From: Acidobacteriota bacterium
GTDB lineage: Bacteria > Aquificota > Aquificia > Aquificales > Aquificaceae
NCBI GenBank assembly: GCA_003696155.1
Contig: RFFP01000022.1
Coordinates: forward strand, 62,001 to 126,000
Direction: 5' to 3'
DNA: 64,000 bases
Shown here: positions 1-64,000 of the stretch, one piece after another
Layout: every line of letters starts with the position of its first letter
How positions within the stretch are numbered: position 1 is the first letter of the stretch
Notes under the pieces: generated by a model
Seen by the model: only the letters and a program-made list of their open reading frames with translations
The model's database searches: none
What the model was told of the DNA's origin: nothing
Made by a program: the position numbers and the translations under genes

Positions 1-1
1 A

Positions 2-571
2 AAGGGACAGGTGGAACTCATGCAAGCAGGTATTTATGAAGATAGAAGCCTTGAAGAGATTTACAAGAACATAAACATGCAAGTTTCCAAGATGGAAAAG
101 CTTATAACCCAGCTTTCAACTCTTATGAGGCTTGAGTCCCAGATGCCCCTAAAGGTGGAAAGGATAGCGCTAAACCAGATTCTTGCCGAGCTAGAAGAGG
201 AGTACGAGTTTATAAAGAAGGAGAGGAGGTTTACCGTAGAGTACACGGAGGAAAATGTGGAGCTACTTGTGGACAAGGAATATCTAAAGACCGCCCTGAG
301 GAACCTCATAGAAAACGCCTACAAGTACACGGATATGGGTGGAAAGATAAGGCTTTACTACGAATCTGGGTGCATAGTGGTAGAAGATGAAGGGATAGGC
401 ATGGAGCATCCAGAGAGGGCTGGGGAGATGTTCTACAGGGAAGACCATGGTAAAGACGGCCTAGGTTTAGGCCTTTCCATAGTTAAGGCCATTGCAAGTA
501 AGATGAACATGGATATGAGGGTCCATAGCAAGAGGGGTCTTGGCACCAAAGTGAGTTTATGTATAATTTAA
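2..571 (+). CDS. Sensor histidine kinase, C-terminal part (cut by window edge)
   Basis: Reading is open from the window edge, so the sensor region and probably the H-box lie outside. What remains is the end of the dimerisation helix and the HATPase_c ATP-binding domain of a two-component kinase: N-box NLIENAYKYT, G1 box VEDEGIGM, F-box-like FYRED and G2 box GLGLGLSIVKA near the C-terminus. It would phosphorylate a response regulator encoded upstream of the window. sco1 follows after 3 nt on the same strand. The phospho-accepting His is not visible, so the class and signal cannot be stated. The NtrC-type regulator at 58551-59888 is far away and nothing here links the two. Confidence 0.9.
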   Translation, partial: KGQVELMQAGIYEDRSLEEIYKNINMQVSKMEKLITQLSTLMRLESQMPLKVERIALNQILAELEEEYEFIKKERRFTVEYTEENVELLVDKEYLKTALRNLIENAYKYTDMGGKIRLYYESGCIVVEDEGIGMEHPERAGEMFYREDHGKDGLGLGLSIVKAIASKMNMDMRVHSKRGLGTKVSLCII

Positions 572-574
572 TTT
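540..574 (+). promoter_or_regulatory. Predicted promoter of sco1 (leaderless type)
   Basis: TTGGCA (540-545), a 16-nt spacer and TATAAT (562-567), followed by 7 nt and the ATG. No Shine-Dalgarno lies between. This is the only box of the leaderless set that also has a good -35. It sits inside the end of the kinase gene. Confidence 0.5.
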
Positions 575-1168
575 ATGAGGAAATTAACCACTATTCTAAC
601 CTTTTTATGGGCATCCCTTTTGCTTCTGGCATGTAGTAGGGAGCATAAGTTCTACGGCCATCTGTATGACCAGCCAGCTTACAACTTCGAGCTAACGGAC
701 CACAACGGAAAGAGGGTAAAGCTCTCCGACTATACAGGTCAAAAGAAGCTAGTCTTTATATTCTTTGGTTACACCCACTGTCCCGATGTCTGCCCTGCAG
801 CTTTGAGCACCTTAGCACAGGTTATGAAGGAATTAAAGCAAGAGGAGGCCAGCAGAGTTCAGGTGCTTTTCATAAGTGTAGACCCTGAGAGGGATACGGA
901 GGAGCTCCTAAAGGGTTATGTGCCCTATTTTAATCCTACCTTTGTGGGACTTAGGGGTTCCGAAGAGGAGATAAAAAAGGTTGCAAAAGAGTACAAGGCG
1001 TACTATAAAAAGGTTGAAGGTCAATCTGCCGGTGGCTACCTTGTAGATCACACTGCAACCATATACCTGATAACACCCGACATGAAGATTAAGGTCCTTT
1101 ACACACCCTCAAAACAGGAACCTGACAAAATGGTGGAGGATGTGAGATACCTGCTGAAAAGCTTATAA
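575..1168 (+). CDS. SCO1/SenC-family copper/thiol protein, lipoprotein
   Basis: SCO proteins deliver copper to, or reduce cysteines of, the CuA site of cytochrome c oxidase, on the outer face of the membrane. The 197-aa product has a lipoprotein signal (hydrophobic stretch ending LLLLAC, Cys20), then a thioredoxin-like fold with the SCO motif CPDVC (Cys69 and Cys73) and the conserved copper-ligand His in VDHTATIY (about residue 159). The length is normal for the family. The start is the ATG 3 nt after the kinase gene. The downstream rsmG follows closely. It points to an aerobic or microaerophilic respiratory chain. The family call is secure; copper delivery versus thiol reduction is not decided. 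Confidence 0.93.
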   Translation: MRKLTTILTFLWASLLLLACSREHKFYGHLYDQPAYNFELTDHNGKRVKLSDYTGQKKLVFIFFGYTHCPDVCPAALSTLAQVMKELKQEEASRVQVLFISVDPERDTEELLKGYVPYFNPTFVGLRGSEEEIKKVAKEYKAYYKKVEGQSAGGYLVDHTATIYLITPDMKIKVLYTPSKQEPDKMVEDVRYLLKSL

Positions 1169-1197
1169 GAGAGATATTCCTAAGAAACGGCTTTCCA

Positions 1198-1749
1198 ATG
1201 TCTGAGGAACAGATAAGGAGCTTTAGCGTATATCTGACAGAGCTCCAACGTTGGAATAGGGTACACAACATAACAGCCATAGAGGAAGATAGGGATATAG
1301 TCATTAGACATTTTTTAGACTCTCTAACACCCACCCTTTGTTTAAGGGAGAAGGGCGTTAATGTAGAAGGACTTTCCTTCTGCGATGTGGGTTCAGGAGC
1401 TGGCTTTCCTGGCGTGCCCTTGAAGATATACTACGGCAACAGTATAAAACTAACCCTTGTGGAGTCCCAATCCAAAAAATGCTCTTTTCTTGAGTTCATC
1501 AAGGTAAAGCTTGGGCTGGATTACAGGGTTTTATGTACGAGGGCTGAGAGCCTAAAGGAGACCTTCGATGTGGTCCTATGCCGAGCCCTTGGACCTCTGA
1601 AGGAGATAATCCCCATCCTTGATAGACTTTCAAGAAGGTATGTCCTTGTCATGAAGGGTAAGGAGGCTCCCGAAGGATACGATTACTGCAAGGTGGACCT
1701 TCCCGATATAAAGGACAGCTATATCCTCTTCCTTGCAAAGAGCACGTAG
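1198..1749 (+). CDS. rsmG: 16S rRNA (guanine-527-N7)-methyltransferase RsmG
   Basis: SAM-dependent methylation of G527 in 16S rRNA. The Rossmann SAM motif DVGSGAGFPGVPL and the conserved C-terminal VLVMKGK are present. From ATG 1198 the protein has 183 aa, a little short for the family. In-frame reading upstream is open to 1126 and encodes RsmG-like residues (IREIFLRNGF) just before the ATG, but contains no ATG, GTG or TTG, so either the N-terminus is short or a rare start codon is used. The 3' end overlaps the oppositely oriented trmI by 31 nt. Confidence 0.9.
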   Translation: MSEEQIRSFSVYLTELQRWNRVHNITAIEEDRDIVIRHFLDSLTPTLCLREKGVNVEGLSFCDVGSGAGFPGVPLKIYYGNSIKLTLVESQSKKCSFLEFIKVKLGLDYRVLCTRAESLKETFDVVLCRALGPLKEIIPILDRLSRRYVLVMKGKEAPEGYDYCKVDLPDIKDSYILFLAKST

Positions 1750-2459
1750 CCCGTGTGTCCAACCATGGTATCCTTAGGTCTTATTCTCTCTGGGTTTGTT
1801 TTGTAGTAGCGGTGTAGTATCTCCAGAACCTCTACGGAGCAGAAACCCTCCTTTAGCTTATTTATGACCGATGAGAGCTGATTGGCTGTAGGTAGTAGGC
1901 TCGCAAGGATTGCACCGGGCCTTAGCACCTTCCAGACCTTTTCTATGTAGGGATTTGGGTCTTTGACATCCACGAAAGCACCATCGAAAAAGCTCTCTTC
2001 AAGCTCAGCCTGTAGAAAGTCCATGTGGAAGGCTTTAACGTTTTTGCATAGGCCAAACTTTTCCCAGTTTTTGAGGGCTCTGCTGTAGAACTCTGCCCTC
2101 GCTTCGTAGGTCCATACCTCATTTGCAAGATGGGATAAGACGGCAGTAAAGGCTCCACTCCCCGTTCCAAACTCTAGAACCCTTGAGTCTCTGTTAACGA
2201 GCATCTTAAAGGCTATATAGAAGCTGTCCTTTGGATAAACTATCTGGGTCTTTCTTTCAAAGCCCAGAAGGATGATGTCCTCTAAGGTTGGCTTTAGAAG
2301 ACAAAAGCCCCTGTAAGAGGAACCCGGAGGCTTGTCAACTATATCCGTAAACCTTATCACATCCTTGCCTACGTTGAGACTAAAGTCCTTTGTAAGTCTT
2401 TTGAGATACCTCTTATCCTCGTAAACCAGCAGTATAAATTCACCCTCTCTAAAGCTCAT
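1719..2459 (-). CDS. trmI: tRNA (adenine-58-N1)-methyltransferase TrmI
   Basis: Methylates A58 in the T-loop of tRNAs, a modification important in thermophiles. The 246-aa protein has the TrmI layout: a small N-terminal beta domain (residues 1-70, with KPPGSSYRG), then a Rossmann methyltransferase with VLEFGTGSGAFTAVLS and acidic YEARAEF. The substrate-loop region near DTMVGHTGYVLFARK at the C-terminus is typical. It overlaps the 3' end of rsmG tail to tail and starts in a 4-nt overlap with the stop of the upstream periplasmic-protein gene, so the two are probably co-transcribed. Confidence 0.9.
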   Translation of the reverse strand: MSFREGEFILLVYEDKRYLKRLTKDFSLNVGKDVIRFTDIVDKPPGSSYRGFCLLKPTLEDIILLGFERKTQIVYPKDSFYIAFKMLVNRDSRVLEFGTGSGAFTAVLSHLANEVWTYEARAEFYSRALKNWEKFGLCKNVKAFHMDFLQAELEESFFDGAFVDVKDPNPYIEKVWKVLRPGAILASLLPTANQLSSVINKLKEGFCSVEVLEILHRYYKTNPERIRPKDTMVGHTGYVLFARKRI

Positions 2460-2905
2460 CTTAGCTCTATCAGAGCCCTTCCGAGATTGTAGGAGGCCAA
2501 GGCATACCTCAAGGCGTAGTTGTAATCCTTTACTCTGAAGTTTTCCCTTGCGACCTGAAAAAAGAGAAGCTGGTAAGCATAAAAGGTTCGGTTTTTGTCT
2601 GCATGCTTTTTTGTCTCGTTCAGTAACTCTCCCGCTCTTCTTAGCCTTTTGCCGGCAACCACCCTTTCCTCTCCCAGGGCTTCGGAAAACTTTATGTTTT
2701 CAATAGCCTGAACTACCTTCTCCGCAGACCTCATGGCTTTTAGGTTGCCTTTTGAGCAGCCCTCCTCTATGAGCCTTTCTGCTTCATACATAAGCTCTTC
2801 GTATATCATGTCCTCCTTAAGGGCTTCAAACCTAACCTTCAAGAGAGGACAGTCTATGGCTTGGGCTGTTCCAAGTAGCAAAAGCAGGAAAATCAGCGCT
2901 ACCAT
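2456..2905 (-). CDS. Predicted periplasmic all-helical protein of unknown function
   Basis: 149 aa. Residues 1-16 form a signal peptide (hydrophobic core, cleavage after AQA). The rest is predicted helical and rich in Glu, Lys, Arg and Leu, ending in a repeat-like segment (VKDYNYALRYALASYNLGRAL) that recalls TPR-like or DUF4398-type envelope proteins. I do not recognise a family with certainty. There is no Shine-Dalgarno before the ATG. The gene is divergent from nnr across a 23-nt gap that holds a symmetric promoter, and it is translationally coupled to trmI by a 4-nt overlap. Confidence 0.7.
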   Translation of the reverse strand: MVALIFLLLLLGTAQAIDCPLLKVRFEALKEDMIYEELMYEAERLIEEGCSKGNLKAMRSAEKVVQAIENIKFSEALGEERVVAGKRLRRAGELLNETKKHADKNRTFYAYQLLFFQVARENFRVKDYNYALRYALASYNLGRALIELR

Positions 2906-2928
2906 TCAACTTTATAATTATAAGTTGC
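2906..2928. promoter_or_regulatory. Symmetric bidirectional promoter between 2905(-) and nnr(+)
   Basis: The entire 23-nt gap is built on dyad symmetry: CAACTT (2907-2912) and AAGTTG (2922-2927) flank two overlapping exact TATAAT boxes, one on each strand (2913-2918 on plus, 2922-2917 on minus). The boxes end 10 and 11 nt before the two start codons. No Shine-Dalgarno is possible on either side, so both messages should have almost no leader. Confidence 0.55.
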
Positions 2929-4452
2929 ATGAAGGTTCTTAAAAGTGAGGAGATGAGGGAGGTTGACAGAAGGGCTATACAGGATTTAGGTATACCATCT
3001 CTCTTGCTCATGGAAAGGGCAGGACTGAGCGTTGTAGAGGTTATAAAGAGAGAGTTTCCAAAGGCTAAAAGGGTCCTGGTTGTGGCTGGCAAGGGCAATA
3101 ACGGAGGAGACGGGCTGGTTGCAGTTAGACACCTCTCCCTCTTAGGTTATCATGTGGACTACGTGCTTGCCCTTGGTGAGGAGTTAAAGGGGGATGCACA
3201 AACCCAGCTGTCCATCCTTAGGAGAATGGGCCTTGAGCCCAAAGCTCACGCAGACCTTAGCTCTTACGACCTTATAGTGGATGCCCTTTTTGGTACAGGT
3301 TTTGAACCACCTGCAAGGGGTGATGGGGCAAGGTGGATAGAGCTGATAAAGAACAGTGGATTGCCCGTGCTTTCTTTGGACCTGCCCTCTGGCCTGTCTG
3401 CAGATAGGGGTAGGATCTTTGAACCTTCTGTAAGGGCTTATGCAACGGTTGCTCTTCAGTTTCCTAAGCTGTGTCATGTGCTTCATCCTTCCGCAAAGCT
3501 ATGTGGCAAGCTCTTTGTAGCCAACATAGGCATACCTCCTTGGCTTGCAGAGGGCATATACAGAGACGTTATCACAGGGGTTTTTGTGCCTGAGAGAGAG
3601 GCCGATGTTCATAAGGGCAAGATGGGGCATGTTTTGCTAGTTGGGGGTAGCGAGGGAAAGACGGGTGCGGTAATAATGGCCGCAAGGGCATGCACAAGAG
3701 CAGGAGCAGGACTGGTAAGCGTTGGAGTGCCAAAGGGTCTAAACCCCATATTTGAGACCGCTCTTATAGAGGAGATGAGTGTGCCCCTTTTGGACGGTGT
3801 AAAGTTATCTCTTGGATGCGTAGAACAGATACTTGATATGCAGGAAAGGTTTTCCGCTGTGGTTGTAGGTATGGGTATGGGAAGGTATAAAGAGGGAACT
3901 CAAATAATTAGGGAGCTGATCGTTAAGGTGAAAAAACCTCTCCTTTTGGATGCGGACGCTCTGAACAACCTTGCAGACACAGGAATAGAGATTTTAAAGC
4001 AGAGGGAAGGCTTAACAGTGCTCACGCCCCATGTGGGAGAGTTTGAGAGGCTCTCTGGGCTTCCGAAGGACTATATAGTTGAGAACCTGACGGATGTAGC
4101 CCTCGAGTTTGCTCAGAAGTACGGTTGCTACCTTGTGCTAAAGTCTTCAAGAACTGCCATCGCAACTCCCCAGGGCAGGGTGTATCTCTCTCTTAGAGGA
4201 ACGCCTGCTATGGCGAAGGGGGGAGTTGGGGATGTGCTCTCAGGCGTGCTTTCCGCACTTATTGGTAGAGGTCTTCATCCAGAGGATGCCCTCAAGCTGG
4301 GTGTTTTCCTGCACGGGCTTGCAGGAGAGGTAGCTCAAAAAAAGACGCATAGGGAGAGCCTTAGAGCCCTTGACCTTGTGGAAGCCATTGGAGAGGCGTA
4401 TAATCTCATAGAAGATGAAGCCTATGAGCCTTCTTTTGCTTATATTCCTTAG
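2929..4452 (+). CDS. nnr: Bifunctional NAD(P)H-hydrate epimerase / ADP-dependent dehydratase
   Basis: Repairs hydrated NAD(P)H, which forms readily at high temperature: the N-terminal YjeF_N domain (residues 1-205) epimerises NADHX and the C-terminal ribokinase-like domain (about 220-490) dehydrates it at the cost of ADP. The sequence shows GKGNNGGDG (54-62) in the epimerase, and GGSEGKTGA, LTPHVGEFERL and AKGGVGDVLSGV in the dehydratase. At 507 aa it has the usual fused length. First gene of a plus-strand run; its end overlaps the following lipoprotein gene by 38 nt. Confidence 0.95.
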   Translation: MKVLKSEEMREVDRRAIQDLGIPSLLLMERAGLSVVEVIKREFPKAKRVLVVAGKGNNGGDGLVAVRHLSLLGYHVDYVLALGEELKGDAQTQLSILRRMGLEPKAHADLSSYDLIVDALFGTGFEPPARGDGARWIELIKNSGLPVLSLDLPSGLSADRGRIFEPSVRAYATVALQFPKLCHVLHPSAKLCGKLFVANIGIPPWLAEGIYRDVITGVFVPEREADVHKGKMGHVLLVGGSEGKTGAVIMAARACTRAGAGLVSVGVPKGLNPIFETALIEEMSVPLLDGVKLSLGCVEQILDMQERFSAVVVGMGMGRYKEGTQIIRELIVKVKKPLLLDADALNNLADTGIEILKQREGLTVLTPHVGEFERLSGLPKDYIVENLTDVALEFAQKYGCYLVLKSSRTAIATPQGRVYLSLRGTPAMAKGGVGDVLSGVLSALIGRGLHPEDALKLGVFLHGLAGEVAQKKTHRESLRALDLVEAIGEAYNLIEDEAYEPSFAYIP

Positions 4453-4879
4453 TGCCTGCGGTCTTGTGCATGTAGAGATAAGGGATAGGGAAACTAAGAA
4501 GAAAAGGAAAGAAGAGATTGTCAGGCAAGAGAGGGTTGACATAAAGCTCCCACTGCCTGTTAAGGGAAAGCCTGAGAAAACAGAAAGGGGTTATTACATA
4601 AAGTCCTCCTGTGATGAGTTCTTTAGGTCCATTTCCGATGGAAGGGTGCTATACTCTGGAAACGATATAAAAGGGTATGGATGGGTGGTTATGGTTGAGA
4701 GTGAGGAGGGTTACATAATTGTATACGCCAAGGCGGACAGCACCCTCGTAAGGAGGGGAGAGGCTATAAGGAGGAACCAAGTCTTGGGCAAGGTAGGAAA
4801 GGGGGGAGAAGACTGCGGCATACTTTTTGAAGTAAGGGACAGAGAGGGTAAGCCTATCAGCTTTACACCTGTGCTATAA
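4415..4879 (+). CDS. Lipoprotein with degenerate LytM/M23 domain (probably non-catalytic)
   Basis: 154 aa. A lipobox (IFLSAC) ends a short hydrophobic signal. A charged linker (about 20-60) is followed by a LytM-like beta fold: SDGRVLYSGNDIKGYGWVV, then YIIVYAK, VRRGEAIRRNQVLGKVG and CGILFEVRDREGKPI. In active M23 endopeptidases the corresponding places read YAHL and HLHFEIR; here they are YAKA and GILFEVR, so the zinc-binding and catalytic His residues are missing. Such domains (as in EnvC and NlpD) activate amidases rather than cut peptidoglycan. The fold call is good and the role is inferred. The gene starts inside nnr and is followed after 8 nt by yajC. Confidence 0.75.
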   Translation: MKPMSLLLLIFLSACGLVHVEIRDRETKKKRKEEIVRQERVDIKLPLPVKGKPEKTERGYYIKSSCDEFFRSISDGRVLYSGNDIKGYGWVVMVESEEGYIIVYAKADSTLVRRGEAIRRNQVLGKVGKGGEDCGILFEVRDREGKPISFTPVL

Positions 4880-4887
4880 TAAAACCT
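4875..4887 (+). promoter_or_regulatory. -10 box of yajC (leaderless type)
   Basis: TATAAT at 4875-4880, preceded by TGC (extended -10), ends 7 nt before the yajC ATG. No Shine-Dalgarno and no clear -35. Confidence 0.45.
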
Positions 4888-5223
4888 ATGATTGATATGG
4901 CTTTTGCCCAACAGCATGGACAAGGTTCAAGCCCAGCTGGAGCTCTACTCTTTCAGCTTCTCTTTTTTGCAGCACTGTTTGCTCTGTTCTATTTTCTTCT
5001 TATAAGACCTCAGCAGAAGGCTAGAAGGAAGCACCAAGAGTTTCTAAAGGGTCTTAAAAAGGGTGACAGGGTGATAACCACAGGTGGTGTATGGGGAACG
5101 GTTGTGGAAATTGGTGACGATACGGTCACCCTTAAGGTGGATGCAAATACGAGGATAACCTTTTCAAAGGAGTACATATCACACTATCAACCAGACTTCA
5201 AGAGGGAGGAGAAGGAAGGTTAA
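4888..5223 (+). CDS. yajC: Sec translocon accessory subunit YajC
   Basis: Inner-membrane partner of SecDF-YidC. 111 aa with one membrane segment (about 18-40, QLLFFAALFALFYFLLIRP), the conserved PQQKARRKHQEFL just after it, and the soluble GDRVITTGGVWGTVVEI motif. The length is typical. The start at 4888 follows a TATAAT box by 7 nt; ATG 4897 (MAFAQQ) is an alternative. The acyl-AMP ligase fusion starts 9 nt downstream; secDF are not in the window. Confidence 0.95.
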   Translation: MIDMAFAQQHGQGSSPAGALLFQLLFFAALFALFYFLLIRPQQKARRKHQEFLKGLKKGDRVITTGGVWGTVVEIGDDTVTLKVDANTRITFSKEYISHYQPDFKREEKEG

Positions 5224-5232
5224 AATTTCCCT
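5221..5232 (+). promoter_or_regulatory. -10 box of the acyl-AMP ligase fusion (leaderless type)
   Basis: TAAAAT at 5221-5226, overlapping the yajC stop codon, ends 6 nt before the ATG. No Shine-Dalgarno. Confidence 0.35.
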
Positions 5233-7725
5233 ATGGAGATACTCATTGAGGAGGGGGTAGTCCTTCCAAAGTTAATGGACTACGGAAAAACTGCCCTCGT
5301 AAAAGGTAGTTTGGATATAAGCTACAGTGAGCTTATAGAGAACATTTCAAGCTTTGCAAACCTTGCGGATGTGCTTCCCGGTGAACGGGTGGTAATACTC
5401 TCTGAAAACAGGCCCGAGTGGGTGTATGCCCTTTACGGTACATGGCAGAGGGGAGGAATAGGGGTACCTATAGACTTTCTCTCTACACCCCAGGAGATAG
5501 CCTTTATATTGAAAGAAGCAGAACCCTCTCTTGTCTTTTTCTCTTCTCAGACCGAAGGTGCGCTAAAAGAGGCTCTTTCCCTTACAGGACTTAGTCCTGC
5601 ACTTTACAACTTTGATAACCTAACCCTACCTAAACCTCTTGGTAAAGTGATGAGTAGGTCTCTTCAGGAAACCGCTCTCATACTATATACCTCGGGCACC
5701 ACAGGAGTTCCCAAGGGTGTCATGCTGAGCTTTAAAAACCTCCTTTCTAACATAGAGGCAATTCGTAAGATAGGCATTGCCAGTAGGGAGGATAGGACCG
5801 TTGTCCTCTTGCCTTTACACCACTCCTATCCTCTTATGGTCACCCTCCTTGTGCCTCTCAGCATAGGTGCTACTGTGGTATTCCTTGAAAAACTGAGCTC
5901 GGAAGAGCTCCTACGGGTCCTTAAAGATCACAAGATTACCATCCTCGTGGGCGTTCCAAGGCTATACCAGCTTCTCCACTCTAGGATAATGGAAGGTCTA
6001 AGGACTAACCCATTAGGCAGACTGCTTTTTAGACTCTCCCCCTTCCTAAATAAAGGGCTCAGAAGGCTTGTCTTTGGTAGGGTTCACAAGGCTCTCGGTG
6101 GGCATCTCAGATTTATGGTAAGCGGGGGAGCGAAGCTATCCATAGACGTAGCCCAGGACCTAGATAGGCTTGCCTTTACTGTGATTGAAGGCTATGGACT
6201 GACCGAAACCTCACCCATAGTCTCCTTTAATCCTCCCAATAGGATAAAGTTGGGCTCTGTGGGGCTTCCCATTGAGGGTGTGCACGTGAAAATTGCAGAA
6301 GATGGGGAGGTCCTTGTAAGAGGTGTTAACGTGATGCAGGGCTACTACAAAAGGCCAGAAGAGACCAAGCGGGCTTTCAAGGACGGATGGCTTTTGACCG
6401 GTGACCTGGGATACTTGGACAGTGAGGGCTACCTTTACATAACGGGGAGGAAGAAAGAAGTCCTAGTACTATCCGGCGGAAAGAAGGTTAACCCGGAGGA
6501 GATGGAAAACCTCATAATGGCGGAGAGTCTTGCAGTAAAGGAGGTAGCGGTCCTTGAGCTTGATGGCTCTGTAAAGGCTCTTGTGCTTCCAGACTTGGAA
6601 AGACTAAGATGGGAAGGTGTAGTAAATATAGAGGAGTATATAAGGTGGAAGGTGATAGACAGGGTAAACCAAAAACTCCCCGAGTGGAAGAGGATAACCG
6701 GCTTTAGGCTCGTCAAAGAAGAACTCCCAAAGACCAGGCTGGGAAAGTTAAAGAGGTTTCTCCTTAAGGACATATATCTAAGAGCGGAAAGCCTTTATAA
6801 GGAAGAGGAGGAGGACCCTATAATGCGGACGCAGGAAGCTCAAGTGCTGAGCTCCTATCTTGAGAAGGTGTCTCAAAGACAGGTTAGAGGGTTTCACCAT
6901 ATAGAGCTTGACCTTGGACTGGACTCTCTTGCAAAGGTTGAGCTCCTCTCCTTCTTGGAAAGTGCCTTTGGCCTGAGCCTTAAGGAGGAGGAACTCTCTC
7001 AGAACGCTAAAGTTCAGGACTTGGTGAGGCTTATAGTTGAAAGAAAAGAAAGGTTGGAAGCCTCGCAGGTCAGCTGGAGAGACATACTTCTCAACTCGCC
7101 ACCCTATAGGCTTGAACAACATCCTACCGTGCTGTACCTAGGAGCGCAACTTTTGAGGCTCATATTCAGGCTTTACAATCGCCTTGAGGTAAAGGGACTA
7201 GAGAACCTTCCTGAGCCCCCTTTTATAGTAACTCCAAACCATGCCAGCTACCTTGATGGCTTTGTGCTAGCAAGCGTATTACCTAGAGAAATCCTTGTTA
7301 AAACCCATTTCTTAGGAGCGGAGGAGTATTTTACAAATCCAATAACTTCAACCTTTGGGAGGCTTGCCCATGTGATAACGGTAAACCTGGAAAGAAAGCT
7401 AAAAGAGTCACTACAAAAGACCGCTTGGGCTTTGAGACTTGGTAGGGTTGTGGTCCTTTTCCCAGAGGGAGCAAGGACAAGGGACGGAAACCTACTACCC
7501 TTCCGCAAGGGCTTTGCCATCCTCAGCAAAGAACTAAACGTGCCCGTGGTACCTACCGCCATAATAGGCACTTATCAGTCCATGTCCCTGAGGGATAGGT
7601 TTCCCAAACCTGCAAAGATAAGGGTTGTCTTTGGTAATCCCATCTACCCACAAAACAGAAGCTACGAAGAGCTAGTGGAAGTCCTGAGGGAATGCATTAA
7701 CACATTGTACACCTCTCAACTCTAA
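5233..7725 (+). CDS. Acyl-AMP ligase - acyl carrier - PlsC acyltransferase fusion
   Basis: 830 aa with three enzymatic parts in one chain. Residues 1-520: AMP-dependent acyl ligase, with the P-loop-like YTSGTTGVPKG (about 155), GYGLTETSP and TGDLGYLDSEGYLYITGR. Residues about 535-610: an acyl-carrier-like segment with LGLDSLAKVEL, whose Ser (near 565) would carry phosphopantetheine. Residues about 650-830: lysophospholipid acyltransferase, with NHASYLDG (about 668) and FPEGARTRDG (about 745). The likely job is to activate a free fatty acid, load it on the built-in carrier and transfer it to a glycerolipid, a self-contained analogue of E. coli Aas, which has the reverse domain order and no carrier domain. 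The substrate is not known. Confidence 0.88.
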   Translation: MEILIEEGVVLPKLMDYGKTALVKGSLDISYSELIENISSFANLADVLPGERVVILSENRPEWVYALYGTWQRGGIGVPIDFLSTPQEIAFILKEAEPSLVFFSSQTEGALKEALSLTGLSPALYNFDNLTLPKPLGKVMSRSLQETALILYTSGTTGVPKGVMLSFKNLLSNIEAIRKIGIASREDRTVVLLPLHHSYPLMVTLLVPLSIGATVVFLEKLSSEELLRVLKDHKITILVGVPRLYQLLHSRIMEGLRTNPLGRLLFRLSPFLNKGLRRLVFGRVHKALGGHLRFMVSGGAKLSIDVAQDLDRLAFTVIEGYGLTETSPIVSFNPPNRIKLGSVGLPIEGVHVKIAEDGEVLVRGVNVMQGYYKRPEETKRAFKDGWLLTGDLGYLDSEGYLYITGRKKEVLVLSGGKKVNPEEMENLIMAESLAVKEVAVLELDGSVKALVLPDLERLRWEGVVNIEEYIRWKVIDRVNQKLPEWKRITGFRLVKEELPKTRLGKLKRFLLKDIYLRAESLYKEEEEDPIMRTQEAQVLSSYLEKVSQRQVRGFHHIELDLGLDSLAKVELLSFLESAFGLSLKEEELSQNAKVQDLVRLIVERKERLEASQVSWRDILLNSPPYRLEQHPTVLYLGAQLLRLIFRLYNRLEVKGLENLPEPPFIVTPNHASYLDGFVLASVLPREILVKTHFLGAEEYFTNPITSTFGRLAHVITVNLERKLKESLQKTAWALRLGRVVVLFPEGARTRDGNLLPFRKGFAILSKELNVPVVPTAIIGTYQSMSLRDRFPKPAKIRVVFGNPIYPQNRSYEELVEVLRECINTLYTSQL

Positions 7726-7726
7726 G

Positions 7727-7755
7727 CTTTCAACTCCACACGGTAGATTAGCAAC
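7727..7755. CRISPR. Solitary CRISPR-like repeat unit (29 nt), no array
   Basis: Two nt after the stop codon of the preceding gene is a 29-nt sequence reading CTTTCAACTCCACACGG then TAGATTAGCAAC. It closely resembles the 29-nt Aquificales repeat that I remember as GTTTCAACTCCACACGG then TACATTAGGAAC (from memory, not searched). There is no second unit in the window and no cas gene, so it is an orphan or relic. In the usual transcribed orientation (ending TTGAAAG) it reads on the minus strand, which puts the dispersed element at 7788-7914 on its leader side. Confidence 0.5.
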
Positions 7756-7787
7756 TGCTTATTAGGTTTATCCCCCTTTCCTGCTTC

Positions 7788-7914
7788 AAAATATTGATAC
7801 TCAAGGCTTTCAGATATACCGCATCAAAGCATCAAAAAAAACCAAATCCCTGTTCAGTTGGCAAGATGTCAAGGGAGCATTTGGCTCCCTCCCGCTTTTA
7901 TACATTATAACTCA
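7788..7914 (-). repeat. Dispersed element, copy 1 (about 127 bp; downstream of ccl)
   Basis: It matches 56958-57082. The first 44 bases (7788-7831) differ from copy 2 at only one position. The match then weakens but keeps collinear blocks (ATGTCAAGGGAGC and ATTATAACTCA). In the minus orientation it begins exactly with the TGA stop of ccl. It contains the perfect hairpin AGGGAGC/GCTCCCT at 7872-7890. The rest of the gap 7726-7911 holds only the CRISPR-like unit and no visible gene. Confidence 0.85.
7872..7890. terminator. Hairpin in the convergent gap between the ligase fusion and ccl
   Basis: Perfect 7-bp stem AGGGAGC/GCTCCCT with loop ATTTG. On the plus strand it is followed after four bases by CTTTTA, so it may end the 2.9-7.7 kb transcript. 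On the minus strand no T-run follows. In copy 2 of the element this stem carries two mismatches. Confidence 0.4.
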
Positions 7915-8691
7915 AATCCTTTTAAACTCTGACGGCAGTTCTCTTGGTGGTACGCCTGTGTATTCTGTTTCCGTCTCCTCGTCCAACCTTTTAGAAAAGG
8001 GCTTTTCCATGGTCAGCTCTTCGTATACATGAGCCACTAGCCCTGGCACCCTTCCTATTATAAAGAAGCCCTTGCCTAACCTCCAGTCAAAGCCCATCTC
8101 AGAGGCTACTGCTGCTATACCACCATCAACGTTGAGCACAAGCTTTTTGCCCTTTTGTCTTCCTATCTCCTCTTGGACCTCTTCCGCAAACTGGCAATGT
8201 CTTCCATAGAAGCCAAGCTCCTTAGCTATATCCATGAGCCTTTTGGTTCTTGGGTCAAAATCCTTATAGTATCTGTGCCCATAACCGGGTATGGGTTTTT
8301 TTGCCTCTAAGTATTCCCTTACTATGTCTTCTACAGCTCTTTGACTGTTTACACCATCTTGTATAAATCTCATGGCATCCTCTAGAGCTCCACCGTGTGC
8401 AGAGCCGAAGGCAAGCACGCCAGCAGCCACACCCACATTTAAAGAGTTACCACCTGAAGCCACCGCCCTAGCACCTATCACAGAGGGTGGTGCTATACCG
8501 TGGTCAATTACAGAAACAAAAATAGCCTCCATCATCTTAGATTCCTTCTCTCCGGGGAGCTCACCCTTTAGTATGAGATAGATAGCCTGAGCAAAGGTAA
8601 GGTTGCCTACCAAATCAAGAAGCCTGTAGCCCCTTATATAAGTTTCGTGTCCCACATGCTGGGTTATAGCAGTTCTCCACTTCTTCTCCAT
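7912..8691 (-). CDS. ccl: Citryl-CoA lyase (citrate-synthase-like, reductive TCA cycle)
   Basis: Splits citryl-CoA into acetyl-CoA and oxaloacetate, the second step of two-enzyme citrate cleavage described for Hydrogenobacter thermophilus. The 259-aa protein is a short citrate-synthase fold that keeps the catalytic trio: His99 in FGSAHGGALE, His139 in GYGHRYYKDFDPR and Asp189 in LNVDGGIAAV. Full citrate synthases have about 370-430 aa, while a 30-kDa lyase fits this length. ppiD lies 2 nt upstream on the same strand. The partner citryl-CoA synthetase is not in the window. An ordinary short citrate-synthase homologue is the alternative. Confidence 0.88.
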   Translation of the reverse strand: MEKKWRTAITQHVGHETYIRGYRLLDLVGNLTFAQAIYLILKGELPGEKESKMMEAIFVSVIDHGIAPPSVIGARAVASGGNSLNVGVAAGVLAFGSAHGGALEDAMRFIQDGVNSQRAVEDIVREYLEAKKPIPGYGHRYYKDFDPRTKRLMDIAKELGFYGRHCQFAEEVQEEIGRQKGKKLVLNVDGGIAAVASEMGFDWRLGKGFFIIGRVPGLVAHVYEELTMEKPFSKRLDEETETEYTGVPPRELPSEFKRI

Positions 8692-8693
8692 CT

Positions 8694-10025
8694 CTATCCT
8701 CCTATAAGCTCTTTGTTTACTACAATCTTGGTCTTTTTACGCAGATGCTCTATGTAGTCTGTAAGAAGAGCCTCAGACTTAAGGCTCAGAATATCCCTTA
8801 TAAGCTCCTTTTCTTCATCCTTTTCCAAGACCTTTTTGGCCCTCTCCTCTACGAGAAGAACTCCATAACCCTGCCTAAGCGGATAGGGACCAAAGACCTT
8901 ATCCTCAGAAAAAACTATTTTAACCAGGTCTTTGCTGTCTACTCTAGCCACTGCGCTCAGCTGGGATACTGGAGTATCAGAAAAGCTAAGAGCTTTAAGC
9001 TCTGAGCTTTTGCCTTGCTTTAACTCCTCGGCTACTTTCTTTGCCCTCTCCAGTAGAAGGGAGGAGCTCTTTTCTTCCAGCACCTTTTCCCTTACCTTCT
9101 CCTTTACCTTTTCAAAGTCTTCATATCCTGCAGGCAAAACCTCCTTAAGATACAGGACTATATACTCTTCTCCCTCCTTCGTCATGCTTGTTCTCTCCTC
9201 CTGACCAAGCCTTTCTATTTCAGCGTTTAATACCTTGCTTAGTTTCTCCCTATCCCTCGGAATGGTTATTTCCTGATAGTTTGCCTCTTGCCTACCCTCC
9301 TTTAGCCCCTTGTATATAGCAAGTGCTCTCTCTTTGTCCTTCTCTCTCCAAACTAAAACCCTTTTCTCTTCTGGTCTTTTAAACAGTTCCCTGTTTTTTT
9401 GGTAGTATTCTACCAGCTCCCTTTCCGAAGGTTTGTAATCAAGAGAGACCTCGGAGAGTGTAACAAGGTAAAGTTTTCCCCTTAAGTAAGTTGAATGGGT
9501 AAGAAGGTTTACCTCCCTTTCCTTTTCAGACAGATATGAAGCGTTAGAAATAAGGTTTATAAGCTTTTGAATTGTTAGCATCTTCTTTATGTAATCTTCA
9601 TATTCCTCTGGTGTCATACCGTTTCTTGATATTACCTCTTTATACTTTGAGGCACTGAATACTCCACCCTCGCTAAAGGAAGGGTCAAGTTTTATAACCT
9701 CAATCACCTCCTCATCGCTTGCCAAAAGAGACAAGGACTTTGCCTTTTGATATAGGAGCTCCTGACCTATAAGGTTTGAAAGCACTTGGTCTTGTATAAG
9801 TCTTTCCATCTCCTGGTTTTGCAGGAGGTTTGCGTATCTTTGTAGTTCCCTTCTGTAGTCCCTAAGGGTTATGCACCCATCTCCCACTTCTGCCACGCAC
9901 CTCTTTGAGGGTGTGATTATATCGCTAACACCACCGGCGAAGAAGAGCCATAGGAAAAAACCGGCTGTAGCCACGGTGATAACAGCGATGGTTAAGCTCT
10001 TATGCTTGTGGAGGATGGTGTACAT
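8694..10025 (-). CDS. PpiD/SurA-family periplasmic folding factor
   Basis: 443 aa from the ATG at 10025; a GTG six codons upstream is less likely. One N-terminal membrane anchor (about 13-33, AVITVATAGFFLWLFFAGG), then a SurA-type chaperone region (about 45-160, with LIGQELLYQKAKSL and YEDYIKKMLTIQKL), then a long charged helical part where parvulin domains would sit but where I see no clear parvulin motif. This is the PpiD arrangement: an inner-membrane-anchored chaperone that helps proteins emerging from Sec. Co-transcribed with ccl (2-nt gap). The start is preceded by TAAAAT and 8 nt. Confidence 0.8.
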   Translation of the reverse strand: MYTILHKHKSLTIAVITVATAGFFLWLFFAGGVSDIITPSKRCVAEVGDGCITLRDYRRELQRYANLLQNQEMERLIQDQVLSNLIGQELLYQKAKSLSLLASDEEVIEVIKLDPSFSEGGVFSASKYKEVISRNGMTPEEYEDYIKKMLTIQKLINLISNASYLSEKEREVNLLTHSTYLRGKLYLVTLSEVSLDYKPSERELVEYYQKNRELFKRPEEKRVLVWREKDKERALAIYKGLKEGRQEANYQEITIPRDREKLSKVLNAEIERLGQEERTSMTKEGEEYIVLYLKEVLPAGYEDFEKVKEKVREKVLEEKSSSLLLERAKKVAEELKQGKSSELKALSFSDTPVSQLSAVARVDSKDLVKIVFSEDKVFGPYPLRQGYGVLLVEERAKKVLEKDEEKELIRDILSLKSEALLTDYIEHLRKKTKIVVNKELIGG

Positions 10026-10039
10026 GGCTGAAAATTTTA
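10026..10039 (-). promoter_or_regulatory. -10 box of ppiD (leaderless type)
   Basis: On the minus strand TAAAAT (10039-10034) ends 8 nt before the ATG. A second candidate, TTGACT with TATAGC 16 nt on, lies further upstream and would overlap the GTG. Confidence 0.3.
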
Positions 10040-10088
10040 ACACAGGTGCTATATTATTAAGGCTATCCCAGTCAAAAGGAGGTATAAA

Positions 10089-10532
10089 ATGCTTAGCAAA
10101 GAGCAGTTAGAAGTGTTGAGGGGAAAGCTCCTTGAGGAAAGAGCAGGCCTTCTAGAGCGCTACAGAAAGAAGGAGGATACACAGGCAAGAATTGGCGAAG
10201 AGGTAAAGGAGCCCAGAGACCTTGAAGACATTGGCCAGATGACTTACACCCAAGAGCTTCTTGATACCCTCTCTGCAAGGGAGTTTTTCATAATAAAGGA
10301 AATAGAGCACGCTCTAAACAAGATGCAGAGCGGTTCCTATGGTATATGCGAGTACTGCGGTGAGGAAATACCCCATGAAAGGCTTCTTGCCATACCTTGG
10401 ACGCGCTACCACGCCCACTGTGCAGAAAAGGCCGAGGAAGAGGGTATACTGCCCACCTACCCTGCCATAACCTTTGAGGCGACAATACCCGAGGAGATGG
10501 AGCTCCAAAGGGAAGACATCACAGAGGCATGA
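10089..10532 (+). CDS. DksA/TraR-like zinc-finger protein with a C-C-H-C site
   Basis: DksA-type proteins bind the secondary channel of RNA polymerase and tune stringent control. 147 aa: an N-terminal coiled coil (1-80) with an acidic DLED tip near residues 44-47, then CEYC (87, 90) and, at the standard spacing, His108 and Cys111. Canonical DksA has Cys at the third place, so this is a C-C-H-C finger (YHAHC). It has a strong Shine-Dalgarno (AAAGGAGGT) 6 nt before the ATG, and the stop overlaps the start of the alcohol dehydrogenase gene. The family is secure and regulation of transcription is inferred. Confidence 0.85.
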   Translation: MLSKEQLEVLRGKLLEERAGLLERYRKKEDTQARIGEEVKEPRDLEDIGQMTYTQELLDTLSAREFFIIKEIEHALNKMQSGSYGICEYCGEEIPHERLLAIPWTRYHAHCAEKAEEEGILPTYPAITFEATIPEEMELQREDITEA

Positions 10533-11689
10533 ACTTTGAGTTTTACCTGCCCGTTGAAATAGTATTCGGCGTTAGTTCTTTGGAAAGGGTAGGTAACATA
10601 GCAAAACGATTTGGCTATAAAGCTCTAATTGTAACAGGCAGAAAGAGTTCTAAGGAAAACGGCTCCCTATACAAGGTGATTGAGTCCCTCAAAAAGAACG
10701 GAGCTGAGGAGGTTTTAGTCTTTGACCATATAGAGCCAAACCCAACGGACAAAAGCGTAAATCTTGCAAGCGAGATAGTTGTCAGAGAAAAGGTGGACTT
10801 CATAGTGGGCTTAGGTGGTGGCAGTAGCCTTGACTCTGCAAAGGCGGTATCTATAGTCTCATCTAACGAAGGCTACGCATGGGATTATGTTAACTATCCA
10901 GAGGGACCGAGGCTTATCCCCTTCTTAAACAGACCCGTAATATGCATACCAACCACTGCAGGTACAGGAAGCGAGGTCAACCGCTATTCGGTGTTGTCAA
11001 ATCCCATAAGGAAGGAAAAGCTTGTACTCTCTCATTCTCTTAACTACCCAAAGGTTGCCATAGTTGACCCATCCCTTACAGTAAGCATGGATAGGAGGCT
11101 TACAGCTATTACGGGTATAGATGCACTGATGCATGCCCTTGAATCGCTAACAAACAGGGTAGAAAATGCCTTTGCAGATGAGCTGGCTATGAGGGCTATA
11201 GAGCTTATAAAAGGATGGCTCCCCGTTGCTTTGGAAGAGCCAGAAAACCTAACAGCAAGAACCTATATGAGCTATGCTGCCATGCTTGCGGGCATAGCTA
11301 TTGATAAAAAGAGGGTAGCACTAATACACGGAATGGAACACCCTGTATCTGCCCACTATCCAAAGGTTGCCCATGGAGAAGGTCTTGCCGCCCTTGGCGT
11401 TGCTATAACCGAGTTTAACTACAGAGGAAATCCATCAAAGTACTCTCTGTTTGCGAGGCTGATGGGATATGAAGAGAAGCCTCACATGGCGGTTAGGGCT
11501 TTGGAAGACTTTTTGGACAGGGTAGGTCTTAGGGTTAGTCTAAGGGACTTAGGCGTTGAGAGGGAGAAGATAGAAAGGCTTACTGAGGATGTGTACATAC
11601 TGTCAAGGAGTCTCTTCCCCATAAACCCTGTAGAGCCTACTATGGAGGACGTATACAGATTATACGAAAGGGCATACGAGGGATATTGA
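10529..11689 (+). CDS. Iron-containing (group III) alcohol dehydrogenase
   Basis: 386 aa with the dehydroquinate-synthase-like NAD domain (GLGGGSSLDSAKAVS, about 93-107) and the all-helical metal domain carrying Asp and His in TGIDALMHALESLT and two His in LIHGMEHPVSAHY and VAHGEGLAA, consistent with Fe(II) binding. The length is typical. It starts in a 4-nt overlap with the DksA-like gene. The physiological substrate (a short-chain alcohol or aldehyde) cannot be read from the sequence. Confidence 0.92.
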   Translation: MNFEFYLPVEIVFGVSSLERVGNIAKRFGYKALIVTGRKSSKENGSLYKVIESLKKNGAEEVLVFDHIEPNPTDKSVNLASEIVVREKVDFIVGLGGGSSLDSAKAVSIVSSNEGYAWDYVNYPEGPRLIPFLNRPVICIPTTAGTGSEVNRYSVLSNPIRKEKLVLSHSLNYPKVAIVDPSLTVSMDRRLTAITGIDALMHALESLTNRVENAFADELAMRAIELIKGWLPVALEEPENLTARTYMSYAAMLAGIAIDKKRVALIHGMEHPVSAHYPKVAHGEGLAALGVAITEFNYRGNPSKYSLFARLMGYEEKPHMAVRALEDFLDRVGLRVSLRDLGVEREKIERLTEDVYILSRSLFPINPVEPTMEDVYRLYERAYEGY

Positions 11690-11777
11690 GTGTCAACATT
11701 CATGATCTAAAGCATAGGGAATTCTTAATAGATTAACTATATTCTAATACAATAAAACCTTAAAAGGAGGTATAACC

Positions 11778-12233
11778 ATGTATGGAAACTATATAGTTAA
11801 CGTTCCAGAGGATGCGGTGGTCAACATAAACTACGTGGTTCTAAGGGAAGGCGTGACCATTGATGATGTAGCCGAGAGGGTAGCATACCTGTGCGAGCAC
11901 GTGAAGACCTATCACTCGGACACGGGCTTTTACGGAGGTTTTGTTGCTCTTAATACTGGGGGTGTTTCTCTAGAGGGCTCCACAGTTGGACAGACCACAG
12001 AGCACCCTCTGAAGGACCGCGAGGTTCTCATAATAACCTTCTGGAGGTCCCTGGAGGACCACGAGGAGTCCCACAGAAGCGAAGGGTTTAACAAGCTCTT
12101 TAAGGAGCTTACCGAGCTTGCGGAAAGCACTTACGAGGTGGTCTATCAGATGCTATGGCAAGGTAAGGCTTACGACCCTGAAACAGCCAAGAAGGCAAGG
12201 GATGCCAAAGAGACACACTGCGCAAGCTGTTAA
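11778..12233 (+). CDS. Single-domain protein resembling the N-terminal half of sulfur oxygenase reductase
   Basis: 151 aa, predicted ferredoxin-like alpha/beta fold. FWRSLEDHEESHR recalls the SOR segment YTFWKDWKDHEEMHR, followed by STYEVVYQML where SOR has EPIYEIIYANM. In the Acidianus SOR, as I remember it, Cys31, His86, His90 and Glu114 form the active site; here Cys39, His95, His99 and Glu120 fall at nearly the same spacings (56, 4 and 21 against 55, 4 and 24). SOR has about 310 aa and two such domains; this has one, ending HCASC. A generic antibiotic-biosynthesis-monooxygenase-fold protein is the alternative. Strong Shine-Dalgarno AAAAGGAGGT before the ATG. Confidence 0.55.
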   Translation: MYGNYIVNVPEDAVVNINYVVLREGVTIDDVAERVAYLCEHVKTYHSDTGFYGGFVALNTGGVSLEGSTVGQTTEHPLKDREVLIITFWRSLEDHEESHRSEGFNKLFKELTELAESTYEVVYQMLWQGKAYDPETAKKARDAKETHCASC

Positions 12234-12577
12234 TCTTCCCAGTACTCTGCTCCACAGTCCTCCGTTTCCCACACTACAACCTTCTGTAGTGTGGGGTACC
12301 TCTCTTTAACCTTACCGTATATCCACCTTGCCATATTTTCTGCACTGGGTGAAAAGTCCAAAAGCTCGTTAAGAAGTCTGTAGTCGGGTAGGAGCTCCTT
12401 TAAGAAGGATTCTATCTCTAAAAAATCATAGCCCATACCACCTTCGTCCAAGCTGTCTGCCCTTATGTGCACTTCTACGCTCCAGGTGTGTCCGTGCACA
12501 GGCTCGGGAGCTCCGTGGTAGTTGGTTAAAAAGTGAGCCCAGTTGAACCTCTTCCTTACTACGACCTTCCAAGGCAT
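12230..12577 (-). CDS. 6-pyruvoyltetrahydropterin synthase/QueD-family protein, PTPS-III-like
   Basis: 115 aa with the COG0720 zinc ligands His15, His28 and His30 (VHGHTW) and the C-terminal Glu region VVWETEDCGAEYW. QueD and classic PTPS carry a catalytic Cys four residues before the first His of HGH; here that position is Pro24 and a Glu (Glu25) lies at -3. I recall that PTPS-III enzymes, which make 6-hydroxymethyl-dihydropterin for folate in place of FolB, have Glu at this site. Folate synthesis is therefore more likely than queuosine, but a divergent QueD cannot be excluded. The 3' end overlaps the SOR-like gene by 4 nt, tail to tail. Confidence 0.8.
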   Translation of the reverse strand: MPWKVVVRKRFNWAHFLTNYHGAPEPVHGHTWSVEVHIRADSLDEGGMGYDFLEIESFLKELLPDYRLLNELLDFSPSAENMARWIYGKVKERYPTLQKVVVWETEDCGAEYWED

Positions 12578-12807
12578 TAGTCCAGCTCCTCGCCCCTTAA
12601 AAGCCTTTGGGCATAGTTGACACAGGTAAGAACCATAAACCAGAGGGCGTGGTTAGAAGTGTCTTCAAATTCCTCCTTAACCCAAAGGCTTCCATCTTCC
12701 TTTCTTAGGAGCTTTATGTATTCAAGAGCCTTCTGAGCCAAAGGCTTGTTAGATACCCTGCTCAGTACCTTCTCCTTGATCTCCTCAGGCAGTGGGAGCT
12801 CTTCCAT
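12577..12807 (-). CDS. Small conserved-looking protein of unknown function
   Basis: 76 aa, mostly helical and acidic, with WFMVLTCVNYAQRLLRGEEL at the C-terminal end. I recognise no family. It starts inside the end of the PHP-domain gene (23-nt overlap) and its last base is the first base of the PTPS-like gene, so it looks translationally coupled within a minus-strand run from trpS. Confidence 0.6.
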   Translation of the reverse strand: MEELPLPEEIKEKVLSRVSNKPLAQKALEYIKLLRKEDGSLWVKEEFEDTSNHALWFMVLTCVNYAQRLLRGEELD

Positions 12808-13831
12808 TCTTATCCTCCGTCCAGAAGATTATAAACATAGGCTTTAGACCTAAGAAAACACGTCCCAACTTCAGTTTATAGTCATAGCCTATAAAAAGGT
12901 TCTTCCCCTTTGCCTCAAGTTCAAAGTATGTGCCTGCGTAGTGTATTTCCTCTTCCCCCTTTATACAGTGAAGTAGACACTCCTTCGGTGGTAATACCTT
13001 AAGCAAGCCCTTCTCCTCCCAGAAAAGGGTAGGCTTTCTGTCAAAGGATATGACTATGTTTCCTTCCTTGAGTTCTTCAAGAAAATCTTCCTTATCCTCA
13101 ACCCTCCTCCAAGACAGAAGAAAGTTCCTCATTAGCCTGAAGCTGTACCTATAATCGGGGAGGAGTATCTTAATACCCACCTCCCTGATGTATACCTTCA
13201 CATGGTGGTCAAGCCCACCTAAAACGGGATTGTTTATATTCGTCCTCATGAACCTTCTTGCGTACTTTTCCACAGGCAGAGCCTTTTTTAGCACTTCAAG
13301 GGCACCGTCTATTGAAAAGAAACCTCTCACTAGAAGGTAGGGCAGAAGAAATAGTAGCATACCCTTTTTTTCAAGGAGGGCATCCTTTAGGTCTATGAGT
13401 TCAAAGAAGTAATCTTTAGGGATGGGCAGCTTCCACTCGTACTTTGCCTTAAAGGGGTGAGCTATTACCCTTAAACCCCCCACCTCTAGCAGGTCGCCGA
13501 GGATTTTACCCTTAGGATCGTTTATCTTCCTCTCAACTCCTGCTATGATCTTCTTATAGGAAAAATGCCCTATGTGGTCGTTTTCATGGTCTGTGACTAT
13601 AAGGTAGTCTATGTGCTCCTCATCTGCGGAGCGAAGGAGGTCCTCGGGCTTTCCCAGTGAATCGTAAGAAAACTGGGTATGTATGTGTATTTGGAAGGAG
13701 TAAAGATAGAGGTCCGGTAGAGTGTATGGTACAAGATGGGAGCTTCTTGCCCTTAATACCCTAACAGGGTATAGCTCTACCGTAAGTATGTAAAGGAGGA
13801 TGAAGAGAAAAAGAAGCAAAAGATAGGTCAT
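12785..13831 (-). CDS. Membrane-anchored PHP-domain phosphoesterase-like protein
   Basis: 348 aa. One N-terminal membrane segment (1-20), then a PHP metal-dependent phosphoesterase domain: HIHT (His49, His51), VTDHEND (about 80-86), LRVIAHPFK and GLDHH are the expected metal-ligand blocks in order. About 120 C-terminal residues rich in beta structure follow, without a motif known to me. The domain would face the periplasm or the outer side of the inner membrane if the anchor is N-in. The substrate is unknown. Start and stop overlap with trpS by 4 nt. Confidence 0.82.
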   Translation of the reverse strand: MTYLLLLFLFILLYILTVELYPVRVLRARSSHLVPYTLPDLYLYSFQIHIHTQFSYDSLGKPEDLLRSADEEHIDYLIVTDHENDHIGHFSYKKIIAGVERKINDPKGKILGDLLEVGGLRVIAHPFKAKYEWKLPIPKDYFFELIDLKDALLEKKGMLLFLLPYLLVRGFFSIDGALEVLKKALPVEKYARRFMRTNINNPVLGGLDHHVKVYIREVGIKILLPDYRYSFRLMRNFLLSWRRVEDKEDFLEELKEGNIVISFDRKPTLFWEEKGLLKVLPPKECLLHCIKGEEEIHYAGTYFELEAKGKNLFIGYDYKLKLGRVFLGLKPMFIIFWTEDKNGRAPTA

Positions 13832-15012
13832 CCTACCCTTATCCTTTCTCTCACCTCTTCCATAGTATCTTTTGCCATCAGGCTAGCCCTTTCAGAACCC
13901 ACTCCAAGTATTTCCCATACCCTTTTTCTATCCTCTAAGATTTCCTGCCTTTTTTCTCTAACGGGTCTTAAAAAGCCATTAAGACCCTCAAACATGAGCT
14001 TTTTGCAGTCTACACATCCAAGCTTTCCCGCTGTGCAGTCCCTTTCTATCTCCTGTACCCTTTCCTGCTCGGTGAATATCTTGTGGTAGAAAAATACAGG
14101 GCATATCTCGGGCCTTCCCGGGTCTCCCCTGCGAAGCTTTTTGGGATCTGTGAAAAACCTCATAACCTTCTGCCTTAGCTCCTCCTCCGTGTCTGCAAAG
14201 TATATGGCATTGTTGTAAGACTTACTCATCTTCCTACCGTCTATACCCGGTAGTTTAGGAGTCTCTGTCAGCATAGCCTGAGGTTCGGGGAAGGTCTCTC
14301 CGTATAGGTTGTTAAACCTTCTGCTTATCTCCCTGCTGAGCTCTATATGGGGTAGTTGGTCCTCTCCTACTGGCACCGCGTTAGCTTTGTATATGAGTAT
14401 GTCCACAGCCTGGAGCACGGGATAACCAAGAAAGCCATAGGTATCCGTATCGTAAAAGTCCCTTTTGGAAACGTTGAGCTCTCTTAAGAGGTCCCTTTCA
14501 ATATAACCCTCAAAGACACTCTGAATTAAGGTGTCTGAAAGGGCATCAAGAAAGAACTCCTCAAGGGCTTCAAAGTCCTCCACCTTGTACGGAAGCTTTG
14601 CCAGGAACTCCCTTACCAAGTCCCTAACACCACCTTTAAACATGAGCTCAAGGTCCGATATTCTCAGAAGGTTATATTTGGTGTCCTTGTAAGTTGGGTT
14701 CCACTCAAGCCAGCTTTTGGGCGTTATCATAGAGAAGAGCAGAAAAAGCTCCGCATGCTCCTTTACCTTGGACTGCTGAAAGAGGAGACTCTTTTGAGGG
14801 TCTATACCTAAGGAGAGCCAATCCACAACCATATCCTCTATGTTTTGAGGTATTTCTTCTACTTTCTTATAGCCTGTGGTCAGGGCATGCCAGTCGGCAA
14901 CCATAAAAAGCGTCTCATGCTCATCCTGTAGCTTTAACCAGTTCTTTATTACACCAAAGTAGTGCCCAAGGTGAAGCTTGCCCGTAGGCCTCATACCGCT
15001 TAAAACTCTCAT
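13828..15012 (-). CDS. trpS: Tryptophanyl-tRNA synthetase
   Basis: Class I synthetase charging tRNA-Trp. The HIGH motif appears as HLGH (14-17) and the KMSKS motif exactly as KMSKS in GRKMSKSYNNAI. GEDQLPHIELSREI is the typical TrpRS signature. At 394 aa it is longer than the usual 330 aa because of an insertion (roughly 100-170) before the DTDTYGFLGYP segment and a Cys-containing stretch (CTAGKLGCVDCKK) before the end, as in other Aquificales and cyanobacterial-type TrpRS. It heads a minus-strand run of four genes. Confidence 0.95.
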   Translation of the reverse strand: MRVLSGMRPTGKLHLGHYFGVIKNWLKLQDEHETLFMVADWHALTTGYKKVEEIPQNIEDMVVDWLSLGIDPQKSLLFQQSKVKEHAELFLLFSMITPKSWLEWNPTYKDTKYNLLRISDLELMFKGGVRDLVREFLAKLPYKVEDFEALEEFFLDALSDTLIQSVFEGYIERDLLRELNVSKRDFYDTDTYGFLGYPVLQAVDILIYKANAVPVGEDQLPHIELSREISRRFNNLYGETFPEPQAMLTETPKLPGIDGRKMSKSYNNAIYFADTEEELRQKVMRFFTDPKKLRRGDPGRPEICPVFFYHKIFTEQERVQEIERDCTAGKLGCVDCKKLMFEGLNGFLRPVREKRQEILEDRKRVWEILGVGSERASLMAKDTMEEVRERIRVG

Positions 15013-15024
15013 GGCTTAATATTA
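15013..15024 (-). promoter_or_regulatory. -10 box of trpS (leaderless type)
   Basis: On the minus strand TAATAT (15024-15019) ends 6 nt before the trpS ATG; no Shine-Dalgarno. Confidence 0.3.
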
Positions 15025-15040
15025 AAGCACATTTGACGAT

Positions 15041-15054
15041 TATAATACTTAACC
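15041..15054 (+). promoter_or_regulatory. -10 box of motA (leaderless type)
   Basis: TATAAT at 15041-15046 ends 8 nt before the motA ATG. No Shine-Dalgarno and no clear -35. Confidence 0.4.
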
Positions 15055-15801
15055 ATGGACTTGCTCACCATAGTAGGTATAGTGGGAGGGCTTGTTGCCC
15101 TGCTGATTGGCGCCATCTTAAAGGGTGCAAGCATCCTCTTCCTGATACAGCCTGCCGCCTTTATAATAGTCGTGCCTACCACCCTTTTTGCAAGCCTTAT
15201 AACAATGCCCATCGCTAAGTTCTCATTGATAATCGAAGGGCTGAAGATGGCCTTTAAGGGTGGTGGAGATGAGGTTCTTGAAACTAAGGCTCAACTTGTG
15301 GAGCTTGCAAACTTAGTAAGAAAGGAGGGTGTCCTAGCCTTAGAAGCAAGGGCAGAAGAGATAGAAGACCCTTTCCTAAGGAGGGCCATAGACTTGATGG
15401 TCCTCGGTGTGGATGAAAATGTCCTTGTTGAAAGCCTTGAAGCTGAGGTAGCCAAAAAGGAGGAAGATTTTGAGATAGCAGTGGAGTACTGGAAAAACTC
15501 CGCCGAGAGTGCTCCAACCTTTGGACTGGTGGGTGCTGTTTTTGGTCTTATGAAGGCTCTGAAGAGCCTTGATAATGCTCAGGAGCTTGCACATGGTATA
15601 TCATCGGCCTTTGTGGCAACGGTTTACGGCATAGCCTTTTCTTACCTCATCTTTGGTCCACTTTCTAAGAAGATAAAGATAAAATCCAAAGAGGAAATTC
15701 TCAGGATGTACATGATAATAGATGCTTGTAGAATGATGCTCAGGGGTGAGAACCCAAGGCTCATAGAGGAAAGGCTCAATTCCTATGTTGAGGTTAAATA
15801 A
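15055..15801 (+). CDS. motA: Flagellar motor stator protein MotA
   Basis: Four-helix membrane subunit of the ion-driven stator. 248 aa: membrane segments at about 4-22, 30-50, 148-168 and 182-202, with the cytoplasmic loop between the second and third. The MotA signature SAPTFGLVGAVFGLMKAL and the following GISSAFVATVYGIAFSYLIFGP are clear. The length is normal. motB overlaps its stop by one base, so the stator pair is co-translated. No other flagellar gene is next to it. Confidence 0.96.
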   Translation: MDLLTIVGIVGGLVALLIGAILKGASILFLIQPAAFIIVVPTTLFASLITMPIAKFSLIIEGLKMAFKGGGDEVLETKAQLVELANLVRKEGVLALEARAEEIEDPFLRRAIDLMVLGVDENVLVESLEAEVAKKEEDFEIAVEYWKNSAESAPTFGLVGAVFGLMKALKSLDNAQELAHGISSAFVATVYGIAFSYLIFGPLSKKIKIKSKEEILRMYMIIDACRMMLRGENPRLIEERLNSYVEVK

Positions 15802-16547
15802 TGGCTAGGAAAAAGAAGTGTCCCGAAGAGGTCTCAGAAAAATGGGCCATACCCTACGCGGACTTTTTAACACTTCTTCTGTGTCTTTTCATAGCCCTAT
15901 TTGCCATGGCACAGGCTGGGAAGCAGGCAGCCCTTGAGTATGCTCAGGCCTTTGCCAAAGCCTTTGGTATGAGACTTGTCCCCTTCCAGGAGGCGCTTCC
16001 CAAGCAGATACTCCCTGAGCCAGTCCTTAAAAGAGCAGAACCCACTGAAAAAGGAAGAAGGATTCAGAAGCAAATACAAGAGCTCATAGAGATGCTTAAG
16101 AAACTCGGACTTGAGGGTGACTTTAAAGTCTCCTACGAAAGTATAGGTATAAGGCTTATACTTCAGGAAAAGCTGGTGTTTGAGCCTGGAAGTGCAGATA
16201 TAAAACCCCAGATGATAGCCATACTCGATAAGGTCTTTGAAATGTTGAAGTATATACCAAACCCTGTTGAGGTAGAGGGGCATACGGATAACATACCCAT
16301 ATCCACGGAAAGGTTTCCGTCCAACTGGGAGCTATCCTCTGCAAGGGCGAGCACAATAGTGAGGTACTTTATTGCAAAGGGGCTTAATTCAGAAAGGTTA
16401 AAGGCTTCGGGTTATGCAGACACAAGGCCACTGGTTACAAACATCACACCAGAGGGGAGGGCTCAGAACAGGAGGGTGGAGATAGTCATACTGAACATAA
16501 AGGACTTTGAGCTAACCTCACCGCCTGGAGAAGGGACTCAGCGATAA
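15801..16547 (+). CDS. motB: Flagellar motor stator protein MotB
   Basis: 248 aa with one membrane helix (17-38) that contains the ion-binding Asp21 in IPYADFLTLLLCLF, a linker, and an OmpA-like peptidoglycan-binding domain (about 120-240): VEGHTDNIPI, WELSSARAS and AQNRRVEIVI. It anchors the stator to the cell wall. The proton or sodium preference is not evident. The last 62 nt also encode, on the other strand, the end of the DegT aminotransferase. Confidence 0.95.
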   Translation: MARKKKCPEEVSEKWAIPYADFLTLLLCLFIALFAMAQAGKQAALEYAQAFAKAFGMRLVPFQEALPKQILPEPVLKRAEPTEKGRRIQKQIQELIEMLKKLGLEGDFKVSYESIGIRLILQEKLVFEPGSADIKPQMIAILDKVFEMLKYIPNPVEVEGHTDNIPISTERFPSNWELSSARASTIVRYFIAKGLNSERLKASGYADTRPLVTNITPEGRAQNRRVEIVILNIKDFELTSPPGEGTQR

Positions 16548-17550
16548 ACCCTACCTCTTCATCACTAAGGTACGGATGAACTGGTATAGAGAAGACCTCT
16601 TTTCTGAAGGCTTCTGCGTTAGGCGTGGGCAGGTGCTCTGAGTTTCTGAGCTCGTGCAGAAGATAGGGATAGTATACCCTTGCGTCTATGCCCTTGTTTT
16701 TTAGGTATTCAACTATGCTATCCCTTTGGGAATGTCTCAGGGTGTAGAGATGGTAAACGTGATAGGCACCTTCCCTCTCCTGAGGTACATGGAAGTCTTC
16801 CTTCAGAAGGCTTGAGTACTTGCTGGCTATCTCTCGCCTCCTTCTATTTCTCTCATCTAGAGACTTAAGCTGGACAAAGCCTATGCCTGCCTGAAACTCC
16901 GTAATCCTGATGTTAAAAGCGGGATGTTCACCGAAGTCTATCCACTTCCTTATCTCCCTTGCCAGCTTATCGTCGTTGGTCCCTATGGCACCACCTTCAC
17001 CCATAGGTAGGTTTTTGGAAGCGTAGAAGCTAAATGCGGACAGGTGTCCCAAAGAGCCAGCCTTTCTACCTCTCCATTCTGCTCCATGGGCCTGTGCTGC
17101 ATCTTCAAGCACGTAAAAACCGTACCTTTCAGAGAGCTCCATTATAGCGGACATGTCCGCTGTCTGCCCATATAGATGAACGGGCACCACAACCTTAGGT
17201 CTGTACCTTTTTACCGCATCCTCAAGCTGGTTTGGGTCCATGGTGTAGTGTTCATCCACGTCCACCACTATGGGCACACCGCCCGCAAGGTAAACTGCGT
17301 CTATGGTGGCCATAAAACTCATAGCGGGCACCACAACCCTCTTACCATCAACCCCAACAGCCTTAAGGGCTACAAAGAGGGCAACCGTTCCAGAGCATAC
17401 GGTAAAGAGATGTTTTACACCGATATAGTCAGCAAAGAGCTCCTGAAACCTTGCAGTCCAGCTACCCCTGGTTATCTGCTGGCTGTTAAGTATTTGGAGG
17501 ATGACCTCCTTTTCTTCCTCGGAGAATCTTGGCTCAATTATTCTTATCAT
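16486..17550 (-). CDS. DegT/DnrJ/EryC1/StrS-family PLP aminotransferase
   Basis: 354 aa. PLP-binding Lys179 in FSFYASKNLPMGEGG, Asp150 in VLEDAAQAHGAEWRG and GTVALFVALKAVG near residue 54 define the sugar aminotransferase family, which makes amino sugars for cell-surface glycans. The length fits. The substrate cannot be read. It stands alone between motB (62-nt tail-to-tail overlap) and the LplA fusion. A link to surface polysaccharide or flagellin glycosylation is only inference. Confidence 0.9.
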   Translation of the reverse strand: MIRIIEPRFSEEEKEVILQILNSQQITRGSWTARFQELFADYIGVKHLFTVCSGTVALFVALKAVGVDGKRVVVPAMSFMATIDAVYLAGGVPIVVDVDEHYTMDPNQLEDAVKRYRPKVVVPVHLYGQTADMSAIMELSERYGFYVLEDAAQAHGAEWRGRKAGSLGHLSAFSFYASKNLPMGEGGAIGTNDDKLAREIRKWIDFGEHPAFNIRITEFQAGIGFVQLKSLDERNRRRREIASKYSSLLKEDFHVPQEREGAYHVYHLYTLRHSQRDSIVEYLKNKGIDARVYYPYLLHELRNSEHLPTPNAEAFRKEVFSIPVHPYLSDEEVGFIAESLLQAVRLAQSPLCSV

Positions 17551-17562
17551 AGGTTAAGTATA
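17551..17562 (-). promoter_or_regulatory. -10 box of the DegT aminotransferase gene (leaderless type)
   Basis: On the minus strand TATACT (17562-17557) ends 6 nt before the ATG; no Shine-Dalgarno. Confidence 0.35.
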
Positions 17563-17593
17563 TAGACTTTTAAAATGCGCATATGCAAAGGGT

Positions 17594-17616
17594 AAAAGCT
17601 TATACCAAGAGCTTTT
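17594..17616. terminator. A/T-rich hairpin downstream of the LplA fusion
   Basis: Perfect 7-bp stem AAAAGCT (17594-17600) / AGCTTTT (17610-17616) with a 9-nt loop, 10 nt beyond the stop of the fusion gene and upstream of the DegT gene. There is no T-run, so it may be only a weak terminator or mRNA 3'-end hairpin. Confidence 0.3.
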
Positions 17617-17625
17617 AGCAAAATT

Positions 17626-19800
17626 TCAAAGAAGTTTTATCAAATCCTCCAACTTCTGGGCATCAGTAAAGCTGGTAGAAAGGTGCGCCTCTGGATGTCC
17701 ATAAAGACCGCACAGGGTAGCTATTTTCGTATCCGTATGCTTTTTTAAGAGTCTTATAACAAAGTCCGTCCTGTAGCAGTGGACTCCTACAAGAAGGGTA
17801 AGGTCGTGTCTTCCGTGGAGCACCGCGTGGTGTGGGTTGGGTGGGTCCATCTCCACAGCTGGGTCGTACTTTTTGAGCTTTGGTCTGTAGTCGGGCAATA
17901 CCTTTACGTTGAACCTACCCACCTTCTCTATGAGTTCCCTGAGCTTAATCGCCTTATCTTGGAGCTCAACCTCCCCAAAGTCCCAAAATAGAAGGGGGCC
18001 TATAACTAAGGTGGGTCTTTCCGATTCCCTTATGCATCTTGCCAAGAGTTCTAAGGCCTCTCTGTATGGGACGGTTTTTTCCCCTATGGTTGCCTCTCCC
18101 CTAAATACTTCCTTTTGCATGGATGTCCTGGTCCTGTCCTCCTGCGGAGTGGGAACAGCCTTGGGTATCTTGTAATAGGAGGGCTTGAAGTCTTCAAAGT
18201 ACGGTGATAGGGTAAAGCTCTGCTCCTTCCTTGTATGGCTCCCTTCCACGTCCTCTTTCATCTCCATACTCATGTAGAGCTCTTCCTTCATGAGGTCTAG
18301 CTCTACGGTAAACTCCCCGTGGTAAGCTCTTTCCTCCTCTTCCACACCTAAACTGTAGCAGGTGGTGCCAACTATGTCAAAGAGTACACCCTTTGCTCCT
18401 ATCTCCGATGCCTTTCTGAATATCTCGTACCTCTTCTCGTAAAACTCATAGCAGCAGTGCCCTACGTAGGTATAACCCTCTTGAGCACACCACAGGAGGG
18501 TGTCCCTTAAAAGCTCGAAGGAGGTTATGGTTATGGGAATCATACCCTTCTGGTAGGCAAGCCTGTAAGCATCCCCCACTGTACACCCTCCACACTCACC
18601 GCAGTCGTCAAGGTGTCTGTAATCGCACCATCTGGGTTTTGCGCAGTAGGGCAAAAGCATAACCTTTGCACTGGCAAGATTTTCTATCAAGCCTCCCCCT
18701 ATGCTTGCTATGATGTTATTCAGTCTTTTTTTTTCCATACCTAGCTCTAAACCCTCCACCTTACGAAGGGGAAAGAGAACAGCTTCAACAAAGTCCTCCA
18801 CGCTCAGGTTCAAGCCCTCCCACTCTCTGCTGGAGAAGAACTCTCTTACTCTCCTTTCCACATCCTGTATGGGTGTGTGCTTGAGGTATGCCTCAAGGTC
18901 GTATATGAGCCTCTGAGGTTTTACAAAAAAGTCTCCGTTTATTATTATCTGCTGAAGAACTGAGCCATCTACCTTGGTAGAAACCCTAAAGGTCCCACCT
19001 AGGCACCTGTATATACCGAAGAGCATTTCTTCACCCTGCGGAGCCTTCTTCACATGGTATATCCACTCCTCGCTCCCAAAGTATTCTTCCCTTTCCTCTA
19101 AAAGCTTTCTCTCCTCCTCTGTGAGCTCCCCCCACTGTGTCTCTATACCAAGCTCCTCTTCTAGGCCTTCTAAAATGGCCTCAAAGATCTTCTCCTTCTG
19201 TGGAATGTAGCCAAGTAGCCTCTTTACCCACTCCACCCTATCCTCTGCGGACTTTATACCCTTTGATGTGAGCTTTTCTACGGGTATCTGTAGGGACTTT
19301 AGCATACGCTCCACATTGAAGTCCATGAGCACGGTGCCCTGATATAAGAAAAACTTACCCTCAAAAACACCGCCCGTGCCCGATATCTTTCTACCTTCTA
19401 CCTCTATGTCGTTGCGAGGCCTGAACTCCGCCTTTATACCGAGCTTTTGAAGACCCTTTGCCACACCTGTGCATATCTTCCTTGTTAGCTCCTCGTAACT
19501 AATGCTTCCAAGCTCTTCAAGGTTCCCTATGACCTCCCACCCTATCTGGGTTTCATCAAAGTATATGGCACCCCCACCTGTGATACGCCTACCCACCTCT
19601 ATACCCTCTCTCTGGGTGTACTCAAGCCTTACCTCCTGCTCCACAGCCTGATGGAAACCTATTAGAACGCATTCAGGCTTGAATTGCAAAAACCTTATGG
19701 TGCTTGGAATCTTGCCCTCCGCCCTCAGGTCGAGCATTATCCTGTCTAGGGCTATGTTCTCCTTCTGAGGTCTCTGACCTGTATAGACAACTCGCCACAT
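17626..19800 (-). CDS. Lipoate-protein ligase - DUF116 - CdhB-like triple fusion
   Basis: 724 aa from the ATG at 19800, which has the strong Shine-Dalgarno GGAGGAAG; in-frame reading extends to 19863 but looks non-coding. Residues 1-330: LplA fold, with LRAEGKIPSTIRFLQF, RRITGGGAIYFDE (71 on) and GRKISGTGG. Residues about 355-505: a DUF116-like Cys-rich domain with LLPYCAKPRWC, then CGECGGC (Cys 386, 392, 400, 403, 406), CC at 449-450 and Cys481, suggesting Fe-S binding. Residues about 575-724: similarity to the epsilon subunit of CO dehydrogenase/acetyl-CoA synthase (RPTLVIGPLLF, HDLTLLVGVHCYRTDFVIRL, HPEAHLSTSF). It should act on lipoylation. Why the other domains are attached is unknown. 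Confidence 0.82.
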   Translation of the reverse strand: MWRVVYTGQRPQKENIALDRIMLDLRAEGKIPSTIRFLQFKPECVLIGFHQAVEQEVRLEYTQREGIEVGRRITGGGAIYFDETQIGWEVIGNLEELGSISYEELTRKICTGVAKGLQKLGIKAEFRPRNDIEVEGRKISGTGGVFEGKFFLYQGTVLMDFNVERMLKSLQIPVEKLTSKGIKSAEDRVEWVKRLLGYIPQKEKIFEAILEGLEEELGIETQWGELTEEERKLLEEREEYFGSEEWIYHVKKAPQGEEMLFGIYRCLGGTFRVSTKVDGSVLQQIIINGDFFVKPQRLIYDLEAYLKHTPIQDVERRVREFFSSREWEGLNLSVEDFVEAVLFPLRKVEGLELGMEKKRLNNIIASIGGGLIENLASAKVMLLPYCAKPRWCDYRHLDDCGECGGCTVGDAYRLAYQKGMIPITITSFELLRDTLLWCAQEGYTYVGHCCYEFYEKRYEIFRKASEIGAKGVLFDIVGTTCYSLGVEEEERAYHGEFTVELDLMKEELYMSMEMKEDVEGSHTRKEQSFTLSPYFEDFKPSYYKIPKAVPTPQEDRTRTSMQKEVFRGEATIGEKTVPYREALELLARCIRESERPTLVIGPLLFWDFGEVELQDKAIKLRELIEKVGRFNVKVLPDYRPKLKKYDPAVEMDPPNPHHAVLHGRHDLTLLVGVHCYRTDFVIRLLKKHTDTKIATLCGLYGHPEAHLSTSFTDAQKLEDLIKLL

Positions 19801-19869
19801 GACTTCCTCCTTCTCCTTATGGATAATTTTAATGTTCCGAGCCCCGCTTACCTCTGATGGCAATCATAG

Positions 19870-19881
19870 TAGAATATATCC
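19870..19881 (+). promoter_or_regulatory. -10 box of argH (leaderless type)
   Basis: TAGAAT at 19870-19875 ends 6 nt before the argH ATG; no Shine-Dalgarno. Confidence 0.35.
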
Positions 19882-21258
19882 ATGCATAAGCCCTGGGAAG
19901 GAAGGTTTAAGGAAAGGACAGAAGAGTTCGTTGAAAGGTTTACCCAGTCGGTGAGCTTTGATAAGGAGCTTGCTTTTTACGATATAAGACAGAGTATAGC
20001 TCACGTTAAGACCCTTCTTAAGGCTGGTATCCTAAAGGAAGAGGAGGCAAAGAAGATAATCGATGGTCTTGAGGAGATCGAAAGAGACATAAGAGAGGGC
20101 AGGTTTCATTTTAAGGTGGAGCTTGAGGACGTTCATATGAACGTAGAGGGGGAGCTCATAGACAGGATAGGAGAGCTTGGTGGCAAGCTTCACACCGCAA
20201 GGAGCAGGAACGACCAGGTGGCTACGGATGAGAAGCTGTACATAAAGGAGAAGACAGTAAACCTTCTTGGGCTTTTGAAGGGCCTTCGCAAAACCCTGGT
20301 GCTCCTCTCGGAGAGAAGCTTGGACCTTGTCCTTCCCTCTTACACCCACCTTCAAAGGGCACAACCCATAAGGCTTGCCCACTACTGGCTTGCCTATAGG
20401 GAGATGTTCCTTGAGGATGAGCGAAGGTTCATAAGAGCCTATCAGAGCAGTGATGCCCTGCCTCTAGGCTCGGGTGCGGTGGCAGGCTTGGACTTTCCCC
20501 TTGATAGGTTTTATACCGCAGAGGAGCTTGGATTTAGGAGGCTCTGCAGAAACTCCATGCAGGCAACCGCAGACAGGGACTTTATCCTTGACGTGCTTTA
20601 TGCCTGTGCAGTTTGCGGTATGCACCTCTCCAGGCTTTCGGAAGACCTAATACTTTGGTCCTCTGAGGAGTTTGGCTTTGTAGACCTACCCGATAGGCTT
20701 TGCACAGGAAGCTCCATAATGCCCCAGAAGAAAAACCCAGATGTCTTGGAGCTCATAAGGGGAAAAACGGGCAGACTCTACGGGAACCTGATAGCTCTTA
20801 TGGTTGTCCTTAAAGGGCTTCCCATGGCTTACAACAGGGACCTGCAGGAGGACAAGGAGCCCCTCTTTGATAGCCTGAGGACTTTGGAAGGCTGTCTCAT
20901 GGGTATGAACCTTGTGCTTGAAGGTCTAAGCCTTAGAGCAGAGAACATGCTCAGAGCAAGCGGTGGATTCTCTCTGATGACAGACCTTGCCAACTATCTT
21001 GTGCAGAGGGGTGTTCCCTTCAGAGAAGCCCACAGGATAGCGGGTAGTATAACCGCATACCTTCTTGAGAGAGAAAAAAGACCCGAAGACCTGACCCTCG
21101 ACGAACTGAGGAGCTTTTCAGAGCTCTACGAAGAGGATGCCCTTCTTCTTCTGGACCCTAAGGTGGTTGCAGACAGAAGGAGGACTTACGGTGGTACCGC
21201 TAAGGATGAGCTTCTAAGGAGTATAGAGGTAGCCAAAAGGGAGGAGGGTATGGCATGA
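19882..21258 (+). CDS. argH: Argininosuccinate lyase
   Basis: Last step of arginine synthesis: argininosuccinate to arginine and fumarate. The 458-aa fumarase-superfamily protein has KPWEGRF at the N-terminus, LHTARSRNDQV, LPSYTHLQRAQP (catalytic His) and the family signature GSSIMPQKKNPDVLE. The length is normal. The start codon lies 6 nt after TAGAAT. It overlaps the following LapA gene by 4 nt. The divergent neighbour is the LplA fusion. Confidence 0.97.
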   Translation: MHKPWEGRFKERTEEFVERFTQSVSFDKELAFYDIRQSIAHVKTLLKAGILKEEEAKKIIDGLEEIERDIREGRFHFKVELEDVHMNVEGELIDRIGELGGKLHTARSRNDQVATDEKLYIKEKTVNLLGLLKGLRKTLVLLSERSLDLVLPSYTHLQRAQPIRLAHYWLAYREMFLEDERRFIRAYQSSDALPLGSGAVAGLDFPLDRFYTAEELGFRRLCRNSMQATADRDFILDVLYACAVCGMHLSRLSEDLILWSSEEFGFVDLPDRLCTGSSIMPQKKNPDVLELIRGKTGRLYGNLIALMVVLKGLPMAYNRDLQEDKEPLFDSLRTLEGCLMGMNLVLEGLSLRAENMLRASGGFSLMTDLANYLVQRGVPFREAHRIAGSITAYLLEREKRPEDLTLDELRSFSELYEEDALLLLDPKVVADRRRTYGGTAKDELLRSIEVAKREEGMA

Positions 21259-21479
21259 GGATGGTCCTTAGCTTCCTTCTCTTTTTGGTGGTTGCTGGTT
21301 TATCGGGTATGCTCGTCTTTCTTAACCAAGAGAAGGTAACGCTTATTCTTACACCTGCCTTTGGTGGTGTTTACTACATACTGCCGAGCCTTCCGCTTGG
21401 TCTTTTGGTGGTCTTTACCTTTTTCCTTGGAGTACTAATAGGCTACATACTCTCCCTTTTAACCAGGCTTATAAGGTGA
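21255..21479 (+). CDS. LapA-domain (DUF1049) small membrane protein
   Basis: 74 aa with two membrane helices (about 4-22 and 42-68). FLNQEKVTLILTPAFGG between them and the C-terminal LGVLIGYILSLLTRLI match the LapA/YciS layout, small inner-membrane proteins tied to lipopolysaccharide assembly in E. coli. It overlaps argH by 4 nt and is followed 13 nt later by flgF. Its role here is inferred only from the fold. Confidence 0.75.
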   Translation: MRMVLSFLLFLVVAGLSGMLVFLNQEKVTLILTPAFGGVYYILPSLPLGLLVVFTFFLGVLIGYILSLLTRLIR

Positions 21480-21492
21480 TATATTTTTAGCT
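21480..21492 (+). promoter_or_regulatory. -10 box of flgF (leaderless type)
   Basis: TATATT at 21480-21485 ends 7 nt before the ATG; no Shine-Dalgarno. Confidence 0.3.
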
Positions 21493-22215
21493 ATGCCTAT
21501 AGAGTATCAGCCTATGTACATACTTGCCAGTGGCATGCTCCTCCAGCAGAAAAGGCTTGATGTGATAACAAACAACCTGGCAAATGTTAATACCACATCC
21601 TTTAAAAGAGACATACTTCTTTCCGCTCTCTGGGAGACACCCCAAGGTCAGGGGATTGAGAACACAGAACCTGAAAACCCAAGGAACAACTTCCTATATC
21701 CTGTGGTTGAGAGGGTCTTTACCGACCTCAGTCAGGGACCCATAAGGCAGACGGGTAATCCATTGGACCTTGCCATAGAGGGGCAGGCCTACTTTGCAGT
21801 GAGAAGAGGGGAGGAGGTGCTTTACACCAGAGCAGGAAACTTTAGAATTGACCAGGAGGGATATCTTACAAACCAACAGGGTCTTAGGGTTCTTGACGAA
21901 AATTTAAGAGAGATAAGAATTGAAGGGAGCCCCACTTTCGGCGGTGATGGTTCTGTGTTCGTGGACGGAAACAGGATAACGAGGCTTGGACTTTTTGACC
22001 TTACAAACCTTCAGAAATTGGGCAGAGACCTATATAGGGGTGAGGCCCAACCTTCTGCCAATGTGCGAGTGCTCCAGGGCTACTTGGAGGATTCAAACGT
22101 GAATCCCATACTTGAAATGGCCGGTCTCATACAGGTTCACAGAGCTCATGAAGTTTATTCAAACCTCGTAAGGTCCCTAGACGCTCTATACGAGCGTTTC
22201 AACCAGTCCTTCTAA
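21493..22215 (+). CDS. flgF: Flagellar basal-body rod protein FlgF (or FlgG-like)
   Basis: 240 aa with the rod/hook-family N-terminus (ILASGMLLQQKRLDVITNN, LANVNTTSFKRD), the central GNPLDLAIEGQAYFAVRR and YTRAGNFRIDQEGYL, and the C-terminal helix VHRAHEVYSNLVRSLDALYE. The length fits FlgF (about 240-250 aa) better than FlgG (about 260 aa), but the two are hard to separate by eye. It is secreted by the flagellar export system. It meets the exonuclease gene tail to tail with a 4-nt overlap. Confidence 0.88.
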   Translation: MPIEYQPMYILASGMLLQQKRLDVITNNLANVNTTSFKRDILLSALWETPQGQGIENTEPENPRNNFLYPVVERVFTDLSQGPIRQTGNPLDLAIEGQAYFAVRRGEEVLYTRAGNFRIDQEGYLTNQQGLRVLDENLREIRIEGSPTFGGDGSVFVDGNRITRLGLFDLTNLQKLGRDLYRGEAQPSANVRVLQGYLEDSNVNPILEMAGLIQVHRAHEVYSNLVRSLDALYERFNQSF

Positions 22216-23081
22216 AACAGGCTCCCCTGCTTAGGTTTGGTGTAAAGACTGTCTATCTCCTTGAGTATGCTTTTCATATCAAGCTTTTCAAGCTTTTGCT
22301 TCAACCTCTCAAGGTCAGGCTCCTTAACCTTGAGCCCCTCCTCATCAATGGAAAGCTCTTCAACCCTGTGGAGGGAGAGAAGCTCGTAGGCAAGTTCTAT
22401 ACTCTCCCTGTTTGCAGATGGAAACTCTTTACTAAACTCCTCCCAACTTTCTAGTATGTTCGCCACGCTTCCGTACTTTTCTAAAACCCCGATGGCCCTT
22501 TTAGGACCTATACCCCTTACACCCTCTATGTTGTCCACCTTATCCCCCACTAAGGCAAGGTAGTCTTTTAATCTTTCCGGTGGAACACCGAACTTCTCCT
22601 TTACCCTTCCCCTGTTAAAGACCTCTCCGCTTATTGGGTTTACAACCAAAAGCCTATCGTTAATTAGCTGGAGCACATCCTTATCGGGAGAATATACCTT
22701 GACACTAAATCCCCTATCCAGAGCCCACCAGGAGAGGGTAGCTATTAGGTCATCCGCTTCGTAACCCTCAACCTCGTAAATACTTATACCCAGATCTTTT
22801 AAGAGCTCTTTTATGAGGGGTATCTGAACCTTCAGAGGGTCGGGCATTTGGGGTCTCTTTGCCTTGTATTGTAGGTAAAGGTTTTCTCTCTTTGTGGGCT
22901 TTGGCAGGTCGAAGGCCACCGCAAAGTAAAGGGGCCTTTCTCTCTTTATCATGGATAGCAGAGCTCTCAAAAAACCGTATATGGCGTTGGTGGGGAACCC
23001 CTCCTTTGTAGAAAGGGGTGGTAAGGCAAAGAAGCTTCTGTAAAGGAAGGCTGAGCCGTCCCAAAGGTAGAGGGTCTTCAT
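22212..23081 (-). CDS. 5'-3' exonuclease (separate PolI N-terminal domain / flap nuclease)
   Basis: 289 aa, the same fold as the N-terminal domain of DNA polymerase I. LWDGSAFLYRSFFALPPLS at the start, then FAVAFDLPKPTKRENLY, VEGYEADDLIATLS, YSPDKDVLQLI and VGDKVDNIEGVRGIGPKRAI give the acidic metal sites and the helix-hairpin-helix. It would remove RNA primers and flaps. It is encoded 22 kb from the polymerase gene (45843-47576), which lacks this domain, so the two PolI halves are independent genes here. Last gene of the minus-strand run from 29257. Confidence 0.94.
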   Translation of the reverse strand: MKTLYLWDGSAFLYRSFFALPPLSTKEGFPTNAIYGFLRALLSMIKRERPLYFAVAFDLPKPTKRENLYLQYKAKRPQMPDPLKVQIPLIKELLKDLGISIYEVEGYEADDLIATLSWWALDRGFSVKVYSPDKDVLQLINDRLLVVNPISGEVFNRGRVKEKFGVPPERLKDYLALVGDKVDNIEGVRGIGPKRAIGVLEKYGSVANILESWEEFSKEFPSANRESIELAYELLSLHRVEELSIDEEGLKVKEPDLERLKQKLEKLDMKSILKEIDSLYTKPKQGSLF

Positions 23082-23725
23082 GAATGCATGAGCTTTCTGT
23101 AGTAACCCTTCATCGCCTCTACCATTGCCTCTGTGGCCCTCTTAACGTCCTCAAAGCCCAGTATGGCAGAGACCACCGCAATACCCTTGGCTCCCGCAGA
23201 AAGTACCTCCTGAACCCTGTAATGGGTTATACCGCCTATTGCCACTATGGGCTTATCCGTTAGCTTCGTCGCCTGCCTGAGGCCCTCTATACCTACAAGC
23301 TTGTAGTTCTCCTTTGTAGTGGTCTCGTACACCGAGCCAAAACCTATGTAGTCTATGGGTAGGTGTTCTATATCTCTTAGCTTGTCCACCGAGTTCACCG
23401 AGTAACCTATGTACATGCTGTCTCCCACTAGCCTCCTTACCACATCGGGTGGAAGGTCTTCTTGTCCCACATGCACCCCGTCTGCACCCACAGCCATGGC
23501 AAGGTCCACCCTGTCGTTAACCACAAGGTCCACACTGTACCTTTTGGTAAGCTCCCTAAGAACCAGGAGCTCTTCGTACATCTGCCTTGCGGGTTTTTTC
23601 TTAAAACGGTACTGAAGGGCTGTAACACCACCCTGAAGAGCCTGCTCTATGGTGCCTATGAGGTCCCTGTCCTGAAAGTACCTGTCATCTGTCACAAGGT
23701 ATAGGCTAAGGTTAGGTCTCTTCAT
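23078..23725 (-). CDS. thiE: Thiamine-phosphate synthase
   Basis: Joins the thiazole and pyrimidine halves of thiamine. 215-aa TIM barrel: LYLVTDDRYF, LQYRFKKKP (usual LQLRxK), VNDRVDLAMAVGADGVHVGQEDLP, GYSVNSVD, YIGFGSVYETTTK and VAIGGITHYRVQEVLSAGAKGIAVVSA, all in the expected order. The length is standard. It is wedged between sbcC and the exonuclease gene (4-nt overlap). No TPP riboswitch is visible in the 5-nt gap to sbcC. Confidence 0.95.
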   Translation of the reverse strand: MKRPNLSLYLVTDDRYFQDRDLIGTIEQALQGGVTALQYRFKKKPARQMYEELLVLRELTKRYSVDLVVNDRVDLAMAVGADGVHVGQEDLPPDVVRRLVGDSMYIGYSVNSVDKLRDIEHLPIDYIGFGSVYETTTKENYKLVGIEGLRQATKLTDKPIVAIGGITHYRVQEVLSAGAKGIAVVSAILGFEDVKRATEAMVEAMKGYYRKLMHS

Positions 23726-23738
23726 GGTTTTTAGTATA
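23726..23738 (-). promoter_or_regulatory. -10-like box of thiE (leaderless type)
   Basis: On the minus strand TATACT (23738-23733), inside the end of sbcC, ends 7 nt before the thiE ATG. It may allow separate transcription of thiE and the exonuclease gene. Confidence 0.25.
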
Positions 23739-26700
23739 TCACCCTTATCTGAGCTCTACCCCCTATTTTTTCCACTTCAATCCTCTGGCTGAACTTTTCC
23801 GCTATATCCTCCACGTGGGTTATTATGCCTACCATCCTGTCCGTTGACTGTCTTACAAGCTCAAAAAAGTCACCCAGAGACTCCCTTGTTTCCCTGTCCA
23901 GTGAGCCAAAACCCTCGTCTATAAAGAGGCTCTCCAAGGGTGCATTGTGGGAGAGAAGGTCTGCCACTGCAAAGGCAAGGGAAAGGCTTGCCAAAAAGGT
24001 CTCCCCACCGCTAAGACTTGAGATTACCCTACTGTGTCCCGACTGTAGGTTAAGCACCTTTAGCTCTCCATCCACCGTTTCAAATCTGTAGATACCAGAG
24101 GTAAACCTAAAAAGGTAGTAGCTTGCCCTATCCGCTATCCTTTCAAGCATAATTTGGCTCACATGCTCGGGAAATCTGTCGTCTCTTAGGTCTGTCTTTA
24201 GTATTCCGTAGAGACTGAGTTCCCCTTCCACCTTATATAGCTCTTTCTGAAGGTTGGACTTCTCTTCAAGGGCCTTCCGAGCTTCCAAAAGCTGAACCTC
24301 AAACCTGGTCCTCTCTTGTCTGTTTTTTAGCACCTGCTCCTCAAATAGGGATACCTCCCTTTCTATCTCCTCTGTAGGGGGAAGCTCCTCGTATTGCCTT
24401 AGCTTCTCCTCTACTGTCCTTAATCTTTCTTCTAGCTCTCCTTTCCGTCTTTCGTATTCCTGCACGCCAGCCTGGAGCCTTTCTATCTCCTCCCAGTCTA
24501 GCATGTACTCTCTTATGTTCTCCAAACCACCGAGAAGCCTCTCTATGTGGTATATGCGCGGTGCTATGTGGGCTCTCTTAGAGAACACATCCTCCAGAGC
24601 TCTATCCATGTCCACAAGCCTACTCTGAAGGACGAGCTCTTCAGTGGTCAAGCTGTTAAGCTTATTCATAGCCAACTGGTACTTCTCTTCCACCTCCCTT
24701 ATGAACCTATCTATACTTTCCATCCTCTCTATCACCTCCCCTTTCAAATCCTTTATATCTTCCCTGAGCTCCCCACACAGATGACCTATCTTCTTCTGCT
24801 CCTTTAAAAGCTCCTCCTCCAACCTCTTGAGGTTTTCCTCCTTACCCCTTATCTTTTCTCTGAGCACATCCCTTTCCCTCCTTATCAGTTCCTTTTCTTC
24901 CTGCAGTTGTACATACCTGTTTTCGTATCTTTCCTTCCTATGGGTAAGCTCTTTATACCTTCTACTCTTTTCTTCAAGCTCTCTTATCTCCTCCTCTATC
25001 TCCCAGAGCTCCTTCCCCACCTGCTCTGTAAGCTCGGCGAGCCTATTGAGAAGACTTGCCCTTTCAGCCTCCAAAGCCTCCATACGAGCCTCTGAGCTAG
25101 AGGCTTTAATTTTTACCCCTTCCAAACTCTTGGAAATCTCCTCTAAAGAAGAGGTCAGCTTCTGGAGCTCCCCTTCCCACAGAGCTGATTCCCTCTTTAG
25201 CTCCTCTATGCTGGACAGCTCCCCCCGCACTCTTTCGTATTCCCTTTCCACTTCTTGGGATTGGATATTCCCTAAAGCTTTATGAAGTTTATCCTTTTCC
25301 TCCCTTAACCTATCCATTATAGATTCCTGAGATAGGAGCTCTACTTTTAGCCTGTTTATCTCATCTTCTAAGCCTTTCATATCCCTTATAAGCCCTTCCA
25401 GGTCTTCCTCCTTCTCTTCCCTATCTTCGTGTGTCTCTATTGGGCTTCCGCAGACGGGACATAGGTCTCCTGGCTTTAGATCCTTCCTTATCTCCCATGC
25501 GTAAACCTCTTTTCTCCTCTTCTCTAGCTCCTTCATCTTTTCTTGGAGCATGTCCATCCTCTGACCTATCTGGTAAATTTTTAGCTTTATCGTCTCCTCC
25601 TCTTCATTTAGAGCTCTCAGCTCCTCTATCCTTTTTATAAGCTCTGTAAGCTTAAAGAGTTCCTCCTTGAGATCACCTTCTTTGGCTATCCGCTCTTTGA
25701 GCTGACTTATACGTCCTTGGATTTCCCTTATGGAGTTTTCTGCTTGTTCCTTCTTATGGTTTAACCTCTCCATATATGCGTTTAACTCTTCTATTTCCCT
25801 TCTTGAACTGTTCAGTTCCCTCTCTTTCTGGAGAATCTCATTCTTCAGTCTGTTCCTCTCCTTTGCGAGCTCCCTCTGCCTTTCTAGCCTTCTGAGCCTT
25901 TCTTCTATGTTCTCCTCTCTCAGCTCTTCGATGCTTCTCCCTATCTGTTCTATCTCTTCCCTACCCCTTTTTAACCTCTCTTCCTTATCTTTATACTCTA
26001 TCTCCTTCTCCTTCAAAGCCTCTTGGAGTTCTGCCATATCTCTCTTTAAAGATATGAGCTCCTTTTGCTTTCCGAGGTAGCTGTCTATAGCCTCAAGAGC
26101 TAACCTTAGGTCTGTAAGTTCTTGGCGGTAAAGGTCCTGCTTTTTGTACTCCTCTTCCCATCTTCTGTACTCCTCTTCCAGGATTATCCTATCCTCTTTT
26201 ATACGAGATAGCTTTAGCTCAACTTCGTTTCTCTGTCTTTTTAAACTTTCCTCTTGAAGTTTTAAATCCTCATACTTTCTTATATCCTGAAGGTAGGGAA
26301 AAATTTCCTTAGCCCTTGTAAGCATATTTTTCTTTTTTTCAATTTCCTCTTCCATAGTTCTGAACTCTTTAAGGGACTCCTGGCATTGGAGCATCTCTTC
26401 CATCAATTTATCCCTTTCTCTGCAACCCTCTAACCTGTTTAAAATGATTCCCTTATCTTCTAAGAGTTTGCCATACTCTTCATCAAGCTTCAGTATACTA
26501 TTTTCTAACTCCCTTATTAGGTCTTCTGAATAATCCCTTAGGGAGTTTAGCCGTTCCCTCAAATACTGTGCTCTTGTTTCTAGCTTTCCGTGCTCGTCGC
26601 TGAGTATCTCTTTAGCCTTCTGGAACATCTTACTAAAGCCCAAGAGGGTGTTGAGAATACGTCTTCCCTCCCTCTGCCCCGAGTGTCTTAGAAGCCTGTC

Positions 26701-27138
26701 AAACTGGTTCTGTGGAAGGACTATAACCTTTGTAAAGGTCTCATAGTCCAAACCCAAAAGTTGAGTAATGTAGCTCTCTAGCTCGGTAGCCTTAAGAGCT
26801 TTTGATTTTCCCTCTTCGTAGAACCTGAAGTCCCCACTACCCTTACCCTTATGCTGTCTATATTCCCTCTCTATCCTAAAGAGCTTACCCTTTACGGAGA
26901 ACTCTAAACAAACACGCATGCTTTTTTCACCCTCAGATAGGAGATGGGAGCCTATCCTATCTTCCCTGCCGAACCTGGGCACTTTACCAAAGAGTGCATA
27001 GCTTATAGCGTCTATGATGCTTGATTTTCCCGCTCCCGTTCTCCCCCTTATGGCAAAGAAGTTGAGAGGGGAAAAGTCAATAGTGTACCTTCCTCTGTAG
27101 ACGGTGAAGTTTTCAACCTCCAGTCTAATCGGCTTCAT
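23731..27138 (-). CDS. sbcC: SbcC/Rad50-family DNA repair ATPase
   Basis: 1135-aa SMC-like ATPase. Walker A GRTGAGKSS near residue 34; very long coiled coils broken by a zinc hook (CPVCGSPIE, near residue 560); C-terminal signature SSLSGGETFLASLSLAFA, Walker B LESLFIDEGFGSLD, and H-loop GIITHVEDI. With SbcD it forms the Mre11-Rad50 complex that opens hairpins and processes double-strand breaks. It overlaps sbcD by 14 nt. The antisense strand shows long open frames, which are mirror images of the coiled coil. Confidence 0.96.
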   Translation of the reverse strand: MKPIRLEVENFTVYRGRYTIDFSPLNFFAIRGRTGAGKSSIIDAISYALFGKVPRFGREDRIGSHLLSEGEKSMRVCLEFSVKGKLFRIEREYRQHKGKGSGDFRFYEEGKSKALKATELESYITQLLGLDYETFTKVIVLPQNQFDRLLRHSGQREGRRILNTLLGFSKMFQKAKEILSDEHGKLETRAQYLRERLNSLRDYSEDLIRELENSILKLDEEYGKLLEDKGIILNRLEGCRERDKLMEEMLQCQESLKEFRTMEEEIEKKKNMLTRAKEIFPYLQDIRKYEDLKLQEESLKRQRNEVELKLSRIKEDRIILEEEYRRWEEEYKKQDLYRQELTDLRLALEAIDSYLGKQKELISLKRDMAELQEALKEKEIEYKDKEERLKRGREEIEQIGRSIEELREENIEERLRRLERQRELAKERNRLKNEILQKERELNSSRREIEELNAYMERLNHKKEQAENSIREIQGRISQLKERIAKEGDLKEELFKLTELIKRIEELRALNEEEETIKLKIYQIGQRMDMLQEKMKELEKRRKEVYAWEIRKDLKPGDLCPVCGSPIETHEDREEKEEDLEGLIRDMKGLEDEINRLKVELLSQESIMDRLREEKDKLHKALGNIQSQEVEREYERVRGELSSIEELKRESALWEGELQKLTSSLEEISKSLEGVKIKASSSEARMEALEAERASLLNRLAELTEQVGKELWEIEEEIRELEEKSRRYKELTHRKERYENRYVQLQEEKELIRRERDVLREKIRGKEENLKRLEEELLKEQKKIGHLCGELREDIKDLKGEVIERMESIDRFIREVEEKYQLAMNKLNSLTTEELVLQSRLVDMDRALEDVFSKRAHIAPRIYHIERLLGGLENIREYMLDWEEIERLQAGVQEYERRKGELEERLRTVEEKLRQYEELPPTEEIEREVSLFEEQVLKNRQERTRFEVQLLEARKALEEKSNLQKELYKVEGELSLYGILKTDLRDDRFPEHVSQIMLERIADRASYYLFRFTSGIYRFETVDGELKVLNLQSGHSRVISSLSGGETFLASLSLAFAVADLLSHNAPLESLFIDEGFGSLDRETRESLGDFFELVRQSTDRMVGIITHVEDIAEKFSQRIEVEKIGGRAQIRVIY

Positions 27139-28270
27139 GTTGGGCTCTGTCCATCAGAGTTGTGAAAAGCTCCTCTATCTCCTTAGAGGGTTGGGTTTTA
27201 TAAGTCTTTTGGTAGTAATCCCTGTAAAGGTCTATAAGGTCTGGCCTATCACCCCGCTCTTCTACGCTCAAGGTTTTCTCCTCCAGAAGCTCTATCTCCA
27301 CCTTAGCAAGCCTATCTCCTAACTCTTTTTGTAATATCTCTTTCTTCTGATGGTGTAATACATCGCCCATCTTCATATAAAGCACAATCTTTAAAAGCAC
27401 ATCGTTTCTTTTCGGTAGAACCTCCTCCAGCCTGTCCTCTGGCTTTATATGCACCTCAAAAAGCTCTCTTCTAAGAGATAGCTCAATAGGTTCCACCCTT
27501 GCGAGCCCATCCTCAAGGATTACAAGGTTTACAAACTTTTTCATCCCCTTTTCCGAGAAGTCTATCTGGTAAAGACTTCCAGAATAGTATACTTTCGGCG
27601 TTGCGCCTTCTATCCTCTGGTTTTTGTGAACATGACCCAGAGCTACGTAGGTGAACTCTTCTGGTATACTTTCGGGCTTCACAGCGTAAAAGGGTGATAC
27701 ACTGGATTGCAGTTCGCTACCCGTTATCTGGGCCTTTTCTACCATAAGATGTGCCATTAGTATCTTATACGATGCACCATGCACCTCTTGTGCAAGAGCC
27801 CTTATGTAATTGCCAACCTTATGGGCGTAACTCCTTTGCGTGTCTTCGCTGAGGTGGGTTATAGCCCTCTCATCTGGATAAGGTAGGCATGCTACCTTAA
27901 GTTCTCCAAGTTCAAAAATGCATTCTCTTAAGTTTTTTAAGGGTCTATCAAAAACGTGTATGTTACCCAGCTTCCTAAGGTGCTTATAGACCCTCATAAA
28001 GTCGTAGCTATCATGGTTGCCCGCTATAAGGACCGTATGAAGTCCGATAGAGTTTACCCTGGTGAGAAAGTCCATAATCAGCTCCTGAGAGCCGTGGTCC
28101 GGATTTCTCTTGTCAAATATGTCACCTGCAACTAGCAACAAATCTACCCGCTCTTCCTTGCAGATTCTTACGACCTGTTCAAGGGCGTAATTGAGGTCTT
28201 CGTTTCTCGATATTCTGTCGTATAGCTTTTTCCCTGCATGCAGGTCGGATATGTGTAGAAGCCTTATCAT
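27125..28270 (-). CDS. sbcD: SbcD/Mre11-family nuclease
   Basis: 381-aa calcineurin-like phosphoesterase. Metal motifs in order: ISDLHAGK, AGDIFDKRNP, AGNHDSYDF, LMAHLMVE and ALGHVHKNQ. The C-terminal part contains the SbcC-binding segments. The 4-nt ATGA-type overlap with the LOG gene upstream and the overlap with sbcC indicate a co-translated unit. Confidence 0.95.
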   Translation of the reverse strand: MIRLLHISDLHAGKKLYDRISRNEDLNYALEQVVRICKEERVDLLLVAGDIFDKRNPDHGSQELIMDFLTRVNSIGLHTVLIAGNHDSYDFMRVYKHLRKLGNIHVFDRPLKNLRECIFELGELKVACLPYPDERAITHLSEDTQRSYAHKVGNYIRALAQEVHGASYKILMAHLMVEKAQITGSELQSSVSPFYAVKPESIPEEFTYVALGHVHKNQRIEGATPKVYYSGSLYQIDFSEKGMKKFVNLVILEDGLARVEPIELSLRRELFEVHIKPEDRLEEVLPKRNDVLLKIVLYMKMGDVLHHQKKEILQKELGDRLAKVEIELLEEKTLSVEERGDRPDLIDLYRDYYQKTYKTQPSKEIEELFTTLMDRAQHEAD

Positions 28271-29013
28271 AACATACCCACTCTGTTAAGTATCTGAGAG
28301 AGCCTTTCCAATGTAGGGTTAAAGGGGTCCTCTTTTTTGTGTAGATGGTAAATTCTTTCCATCTCCTTCAACACCAGCTCCACAGCCTCCTCCGAACTAT
28401 CACAGATAGAAAGGAGTTCCATATCCCCCCTATCTATCGTTCCATAGCTTACCATGGTCTTTTCCATAAACTCTATCAAGGGTCTCCAATAGTCCAAGCC
28501 AAAGAGTATTATGGGGAATCTCCTACTTTTTCCCGTCTGTATAAGGGTGAGGGCTTCAAAGAGCTCATCAAGGGTTCCAAAGCCACCGGGAAATATGATG
28601 TAGGCGCTGGAGTATCTAATAAGCATCACTTTTCTCACAAAGAAGTAATCGAACCTTAAGGATAGATTTTGATAGATGTTAGGTTTTTGCTCAGTTGGTA
28701 TCTCTATATTAAGACCTACTGATAGACTGCCAGAGTCCTTTGCTCCCCTGTTGGCTGCTTCCATTATACCCGGGCCACCACCGGTGACAACATGGAAGCC
28801 CAGCTCACCAAGCCTAAAAGCGGTTTTATATGCCTCCTTATAATATGGGCTTTCTTCGGTAAGTCTTGAGCTGCCAAAAAAGGTTATAGCAGGACCCACC
28901 CTTGCCAGCTCATCAAAACCCTGCACAAACTCACTCATTATCTTTAAGACACGCCAAGTGTCCCCCTGCTTTATCTTTAGCTCTTCTATTAACCTGAGTT
29001 CCTTACTGTTCAT
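28267..29013 (-). CDS. LOG-family (TIGR00730-type) nucleotide hydrolase
   Basis: 248 aa with the lysine-decarboxylase-like Rossmann fold of LOG proteins: TFFGSSRL, VVTGGGPGIMEAANRGA and the signature FPGGFGTLDELFEALTLIQTG. LOG enzymes release nucleobases from nucleoside monophosphates (cytokinin riboside monophosphate in plants; AMP in bacteria). It is encoded between a secreted Lys-rich protein (11-nt overlap) and sbcD (4-nt overlap). A role in nucleotide housekeeping is inferred. Confidence 0.9.
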   Translation of the reverse strand: MNSKELRLIEELKIKQGDTWRVLKIMSEFVQGFDELARVGPAITFFGSSRLTEESPYYKEAYKTAFRLGELGFHVVTGGGPGIMEAANRGAKDSGSLSVGLNIEIPTEQKPNIYQNLSLRFDYFFVRKVMLIRYSSAYIIFPGGFGTLDELFEALTLIQTGKSRRFPIILFGLDYWRPLIEFMEKTMVSYGTIDRGDMELLSICDSSEEAVELVLKEMERIYHLHKKEDPFNPTLERLSQILNRVGML

Positions 29014-29257
29014 TAATGTCTTTGACCATACCCTCCAGCTTCAACAGTTCTCCCTCATGAGGTTTGTTTATGTTGCGTGCGTAGCGGGGTTTAACCTGGA
29101 CCTTTTTAGCCTTTAATGTTTTCTTCTTGGCCTTTACCTTCACACTTTTATAGCTTTTTTGAGATGTATTCTTCTGCTTTGCTTCTACTGGCACAGTGGA
29201 AACAAGGGGAAAGACTGCAAGAGATATAAGTAATAGCATATGCAAAAGTTTTTTCAT
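29003..29257 (-). CDS. Small Lys-rich secreted protein of unknown function
   Basis: 84 aa. A clear signal peptide (KKLLHMLLLISLAVFPL, cleavage probably after VEA at residue 26) is followed by a mature part of about 58 residues in which roughly one residue in four is Lys or Arg, mostly in the first 35 (VKVKAKKKTLKAKKVQVKP). No family recognised. It could bind DNA, an anionic polymer or the envelope. It heads the minus-strand run to sbcDC and is divergent from the pel island. Its strong Shine-Dalgarno can be sequestered in a hairpin (29264-29288). Confidence 0.7.
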   Translation of the reverse strand: MKKLLHMLLLISLAVFPLVSTVPVEAKQKNTSQKSYKSVKVKAKKKTLKAKKVQVKPRYARNINKPHEGELLKLEGMVKDINEQ

Positions 29258-29263
29258 TTTTTA

Positions 29264-29288
29264 ACCTCCTTTACCCCCCGTAGGAGGT
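29264..29288 (-). promoter_or_regulatory. Hairpin that pairs with the ribosome binding site
   Basis: In the minus-strand message ACCTCCT (29288-29282) can pair perfectly with the Shine-Dalgarno AGGAGGT (29270-29264), which sits 6 nt before the ATG of the Lys-rich protein. The 11-nt loop is G-rich. This may be a thermometer or protein-controlled switch, or a coincidence of a repeated Shine-Dalgarno core. Confidence 0.45.
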
Positions 29289-29295
29289 CCTAAAA

Positions 29296-29324
29296 GGATA
29301 AAACAGGACTTTTGACCTTGTCAA
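29296..29324 (-). promoter_or_regulatory. Promoter of the Lys-rich protein - LOG - sbcDC run
   Basis: On the minus strand an exact TTGACA (29324-29319) is followed after 17 nt by a weak TTATCC (29301-29296), or by TTTTAT two bases earlier. Its -35 overlaps the -35 of the divergent pelG promoter by 5 bp. Confidence 0.4.
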
Positions 29325-29346
29325 GGGGAAAGGGGATTAGTATGAT
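29318..29346 (+). promoter_or_regulatory. Promoter of the pelGAB arm
   Basis: TTGTCA (29318-29323), a 17-nt spacer and TATGAT (29341-29346), 31 nt before the pelG ATG, which has a purine-rich ribosome site (GGGGGAGAAA). The -35 lies within the overlapping palindromes TTGAC-CTT-GTCAA and CCTTG-T-CAAGG (29312-29326), a plausible operator. Confidence 0.5.
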
Positions 29347-29377
29347 ATATTATTAACTATAAGGACAGGGGGAGAAA

Positions 29378-30751
29378 ATGGCAGGAATAGGCTTTGAACT
29401 CAGAAGAGCGCTAGCTAGGCGGTATATAAGCTCAGTAGGGATTGCTTTTGGTTATTCTCTCCTGTTGGTTGCCGGTCCTTACTTGATTTCCATACTTACC
29501 ATACTGTCCTCTTACTATTTGATAGGCCCCTTTGTTAAGGACAGAACCTTTATATTGCAGTTTCAAGTCTTGGTAACCTACATGGTTGCCTTTAGCCTTA
29601 TACTTACTGGACCTTCGCAGCTTATGATGACCCGTTTTGTGGCTGATAGGCTGTTTGAAGAGAAATACGACCTTGTTCTTTCCAATCTTGTAGGTAACAT
29701 GTTGCTAAACATGCTCTTTGGCTTTGCATTTTCCATGGGCACAGCCTATATCTTTTTCAATGATATGAACCTTCTTTTTATATCTTCCAGTGTATTCTCC
29801 TTTACCATACTGTGCGGTTTATGGATAGTTAACATAGTTTTAACAGGCCTTAAAAGGTATAAATGGATAGTTTTTTCCTACGCTCTTGGTTATGCGGTCT
29901 TCATAGTCTTTGCCTACCTCTTTGCATTTTTAGGTCTTGCTGGTATGACTGCCGCCTTCCTGCTTGGACAGTCTGTACTCTTCTTTGCCTTGTTTGGCTT
30001 CATAACAAAAAGCATACCTTCTAAGGAGGTTTTAAGGTTTGACTTTTTAGATAGAAACTTAATAAAGCTTTCTTTAATTCCCACTGGACTGTTCTATAAC
30101 TTAGGTATATGGGCAGATAAATTCGTATTCTGGTTTGACCCTTCAACCAGTAAAGAGGTCATAGGGAGCGTGGTAAGGGCCTCACCCATTTATGACATAC
30201 CCATGTTTCTGGCGTACATATCTATAGCCCCAGGGTTGGCCATGTTCTTTCTTAAATTAGAGGTGGAGTTTGCCGAATACTATGAGCGTTACTACCGTTC
30301 TGTAAGGGAGGGTGCTCACCTTCAGAAGATATACGAGCTTGGTAATGATATGATAGAGTCTGCTAGGGCTGTCCTGTTTGATGTTCTCAGGATTCAGGGT
30401 ATAGCCTTCGTCGTTTTTACACTCTTTGCAATCCCTGTCTTTAAACTATTCAAAATATCCCTCCTCTATATTCCTCTTTTCGAAGTTTTGATGCTGGGAA
30501 CCTTTTTACAACTGCTGTTTATGACACTTTTTGCCCTTTTTACCTATTTTGATAGGAGAAAGGAATCCCTCTTTCTTACTTTTCTTTTCTTTTCTACCAA
30601 CCTTATCCTTACTCTTATAACCCAATTTCTAGGTCCTTATTATTATGGATACGGTTTTGTTGCTTCCCTGTTTATTACAAATATAGTAGCTTTCTTGCTC
30701 ATGAGGAGGTTTTTAAATGAGATTCATTATAGGACTTTTATGTTTGCTTAG
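29378..30751 (+). CDS. pelG: Pel polysaccharide inner-membrane protein PelG
   Basis: 457 aa with about 12 membrane helices and the diagnostic N-terminus MAGIGFELRR, typical of PelG, the MOP-superfamily flippase-like partner of the PelF glycosyltransferase and of PelD/PelE in the Pel synthase complex. Nearly the whole chain is hydrophobic, with an amphipathic cytoplasmic loop (about 300-340). First gene of the plus-strand arm; pelA starts 35 nt before its stop. Confidence 0.93.
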   Translation: MAGIGFELRRALARRYISSVGIAFGYSLLLVAGPYLISILTILSSYYLIGPFVKDRTFILQFQVLVTYMVAFSLILTGPSQLMMTRFVADRLFEEKYDLVLSNLVGNMLLNMLFGFAFSMGTAYIFFNDMNLLFISSSVFSFTILCGLWIVNIVLTGLKRYKWIVFSYALGYAVFIVFAYLFAFLGLAGMTAAFLLGQSVLFFALFGFITKSIPSKEVLRFDFLDRNLIKLSLIPTGLFYNLGIWADKFVFWFDPSTSKEVIGSVVRASPIYDIPMFLAYISIAPGLAMFFLKLEVEFAEYYERYYRSVREGAHLQKIYELGNDMIESARAVLFDVLRIQGIAFVVFTLFAIPVFKLFKISLLYIPLFEVLMLGTFLQLLFMTLFALFTYFDRRKESLFLTFLFFSTNLILTLITQFLGPYYYGYGFVASLFITNIVAFLLMRRFLNEIHYRTFMFA

Positions 30752-33467
30752 TTCTTTGATTGTATACGCTCAAGCAAGGGATCTATCCGTGGGTTTTATA
30801 CTCTACCGTCAACCACCGGACGAGGCTTTTTACCTCTATGATTGGCTAGTAGTTGACCCAGACAACTTTCCTGCGGAACGTCTTGAGGAGAAGTTTTACC
30901 TCAGGAATAGAAGAACTCAAAAGTTGATAGCCTATGTATCCATAGGTGAATTAGAACCTTATAGAGTTTACTTTAAGGAAGCTAAGAAAGAATGGGTGCT
31001 TGGAGAAAACAGGGCTTGGGATACCCTTGTGGCAGACATCAGAAAGGAAGGCTATCGAGAGTTTTTGATGAAAAGGGTTTTCCCTAAACTCTCAGGGTTT
31101 GATGGCTTCTTTCTTGATACTCTGGATAGCTACCAGCTTGTTCTCAAAAAAGAGGAAGAGCGAAAAGAGTACGAGAGAGAGCTCTTGAACTTCATAAAAA
31201 ATCTTAGAAAAGCTTACCCAGAAAAGCTTCTTTTGATAAACAGGGGGTTTGAGGTCATGGAAGGGCTGACAGGGGTAGTAAACGGTTTGGTGGCGGAGAG
31301 CCTCTTTTATGGCATAGACCTATCAAGAGATAAAGCCTATAAAAAGATGAAAGATGATGAGACTCAGTGGCTTCTAGAGAGACTTAAAAAAGCTAAAGAA
31401 CTGGGCTTTGAGGTTATAGTGGTAGACTACGTAGACCCAAAAGATAGAAAGCTCGCAAGGGAATTAAGGGAGAGAATAAGAAGCTTAGGATTTATCCCCT
31501 TTATCTCTGACAGATACCTCAGCAGTCTAGGTCTGAGCCTTTACGAGCCTATACCTAGAAAGGTCCTTGTTTTATACGATGGTGAGGTTCAAAATCCCTA
31601 TAACATGGGCGCAACACGCTTCTTTTTTAGCTCTCTTGAGTTTCTAGGTTTCGTGCCAGTTACCTACGATATAAACAGAGGGCTTCCAGACTACGGCTTC
31701 ATGGGTGAATACATGGGTATTATTGTAGACCTTGACAGTCCACCCAAGGACAAGGGCAAGTTTACAAAGTGGTTGCTTCAAAGGGTTGAAGAGGGAATAA
31801 AGGTTTTCTTTGTTAATGATATTCCCCTTTCAGACTATGGACTTAAATACCTTGGAATAGAGAAACTGGGTGAGATAAGGGCTGTTGATAGACCTGTTCT
31901 TACTAAAGCTGAAGGATGGGAATATTTTGAGGCTGAACCTTCTTTGGAATGGGGTCCGATGCTGAGGGTAAAGAGGGGCAAAGTGCTATTAAAAGCGGAG
32001 CTCAGGGGAACTACTTTTTATCCTCTGGTGATAACCCATTGGGGAGGGTATGCCCTTAAGGGTAGTTTGGTAGTTGATAAGGGTGAGTACGAATACTTAG
32101 TATTCAATCCCATACTCTTCTTTAAGACCCTCTTTGAGCCGAACTTTCCAGCGCCGGACGTGACTACAGAAAACGGCAGGAGAATTTTAACCGCTCATAT
32201 AGATGGAGATGCCAGCTTTGGCGTGGCTGACTTTGATCCATCGAAGAGCCTAATGGAGGTTATAAAGGATGAGATAATAAAGAGATATCAAATACCACAT
32301 ACAGTTTCCTTTATAGAGGGTGAAATATCCCCAGAAGGTCTATATCCAGATAAGAGCAAAAGGCTGATAGAAATAGCACGTAGCTTAGCTCTACTTCCCA
32401 ACGTAGAGCTTGCAAGCCATAGCCTTTCCCATCCCTTCAGTTGGCAAAGTTTAGAAAAGTTGAGTTCAGGGCTTAAGCCAAGCACAGAGCCCGCTCCCTA
32501 TGGTTACAATCTGCCCATAAAAGGCTATGTCTTCTCCCCGGAGAGGGAGATACTTGGTTCTGTAGACTTTATAAACCGTTACATATCTCCTGAGGGCAAA
32601 AGGGTAAAGGTCTTCCTATGGACAGGTGACTGTGACCCGTCAGGGAGCACTTTGAAGCTTACTTACAAGGCCAAGCTCTATAACGTGAACGGTGGTCTTA
32701 CTTGGATAAACAAACTGGAGAACATATACAGCCTAATATCCCCCATGGGTGTGAACAAAGGGGAGTACTTCCAAATTTTTGCCCCCATCCAAAACGAGAA
32801 TATCTACACAAATCGGTGGACAGATTACTATGGTTATACAAGGGTTATAGAAACTTTCAAGCTGACAGAAAACCCCCACAGGTTAAAACCTATAAGTATA
32901 TACTACCACTTTTACTCTGGTCAGAAGGTTGCTTCCTTAAAGGCCCTTCATGAAGTTTATACTTATGCTCTCTCCCAAGAGGTAAACCCAATTTTTCTAT
33001 CCGAATACGCCCAGAAGGTTATGGAATTCAGGAGCTCGGTATTTGCATTTGACACTGAGGGTAATATGGTGTTCCTAAGCGGAGGTAATCTCAGGACCCT
33101 TAGGTTTGATTCGGACGTTTATCCGAACATCAAAAGGAGTAAAGGTGTGGTAGGTTATAGAAAGGTGAACAACTCCACCTATGTACACTTGGATGGTTCT
33201 GGCAACTATAGGATAGTCCTTTCAGAAAAACCACCTAATTTTGCGCTTCTCGATGCTAATGGAAAGGTGGAAAACTTTGAACAATCCCATAGTTTATACA
33301 AGTTTACAATTGTATCCTACATACCTACGGAGTTCAAGTTATACTCAGACGGGTGTTATATAGATGTTAAACCAAAGGGAAGTATTACAGAAAAAGGAAA
33401 GGGTATCTTTGAATTCAAATACAAGGAGGAGAAAAGGGTCTATGTGGAAGCCAGGTGTAATTCGTGA
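30717..33467 (+). CDS. pelA: Pel polysaccharide hydrolase/deacetylase PelA
   Basis: 916 aa. Signal peptide (1-20, cleaved near AQA); residues about 25-270 are a GH114-like alpha-1,4-galactosaminidase domain (AYVSIGELEPYR, GFDGFFLDTLDSY, LLINRGFEVM, VVDYVDPKDR); a middle alpha/beta segment (about 280-470); then a polysaccharide-deacetylase domain with TAHIDGDASFG (Asp, about 495) and ELASHSLSHPFSW (HxxxH metal site). PelA trims and deacetylates the cationic Pel polymer in the periplasm. Length and domain order match Pseudomonas PelA. Confidence 0.93.
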   Translation: MRFIIGLLCLLSSLIVYAQARDLSVGFILYRQPPDEAFYLYDWLVVDPDNFPAERLEEKFYLRNRRTQKLIAYVSIGELEPYRVYFKEAKKEWVLGENRAWDTLVADIRKEGYREFLMKRVFPKLSGFDGFFLDTLDSYQLVLKKEEERKEYERELLNFIKNLRKAYPEKLLLINRGFEVMEGLTGVVNGLVAESLFYGIDLSRDKAYKKMKDDETQWLLERLKKAKELGFEVIVVDYVDPKDRKLARELRERIRSLGFIPFISDRYLSSLGLSLYEPIPRKVLVLYDGEVQNPYNMGATRFFFSSLEFLGFVPVTYDINRGLPDYGFMGEYMGIIVDLDSPPKDKGKFTKWLLQRVEEGIKVFFVNDIPLSDYGLKYLGIEKLGEIRAVDRPVLTKAEGWEYFEAEPSLEWGPMLRVKRGKVLLKAELRGTTFYPLVITHWGGYALKGSLVVDKGEYEYLVFNPILFFKTLFEPNFPAPDVTTENGRRILTAHIDGDASFGVADFDPSKSLMEVIKDEIIKRYQIPHTVSFIEGEISPEGLYPDKSKRLIEIARSLALLPNVELASHSLSHPFSWQSLEKLSSGLKPSTEPAPYGYNLPIKGYVFSPEREILGSVDFINRYISPEGKRVKVFLWTGDCDPSGSTLKLTYKAKLYNVNGGLTWINKLENIYSLISPMGVNKGEYFQIFAPIQNENIYTNRWTDYYGYTRVIETFKLTENPHRLKPISIYYHFYSGQKVASLKALHEVYTYALSQEVNPIFLSEYAQKVMEFRSSVFAFDTEGNMVFLSGGNLRTLRFDSDVYPNIKRSKGVVGYRKVNNSTYVHLDGSGNYRIVLSEKPPNFALLDANGKVENFEQSHSLYKFTIVSYIPTEFKLYSDGCYIDVKPKGSITEKGKGIFEFKYKEEKRVYVEARCNS

Positions 33468-34602
33468 GTTTATAAGCCATGCAGAACTATCGGTATTTGT
33501 GATGTTTATACTCTTTCTCGCAGCTATCCTTTTTCCTAAGGGGAGGATTGAGGAGTATATAAAGGTGGAAGATGTGAATGTAGAGCTTTCCAACTTTTAT
33601 CTTGATAATCTCTATAGAAAATATAAGGACCCACGGATAGTGGACCTATTGGTAGATAGGTACAAGCTACTCGGTGATGAAGAGCAGTTAAAAAACCTAG
33701 TAGAGGACTTAGAAAAACACCATGATAGGCGTTTAAGGGCAAAGGCTTTAGTTCTTAACTATAGAACACTGAAAACAAAGTTTTTTTCTGAAGGGCTTAC
33801 CCAAGAAGATAAAAAAGCCCTAAGAAGTAGTATGGAAGAGTACCTTATAAAAGCCGTTTTTTTCAGTGAAGACCCAAAAGACATAAGATATCTATACAAA
33901 GAAGCTCTATCTATGGAGTTTCATAGGGTGGCTCTAATTTCTGCAAAAAGGCTTGCCGAAAAAGATATGGCAGATATCCGCCTCTTAAGTGAAGTCTATA
34001 GGTTATCTATAGGAATGAAAGATTACGCTTCTGCAAGGTATTTTCTGGAAAAAATTATAGAAAAGGATAATAAAAACAAGGTGCAATGGTTTTATGAGCT
34101 CTACAATCTAGGTATAGCTACAAAAGATTACAAGCTGGCAGAAAAATCATTGATGGAGCTTATGAGATTAGAACCCCAGAACAGAGAGCTCCACAGAAGG
34201 GAACTCGTAAACCTGTATCTCTATCTAGGAGACAGAAGGACTGCTATTAGACTAATAGAGGAGTATTTAAAGACCGAACCTACAAACAGAAAATGGAAAG
34301 AGGAACTCACCAGGCTCTACCTTGCAGATGGTAACTATTCCACAGCCCATAAGCTCTATAAAGAGATGTTTATTGAGGAAACAAATCCATACGAAAGAAG
34401 AGAATACTTTAAAAAGGCGGTTCAGATGCTCCTATGGTCTGGAAACTATGAGGAGTTAGAAGTATTTCTTCTGGAAAACTACAAGGAGTTTGTGAGGGAT
34501 AGGGATATGGCTGAGTTTATACTGAAAGCAGCTTTGGCTACGGGGAAGCCATCCTTATATCAGCCCATTGCTGTTGAAGTAAGTAGGAGTATCTTAAAAT
34601 GA
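33442..34602 (+). CDS. PelB N-terminal part: membrane-anchored TPR protein
   Basis: 386 aa from ATG 33442, which has AAGGAGGAG upstream; in-frame reading extends to 33364, but that part overlaps pelA by 104 nt. One membrane helix (about 12-32, LSVFVMFILFLAAILF) is followed by TPR-like helical repeats to the end (for example KDYKLAEKSLMELMRLEPQN and DGNYSTAHKLYKEMF). In Pseudomonas PelB one long protein carries an anchor, about 19 TPRs and a barrel; here this gene supplies the anchor and the first repeats. It overlaps the next gene by 4 nt (ATGA). Confidence 0.8.
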   Translation: MWKPGVIREFISHAELSVFVMFILFLAAILFPKGRIEEYIKVEDVNVELSNFYLDNLYRKYKDPRIVDLLVDRYKLLGDEEQLKNLVEDLEKHHDRRLRAKALVLNYRTLKTKFFSEGLTQEDKKALRSSMEEYLIKAVFFSEDPKDIRYLYKEALSMEFHRVALISAKRLAEKDMADIRLLSEVYRLSIGMKDYASARYFLEKIIEKDNKNKVQWFYELYNLGIATKDYKLAEKSLMELMRLEPQNRELHRRELVNLYLYLGDRRTAIRLIEEYLKTEPTNRKWKEELTRLYLADGNYSTAHKLYKEMFIEETNPYERREYFKKAVQMLLWSGNYEELEVFLLENYKEFVRDRDMAEFILKAALATGKPSLYQPIAVEVSRSILK

Positions 34603-37442
34603 AAAAGATCATCTTAAGTGCGCTAATTCCCCTCTGTATTGCCTCTTACCAAGAGGTTAGGGCCCAGGATGGTTCTAAAGCAGTAGAGAGTATAAGCAAG
34701 CAGAAGGTGGATAGGGAATTCATCAAATTGCTCCTTCAGGCGCTCCTCGGTGCAGGCGATCTCCAGAACGCCTATTTGGTAGCTAAAAGAGGAGTAGAGC
34801 TTTATCCTAAGGATCCATACATGTGGAAAATACTGGGTCAAATAGCTTTATGGATTGGAGATACACAGCAAGCCGTAGAAGCTTATACGAAGTTATACGA
34901 GCTTACACCCACCAAGGAGATAAGGAGGGAGCTATTTAATATGGCCTTATCCGCCAACCGATTTGATTTAGCTGCGAGTTTAATAGAGTCAGATGTAAGG
35001 ATGGAGGAGTTTAAAGATTTAGAGACCATACTCTACGTCTATATACAGGCAGGCAGGGTGGAGGACCTGTTTTACATGCTTGAGGACCTTTATAAGAAAA
35101 AAGGAGACTCAAAAATTCTTTACAATATGGCCTATATCCTATACAGCTACAGGAAGCCTATAAAGAGATTGAAAACTGTGGAACTTGTTGCTGAGGACGG
35201 CCGAAGGTATACAACTACGGAAGAGATAACAGTTGATCCTCTTGAAGAAGCAGAAAGGTATGCAAGGGAACTTGTACAAAAGGAACCTGACAAGCTTCCC
35301 TATGTTATGCTCTACGCAAGCATTCTATACTCTAAGAAGAAGTTTCCAGAGTCTTTGAAAGTGATGAGGGATTTTATAAATTACTCTGAAGGTATGAAGG
35401 AAAGCCAGGAATTGATAGATTATCTGGAAACACTCTCGGACGTAGCATGGGCTCTTAAGGATATGGAAACCTCACTCTACGCCACCAATAGATTGTACAG
35501 TATGGGAAAGGCAAGGCTTAGTGATTATATAAGATTATATACCTACTATTTTCATACAGAAAAATATGGCATTGCCGCAGCATACGCCTTGGAAGGATAC
35601 AATAAGTTTAAGTATCTCTTCTTGCTTGAAGGCTACATAGAAAGCTTGTACAGGAACGGTGACTACCAAAAAATCCTCTCCTTTATGGAAGGTGTAGGAG
35701 AAGAAAGCCTCACTACACTGGCTCTATCTCGTTATATAGGTGCCCTTTTAAGGGTGTATGAGCCAGAAAGGGCCGCTGCCAGGACCATAGAGTTACTAAA
35801 TAAAAACTTTAGCCAAGAACTCCTTTCTGGAGCCATATATTCAGCGGTTGAAAATCATAACCAGAGGCTTGCTTTGGAGCTTCTGGAAAAATTTAAACCT
35901 TATGAAAAAGACATGCCTTTAGAGTTCGCTCTGCTGTATATATTCCTTCAGGATGGGCAAAGGGCTCTTTCCCTACTTGAACTGCTAAAGGATAGTCCCA
36001 ACCCCAGTATTCGTTTGCTTTATGCCGATGCCTTAAATCTCTATGGACGAGAGCTATACAGCCAGAGAATAAGGTGGCAAATATACAGAGACTTAGAAGG
36101 GAAAGTTAGATCAGGTAATTACAGCTACGAGGAGCTCTTTGCCTTTCTTGCAGTAGCTATGCATTTTATGCATAGCAGAGCCTATATTGAACTTCTTGAG
36201 GAGCACAAAAGGGCCCTCGACCCTGCTGCGTATAGAGATATCTACCTTTCTTACACCCTCCATATAGAAAACAGGCCTACAGCAGAGTTTCTTATGAGGA
36301 GATACCGCCACATTCTAAAGCCCTGGATGAAGCTCAACGTGGCTCTTTGGAGCGACGATAGGTATTGGATAGATAGTTTACTTGACCGATTCCTGCCATC
36401 ACTATCCATAAGAGACCGAGTGGAAGGACTTCGTAGAACTGGTCAGATAGAGAGGGCCATGGAGTACGGCTATGTGGGTTTAGAGTCCAATAGGGAAGAT
36501 TACTTACTTTACAAACAGCATAGAGACCTAGTAGTTCAGTATAGACCGAAATTAAATATAGAAAGCTTTTACGCAGAAAGATCCAAGGTTAAGGAAATTG
36601 GTAAAAGTATCTATCTTTCAAGGAGTTTAGGTGATGGTATTCAACTATTCTTTAGGTACGAAGCGTCAACGGTCGTGGACAAAGCCGGTCTTCTAAGCTA
36701 CAGCCCAGATAGACATAACTTTTTTACCGGTCTTCAAAAACATACGAACAGAGGAAAGCTTTCTATGGGAGTTGGATATCATAAGAACATAGAGGAAAAT
36801 CTATATTACAGTTTTGAGTACATGAGATACTTAACCCATAAAACAAGCCTCGGCCTTAATCTAAAACTGAGAGCCCCCGCCGATGAAACCCTATACCTTC
36901 ACTACGGAGGCATGAAGGATAACCTTGGTCTATCTTTCACGCACAACTTTAACAGTAGAACTCTTTATTACGCCTCTGTGAACGGCAATATCTACTACTC
37001 TGCAGAGGGGAAGAAGGCAGGGGAGGGTGTAAACTTCTACCATGAGCTTTACCACAAGCTAAGGATTGGCTACCCTGACTACACACTTAGAATTTACAGC
37101 TCTCATAGCTCTTATTGGGAAAGGAAGCAAAAGGGGAAAATGGCTAATCTGGCTGCTGTTGGTTTGCCAGACGTTATACCGCCTTCAAGCAATCAGATAG
37201 GTTTTGGTTTTTCCTTTGGGTTTGACAACTTAAATTCCTACACCAGAGTTTGGAGACCATTTGCAAGTCTGGATATGGGCTACGATGAAAAGTCTGGCCT
37301 TGGTCTTGGGGTAAATGTGGGCGTGGGTGGTGCACTCTTTGGAAAGGATAACCTATCCGTGCGAGCCTTTTACTCCAGTCTTCTAAGAAAGGTTTTTGAT
37401 AGGTATTCGGGTGTATACCTAACGTACACTAGGTTCTTTTAG
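34599..37442 (+). CDS. pelB: PelB C-terminal part: TPR plus outer-membrane beta-barrel
   Basis: 947 aa. Signal peptide (1-22), TPR-like repeats from about 35 to 640 (AYLVAKRGVELYPKDPYMW, LGQIALWIGDTQQAVEAYTK), then from about 665 alternating beta strands ending in the aromatic YSGVYLTYTRFF, as expected for an outer-membrane barrel. This is the export pore for Pel. Its own signal peptide and ATGA overlap show it is a separate chain, not a frameshift of the upstream gene. Its end overlaps pelF by 14 nt, tail to tail. Confidence 0.88.
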   Translation: MKKIILSALIPLCIASYQEVRAQDGSKAVESISKQKVDREFIKLLLQALLGAGDLQNAYLVAKRGVELYPKDPYMWKILGQIALWIGDTQQAVEAYTKLYELTPTKEIRRELFNMALSANRFDLAASLIESDVRMEEFKDLETILYVYIQAGRVEDLFYMLEDLYKKKGDSKILYNMAYILYSYRKPIKRLKTVELVAEDGRRYTTTEEITVDPLEEAERYARELVQKEPDKLPYVMLYASILYSKKKFPESLKVMRDFINYSEGMKESQELIDYLETLSDVAWALKDMETSLYATNRLYSMGKARLSDYIRLYTYYFHTEKYGIAAAYALEGYNKFKYLFLLEGYIESLYRNGDYQKILSFMEGVGEESLTTLALSRYIGALLRVYEPERAAARTIELLNKNFSQELLSGAIYSAVENHNQRLALELLEKFKPYEKDMPLEFALLYIFLQDGQRALSLLELLKDSPNPSIRLLYADALNLYGRELYSQRIRWQIYRDLEGKVRSGNYSYEELFAFLAVAMHFMHSRAYIELLEEHKRALDPAAYRDIYLSYTLHIENRPTAEFLMRRYRHILKPWMKLNVALWSDDRYWIDSLLDRFLPSLSIRDRVEGLRRTGQIERAMEYGYVGLESNREDYLLYKQHRDLVVQYRPKLNIESFYAERSKVKEIGKSIYLSRSLGDGIQLFFRYEASTVVDKAGLLSYSPDRHNFFTGLQKHTNRGKLSMGVGYHKNIEENLYYSFEYMRYLTHKTSLGLNLKLRAPADETLYLHYGGMKDNLGLSFTHNFNSRTLYYASVNGNIYYSAEGKKAGEGVNFYHELYHKLRIGYPDYTLRIYSSHSSYWERKQKGKMANLAAVGLPDVIPPSSNQIGFGFSFGFDNLNSYTRVWRPFASLDMGYDEKSGLGLGVNVGVGGALFGKDNLSVRAFYSSLLRKVFDRYSGVYLTYTRFF

Positions 37443-38958
37443 AAGGTATGCTCTCTTGGAGGCTATTATAAACCTCCCTATAGTTGTTCAGAAATTCTTC
37501 TTTAGTATAAAACCTGTTAACCCTCTTGATGGCGGCTTTGTGATAGGATTCCCATAGCTCTGCGTTTTTAAGTATTTCTATGTAAGCCTTTGCCAATGCT
37601 TCTGGGTTCGCTATAGGTACAACCTCACCTGCTTTCCCGATATTAATATCCTCTTCGTTGAGCCCACCGTATATGAGTTGTCTACACGAACCTACGTCTG
37701 TAGCTACACAGGGCAAACCGGCGGCGAAGCCTTCTAACACAGATAGAGGCATACCTTCGCTTATGGAAGTTAGCGTTAGTATTCCTGTCTTAGGAAATAT
37801 ATCCAAGGGTTTTTGGAAACCTAAAAATTTTACGTTTTTCTCCAGGTTTAGAAATTCAACCAACTTCTTACACTCTTCGTAGTAATCTGGGTCTTCGTCT
37901 GTTGGACCAACTATCCATCCCTCGGCTTCTGGAATCTTACCTGTTACAATACGCATTGCCTTTATAAAGGTCTTTACATCTTTTATAGAAACAACTCTTC
38001 CTAATAAGGTTATAACCTTCGGTGGGATAGATGGTCTAAGTCTAAGAGCTTCTGCATACACCTCCACATTCACTCCGTTAGGAATTACTACGCACCTCTC
38101 TGGTGGTGCACCCAAGGAAATCTGTATATCCTTTGCATCAGCAAAAAGAGATATTATCTTTGAACTTGCATAGTATGCGAACCGTCCAATGCCTTCAAAG
38201 AAGGCAGTCCATAGGTATTTTATATGGTCTGGCTCTCCAACACTTTTAAGAAAGAAAGGAACACTCCTTAAAAGCCACTCGCTGTTAAGTATGTCTATCT
38301 TCCTTTCTCTTGTGTATATACCGTGTTCTGTAATAACGAAGGGTCTTTTGTAACTGTACGCAAGTAAAGCGCCAAGAAACCCCGCATAACCAGTGGATGG
38401 ACTGTGAACAATATCAAAATCTGGCGGATTCTTAGCCAATTTGGCAACTTTAAAAATGGGAATATGCATGTTTCTTATAGTCCAAAAGTAATCTATGAAG
38501 GGATAATCTTCTGCAAATTCAGCATACATATGAGTTATAAAATCCCATGCTTTTTTACTGTACAGGAAAATCTCCTCGTTTAGCTTCTCGGTGTAAAACT
38601 CTAAATTTTTTAGCTCTTGTGGAAAATCTCCGCCCCCTCCCTTAAACCACATATGAAGTCCCTTTAAGTATTCAAAAATTTTCTCGTCTTTAGGCTCAAT
38701 TTTCTTTGGTAATGGGAAAGATATAAAATCGAAAAGGAACTCAGAGGATAAATATACAAGATTCTTTGGAAATTCGTACTTTAGTTCCCCGTAATCCTCC
38801 TTTCTACTACCTAAAAACATCACACCAAATTTTTTTTCGGGCAAGCCACTTATCAGTTCGTGTATCCATGCAGATACACCCCCTCTAATGTAAGGGTAGG
38901 TGCCTTCAGCTATTATAAGAACGTCTACCCTTTTGTCTTTTTTAAGAAGCTCTTGCAT
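37429..38958 (-). CDS. pelF: Pel glycosyltransferase PelF
   Basis: 509-aa GT4-family transferase that polymerises Pel from UDP-GalNAc in the cytosol. The PelF-specific N-terminus is present (VLIIAEGTYPYIRGGVSAW, HELISGLPEKKF), then IVHSPSTGYAGFLGALLAY, CVVIPNGVNVEVY, ITLLGRVVSIKDVKTFIKA and the GT4 donor motif SEGMPLSVLEGFAAGLPCVA. The length matches. Last gene of the minus-strand pelCDEF arm; it overlaps pelE by 17 nt. Confidence 0.95.
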   Translation of the reverse strand: MQELLKKDKRVDVLIIAEGTYPYIRGGVSAWIHELISGLPEKKFGVMFLGSRKEDYGELKYEFPKNLVYLSSEFLFDFISFPLPKKIEPKDEKIFEYLKGLHMWFKGGGGDFPQELKNLEFYTEKLNEEIFLYSKKAWDFITHMYAEFAEDYPFIDYFWTIRNMHIPIFKVAKLAKNPPDFDIVHSPSTGYAGFLGALLAYSYKRPFVITEHGIYTRERKIDILNSEWLLRSVPFFLKSVGEPDHIKYLWTAFFEGIGRFAYYASSKIISLFADAKDIQISLGAPPERCVVIPNGVNVEVYAEALRLRPSIPPKVITLLGRVVSIKDVKTFIKAMRIVTGKIPEAEGWIVGPTDEDPDYYEECKKLVEFLNLEKNVKFLGFQKPLDIFPKTGILTLTSISEGMPLSVLEGFAAGLPCVATDVGSCRQLIYGGLNEEDINIGKAGEVVPIANPEALAKAYIEILKNAELWESYHKAAIKRVNRFYTKEEFLNNYREVYNSLQESIPSKRT

Positions 38959-39946
38959 CTTCTCCTACCCACAGGTCTCTACAGTATTTAACCCTTACAT
39001 CCGTAGTAAAGCTAAGCTCCTTAAATAATTCCTTGACCTTTTCATAGTTGCCCATATAATAATAACACTCAGCCATATAGGGAATTGTTCTCTGTTTTAT
39101 GTGTAGATTGGAGTACGCCTTACTCAAATGCATAATTGCTTTTTCCCACTGGCGAAGTTTTACATATATCTTCCCTAGTAAGAGATGCACATGGTCATCT
39201 TCTTCTATTTCAATGGACTTCAGTGCATAATCCCTAGCAGTATAGAGCGTTTCCTTGACAAACTCCTTATCTACTAGGTTGAATAATACTGTATCGTAGT
39301 AAGCCTGTGCAAGCTGAGCGTATACCCTAGCTTTTTCCTTTGGGGAGAGATTCTCCTCTAGCTTTTTTTTAAGGTCGTGCATTCTTTCGGTTATCCTCTT
39401 CTCCGTCCTATATAGAAGACTAAAAGCAAACAGTCTAAGATCTCCATCAACGGTATTTATGCTTTCCTTTACAAGGGAATATACGGCAGGAACTTTTATA
39501 TTGGTAAGCACACTGAACGCTTGCTCTCTTAGTGCCTTATGTACCTTTTTGTCCTTTATTATTCCTGGTACTCCAGCCTCTCCAAAAAATCTGCCAGGAA
39601 AATAAAAATCGGAGTGTAAAAAGTCCTCCACCACTAGGTACTCTTCGGTTTTTATGAAGATGTTTTCACCATATCTAAAAAAGTACAGAGCAAGCAGGAG
39701 AGTTGCCATATATCCTACTGGAAAGGTAAAGAAAGATATAGCAATCAGCAGAACAATAGACCGGAGAGGATGTTTCTTGTATAAAGCTGGTAATAGAGGG
39801 AAAACTATCAAAGCAAGAATAGCCGATGCAATAAGGTGGAATAAGAAGGCAAAGGGCAAGAGATAGAAACGCGCACCACCCTCTAGAATTAAAAGTATAC
39901 TCAAAGCCTCAAAGGAGATAGAAAATGGTAGTAGTTTTCCACTCAT
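38942..39946 (-). CDS. pelE: Pel assembly protein PelE
   Basis: 334 aa. Three membrane helices near the N-terminus (about 11-25, 28-50 and 60-90), then a cytoplasmic helical region with TPR-like repeats (LRLFAFSLLYRTEKR, HLLLGKIYVKLRQWEKAIMH, PYMAECYYYMGNYEKVKEL). This is the PelE architecture, which links PelD to the synthase. Identification rests on the layout and on the position between pelD and pelF (4-nt and 17-nt overlaps). Confidence 0.85.
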   Translation of the reverse strand: MSGKLLPFSISFEALSILLILEGGARFYLLPFAFLFHLIASAILALIVFPLLPALYKKHPLRSIVLLIAISFFTFPVGYMATLLLALYFFRYGENIFIKTEEYLVVEDFLHSDFYFPGRFFGEAGVPGIIKDKKVHKALREQAFSVLTNIKVPAVYSLVKESINTVDGDLRLFAFSLLYRTEKRITERMHDLKKKLEENLSPKEKARVYAQLAQAYYDTVLFNLVDKEFVKETLYTARDYALKSIEIEEDDHVHLLLGKIYVKLRQWEKAIMHLSKAYSNLHIKQRTIPYMAECYYYMGNYEKVKELFKELSFTTDVRVKYCRDLWVGEDARAS

Positions 39947-41226
39947 GCTTTTGTTAACTCCGCAGACACTATAGAAGAAAGCAGTTCTTTAGGGTCCTTG
40001 TCTATAGGAATTAGCCTAAACCTAACCTTATTCTCCCAGAAGGAAGCAGAAAAGGTTTCCACCACTTTATGTTTTATCCTCTCAACGAGCCCTTTTGCAC
40101 CGCTTAATGAAGTGAAAGGAAGCAACATGAAAATTATGAGCTTTTTATCCTGTAATGTGTAGTCCAGCAGGTCTAGCCCCCTCAGGTTATAGCGCAACAT
40201 ATCTGCAAAGTTTTCATCTCCACCTTCCACGTACAAAACTATCATACTAGATTCTACCCCTATATTTCGCTGTATTTCGTAAGTCCGCAGAAGCTCCTTC
40301 AAAAAGTTGATATCTAGCTTAGGAAAGCTCTCTATAAGATAATTTGCCTTTTTAATTAAGGGCTCTTCTATGAGTGTGTAGTAAAGTAGCAGGTTAACAC
40401 CTAGTAGAGTATCAAGATTAAAGTTCAAAAAGTCCATCTTCTGAATTAGGAAAAGATGGTAAATATCTTCCTGCTTGACCGGGATAACAGCAAGATAATC
40501 ACTACTGCCATTTTCTAACTGTGATATATAAGTTATAGTTTCTTCCTCTATGGCCCTTTTTATGAGAAGATCTTCTTCATTGATTTTTATATCTTTGTCA
40601 GAGGTTGCAAGAACATTAAAATCGTTAGTTATCATGTTGTATTCTACTATGGCAGAGCTCTCTATATTGTATAGCTGGTTTATCAGGGCGAGTAGATTTC
40701 CAAAAAGTTCTTCTCTTTTATCCTTTTGAATGAGCATCCTTATATCTTGAACTACACCCCTAATGCTAACAGGTTTAACTATGTACTGTTTCTCTATCTG
40801 GTCGTGAGATAGCTTTAGGAGCATATACTCTCTTGCAACGTCTCTTAACTTACCCTCAGCGTATCTGTTTTTTTCTTCCGCACTGCGTATTTTCCTAGTC
40901 CAGTAATAGTTAAACTCTGACATTATGAGGGCAAAAAGAACTAGCCAAAGAAAATAGGTGGTAGGGAATACATCGTACAGAACCGTAAGGAGTATGGCAT
41001 TTACGGCTAGAAAAATTACCGCTGCAACAAAGCCATAGTGAAGTGTGAGGACTGTTAAAGGAATTAGGAAATATAGCATGCCATAAGGCAGGGCTACCAT
41101 GAAAGGGTCATTTGGGTTCAAGTAAAAGCTTATTCCGAAGACCAAAAGGGGCAAAATGATGGCTTCTAAGACCAGTATGATTAGGTTTAAACCCTTAAGG
41201 CTTTCAACAACTCTCCTTAGGACCAT
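39943..41226 (-). CDS. pelD: c-di-GMP receptor PelD
   Basis: 427 aa. Four membrane helices (about 13-130), a short coiled coil, a GAF domain (about 165-285, with LYNIESSAIVEYNM and YLAVIPVKQE) and a degenerate GGDEF domain (about 300-425). The inhibitory-site RxxD is present as RGLD in YNLRGLDLLDYT, and the GGDEF place five residues on is lost (TLQDKK), so it should bind but not make c-di-GMP and thereby switch on Pel synthesis. The sequence VEGGDEN upstream is not the active site. The codon use is noticeably A/T-rich. Confidence 0.92.
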   Translation of the reverse strand: MVLRRVVESLKGLNLIILVLEAIILPLLVFGISFYLNPNDPFMVALPYGMLYFLIPLTVLTLHYGFVAAVIFLAVNAILLTVLYDVFPTTYFLWLVLFALIMSEFNYYWTRKIRSAEEKNRYAEGKLRDVAREYMLLKLSHDQIEKQYIVKPVSIRGVVQDIRMLIQKDKREELFGNLLALINQLYNIESSAIVEYNMITNDFNVLATSDKDIKINEEDLLIKRAIEEETITYISQLENGSSDYLAVIPVKQEDIYHLFLIQKMDFLNFNLDTLLGVNLLLYYTLIEEPLIKKANYLIESFPKLDINFLKELLRTYEIQRNIGVESSMIVLYVEGGDENFADMLRYNLRGLDLLDYTLQDKKLIIFMLLPFTSLSGAKGLVERIKHKVVETFSASFWENKVRFRLIPIDKDPKELLSSIVSAELTKA

Positions 41227-41230
41227 ACTT

Positions 41231-41716
41231 CTACGGTAGTATGTTGTTCAGTATTTTCTGCGCAACAGTACCTAGGGACTCGTGAGACCAGCCGGTCCGA
41301 GAACCTACCGCAGAGTATATTACCCTATCAGACTTAAGTTCATAAACCTTCAGCGTTATACTTACTGCCGGCTCTCCATCTATACCTGTTTTGTACCTAA
41401 ACTCGTTAACTGAGCCCATGACAGCATAGTCGTATCCCGCTCTCTTGGCTCCTTCCGCTATCTGCTCTATCTCCTCGGGTTTGTAATCCTTGTCTTGTTG
41501 TATTTTGGCAAGCTCTGCCTTGTATCCCTTGGATACCATAACGCCATAGACCATTGAGCCTATCCTAAGGCCTGCTAGTGGTGTTTCTGTGTAGTTTTCA
41601 AAGGGAAGCACTATAAACTTGCTATCTTTTGATGGAACGGTGCCCCTCTGGGTATTTACCACCGAGGCACATCCATAGGTGAGGATCGCTATTGTGAGAA
41701 CTACCCAAGCCTTCAT
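41231..41716 (-). CDS. pelC: Outer-membrane lipoprotein PelC
   Basis: 161 aa. Lipobox YGCAS at about residue 14-18, then a TolB-N-like alpha/beta fold (KFIVLPFENYTETPLAGLRI, YDYAVMGSVNEFRY, VSITLKVYELKSDRVIYSA). PelC forms a ring of lipoproteins beneath the PelB pore. It has a good Shine-Dalgarno (AAGGAGGAGGG) and starts the pelCDEF arm, 19 nt after the THEP1 gene on the same strand. A generic DUF799/CsgG-like lipoprotein would look similar; the cluster decides the call. Confidence 0.85.
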   Translation of the reverse strand: MKAWVVLTIAILTYGCASVVNTQRGTVPSKDSKFIVLPFENYTETPLAGLRIGSMVYGVMVSKGYKAELAKIQQDKDYKPEEIEQIAEGAKRAGYDYAVMGSVNEFRYKTGIDGEPAVSITLKVYELKSDRVIYSAVGSRTGWSHESLGTVAQKILNNILP

Positions 41717-41735
41717 CTCATTCCCTCCTCCTTGC

Positions 41736-42263
41736 TTAATGATTTAATATTAATTCTATCACGATTTCATGCAATATGTCCCTGTTTTCTTTTGTAACCT
41801 CCAAAAGTACTACTCCTCTCATCCTTCTTATATCTGCAACTATAGGATGTACGTCCCTTATGGGTATGGTAGCTATAACCCTATACTTGGGGTTGTGTAA
41901 GAGCTCCTGGGCAAGCTCCATAAAAGTCTTTGAAAAGAGCTCCATCTTGCCAACCTCGTCTATGACCACTACCTTCTCCTTCTCCTCCAAAGCCCTCTTT
42001 AAAACAGGGAGGGCCACCTCTTCAAACCTCTTTACGTTTACACCGTAAGAGCCAACTAGGTGCTTGGAGGTGAAGGTTTTAGAGGCAAAGATGGCACTTT
42101 TGCCTTCTGTGCTTATAACCTTAAAGCCTATCCTCTTGCCTGTTTTTGGGTCCCTTACCTCCTCTGTCCAAAATCCCACAGCCTTCTTGCCCAGCTCCTT
42201 TAGTATCCTTTTAACCACAGCGGTCTTGCCTATGCCCGGCTCCCCCGTTATGAGTATCTTCAT
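41736..42263 (-). CDS. THEP1-family nucleoside triphosphatase
   Basis: 175-aa P-loop NTPase like the Aquifex THEP1 enzyme. Walker A GEPGIGKTAVVKR at residue 7, VGFWTEEVRDPKTGKRIGF, Walker B KVVVIDEVGKMELFS and IATIPIRDVHP are typical. It hydrolyses NTPs in vitro; its cellular role is not established. It overlaps carB by 4 nt and precedes pelC by 19 nt, so read-through from here may feed the pelCDEF arm. Confidence 0.9.
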   Translation of the reverse strand: MKILITGEPGIGKTAVVKRILKELGKKAVGFWTEEVRDPKTGKRIGFKVISTEGKSAIFASKTFTSKHLVGSYGVNVKRFEEVALPVLKRALEEKEKVVVIDEVGKMELFSKTFMELAQELLHNPKYRVIATIPIRDVHPIVADIRRMRGVVLLEVTKENRDILHEIVIELILNH

Positions 42264-43843
42264 AAGTCTTGGAGGGCGTAGACCTTTAGCCTTCCACCAT
42301 GCTTCTTATAACACCTTATAGCCTCAAGCATGGCATATCCACCCCTTACCGTGGTCGTATAGGGAACTCCGTATTGCACCGCAGACCTTCTTATATAATG
42401 AGCATCTCCTCTTTCCTTCCTTCCCGTAGGAGTGTTTATCACAAGCCTGATATCACCGTTTTTTATCATGTCAACCACGTTTGGCCTTCCTTCAGAAACC
42501 TTAAGCACATGCTCCACTTCAAGACCCATACTCTTCATAAAGCGGTATGTTCCACCAGTGGCACAAACTTCAAAACCGAGCTCTAAAAACCCCCTTGCAA
42601 GCTCTACTACCTTCGGCTTATCCCTGTCAGCCACGCTTATAAAAACCCTACCCTCCATTGGTAGTCTACTTCCTGCCGCCAGCTGTGCTTTATAATAGGC
42701 AAGACCAAACTCCTCATCTATGCCCATGGTTTCGCCTGTGCTCCTCATCTCCGGTCCAAGCACTGGATCCTCCTCTGGGAACCTGTTCCACGGGAAGACC
42801 ACCTCCTTGACAGAGTATATCCTCTTTTCTTTTGGCATAAAGTCGCTGGCTATGTGCCTTTCTATCCTTTCAAACACCTCGGGCATAAGCTCCTTGAGCT
42901 TAAAACCTATGCTTACGAGGGCGGCGAGCTTTGCAAGAGGGTAACCTATGGTCTTGCTCACAAAGGGTACCGTTCTGGAAGCCCTCGGGTTGACCTCAAG
43001 GACGTAAACATCACCGTCTTTTACCGCAAACTGAAGGTTTATAAGACCCCTGACCTTAAGAGCCTTAGCCAAGAGTTTTGATTGCCTCTTTATCTCCTCG
43101 ACCACACTATCTTCTAAGGTATAGGGTGGTATGCTGGCAGCACTGTCACCCGAGTGTACGCCAGCCTCCTCTATATGTTCCATGACCGCACCTATAAGAT
43201 AGTCTTCCCCATCCCCTATGGCGTCAACGTCCACTTCCACACTGTCTGAGAGGTACTTGTCTATGAGTATGGGCCTTTTGTAGCTCACGCTGACAGCCTC
43301 TTCAAGGTAAGAGAGAAGCTCATCCTGGTCGTAAACTATCCTCATAGCCCTACCGCCGAGGACGTAAGAGGGTCTGACAAGCAGAGGATAGCCTATGGAG
43401 TCCGCTATCCGTAGCGCTTCCTCCTTTGTCCTTGCTGTTCCGCTGTGGGGCTGTCTAATTCCGAGTTCCAAAGTCAACCTACGAAAGAGTTCTCTGTCTT
43501 CCGCCATGTCAATGCTTTCTGGCTGAGTGCCCAGAATGGGCACACCGAGCCTTTTTAAGTGCGTGGAGAGCTTCAGGGGTGTTTGTCCACCAAACTGCAG
43601 GAGCACACCATCTGGTTTTTCTCTTCTCACAATTTCAAGCACGTTCTCAAGGAGGATAGGCTCAAAGTAGAGGATGTCCGCCGTATCGTAATCTGTGGAA
43701 ACCGTCTCTGGATTGCAGTTGACCATTATGGTCTTGATGCCCTTCTCTTTAAGGGCAAAGACCGCATGAACGCATGCGTAGTCAAACTCAATACCCTGAC
43801 CTATGCGGTTTGGACCACTACCCAGGATTAGGACTTTTTGCAT
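42260..43843 (-). CDS. carB: Carbamoyl-phosphate synthase large subunit, C-terminal half
   Basis: 527 aa corresponding to the second half of a normal (about 1070 aa) CarB. It begins at the second ATP-grasp unit (VLILGSGPNRIGQGIEFDY, VNCNPETVSTDYDTADILYF, LLVRPSYVLGGRAM, LEVNPRASRTVPFVSK) and ends with the MGS-like allosteric domain (FISVADRDKP, CATGGTYRFM). Synthesises carbamoyl phosphate for arginine and pyrimidines. It has its own start and stop; the first half must be encoded elsewhere, as I recall for Aquifex. Confidence 0.94.
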   Translation of the reverse strand: MQKVLILGSGPNRIGQGIEFDYACVHAVFALKEKGIKTIMVNCNPETVSTDYDTADILYFEPILLENVLEIVRREKPDGVLLQFGGQTPLKLSTHLKRLGVPILGTQPESIDMAEDRELFRRLTLELGIRQPHSGTARTKEEALRIADSIGYPLLVRPSYVLGGRAMRIVYDQDELLSYLEEAVSVSYKRPILIDKYLSDSVEVDVDAIGDGEDYLIGAVMEHIEEAGVHSGDSAASIPPYTLEDSVVEEIKRQSKLLAKALKVRGLINLQFAVKDGDVYVLEVNPRASRTVPFVSKTIGYPLAKLAALVSIGFKLKELMPEVFERIERHIASDFMPKEKRIYSVKEVVFPWNRFPEEDPVLGPEMRSTGETMGIDEEFGLAYYKAQLAAGSRLPMEGRVFISVADRDKPKVVELARGFLELGFEVCATGGTYRFMKSMGLEVEHVLKVSEGRPNVVDMIKNGDIRLVINTPTGRKERGDAHYIRRSAVQYGVPYTTTVRGGYAMLEAIRCYKKHGGRLKVYALQDL

Positions 43844-43849
43844 CGGTCT

Positions 43850-43861
43850 TAAAATATTAAC
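43850..43861 (+). promoter_or_regulatory. -10 box of the small membrane protein gene (leaderless type)
   Basis: TAAAAT at 43850-43855 ends 6 nt before ATG 43862; no Shine-Dalgarno. Confidence 0.3.
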
Positions 43862-44056
43862 ATGCTTCTCAATGTTATGATAGCCCTTTTCCTTCTTCTC
43901 TTCATACTTTACATGACAAGCCTGTTTGTATTCTTTTTGCTCGTAACTATCATATTTTCCATCCCCCTTATAGCAGGTTTATATATCCTCTATTTCTTCA
44001 AGGTAAGACCTAAACTAAAGGCCATAAGGGAGAAAAGACTTCTAAAAAGGGCTTAG
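43862..44056 (+). CDS. Small two-helix membrane protein of unknown function
   Basis: 64 aa: two hydrophobic helices (about 3-20 and 24-46) and a basic tail (KVRPKLKAIREKRLLKRA). No family recognised. Support for a real gene: a -10 box at the standard distance, position in the only free space between carB and aroA, and the basic tail as in many small membrane proteins. aroA starts 9 nt later, with its own box. Confidence 0.55.
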   Translation: MLLNVMIALFLLLFILYMTSLFVFFLLVTIIFSIPLIAGLYILYFFKVRPKLKAIREKRLLKRA

Positions 44057-44065
44057 AATATTAGC
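44054..44065 (+). promoter_or_regulatory. -10 box of aroA (leaderless type)
   Basis: TAGAAT at 44054-44059, overlapping the stop of the preceding gene, ends 6 nt before the aroA ATG; no Shine-Dalgarno. Confidence 0.3.
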
Positions 44066-45358
44066 ATGCTAAAGCTAAAGAAGGTCAAGAGGGTAAAAGG
44101 TGAACTGCGTGTACCATCGGACAAGTCCATATCTCACAGGGCTGTAATACTGTCCTCCCTTGCAGAGGGTGAGAGTTACGTAAGGGAATGGCTTAGCTCT
44201 GAGGACACGGAGGCGACCCTGCAGATAGTCCTTTCCCTAGGTGTGGAAGCCAAGAGGGAAGGCAGGAACTTAAGGATATCCGGTAAGGACTTTTTGTTTA
44301 GAGAGCCCACCCATATCCTTGATGCCAGAAACTCAGGGACAACTGCAAGGCTTATGATGGGTGTTTTGGCAACTCAGGGCTTTTTTAGCGTTCTGACGGG
44401 TGATGAAAGTCTAAGACAAAGACCCATGCTGAGGGTTGTGGAACCACTGAGGCAAATGGGTGCCTTTCTTGATGGCAGAGAGTTAGCCAACAAGCTTCCC
44501 ATATGCATAAGAGGTGGACACTTAAAGGGCATAAGCTTTCTTAACAAGAAGGCGTCTGCTCAGGTCAAGTCTTCCCTGCTCCTTGCTGGTCTTAGGGCTG
44601 AAGGGTTCACAGAGGTTATGGAGCCTGTACTTTCAAGGGACCACACGGAGAGGATGTTAAAAGCCTTCGGTGTGGAGCTCTTTCAAATGGAAACAGAAAG
44701 TGGACATATGGTAAAGCTAAGGGGTGGACAGAGGCTAGAGGCTACAGAGATTTACTGCCCTGCAGACCCATCCTCTGCAAGCTTCTTTGCAGCTCTGGCG
44801 GTACTTAAGGAGGGCTCAGAGCTCTATCTGAAAGACCTTATGGTAAATCCGACCAGGGATGGCTTTTTTAGAAAGCTAAAGGAGATGGGGGCAAAGGTAA
44901 GCTATGAGAATCTTAGAGAACTCTCGGGTGAGCCTGTTGCGGACGTGCATGTGGTTTACGGAGGAAGGTTAAGGGCTGTGAACGTAGAGTCCCACGAGGT
45001 CCCATCGCTCATAGATGAGCTCCCCATTCTTGCGGTGGTCATGGCCATGTCGGAGGGTACATCAAAGGTAAGGGGAGCTCAGGAACTGAGGGTGAAGGAA
45101 AGCGACAGAATAAAGACGGTGGTGGAGAACCTAAGGGCCATGGGGGTGAAGGTGGAGGAGTACGAGGATGGCTATCAGATTGAGGGCGTTGAAAGTTTAA
45201 AGGGAGCCTTTATAAAGACCTATGGAGACCATAGGATAGCCATGGCCTTCTCCATAGCTGGGCTCTTGGCAGAAGGTGAGACGGTCATAGATAACCCCAA
45301 GTGTGTTGCAGTTTCCTATCCGCAGTTTTACAGGCATCTTGAAGAAATAACAAAATGA
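44066..45358 (+). CDS. aroA: 3-phosphoshikimate 1-carboxyvinyltransferase (EPSP synthase)
   Basis: Shikimate-pathway enzyme that joins PEP to shikimate 3-phosphate. 430 aa with VPSDKSISHRAVILSSLA (Lys in the active site), DARNSGTTARLMMGVLA, LRQRPMLRVVEPLRQMGA, LRVKESDRIKTVVENLRAMG and YGDHRIAMAFSIAGL. NSGTT and RPM are in the usual EPSP-synthase form. Followed after 15 nt by argA. Confidence 0.97.
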   Translation: MLKLKKVKRVKGELRVPSDKSISHRAVILSSLAEGESYVREWLSSEDTEATLQIVLSLGVEAKREGRNLRISGKDFLFREPTHILDARNSGTTARLMMGVLATQGFFSVLTGDESLRQRPMLRVVEPLRQMGAFLDGRELANKLPICIRGGHLKGISFLNKKASAQVKSSLLLAGLRAEGFTEVMEPVLSRDHTERMLKAFGVELFQMETESGHMVKLRGGQRLEATEIYCPADPSSASFFAALAVLKEGSELYLKDLMVNPTRDGFFRKLKEMGAKVSYENLRELSGEPVADVHVVYGGRLRAVNVESHEVPSLIDELPILAVVMAMSEGTSKVRGAQELRVKESDRIKTVVENLRAMGVKVEEYEDGYQIEGVESLKGAFIKTYGDHRIAMAFSIAGLLAEGETVIDNPKCVAVSYPQFYRHLEEITK

Positions 45359-45373
45359 ACCTACCTTTAAAGC

Positions 45374-45859
45374 ATGCAGATAAGGAAGGCGTTGGTAAGG
45401 GATGCTGTTGGTATATACAGTCTTGTAAACATCTATGCAAAGGACGGCATACTTCTACCCAGGAGCCTTAACTCCATATATGAGAACCTAAGGGACTTCT
45501 GGGTCTGCTACGAGGGGGATGAACTGGTGGGCTGCTGTGCCCTTCATGTGGTTTGGGAAGACCTTGCGGAGATAAAGAGCCTTGCTGTAAAACACGGGTA
45601 CAGAGGAAGGGGTATAGGTAAGGCCTTAGTTGAGGCCTGTATAAGGGAAGCTAAGGAGCTTGGTATAAGCAGGGTGTTTGTGTTAACGTATGCAGTGGGC
45701 TTTTTTACAAGGTTTAGTTTTGAAGAGGTGAGCAAGGATAAGCTACCTCATAAGGTTTGGGGTGAGTGTATTAACTGCGTTAAATTTCCATCATGCGATG
45801 AGACAGCTCTCCTTTTGGACCTGAGCAGGGTTTCCGTGGGAGATGAATGTAAAGTTTAG
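45374..45859 (+). CDS. argA: Short-form N-acetylglutamate synthase (GNAT family)
   Basis: 161-aa GNAT acetyltransferase. RKALVRDAVGIYSLVN, DGILLPRSLNSIYENLRDFW and KSLAVKHGYRGRGIGKALV (acetyl-CoA loop), with C-terminal KLPHKVWGECINC and CDETALLLDL, match the short ArgA proteins that lack the amino-acid-kinase domain. It would start arginine synthesis, consistent with argH in the same window. A general GNAT enzyme is the alternative. It overlaps polA by 17 nt. Confidence 0.8.
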   Translation: MQIRKALVRDAVGIYSLVNIYAKDGILLPRSLNSIYENLRDFWVCYEGDELVGCCALHVVWEDLAEIKSLAVKHGYRGRGIGKALVEACIREAKELGISRVFVLTYAVGFFTRFSFEEVSKDKLPHKVWGECINCVKFPSCDETALLLDLSRVSVGDECKV

Positions 45860-47576
45860 CTATATAACCTCAAGAGATAGGTTAAAAAGAGTATACGAAA
45901 AGCTTTCAGAAGAGCCTTACATATTCTTAGATACCGAGGTGGCGGGAAACTCCATAAGGCTTGCCCAGCTTGGAGACAGGGATGAGGTCTTTGTTTTGGA
46001 CCTATTTGAGCTTAGCCAAGGGGGTGTAGAGGTCCTGAAAGACCTCCTGTCCAGAAAGGGAATAGTGGGACACAATCTGAAATTTGACCTTAAATACCTG
46101 TACAGCCTAGGTATAGAACCTTATGCGGTTTTTGATACCATGGTGGCAAGCCAGCTTCTGGGAAACACGGACAGGCATTCGCTCCAAAAGCTTGCCATGC
46201 ACTACCTTGGCCTTGTCCTTGACAAAAGCTTTCAACTTTCCAACTGGGCCTCTAAAAACCTCACCAGGGAGCAGATTGAGTACGCTGCCCTTGATGTAAA
46301 GGTGGTTAGGGACCTGTTTTATATACTTTTGGAAAAGCTCAATCAGGTACCCCACAGGGAGGAAACGCTTCTAAAAACAAGAACGTCAAGGGTTTTTGGA
46401 CTTCTTAACCCTGTTGCCATAGTAGAGATGGCCTTCGTGCAGGAAGTAGCAAAGCTGGAGATGAACGGTCTTCCCGTTGATGTGGAGGAGCTAGAGAGGG
46501 TTCTAAGGGAACAGGGTAAGCTCCTCCAAAAAAAGGTCATGGAGTTCATGGCCAGACATAGGATAGACCCTATGTCTCCAAAACAGATAGGGGAGCTCCT
46601 CACAAGAAAGGCGGGCATTGAACTTCCTAAGACAGGTAAGGGGAACCTCTCAACGGAGGACAGAGTCCTCTCCGAGTATTCCCATATTCCAATAGTGGGT
46701 GAGATTCTGGAGATTAGAAGTATGAAAAAGACTCTAGAGAAGCTTCAGGAGATAAAGGATAACCTGAATGGGAATAGGATTTATCCAGAGTTTAAGCAGA
46801 TAGGAGCCATAACCGGCAGGATGGCAAGCCAGAATCCTAACGTTCAAAACATACCAAGAAACCTAAGGAGGATATTCAAGGCTGAGGAGGGGGACATCTT
46901 TGTTATAGCAGACTTTTCCCAGATTGAACTTCGTATAGCCAGCGAGTACGTTGGTGAGGAAAGGATGATTAGGGCTCTTAAGGAGGGTAGAGACCTACAC
47001 CGTTATACAGCAGGACTCTTTCTTAACAAGCCCGAAGAGGAGATAACAAAGGAGGAGAGACAACTTGCCAAGGCTGTAAACTTCGGTCTTATATACGGTA
47101 TATCCGCAAGGGGTCTTGTGGAATACGCCAAGACCTACGGTGTGGACCTTTCCCTGGAGGAGGCCCAAAGTATAAGGGAAAGGTTTTTTAGCTACTATAC
47201 GGGCTTTAGAGAGTGGCACGAGCGTGTAAAGAGGGAGCTCAGAGATTTCAAAGAGTCAAGAGGTTATACCCTTTTAGGCAGGGCTTACGTAGCTCACACC
47301 TTCCCCGATGGTGTCAACTATCCTATACAGGGGACGGGTGCTGACCTACTAAAATTGTCCGTGCTCATGTTCGACGCGGATTTAAGAAGGGAAGGCCTGG
47401 GAGCAAGGCTTGTAAACCTCGTTCATGATGAGATAGTGGTGGAATGTGAGCAGGGGAAGGCTGAGCGGGTGGCTGATGCCCTTGTAAGGGCCATGAAACA
47501 TGCGGGGAGGGTCATTCTTAAACAGGTACCCGTGGAGGTTGAGGTTAAGATAAACCAAAGATGGGAAAAGGATTAA
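45843..47576 (+). CDS. polA: DNA polymerase I (3'-5' exonuclease and polymerase only)
   Basis: 577 aa, about two thirds of E. coli PolI because the 5'-3' exonuclease domain is absent. The proofreading domain looks active: FLDTEVAGNS (ExoI), VGHNLKFDLKYL (ExoII) and YAALDVKVVRDL (ExoIII). Polymerase motifs: ADFSQIELRIAS (A), RQLAKAVNFGLIYGIS (B) and NLVHDEIVVE (C). Similar short PolI enzymes are known from Aquifex. The missing nuclease is encoded at 22212-23081. The start overlaps argA and flgH follows after 13 nt. Confidence 0.96.
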   Translation: MNVKFSYITSRDRLKRVYEKLSEEPYIFLDTEVAGNSIRLAQLGDRDEVFVLDLFELSQGGVEVLKDLLSRKGIVGHNLKFDLKYLYSLGIEPYAVFDTMVASQLLGNTDRHSLQKLAMHYLGLVLDKSFQLSNWASKNLTREQIEYAALDVKVVRDLFYILLEKLNQVPHREETLLKTRTSRVFGLLNPVAIVEMAFVQEVAKLEMNGLPVDVEELERVLREQGKLLQKKVMEFMARHRIDPMSPKQIGELLTRKAGIELPKTGKGNLSTEDRVLSEYSHIPIVGEILEIRSMKKTLEKLQEIKDNLNGNRIYPEFKQIGAITGRMASQNPNVQNIPRNLRRIFKAEEGDIFVIADFSQIELRIASEYVGEERMIRALKEGRDLHRYTAGLFLNKPEEEITKEERQLAKAVNFGLIYGISARGLVEYAKTYGVDLSLEEAQSIRERFFSYYTGFREWHERVKRELRDFKESRGYTLLGRAYVAHTFPDGVNYPIQGTGADLLKLSVLMFDADLRREGLGARLVNLVHDEIVVECEQGKAERVADALVRAMKHAGRVILKQVPVEVEVKINQRWEKD

Positions 47577-47589
47577 ATTATTATCAAGT

Positions 47590-48249
47590 ATGAGGGGGTT
47601 ATTGTTGTTCTTGCTGTTTCTTATATCTTGTGGGCCTAAGATGGCCACACTTGAAGAGTACGAGGCGAAGAACCCATATCCGGGAAAGGAACAACCCCTT
47701 GAGTACCTCTCTAAGGGAAGTCTTATGCCAAAAAACGGCTATCAAGACCTTTATTCAGAGCGCCGGGCTAGCAGGGTTGGAGATGTGATATTCATCCAGG
47801 TTGTGGAGAGTATGAACGCGGTTGAGACCATATCAAATCAAACACAAAGGTCTACAAATTTTAGGCAAGGTATCAGCTCTTTTTTTGGCCTTTCTCCTAA
47901 CACGCTTGCAGACATAGGAGGGCAAGGTTCTGGTAGTGTGGACACAAAGGGTACGGGAAAGCTTCAACAAACTGGTCTTCTTACTACAAAGCTTGCCGGA
48001 AGGGTAATGAAGGTTTACCCTAACGGTGCTATGCTTGTGGAAGCTAAGAAAGCTATATTTGTGAACGATTCCAGTAGGGAGGTTCTTCTTAGAGGAATAG
48101 TTAGACCTGAGGACATCGACAGTGCTAACACCATTTCCAGTGACAAAATTGCCAACCTTGAAGTTTTTATAGATGGAAAGGGTTTTCTTGTGGATGGAGG
48201 TAGCCCAGGATGGCTTGCAAGGATATTAGCAAAGGTATTGCCCTTCTAA
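47590..48249 (+). CDS. flgH: Flagellar L-ring protein FlgH
   Basis: 219 aa. Lipoprotein signal (LFLLFLISCG), then the FlgH core LYSERRASRVGDVIFIQVVE, KLAGRVMKVYPNGAMLVEAKK, LRGIVRPEDIDSANTISS and KIANLEVFIDGKG. Forms the outer-membrane ring of the flagellum. The 3' end overlaps flgI by 40 nt if flgI starts at 48210. Confidence 0.95.
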   Translation: MRGLLLFLLFLISCGPKMATLEEYEAKNPYPGKEQPLEYLSKGSLMPKNGYQDLYSERRASRVGDVIFIQVVESMNAVETISNQTQRSTNFRQGISSFFGLSPNTLADIGGQGSGSVDTKGTGKLQQTGLLTTKLAGRVMKVYPNGAMLVEAKKAIFVNDSSREVLLRGIVRPEDIDSANTISSDKIANLEVFIDGKGFLVDGGSPGWLARILAKVLPF

Positions 48250-49295
48250 TGGTGCTCTTCTCTCTGAGTTTTGCAACCCGTATAGGTGATATAGCGGTAT
48301 TTGAGGGGAACAGGGGAAACCATCTTGTGGGATACGGCCTGGTGGTAGGACTAAGGGGAACAGGTGATGGTAAGAGTACCCTTTTTACGGTGAAGAGTAT
48401 AGCCAACATGCTGAATAGGATGGGTATAGTAGTAGACCCAAGGAGGATGACCACAAAGAATGTAGCAGCGGTCATGGTCTCTGCAAAATTGCCGCCCTAT
48501 GCAAAACCTGGTATGTACATTGATGTGGAAGTGTCCTCTATAGGGGATGCAAAAAGCTTAGAGGGTGGCACACTACTTCTTACACCTTTGAGAGGTCCTG
48601 ACGGTGAGGTTTACGCCCTTGCTCAAGGGCAGGTGTTGATATCTGGTTATGAGGCAAGAGGCAGAGGGGCTCAGCAGGTTAAGAACGTCCCTACCGTGGG
48701 GAGAATACCCAACGGAGCAATAGTTGAAAGAGAAGTGCACAACAGTAGCCTATTGATGGAAATAAACCTCTATCTTGAGAGTCCCAGTTTTTCTTTAGCC
48801 AAGCTCATTCAGGATAGAATAAATACGGATTTCGGTACGCAGGTAGCTCATGCCATAGACGGGAGCACCATAAAGTTAAAAGTTCCCAATGGTATGAACC
48901 CTGTAGACTTTATGGCGAGGGTGGAGGATATAAGGATAGACGTTCCATCCTTCGCCAGGGTTGTTGTAGACGGAAGGTCAGGCATAGTCCTACTGGGCGG
49001 GGAGGTAACTATAAACCCTGTTTCCGTTACCGTTGGCTCTCTTGTGGTTACCGTGCTGGAAAGACCTGAAGTGGTTCAGCCGCCACCTCTTTCACCAGGA
49101 CAGACGGCCATTGTACCGCGCACAGAGTTAAAAGTAGAAGAGAAGGAAAAGAGAGCTATAGAACTCAGAGGTGCCACTGTATCACAGCTTGTGGATTCCT
49201 TAAACCGCATTGGGGCAACACCAAGGGAGATAATATCTATTCTCCAAGCTATAAAAGCAGCAGGTGCCCTAAGGGCTCGCCTCGAGGTCCTCTAA
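48210..49295 (+). CDS. flgI: Flagellar P-ring protein FlgI
   Basis: 361 aa. Start at 48210 gives a proper signal peptide (KDISKGIALLMVLFSLSFA); starting at 48249, at the flgH stop, would leave only nine residues of it. Core motifs: RIGDIAVFEGNRGNHLVGYG, GLVVGLRGTGDGK, GTLLLTPLRGPDGEVYALAQ and GGEVTINPVSVTVGSLVV. It forms the periplasmic ring with FlgH. Its end overlaps the RNase R gene by 4 nt, tail to tail. Confidence 0.95.
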   Translation: MACKDISKGIALLMVLFSLSFATRIGDIAVFEGNRGNHLVGYGLVVGLRGTGDGKSTLFTVKSIANMLNRMGIVVDPRRMTTKNVAAVMVSAKLPPYAKPGMYIDVEVSSIGDAKSLEGGTLLLTPLRGPDGEVYALAQGQVLISGYEARGRGAQQVKNVPTVGRIPNGAIVEREVHNSSLLMEINLYLESPSFSLAKLIQDRINTDFGTQVAHAIDGSTIKLKVPNGMNPVDFMARVEDIRIDVPSFARVVVDGRSGIVLLGGEVTINPVSVTVGSLVVTVLERPEVVQPPPLSPGQTAIVPRTELKVEEKEKRAIELRGATVSQLVDSLNRIGATPREIISILQAIKAAGALRARLEVL

Positions 49296-51361
49296 AGAAG
49301 AAGGAGCTCTAACCTTGCCCTATCTTCATCTAAGCCTACCACCTTAACCTTAACCCTATCGCCAAGCCTGTAGACCTTACCCGTTCTAACCCCAACCAAC
49401 CTATGGGCGGGCTCATCGTACACATAATGGTCATCCTTTAAAGTTGAGAGGTTTACAAGCCCCTCCACGAGATACTCCTGTATTTCTACGAACAGCCCGA
49501 AGGAGACAACACCCGTCACCACTCCTTCAAACTCTTCACCAAGATGGGACCTCATGAAGCGCACCTTCAACCTGTCTATTGCCTCCCTCTCTACGTCCTC
49601 TGCAAGTCTCTCCTGTTGGGATAGGTGCATGCCTGCCATCTCAAGGTAGGAAAGGGTGCTTTCGTATTCTATCTCCTCACCCCCAAGAGCCTTCTTTAGA
49701 AGCCTATGGACTATGAGGTCTGGGTACCTTCTTATGGGGGATGTGAAGTGGGCATAGCTTTCCGATGCAAGACCGAAATGACCTAGGTTATTGGGAGAAT
49801 AATGGGCCCTCTTCATAGAACGCAGGGTAAGAAACCTCACAAGGTTTTCCTCAGACCTACCCTCAAAGTCTTCAATAATCTTCTGGAAGAACTTGGGGGT
49901 CAAGGGACCCTTTCTCACCTTGTATCCAAGCCCTGCAAGTATCTCAAGCAGAGATTCTATCCTTTCTGGGTCTGGTTTTTCATGAACCCTGAAGAGACAA
50001 GGATAGCCCATGTTTTCAAGATGCATAGCGACTGTTTCGTTGGCCGAGATCATAAACTGTTCTATTATTCTGTGGGCTGTATGTCTTTCATAGGGAAGTA
50101 CTGCCACCGGCTCGCCGTACTCATCAACTATGAGCTCCGCCTCTGGTAGGTCGAAGTCTATACTACCTCTATCCCATCTCATGCGTGCTAGTATGCGATA
50201 TAGGTCCTCCATGAGCCTTAAAGGTTCTACGAGCTCTGGATACCTCTTTTCTAAGGCAGGGTCTCCCACTATAAGCCTTAGCGCTTCATCGTAGGTGAGC
50301 CTTGCCTTGCTTCTTATTATGCTTTCGTATATGTCGTACTGCAGGAGTTTACCGCTGCTGTTGAAGACCATCTCGCAGGTGAGGGTAAACCTGTCCTCCA
50401 TGGGTCTTAGACTACACAGGTCTCCTGCAAGCTTTTCAGGGAGCATGTGAAGGGTCCTGTCAGGCAGATAAAAGGTAAAGCCCCTTTTAAAGGCCTCTTT
50501 ATCCGTTGCTGAGCCTTCTTTTACAAAGTGGGAAACGTCCGCTATATGAACCCATAACCTGTAGTGTCCCTCCGGGGTCTTCTCTATAGCCACCGCGTCG
50601 TCAAAGTCCTTTGCCTTATTAGGGTCTATGGTGAAACACATCTGGTCTCTTAAGTCTCTTCTCCTATGAAGCTCCCCCTGTATGTCAATTTCCAATTTTT
50701 CTATCTCTTTTAGTACTTCACGTGGATACTCTGTAGGAAGGCTGTACTTGTGCACGAGTACATCGATGATAAGGTTTTTCTCCTCTGGATGTCCCAACAC
50801 CTTCTTTATACTCCCTAAGGGAGGGGAGCCCTCGCTGGGAAACCTCTTTATCTGCACCAAGATTAGAGTCCCATCTTTAATTTCTCCGCATTCGTCCTCA
50901 AGATGGAGGGTCTGATGGGTGTTTTCATCTATAGGAACCGCAAGGCAACCTTTCCTCTTTACAAGCTTGCAAACAAGCTGTTTCTTTGCCCTTTTGAGCA
51001 CTCTAAGTATCCTAACCTCCTTCTTACCCTTGTATTCAACTACCTTCGCTCTGACCACATCCCCCCCAAAGACCTTCGCCATTTCAAAGGGTGGTATGTA
51101 TACGTCCTTTTTTCCCTCTCCCAGCTGTAAAAAGCCAAAACCTGCAGGATATGGTAGTACCTTTCCTGTTACTACCTCCTCTCCCCATCTGTATTTACCC
51201 TTTTCCACAAGCACCCTTTTGGACTTTCTTAGGTTCCTCAAAGCTTTCTTTAAGGCCTTCCTCTCCAATCCGAGCTTTTTCATTATTTCTTCAAAGGAGA
51301 GGGATTTTTTAGCAGTTTTAAGAAGCTTTAAAACTCTCTCTTCTATGGATAATTCTTCCAT
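49292..51361 (-). CDS. rnr: Ribonuclease R
   Basis: 3'-5' exoribonuclease of the RNB family. 689 aa from ATG 51361 (MEELSIEERVLKLL); in-frame reading runs 49 codons further but would overlap the divergent gene at 51378. Domains: an N-terminal winged helix (1-60), cold-shock beta barrels (about 65-210), RNB catalytic core (about 230-560; FTIDPNKAKDFDDAVAIEKT with the metal Asp residues, HYAHFTSPIRRYPDLIVHR) and a C-terminal S1 domain (VTGVVSFGLFVEIQEYLVEG). Probable partner of PNPase in RNA decay. Confidence 0.95.
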   Translation of the reverse strand: MEELSIEERVLKLLKTAKKSLSFEEIMKKLGLERKALKKALRNLRKSKRVLVEKGKYRWGEEVVTGKVLPYPAGFGFLQLGEGKKDVYIPPFEMAKVFGGDVVRAKVVEYKGKKEVRILRVLKRAKKQLVCKLVKRKGCLAVPIDENTHQTLHLEDECGEIKDGTLILVQIKRFPSEGSPPLGSIKKVLGHPEEKNLIIDVLVHKYSLPTEYPREVLKEIEKLEIDIQGELHRRRDLRDQMCFTIDPNKAKDFDDAVAIEKTPEGHYRLWVHIADVSHFVKEGSATDKEAFKRGFTFYLPDRTLHMLPEKLAGDLCSLRPMEDRFTLTCEMVFNSSGKLLQYDIYESIIRSKARLTYDEALRLIVGDPALEKRYPELVEPLRLMEDLYRILARMRWDRGSIDFDLPEAELIVDEYGEPVAVLPYERHTAHRIIEQFMISANETVAMHLENMGYPCLFRVHEKPDPERIESLLEILAGLGYKVRKGPLTPKFFQKIIEDFEGRSEENLVRFLTLRSMKRAHYSPNNLGHFGLASESYAHFTSPIRRYPDLIVHRLLKKALGGEEIEYESTLSYLEMAGMHLSQQERLAEDVEREAIDRLKVRFMRSHLGEEFEGVVTGVVSFGLFVEIQEYLVEGLVNLSTLKDDHYVYDEPAHRLVGVRTGKVYRLGDRVKVKVVGLDEDRARLELLLL

Positions 51362-51363
51362 TG

Positions 51364-51377
51364 TAAAATATTTAACC
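51364..51377 (+). promoter_or_regulatory. -10 box of the small gene at 51378 (leaderless type)
   Basis: TAAAAT at 51364-51369 ends 8 nt before the ATG; the whole divergent gap to rnr is only 16 nt. Confidence 0.3.
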
Positions 51378-51683
51378 ATGAAAAACTGGGAGTTATACAA
51401 GGACAAGCTAAAGGAGCTCTCAAAAAGCCTTGAGGCAACCCTCAGTGGGTTGGATGTGGAGTTCGAGCTAAAGACCCCAGATAGCGAGGATTTTGAGAAG
51501 AGTTTCAAGGTCCCCTACCTTCTTCTCAAGTACTATATAGATGAGGACCATTTCCGAGAGAGAAAAATTGAGCTCTTTGAATACTATCTCACAAATCCAT
51601 TAGAGGAGACCGTGTCCCTTATAAGAGACATGGTGGAAGAGTTTCTCATGGAGATAGACCAAAGTGAATACGGCGGTGGATGA
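51378..51683 (+). CDS. Small acidic protein of unknown function upstream of rpsO
   Basis: 101 aa from ATG 51378. In-frame reading extends much further upstream but runs antisense to rnr and is not likely to be coding. Acidic, with helices at both ends (NWELYKDKLKELSKSLEAT; EETVSLIRDMVEEFLMEID) and a Phe/Tyr/Leu-rich centre (VPYLLLKYYIDEDHF). I recognise no family. It precedes rpsO-pnp and is divergent from rnr, so it sits among RNA-metabolism genes. Confidence 0.6.
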   Translation: MKNWELYKDKLKELSKSLEATLSGLDVEFELKTPDSEDFEKSFKVPYLLLKYYIDEDHFRERKIELFEYYLTNPLEETVSLIRDMVEEFLMEIDQSEYGGG

Positions 51684-51716
51684 GTGTTATAATAGTTCAA
51701 TTTAGGAGGATAGACG

Positions 51717-51989
51717 ATGGCGTTACCTAAGGAACAAAAGCAAGAGCTTATAAAGGGCTTTCAGAGGCACGAGGCTGACACAGGCTCACCTGAGGTGCAG
51801 ATTGCCATACTTACAGAGCGCATAAACAGGCTCACTGAGCACCTCAAAAAGCATAAAAAGGATATTCACTCAAGGCGTGGGCTTATAGCTCTTATACATG
51901 CAAGAAGGAAACACCTTGAATATTTGAAGGAGAAAAACTACGGAAAATACGTAGAGGTTGTTCAAAGGCTTGGCATTAAGGTGAGATGA
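51717..51989 (+). CDS. rpsO: 30S ribosomal protein S15
   Basis: 90 aa; [40 protein letters not shown] and RRKHLEYLK are the S15 signature. It binds 16S rRNA in the platform. A Shine-Dalgarno (TTAGGAGGAT) precedes the ATG, and TATAAT at 51689-51694 is a possible promoter. It overlaps pnp by 4 nt; rpsO-pnp is the common bacterial order. Confidence 0.98.
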
Positions 51990-54064
51990 TGGAAAGGGTT
52001 CTGGCGAAGGTTGGTGAAGGAGAAATAACCATAGAGTCTGGTGCATATGCAAAGCTAGCGGATGGCGCCGTAGTTGTGCGTCAGGGTGGAACCGCCGTAC
52101 TGGTAACTGCGGTGGTATCTGAAGAGCCCCTACAGGGCATAGACTTCGTTCCACTGTCTGTAGACTACAGGGAGCAATCCTCAGCCTGGGGTAAAATACC
52201 CGGCGGGTTCATAAAAAGGGAAGGCAAGCCTACAGACAGGGAAGTGCTTGTGTCAAGGGTCATAGATAGACCCATAAGGCCGATGCTTCCAGAGGGTTTT
52301 TTCCACGACGTTATAATAACAGCCCTAACCCTTTCAGCGGATGATAAGTATGACCCCGATGTCCTTGCCATAACGGGGGCGTCTGCCGCTCTGCACATCT
52401 CCAGAATTCCCTTTGATGGTCCCATAGCAGGTGTTAGGGTCTGCATGGTAAATGGGAGGTTTGTGGCCAACCCAACCTATGAGGAAAGAAAAGGGGCGGA
52501 CCTTGAAATAGTTATGGCTGCAGGCAAAGAAGCCATTGTCATGGTTGAGGGTGGTGCTAAGGAGGTTGATGAGGATACACTTGCCGAGGCCCTTTACTTT
52601 GGGCTTGAGGCGGTTCAGGAACTTTTAAGGGCTCAGGAAGAGCTAAGAAGAAGAATAGGACAGCCTAAGATGAGCTTTGAGGGGATGGAGCTTACCGAGG
52701 AGTTGCAAAACCTTCTTGAAGCATACTGTAGTGATAAGATTCTTAAATCCTTTGAACTTGAGGACAAGAGGGAGAGGAAAACCTATCAGTCAAACCTTCT
52801 TAAGGAGTTTATACAGGTCCACCAAATCCCAGAAGAGCTCCACTTTAAGCTGGGCTACAATTACAAAAAGCTCATAAGTAAGCTGATGAGGAAGATGGTT
52901 TTAGAGGGAGGCAGACGCATAGACGGGAGGGGTCCAAGGGATATAAGACCTATAAGTGTAGAGGTTCACCCCTTCGAAAGACCTCATGGCAGTGCCATAT
53001 TTACGAGGGGTCAAACTCAGGCTTTCGCTACTGCCACCTTGGGCTCTCCCGAAGAGGCTCAGATGGTGGAGAGTATATACGGGGGCGAGACCTTTAAGAG
53101 GTTCATGCTTCATTACAACTTCCCACCCTTTTCCACAGGGGAGGCCAAGCCCTGGGGACCACCAAGGAGGAGGGAGATAGGACACGGAGCCCTTGCAGAA
53201 AGAGCTATAGAGCCTCTAATACCCAAAGAGGAGGAGTTTCCATACATAATAAGGGTGGTTTCCAACATCTTAGAGTCCAACGGCTCTACTTCAATGGCTA
53301 CCGTATGTGCGGGTTCTTTGGCCCTTTTTGATGCGGGTGTTCCTTTGAAGAGGCACGTGGCCGGAATAGCTATGGGTCTGATAATGGAAGGGGACAGGTA
53401 TGTCATACTCTCTGACATACTGGGAGATGAGGACCAGCTTGGAGATATGGACTTTAAGGTAGCTGGCACAGAGGAGGGTATAACCAGCGTGCAGATGGAC
53501 ATAAAGGTTAAGGGGCTCCCAAAGGAGGTTATGAAGGAAGCCCTCCATCAGGCAAAGGAAGGAAGGCTCTTCATACTTCAGAAGATGTACGAGGCTATAC
53601 CCGAACCACGAGGGGAGGTTTCACCTTATGCACCCAAGATAGAGATAATAACCATACCTGAAGAGAAATCCCTTTTGGTAATCGGCCCGGGGGGTAGAAA
53701 TGTCAAGGAATTTAGACAGAAGTATGGCGTGTCCGTTTGGATACACGAAGGGGGAAAGGTATCCCTCACGTCCAGCTCCAAAGAAGCTATAGAAGAGGTC
53801 AAGAGGATAATTCAGGGAATAGTGGCCGATGTAGAGGTAGGTAAGGTGTATACGGGTAAGATAACCAGGGTAGAACCCTACGGAGTCTTTGTGGAGATAC
53901 TGCCCGGCAAGGTAGGACTCCTTCACGTTAGTAAGATGGAGGGATACATTAAAGACGTTAGGTTAAAGTACAGCATAGGAGATGAGATAGTGGTAAAGGT
54001 GCTCGAGATAGACGAGCAGGGAAGGTCCAAGCTAACTAACGTGGGACTGAGCCAGCCGGCGTAG
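51986..54064 (+). CDS. pnp: Polyribonucleotide nucleotidyltransferase (PNPase)
   Basis: 692 aa. Two RNase PH domains (about 10-225 and 320-545, with [15 protein letters not shown] and [13 protein letters not shown]), an all-helical linker, KH domain ([18 protein letters not shown]) and S1 domain ([20 protein letters not shown]). Phosphorolytic 3'-5' RNA decay. The last codons CCG GCG TAG are also the first bases of the tRNA-Thr gene (54055-54064), so maturation of that tRNA by RNase P would cut the pnp stop codon off the message. Confidence 0.97.
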
Positions 54065-54126
54065 CTCAGAGGCAGAGCGAGGCACTCGTAATGCCTAGGT
54101 CGTGGGTTCAAGTCCCACCGCCGGCT
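54055..54126 (+). tRNA. tRNA-Thr (anticodon CGU)
   Basis: 72 nt folding into a complete cloverleaf: acceptor GCCGGCG/CGCCGGC (7 perfect pairs), D stem GCTC/GAGC, anticodon stem AGGCA/TGCCT with loop CTCGTAA (anticodon CGT at 54087-54089), variable AGGTC, T stem GTGGG/CCCAC with loop TTCAAGT, discriminator T. CCA is not encoded. The first 10 nt are the end of pnp. dut starts 14 nt downstream, so it is transcribed inside a protein-coding operon. Confidence 0.96.
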
Positions 54127-54140
54127 TTAGAGGAACTGTA

Positions 54141-54581
54141 ATGAAGGTAAAGATAAAGAAACTTCCCCATGCCTGTGGGCTTCCCTTCTACGCCACACCG
54201 CATGCTTCTGGTATGGACCTCCTTGCTGCAGTTGAAGAGCCAGTGCTTATAAAACCTTTCAAAAGAGCCCTTATACCTACGGGCATAGCCCTTGAAATTC
54301 CCCCAGGCTATGAAGCACAGATAAGACCTAGGAGCGGTCTTGCCTTTAACTACGGTATAACCTTGCTTAACACACCGGGCACTATAGATGCGGACTACAG
54401 GGGAGAGATAAAGGTAATTCTCCTTAACTTGGGAGAGGAGGACTTTCTGGTAAAAAGAGGAGACCGTATAGCCCAGATGGTCATAGCCCCCGTGGTTAGG
54501 GTTGATTGGGTTGAGGTGGATGAGCTGGAAAACACAGAAAGAGGTTCGGGTGGCTTTGGTTCTACGGGTTTAACTCTATAA
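54141..54581 (+). CDS. dut: dUTP diphosphatase
   Basis: 146 aa from ATG 54141; in-frame reading begins inside the tRNA but those codons are not protein-coding. All five trimeric-dUTPase motifs: [48 protein letters not shown] and the C-terminal [10 protein letters not shown] arm. Hydrolyses dUTP to dUMP and keeps uracil out of DNA. Transcribed with pnp and tRNA-Thr upstream. Confidence 0.97.
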
Positions 54582-54588
54582 TACTTCT
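54577..54588 (+). promoter_or_regulatory. -10 box of the antiporter gene (leaderless type)
   Basis: TATAAT at 54577-54582, overlapping the dut stop codon, ends 6 nt before ATG 54589; no Shine-Dalgarno. Confidence 0.4.
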
Positions 54589-55776
54589 ATGGAGCTTCAT
54601 GTTATATTCCTACACCTTGCCATAATTCTCTTCCTTGCACGCATAATAGGTGATACCTTCGGCAGGCTTGGTGTGCCACCAGTGCTTGGCGAGATACTCG
54701 TGGGCATAATTCTTGGAAAGAGCGCCTTAGGTATTATTCAGCCCTATGAAGCTCTGAAAGTTTTAGCGGAGATAGGTGTTATACTTTTGCTTTTTCACAT
54801 CGGGCTTGAGGCGGATATACAGCAGCTTAAAAGGGTGGGGCTATCTGCGGTGGTTGTAGCCTTTGTGGGTGCGGCCATGCCTATGCTTTTGGGAACCCTC
54901 CTAAGCTATTATCTACTAAACCTGCCTTTGACTGTCTCGCTCTTTCTGGGTGGCACCCTTACCGCCACGAGCATAGGCATAACGGTGAGGGTACTTGACG
55001 ACCTTGGGAAGATGAAGGAGAGGTTTGCCCAGATAGTCCTGGGTGCTGCCGTCCTTGACGACATAATAGGTGTTGTGGTGCTTGCGGGTCTTTACGAGTT
55101 TTCAAAGGAGGGCGCTGTTCACTTTGATGCCCTAGCCCTTCTTATACTTTACATCGCCACCTTTTTCCTATTCTCCCCCCTACTTGCTCAGATACTTGCA
55201 AGAATCATTCAGCTACTTTCCAGGAAGCTAGCAACGGAGGACTTTATACCACCTACGGTTATAGCAGTTATATTTTTCTTTGCCTTTCTGGCTCATGAGG
55301 TGGGCTCCCCGGAAATTCTGGGAGCCTTTACCGCAGGACTTGCCCTTTCAAGGAGGTTTGCCATACCCTTTGCCCTCTTTCTAAGGACAGACGGGGCTAT
55401 GGCCCAAAAGGTTGAACATACCATAATGCCCTTGGTATGGGTCCTAACACCCCTGTTCTTTGTCTACGTAGGGCTACAGCTGAACCTAAAGGCTATAGAC
55501 TTCACCTCTTTAAAGTTCTGGACCTTATCCCTTTTAATACTAATTGTAGCCATAGTTGGTAAGGTTACGTCTGGTTTCTTCGTAAGTGGAAGCCTAAAGG
55601 AAAAGATGCTTATAGGCTTTTCCATGCTACCGCGGGGTGAGGTAGGTCTTATATTTGCGGAGTTTGGAAGACAGGCAGGAGTTTACGACCACACCCTTTA
55701 CGCGGTAGTCATATTCGTGGTAGCCCTAACAACTCTGATGGCTCCGGTGGTTCTAAAGTTCTTAGTCAGAGAATGA
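54589..55776 (+). CDS. CPA2-family cation/proton antiporter (NapA/KefB-like)
   Basis: 395 aa with about 12-13 membrane helices. The PVLGEILVGIILGKSALG segment at the N-terminal core and the paired acidic residues in GAAVLDDIIGVVVLAGLY are typical of electrogenic Na+/H+ antiporters of the NapA type; GEVGLIFAEFG near residue 350 is also conserved. There is no C-terminal RCK domain, so a regulated KefB-type K+ channel is less likely. The ion is not proven. It overlaps queA by 4 nt. Confidence 0.9.
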   Translation: MELHVIFLHLAIILFLARIIGDTFGRLGVPPVLGEILVGIILGKSALGIIQPYEALKVLAEIGVILLLFHIGLEADIQQLKRVGLSAVVVAFVGAAMPMLLGTLLSYYLLNLPLTVSLFLGGTLTATSIGITVRVLDDLGKMKERFAQIVLGAAVLDDIIGVVVLAGLYEFSKEGAVHFDALALLILYIATFFLFSPLLAQILARIIQLLSRKLATEDFIPPTVIAVIFFFAFLAHEVGSPEILGAFTAGLALSRRFAIPFALFLRTDGAMAQKVEHTIMPLVWVLTPLFFVYVGLQLNLKAIDFTSLKFWTLSLLILIVAIVGKVTSGFFVSGSLKEKMLIGFSMLPRGEVGLIFAEFGRQAGVYDHTLYAVVIFVVALTTLMAPVVLKFLVRE

Positions 55777-56777
55777 GAAAGGAAGATTTTAACTACCACC
55801 TTCCTGAGGAGCTAATAGCTAAGTATCCAGTAGAGCCAAGGCACAACGCAAGGCTAATGGTTATAAACAGGAAGGATGGTAGCATAAGGCATGACCTGTT
55901 TTGGAACCTACCTCTCTACCTTCAGAAGGGTGACCTCTTGGTCTTTAACAACTCAAAGGTGCTCCCCGCAAGGCTTTACGGCAGGAAGCCTACAGGTGGG
56001 AAAGTAGAGGTCCTGCTGACCGACTACATAACAAAGGAGGAATGGTACGCTCTCATAGGTGGAAAGGGCATAAGGGAAGGACTGGTGATAGAGATTTCGG
56101 AAGACCTAAAGGTAGGGGTTCTTAAACATGTTGAAGATGGGCGCTTTAGGGTTAGACTAATCTCTGATGACCCACTTGTGTGTCTTGATAAGTATGGCAA
56201 AATACCCATACCGCCCTACTTAAAGCGCGAGGAAGAACCCATAGATAGGGTGTACTACCAGACAGTCTTCGCAAGGGAGGAGGGCTCTGTAGCTGCGCCC
56301 ACCGCCTCTTTACACTTTTCTGAAGAGCTTCTCAAGAGGCTTGAAGACTTTGGTATAAGAAAGAGCTTTATAACCCTTCACGTCTCCTATGGAACTTTCA
56401 AGCCAGTAAAAGCTGAGAGAGTGGAAGAACACAAGATAGACCCAGAGTATGTTATGGTGCCAAAAGAGACGGTGGAGCTCATAAGAGAGACAAAAAGAGA
56501 AGGTAAAAAGGTCGTAGCAGTGGGCACAACCGTGGTAAGAGCCCTAGAAACTGCAGGCTTTGAACCCTTTGAAGGTTGGACAGACCTATACATATACCCG
56601 GGCTATAGCTTCAAGGTAGTGGATGCACTCATAACCAACTTTCACCTTCCCATGTCTTCCCTTCTCTTCTTGGTGTGCGCCTTTGGTGGCGTAGAGTTAA
56701 TTATGAAAGCTTACCAAGTGGCAGTGAAGGAAAGATATAGGTTCTACAGCTACGGAGATGGAATGTTGATAGTTTAA
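55773..56777 (+). CDS. queA: S-adenosylmethionine:tRNA ribosyltransferase-isomerase
   Basis: Makes epoxyqueuosine in tRNA from preQ1. 334 aa: DFNYHLPEELIAKYPVEPR, HDLFWNLPLYLQKGDLLVFN, VAAPTASLHFSEELL, FITLHVSYGTFKPV, VVAVGTTVVRALE and LITNFHLPMSSLLFLVCAFG are all typical. The presence of the pathway shows that queuosine is used, so a true QueD should exist somewhere in the genome. Last gene of the plus-strand run; a 302-nt gap follows. Confidence 0.97.
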   Translation: MRKEDFNYHLPEELIAKYPVEPRHNARLMVINRKDGSIRHDLFWNLPLYLQKGDLLVFNNSKVLPARLYGRKPTGGKVEVLLTDYITKEEWYALIGGKGIREGLVIEISEDLKVGVLKHVEDGRFRVRLISDDPLVCLDKYGKIPIPPYLKREEEPIDRVYYQTVFAREEGSVAAPTASLHFSEELLKRLEDFGIRKSFITLHVSYGTFKPVKAERVEEHKIDPEYVMVPKETVELIRETKREGKKVVAVGTTVVRALETAGFEPFEGWTDLYIYPGYSFKVVDALITNFHLPMSSLLFLVCAFGGVELIMKAYQVAVKERYRFYSYGDGMLIV

Positions 56778-56957
56778 CCCCCCGTAGCTGGCTTAGAATA
56801 TAAAAGTTTCACAGCCCAACTACTGAGCAAGTTACCACCCCACATAAAAAATAATAAGCAATATCGAGCTTTTCTTCAAGGTGGTACCCCTCTCAAGTGA
56901 AGGTTATTTTCCCAAAATGGGCAGTCGTGCAAAGTTGAGTGTAGTATTGTCAAATTT
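56778..56957. other. Gap after queA with no recognised feature
   Basis: 180 nt without a plausible gene or RNA. I see short CCCA/TGGG and GGTACC motifs but no extended hairpin, no tRNA and no second CRISPR-like unit. The next 125 nt are the dispersed element, copy 2. Confidence 0.6.
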
Positions 56958-57079
56958 AAAATATTGATACTCAAGGCTTTCAGATATACAGCATCAAAGC
57001 ATCAAAAACCAAAGCCCTATACAGCTGCCATAATGTCAAGGGAGCCTTTGTCTACCTCAAAAGTTATATTAATTATAAC

Positions 57080-57082
<3 letters not shown>
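56958..57082 (-). repeat. Dispersed element, copy 2 (about 125 bp; downstream of guaB)
   Basis: It matches 7788-7914 (44 bases with one difference at one end, collinear blocks in the rest). In the minus orientation it begins exactly with the TGA stop of guaB, just as copy 1 begins with the stop of ccl, and both copies read TGAGTTATAAT at that end. Confidence 0.85.
57063..57079 (-). terminator. Hairpin immediately after the guaB stop codon
   Basis: GTTATA (57079-57074) and TATAAC (57068-57063) form a 6-bp stem with loop ATTAA on the minus strand, followed by TTTT. It could terminate guaB. In copy 1 the corresponding arms are shorter (TTATA/TATAA, 3-nt loop). Confidence 0.4.
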
Positions 57083-59888
<2,806 letters not shown>

Positions 59889-59914
59889 GAATATAATATT
59901 AGCAGGAGGTTTTT

Positions 59915-60244
59915 ATGTTTGAAGGTTTTGAAGAGTTGAGCGATAGGAACTTTTATGATAGTGCCATAGCTGGAGAGAAGCCCTCTGTTGTCTTGCTTAC
60001 CACCCCAGACAATCCACAAAATAAAAAATTCTACGATGTTCTTCTCAAGTTTCAGAGACTGTACGGGGATAAGATAAACTTTTTTTATCTGGATGTTTCC
60101 AAAAACACAAGTGCGGAGGACCTGGGTGTGTTTGACTTTCCTACCGTCCTTTACTTTAGGGACACCATGGAGTTGGAAAGACATGACTATCTGCCCTCGG
60201 AGGAGGAAGTGGAAAGGGCTATAAGGAGGCTACTCAGGCTGTGA
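59915..60244 (+). CDS. Thioredoxin-fold protein lacking the CxxC active site
   Basis: 109 aa. Beta strand VVLL, the active-site place TTPDNPQNKKF (where thioredoxin has WCGPCK), FFYLDVSKN, LGVFDFPTVLYFRD with the conserved cis-Pro, and a C-terminal helix. The fold pattern is good, but there is no Cys at the redox site, so it is probably a binding or assembly protein, not a reductase. Shine-Dalgarno GCAGGAGGT present. It overlaps the HIT gene (GTGA). Confidence 0.75.
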   Translation: MFEGFEELSDRNFYDSAIAGEKPSVVLLTTPDNPQNKKFYDVLLKFQRLYGDKINFFYLDVSKNTSAEDLGVFDFPTVLYFRDTMELERHDYLPSEEEVERAIRRLLRL

Positions 60245-60744
60245 GAATACTCTGGGCACCGTGGAGAAGTTCCTACGTGGAGAAGGTGGACGAGCAAGAG
60301 GGGTGCTTTCTATGTAAGGCGGTAGTGGAGCCGGAAGATAAGCTCAGGGATAGCCTAGTCCTTTACAGAGGACAGAGAGCCTTTGTCATATTCAACAAGT
60401 ACCCATACAATGCAGGGCATCTGATGGTAGCTCCTAAAAAACACATGGGAGACTTCCAGCTCCTTGACGATGATACCGCCCTTGAGATACACAAGCTTAC
60501 AAAGATATGTTTGAAGGCTCTCCGTGAGTGCATAAAGCCCCATGGCTTTAACCTCGGCTATAACTTAGGAAGGTCTGCCGGTGCAGGTCTTGAAAGCCAC
60601 CTGCATCTTCACATAGTCCCAAGGTGGAACGGCGATACCAACTTCATGCCCACAACGGCAAAGACTAAGGTCATATCCCAAGACCTCTTTGACCTTTACG
60701 ATAGGATAAAACCTGTTTTTGACAGCCTTCTAAATGCTACTTGA
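60241..60744 (+). CDS. HIT-family nucleotide hydrolase/phosphorylase
   Basis: 167 aa from a GTG start that overlaps the stop of the previous gene. ILWAPWRSSYVE at the N-terminus and the HIT triad ESHLHLHIVPRW, followed by FMPTTAKTKVI, are characteristic of the Ap4A-phosphorylase-like branch. CFLCKAV near the N-terminus may bind zinc with a further ligand. It hydrolyses or phosphorolyses dinucleoside polyphosphates; the exact substrate is unknown. Confidence 0.9.
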   Translation: MRILWAPWRSSYVEKVDEQEGCFLCKAVVEPEDKLRDSLVLYRGQRAFVIFNKYPYNAGHLMVAPKKHMGDFQLLDDDTALEIHKLTKICLKALRECIKPHGFNLGYNLGRSAGAGLESHLHLHIVPRWNGDTNFMPTTAKTKVISQDLFDLYDRIKPVFDSLLNAT

Positions 60745-61480
60745 AGTAAGGAATTTAAACCTTTTCTATGGAGAAAGGCATGTTCTGAAGGATGTGAGCT
60801 TCCATGTAGACAGGGGAGAGGTAGTTTGTATAGTTGGAGAGTCTGGCTCTGGAAAAAGCTCCATACTCTACTCCATCTTAGGTCTGCTTCCAAAGGATTC
60901 CAAACTGAGCGGTTCCATAAGGTTTATGGATAAAGAACTCATAAACCTTCCAGAGGGGGAATACAAAAGGCTAAGAGGGAGGCACATATCTATAGTTTTT
61001 CAGGAACCTTCTCTATACCTGGACCCACTCTTCAAGGTTGGTCCTCAGATAGAGGAAGCTTACAGGGCCCATTTTAGGGAAGGCAATCCAAAGGAGAAGG
61101 CTCTTATGGCTCTGAAGAATGCGGGGGTGCAGGATGCAGAAAGGGTTTACAACAGCTATCCACACCATCTTTCTGGAGGCCTAAAACAGAGGGTGTGTAT
61201 AGCCATTGCTACCGTATGCGGACCTGACCTGGTGCTTGCGGATGAGCCCACTACAGCACTGGACGTTTCTCTTCAGGGTAGGATTCTAAAGCTCTTCAGA
61301 GACATGAAAGGAGAGGGTAGAAGTGTCCTGCTCGTGACCCACGACTTTGGGGTGGTTGCAGAGGTGGCAGATAGGGTCCTCGTGCTAAAGGATGGGCTTA
61401 TAGTAGAGGAGGGTTCAGTCTTTGATATATTTGACAATCCTAAAAGTCCATACACCAGAGAGCTCTTGGAAGCTATTTAG
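60734..61480 (+). CDS. ABC transporter ATPase, OppD/DppD-like, without partner genes
   Basis: 248 aa: Walker [11 protein letters not shown]-loop [20 protein letters not shown] (Opp/Dpp/Nik-like), signature [13 protein letters not shown], Walker [13 protein letters not shown] and switch His in LLVTHDFG. It lacks the C-terminal oligopeptide extension (about 60-70 residues) of OppD. No permease or binding protein is next to it. It overlaps the HIT gene by 11 nt and flgM by 8 nt, tail to tail. Confidence 0.88.
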
Positions 61481-61736
61481 AAGATAGATACCTTTCTATA
61501 CCCTGAACTATCTTCTCCGGGGACACCTCGTATTTACCACTGCTGAGTGCCTCTCTTATCCTTTCAACCCTTTTGTTAATATCTTCATAGTCCAGGGTTA
61601 CCCTTTCCTTTGCCAACTTTGACAGCTCAACTCTTACAGCCTCATCCCTCTTAGGTTCATCCTTAGACTTGCTCTTTGTTTCCTCTATATCTACAATCTG
61701 GTTGATTATCTTCTGTAGCTCTATCCTGTCTACCAT
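61473..61736 (-). CDS. flgM: Anti-sigma-28 factor FlgM
   Basis: 87 aa. Disordered, charged N-terminal half (KSKSKDEPKRDEAV) and a helical C-terminal half (YEDINKRVERIREALSSG, YEVSPEKIVQGIERYL), which is the FlgM layout and its conserved C-terminal YxVxPxxIA-like motif. It holds FliA (sigma-28) inactive until the hook is complete. It lies far from other flagellar genes. Confidence 0.88.
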   Translation of the reverse strand: MVDRIELQKIINQIVDIEETKSKSKDEPKRDEAVRVELSKLAKERVTLDYEDINKRVERIREALSSGKYEVSPEKIVQGIERYLSSK

Positions 61737-61770
61737 AATTATATTATCGTGCTTTTTTAAACTTTTTTCA
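61737..61770 (-). promoter_or_regulatory. Candidate flgM promoter (sigma-28-like and/or sigma-70-like)
   Basis: On the minus strand TGAA (61770-61767), 15 nt, then CACGATAA (61751-61744) resembles the sigma-28 consensus TAAA-N15-GCCGATAA. The overlapping GATAAT (61748-61743) ends 6 nt before the ATG and would also fit the leaderless sigma-70 pattern. Confidence 0.35.
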
Positions 61771-62515
61771 CGCCAACCCTCTCGCCCTTCAAAACCTTAA
61801 ACTTCTCGTGCAGGTTGTCCATGGGAAGGAAGACTTCCATAAAACCAAAGCTTCCACACACCATGGCAGGCTCTCCCTTTTCAGCCTTAAGAAAGTAAGG
61901 GACCACCCTTATGGTCATGTCTCTAAAGTAAGCCTCTATATATCTCCCACAGGGAAGGTTGGTCACACAGTTTCCAAAATGGTCTATGTACACCACCTCT
62001 CCCCAGAGTACGTCCCCATCTTCCTTAGGTTCTTTCCAGTCTAAAATGTAGGTGTAGCTCACGGGATTTCCCACCTCATTAATGGGTAGTCCCTTGCTTA
62101 TGTGCGCAGCAACGGGGGCAAACACGTCTCTTCCGTGGAAGGTTTCGTTAACCCTAGGGAGGGTAAATCTTTCTATCCTGTAACATTCTATCTGTTTCCC
62201 CATACTCCTAAGAGCGAGATCAAATATACCGTTGTTAGGTCCCACAAAAAAGTAGTTTCCAGAGCGAATAGCCACAGGCATCCTTTCAGACCCTACTCCT
62301 GGGTCTACCACGCATAAGAAAACTGTACCTTTAGGAAAGTAAGAATAATGTGCTTTCAGTATTAAAGCTCCTTCAAGTATATCAAAAGGTCTTACCTGGT
62401 GGGAAAGGTCCACTATCTGAACCTCTGGGTTTATAGATAAAGTAACACCCTTAAGAGCTCCCACAAAACCGTCCCTCAGTCCGTAATCTGTGAGAATTGC
62501 AATAAGGGACTTCAT
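61757..62515 (-). CDS. S-adenosylmethionine hydrolase (adenosine-forming), DUF62
   Basis: 252 aa. ILTDYGLRDGFVGALKG at the N-terminus, VDLSHQVRPFDILEGALIL, FLCVVDPGVGSERMP, GPNNGIFDLAL, NETFHGRDVFAPVAAHI and DHFGNCVTNLP are the family motifs (the Asp-Arg-His-type triad of SAM hydroxide adenosyltransferases). The enzyme splits SAM with water to adenosine and methionine. Related halogenases carry an insertion that is not seen here. Confidence 0.92.
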   Translation of the reverse strand: MKSLIAILTDYGLRDGFVGALKGVTLSINPEVQIVDLSHQVRPFDILEGALILKAHYSYFPKGTVFLCVVDPGVGSERMPVAIRSGNYFFVGPNNGIFDLALRSMGKQIECYRIERFTLPRVNETFHGRDVFAPVAAHISKGLPINEVGNPVSYTYILDWKEPKEDGDVLWGEVVYIDHFGNCVTNLPCGRYIEAYFRDMTIRVVPYFLKAEKGEPAMVCGSFGFMEVFLPMDNLHEKFKVLKGERVGVKKV

Positions 62516-62529
62516 GGATTATCATTTTA
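62516..62529 (-). promoter_or_regulatory. -10 box of the SAM hydrolase gene (leaderless type)
   Basis: On the minus strand TAAAAT (62529-62524) ends 8 nt before the ATG; no Shine-Dalgarno. Confidence 0.3.
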
Positions 62530-62546
62530 TGGCAGGAGGTGAAAAC

Positions 62547-62732
62547 ATGGAAAAAAACATGGCAACCTGGGACAGGGCTATAAGGATCCTTTTGGGCATA
62601 GTTTTTCTGTATCTTGCCTTTACCAAAGGGGGTGCTTGGTGGATTCTGGGTATACTGGGTATAATTTTTATAGGTACATCGTTTGTAGGATTTTGCCCAC
62701 TGTATAGGGTTGTGGGATTTAAGACTGGTTGA
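62547..62732 (+). CDS. DUF2892-type small membrane protein
   Basis: 61 aa from ATG 62547, chosen because AGGAGGTGA lies just before it; in-frame reading from 62490 would overlap the divergent SAM hydrolase start. NMATWDRAIRILLGIVFLY, GGAWWILGILGIIFIGTSF and GFCPLYRVVGF are the DUF2892 pattern: two membrane helices and a conserved Cys-Pro. The function is unknown; homologues often accompany sulfur-transfer proteins, but not here. Confidence 0.85.
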   Translation: MEKNMATWDRAIRILLGIVFLYLAFTKGGAWWILGILGIIFIGTSFVGFCPLYRVVGFKTG

Positions 62733-63130
62733 GAGTGCTTGCCGTTGACTATGGAAGCCGAAGAATAGGGCTTGCTATAGGCGATACAAACCTAAAGATA
62801 GCTACCCCTATAGAGACCTTAGAGCATAGGGGGGATATTTTAGAGCGCGTAGTCAACATAGTCAAGGAAAGACACGTATCCCTCATATTGGTGGGCCTCC
62901 CCTTAACTCCTTCGGGTAAGGAGGGGCAGAGAGCCAAGGAGGTGAGGGGGTTTGTGGAAGCCTTAAGGAACCTTCTTCCTGAGGACATAGACATAATCTT
63001 CTGGGATGAGCGTTATACCACAGAGGAGGCCTTAAGGTTAGTCCACGGACTAAAGATAAGCAAGAAAAAGAAGCTAAAGGATAGCCTTTCCGCCTATATT
63101 ATACTTACAGAGTATCTTGAATCTCTATGA
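62729..63130 (+). CDS. ruvX: YqgF/RuvX-family putative Holliday junction resolvase
   Basis: 133-aa RNase H-like protein with VLAVDYGSRRIGLAIGD, ILVGLPLTPSG and IIFWDERYTTEEA carrying the conserved acidic residues. The family acts on 16S rRNA ends and possibly on Holliday junctions. Start codon TTG (TTGA overlap with the stop of the previous gene). mltG starts in a 4-nt overlap; the yqgF-mltG pairing is common in bacteria. Confidence 0.9.
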   Translation: MRVLAVDYGSRRIGLAIGDTNLKIATPIETLEHRGDILERVVNIVKERHVSLILVGLPLTPSGKEGQRAKEVRGFVEALRNLLPEDIDIIFWDERYTTEEALRLVHGLKISKKKKLKDSLSAYIILTEYLESL

Positions 63131-64000
63131 AAAGGCTGGCTGTACTTCTTATACCCTTTTTTCTGCTATCTTTTTTTCTTTACTCTCTTCTGCCCGTAAG
63201 AGCAAAGGAGAAGACTGTTGAAATAGCCTACGGTACGCCCACCCCTGAGATAGCCTTACATTTATACAGGGAAGGTCTTTTGAGAAATCCTCTCACTTTT
63301 CTCCTTATACATGCTCTGAGGAAATCTAAACTTGAGGCCGGAGAGTACGAATTTGATGGTTTTGTCTTTCCTTGGGACACTTACCATAAGATAAGCAAAG
63401 GGCTTAAGAAGGTTTACAAGGTTACCATACCTGAGGGTTCTGACCTTTTTGATATAGCTGTTCTATTGGAAGAGAAAAGAATATGCTCCAAGGAGGACTT
63501 TTTAAAATACGCCCTCTCCGATGAAATTGCAAAAAGGTACAGACTAAAAACGGCCACTATGGAAGGCTTTCTCTTTCCTGACACCTATTACTTTTCAAAG
63601 AATACTCACCCGCTTAGAGTTATTGACACGATGCACCAGAACTTCTTAAAGAAAACGGCAGAACTAAGGAAAAGGCTAGAGGAGAAGGGTATGAGCATTG
63701 AGGAGTGGGTGATAGTAGCTTCCATGGTTGAGAAAGAGACCGCAAGGGAGGATGAGAGACCTCTCGTCTCTGCGGTCATCTATAACAGGATGAGAAAGAA
63801 TATGAAGCTCCAAATAGACCCAACGGTTATATACGCTTTAAAGAGAAGTGGTCTATGGGATGGGCATTTAAGCCTAAAGGACCTTAGCTTTGATGACCCT
63901 TACAACACTTATGTGTACGCCGGTCTTCCTCCCTCCCCCATCTGTAACCCGGGTCTTGATTCCTTGAAGGCTTCCATCGAGCCCTCTCCCGTGGACTATC
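63127..64000 (+). CDS. mltG: Endolytic transglycosylase MltG, N-terminal part (cut by window edge)
   Basis: Open reading from ATG 63127 to the window end (291 codons). One N-terminal membrane helix (LLIPFFLLSFFLYSL), a LysM-like segment with VTIPEGSDLFDIAVLLEEK, then the YceG-type catalytic domain: METFLFPDTYYFSK-like MEGFLFPDTYYFSK, the catalytic Glu in IVASMVEKETAREDE, VIYNRMRKNMKLQIDPTVIY and YAGLPPSPICNPGLDSL. It releases nascent glycan strands in the periplasm. The C-terminus is outside the window. Confidence 0.93.
   Translation, partial: MKRLAVLLIPFFLLSFFLYSLLPVRAKEKTVEIAYGTPTPEIALHLYREGLLRNPLTFLLIHALRKSKLEAGEYEFDGFVFPWDTYHKISKGLKKVYKVTIPEGSDLFDIAVLLEEKRICSKEDFLKYALSDEIAKRYRLKTATMEGFLFPDTYYFSKNTHPLRVIDTMHQNFLKKTAELRKRLEEKGMSIEEWVIVASMVEKETAREDERPLVSAVIYNRMRKNMKLQIDPTVIYALKRSGLWDGHLSLKDLSFDDPYNTYVYAGLPPSPICNPGLDSLKASIEPSPVDY

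Follow-up and report, generated by a model that had tools for sequence, protein, structure and literature searches.

A lipoate ligase fused to a cysteine-rich DUF116 domain in Aquificaceae, a probable component of the LipS1/LipS2 route of lipoate assembly

In the sLpl(AB)-LipS1/LipS2 pathway of lipoate assembly (PMC10332631, PMC6067878), the sulfur at C8 is introduced by LipS2 and that at C6 by LipS1; both are radical-SAM proteins with an auxiliary [4Fe-4S] cluster that is thought to be the sulfur source (PMC9585515). LipT is a suggested electron donor (PMC10332631), and the LipM of B. subtilis does not modify the LbpA of A. aeolicus, aq_402 (PMC6067878). DUF116 proteins were earlier predicted to be metal-binding, flavodoxin-like and active in electron transfer (PMC5898192). 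Neither pathway paper (PMC10332631, PMC6067878) names DUF116 in its main text; within the open-access literature DUF116 or COG1852 was found in one paper, and in none together with lipoate. The five-subunit PFOR/OGOR of Aquifex has delta subunits with no assigned role (PMC10052474).

We analysed a window of 64,000 nucleotides, which on its minus strand carries a reading frame open over 724 codons. The initial annotation had described this chain as a triple fusion of a lipoate ligase, a DUF116-like domain and a CdhB-like domain. The following features were found:

17626..19800, minus strand: fusion gene, 724 aa, in the order LplA-LplB-DUF116-CO_dh
19805..19810, minus strand: ribosome-binding sequence GGAGGA, 4 bases (AGTC) upstream of the fusion ATG
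19162..19764, minus strand: lipoyl protein ligase catalytic domain, residues 13-213, PF21948 (LplA-B_cat), E 3.8e-43
19387..19590, minus strand: ligase motifs RRITGGG (residues 71-77) and NDIEVEGRKISGTGG including K138, intact in the window
18778..19017, minus strand: LplB accessory domain, residues 262-341, NF053749, E 7.3e-12
18286..18741, minus strand: DUF116-type domain, about residues 354-505, PF01976
18358..18645, minus strand: eight invariant cysteines, C386, C392, C400, C403, C406, C449, C450 and C481, putative Fe-S site(s)
17647..18105, minus strand: CO_dh / POR-FOR-delta-like domain, residues 566-718, PF02552, E 4.6e-32

All three domains of the proposed fusion were matched by Pfam in the single chain; of the two regions on which the proposal hung, the C-terminal CdhB-type part matches PF02552 (111.5 bits, cut-off 21) and the region 355-505 matches PF01976 slightly below its curated cut-off in this sequence and above it in most orthologues, so that the proposal is not refuted. 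The ATG lies at 19800-19798 behind a strong ribosome-binding sequence, and a conserved 'MWR' start supports it over an upstream TTG. The catalytic domain scored 148 bits with PF21948 against a cut-off of 27. The ligase half resembles LplA crystal structures by sequence, as does its AlphaFold model by structure (Foldseek E down to 4e-23). The catalytic-type lysine is K138 of the NDIEVEGRKISGTGG motif, and the RRxTGGG and ND..K motifs with this lysine are present in the window and in Aquificaceae except Hydrogenobaculum. The LplB domain reached 45.3 bits against the NF053749 equivalog cut-off of 65, and 19.1 bits (E 1e-3) against a cut-off of 24 with PF10437; it follows LplA in the same order as in LplA structures. 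The ligase part is a bidomain lipoate ligase (LplA+LplB). No operon partner was found in the window, where argH, a DegT-type aminotransferase gene and flagellar genes lie nearby; argH and the aminotransferase gene are the neighbours, and none of lipS1, lipS2, lbpA or sHdr is adjacent to the fusion in this genome.

The DUF116 match of the window protein covers residues 354-426 with E 9e-5 and 22.4 bits against a curated Pfam cut-off of 25, and the six-frame search gave 25.7 bits. Of the 51 Aquificota genomes with a DUF116 match, all but one exceed this cut-off (50 genomes, up to 36 bits); distant relatives reach 46 bits, and orthologues and relatives lie mostly between 25 and 46 bits. Nine cysteines had been put forward as a likely Fe-S pattern, and eight of them are invariant wherever covered, in 77-81 of 81 rows from Bacteria and Archaea, while the ninth, C438, is not. 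The same eight are also invariant in A4. They comprise a CxxCxxC motif (C400-x2-C403-x2-C406), the CC pair 449/450 and three others; C386, C449 and C450 were partly selected for, having been included in the two search peptides, and the other five were not. The ligase motifs show less conservation than these cysteines. The model of the domain (161 aa, pLDDT 89, pTM 0.85) shows a Rossmann-like alpha/beta fold, consistent with the flavodoxin-like prediction of PMC5898192. Its comparison with the PDB gave no significant structural relative, the weak alpha/beta matches having E 0.07 or worse, and a sequence-profile search of the PDB gave nothing credible. The domain is probably an Fe-S domain.

A search of relatives with the DUF116 region alone led to 43 loci (L209-L251) beyond the main Aquificaceae set, which include a divergent Aquificaceae locus with a free DUF116 (L209) and two fragments ended by a contig edge (L241, L251). 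LplA-DUF116 proteins were found in Nitrospirota, Chloroflexota, Desulfarculus, Bacillota MAGs, archaea and sulfur-oxidising Proteobacteria. Leaving aside these three loci, DUF116 is C-terminal in proteins of mostly 500-535 aa, and none of them has the CO_dh domain. Where the ligase motifs are intact (16 loci), at least one of lipS1/lipS2, lipT and lbpA stands beside the fusion in 12. A LipT-like gene is the most frequent of these neighbours, at 11 loci, followed by lipS1/lipS2 at 9 and lbpA at 5. The four exceptions are L249, whose contig ends just past the gene, and three archaeal loci, beside which no lipS gene was found. The common order in Nitrospirota, Chloroflexota, Desulfarculus and Bacillota MAGs is (DsrE-lbpA)-lipS1-[LplA-DUF116]-lipT-lipS2 or a near variant, for example lbpA-lipS1-[LplA-DUF116]-lipT-lipS2 in L215. 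In L228, a complete sHdr operon is followed by lbpA, lbpA, LplA2, gcvH, [LplA-DUF116], lipT, lipS2 and lipS1. The radical-SAM genes of these clusters were identified as LipS1 and LipS2 with NCBIfam models. In the archaeal genomes G145 and G150 (L261, L262), lipS1 lies beside an LplA2-type ligase and a LbpA/GcvH-like gene, and LplA-DUF116 is encoded elsewhere in the genome.

The phyletic pattern agrees with the gene clusters. LipS1 is present in 32 of the 39 non-Aquificota genomes with LplA-DUF116, compared to 2 of 14 control genomes. Among 88 good-quality Aquificota genomes, both are found in 38, the fusion only in one, LipS1 only in none and neither in 49, the separate tallies being 39 and 38; the pattern is clade-structured and corresponds to few independent events. 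Genus g10 has sHdr and LipA and lacks the fusion, LipS1 and a close LipT-like gene, while Hydrogenobaculum (g5) has the fusion, LipS1 and sHdr without LipA. The fusion therefore follows the LipS1/S2 lipoyl synthase route rather than sHdr as such, and a strict link between fusion and sHdr was rejected on the g10 genomes and on several LplA-DUF116 genomes in which the sHdrB2 match is weak or absent. No DUF116 match was found in the LipS1-bearing controls Thermotoga maritima and Sulfolobus acidocaldarius, and DUF116 is therefore not obligatory or universal in the LipS1/S2 pathway. The co-occurrence of sHdr, LbpA and the fusion, called for as a check, was found, the window genome having all three. 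The suggestion that the protein joins lipoyl attachment with sulfur insertion for the LbpA/sHdr system is supported in part, by the neighbourhoods and the phyletic pattern, and needs refining in that the fusion tracks LipS1/S2 and not sHdr itself. The proposed tie to glycine cleavage stays weak: gcvH-gcvPA was seen near the fusion, at a distance of about 3 kb, in no more than a few genomes of g3.

We consider, with a probability of about 0.7, that the fusion is an octanoate/lipoate:protein ligase of the sLpl(AB) type acting in the LipS1/LipS2 pathway, joined to a dedicated predicted Fe-S module, DUF116. Judging from the intact motifs, LplA-LplB would adenylate octanoate or lipoate and load a GcvH-like carrier, most likely the LbpA of the sHdr system. 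DUF116, as its eight invariant cysteines and alpha/beta fold suggest, would hold one or two Fe-S clusters near the octanoylated carrier, where it may assist LipS2 and LipS1 in their radical-SAM insertion of sulfur, as an electron donor acting with LipT or as a means of restoring the auxiliary clusters that these enzymes sacrifice. More speculatively, the delta-like domain might attach the complex to PFOR/OGOR, its ferredoxin or another low-potential source of electrons.

The cysteines could also be those of a sulfur relay, in which DUF116 would hand persulfide sulfur from DsrE/TusA-like carriers or a cysteine desulfurase to LipS1/S2 or to the lipoyl carrier. DsrE-like genes do occur within the clusters L214, L215, L222, L228 and L229, and neither the CC pair 449/450 nor C481 varies. 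However, eight invariant cysteines with a CxxCxxC motif look more like cluster ligands, and it is electron transfer that was predicted for DUF116 in the literature (PMC5898192); we regard the relay as unlikely.

The two halves have fared differently in lineages where the ligase has changed. The fused ligase of Hydrogenobaculum is shorter by 33 N-terminal residues and lacks both RRITGGG and the K138 motif; identity to the window protein is 33% for the ligase half, 78% for DUF116 and 66% for CO_dh, and another gene elsewhere encodes a separate ligase whose motifs are intact. One such ligase, in the Hydrogenobaculum-type genome G030 (no LipA), lies at 7300-8310 of L096 and is 45% identical to the window LplA domain. 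In sulfur-oxidising Proteobacteria, lbpA-lipS1-sLpl-lipT clusters carry an intact ligase and the LplA-DUF116 paralogue stands elsewhere. The motif of this paralogue is changed; after the K it may read LASAF or IASAF, for example, where ISGTGG would be expected. Altered motifs were seen in L210-L213, L216, L217, L220, L225-L227, L230-L236, L238-L240, L242, L244, L246 and L247; some Proteobacteria have two LplA-DUF116 copies (L232 and L244 share a genome), and L236 holds two DUF116 matches within a single locus. A tree of LplA sequences separates the altered proteobacterial fusions, as one group, from the separate ligases encoded in the clusters, the tree carrying long branches and its deeper joins not being relied on. 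The uncoupling of ligase and DUF116 is seen less strongly in Proteobacteria than in Hydrogenobaculum. Since DUF116 is still 78% identical where the ligase motifs are lost, the economical reading of these sequences is that DUF116 has a function of its own, apart from the fused ligase activity. A ligase domain without motifs may persist as a platform for carrier recognition.

These observations also bear on the simpler view that the protein is a mere scavenging or octanoate ligase for LbpA/GcvH, its C-terminal half being a structural or redox-sensor add-on that switches lipoylation with no role in sulfur insertion. In favour of this view, the window protein keeps its ligase motifs, and some LipS1 genomes, such as those of Proteobacteria with an intact-motif sLpl, have a cluster ligase without DUF116, so that the ligase itself does not need this domain. 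A ligase-only protein nevertheless fits poorly with the Hydrogenobaculum case, with cysteines better conserved than the ligase motifs and with the tracking of LipS1 by LplA-DUF116, and we judge it quite improbable.

Within the Aquificaceae (family f1), the three-domain order is kept in most members, with some copies split or altered. An alignment of 43 full-length Aquificaceae fusion sequences, all in this order, contains 304 invariant positions; a chance or artefactual origin of the fusion is therefore excluded. The split members usually encode LplA and DUF116-CO_dh as neighbouring frames. In genome G049 (L043, 271-753), a free DUF116 protein of 169 aa without CO_dh lies beside LplA, and the next frame reads like Ffh. 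No conserved gene order flanking the fusion was seen across Aquificaceae. In family f2 genomes the fusion was not found, though CO_dh delta-type proteins occur there. The widespread core is LplA-DUF116, to which Aquificaceae alone join the third domain.

As to this third domain, the window genome encodes two free CO_dh-family proteins, each beside a 2-oxoacid:ferredoxin oxidoreductase alpha subunit, which correspond to delta subunits of five-subunit PFOR/OGOR; one of them is 30% identical to the fused domain. By sequence, the fused domain is nearest to this POR/FOR-delta branch of pyruvate/2-oxoglutarate:ferredoxin oxidoreductases and not to a Wood-Ljungdahl enzyme. A replacement of LipT by the domain was also considered and rejected, most fusion-bearing Aquificaceae having a LipT-like protein (36-44% identity).

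A role in carbon fixation would follow if the delta-like domain tethered the ligase to PFOR/OGOR and the protein matured or regulated enzymes of the reductive TCA cycle, a reading that draws on the 30% identity and on the use of this cycle for CO2 fixation in the lineage (PMC10052474, for Aquifex). We hold it to be very improbable, as CO_dh delta-type proteins are found in family f2 genomes without the fusion and the two-domain relatives of other phyla have no CO_dh domain. POR/FOR enzymes are, moreover, not known to be lipoylated. That the fusion is left over from a CODH/ACS system, as the Pfam family name CO_dh might suggest, has a negligible chance of being correct: the NCBIfam cdhB equivalog gave 15.4 bits against a cut-off of 101.2, solved CODH-epsilon chains in the PDB gave only E 0.18 or worse, and A. 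aeolicus has no ACS genes (PMC10052474). With the cdhB model failed and the epsilon chains so distant, the CODH link of the third domain is therefore a matter of family name and not of function.

Returning to the ligase with its predicted Fe-S module, we examined the other lipoate and sulfur genes of the window genome. The sHdrB2 gene is found at C27:34726, and LbpA and LipS1 are likewise encoded on C27. A second LplA-type gene is present (L002, C20) and could serve LbpA too; a relative of this gene adjoins lipS1 in two archaeal genomes. Besides lipS1/lipS2 there are two lipA genes, at C5:7059 and C25:53536 (L117, L115), so that the genome combines two lipoyl-synthase systems; a pair of lipA genes is likewise present in several genomes of genera g1 and g4. 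Because of the second LplA-type gene and the two lipA genes, the acceptor of the fusion is not fixed to LbpA: it could be LbpA or another GcvH-like protein, Aquificaceae having several GcvH-like genes. In the Aquifex-type genome G001, lbpA and then lipS1 stand at the end of the sHdr operon (L088, 12599-14113), and by coordinate some 0.87 Mb separate them from the fusion.

More tentatively, and at somewhat below even odds, this DUF116 subfamily may be an unrecognised, dedicated component of the LipS1/LipS2 system, an Fe-S protein that provides electrons or replaces sacrificed clusters, with LplA as the platform recognising the octanoylated carrier even without its motifs, and, in Aquificaceae, with the POR-delta-like domain coupling this step to the low-potential ferredoxin pool of the reductive TCA cycle. 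The findings on the fusion and its relatives give DUF116, a domain of unknown function, a concrete and testable role, and the recently described LipS1/S2 lipoate pathway a likely missing part, one that bears on its electron and sulfur supply, where LipT is a suggested donor. The fusion is also a candidate for the enzyme that modifies LbpA in Aquifex and Hydrogenobacter. What is new here is the assignment of DUF116 to lipoate assembly for sulfur oxidation, through the gene clusters of its relatives.

Compared with known systems, the fusion shares with the sLpl(AB)-LipS1/S2 pathway (PMC10332631, PMC6067878) an LplA+LplB ligase with intact motifs; its relatives cluster with lipS1, lipS2, lipT and lbpA, and the Aquificota fusion tracks LipS1 and LipT-like genes. 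Unlike sLpl(AB), it carries a C-terminal DUF116 and, in Aquificaceae, a POR-delta-like domain. The NF053790 family (LplA_LipA_fuse) likewise joins a ligase to a sulfur-insertion function, but its partner is the radical-SAM LipA, whereas that of the fusion is a cysteine-rich domain that is not radical-SAM. With the DUF116 family (PF01976, COG1852, arCOG02078) it has in common the alpha/beta domain, CxxCxxC and further conserved cysteines; the members published from archaea have a membrane anchor and are encoded close to genes for sulfite/nitrite reductase or ATPase, while the subfamily described here is joined to LplA and tied to lipoate assembly. Finally, the delta subunit of the five-subunit PFOR/OGOR (PMC10052474) shares with the fusion the CO_dh family and the DYRPK, GVHC and GH motifs, but it is a free enzyme subunit there and the third domain of a ligase chain here.
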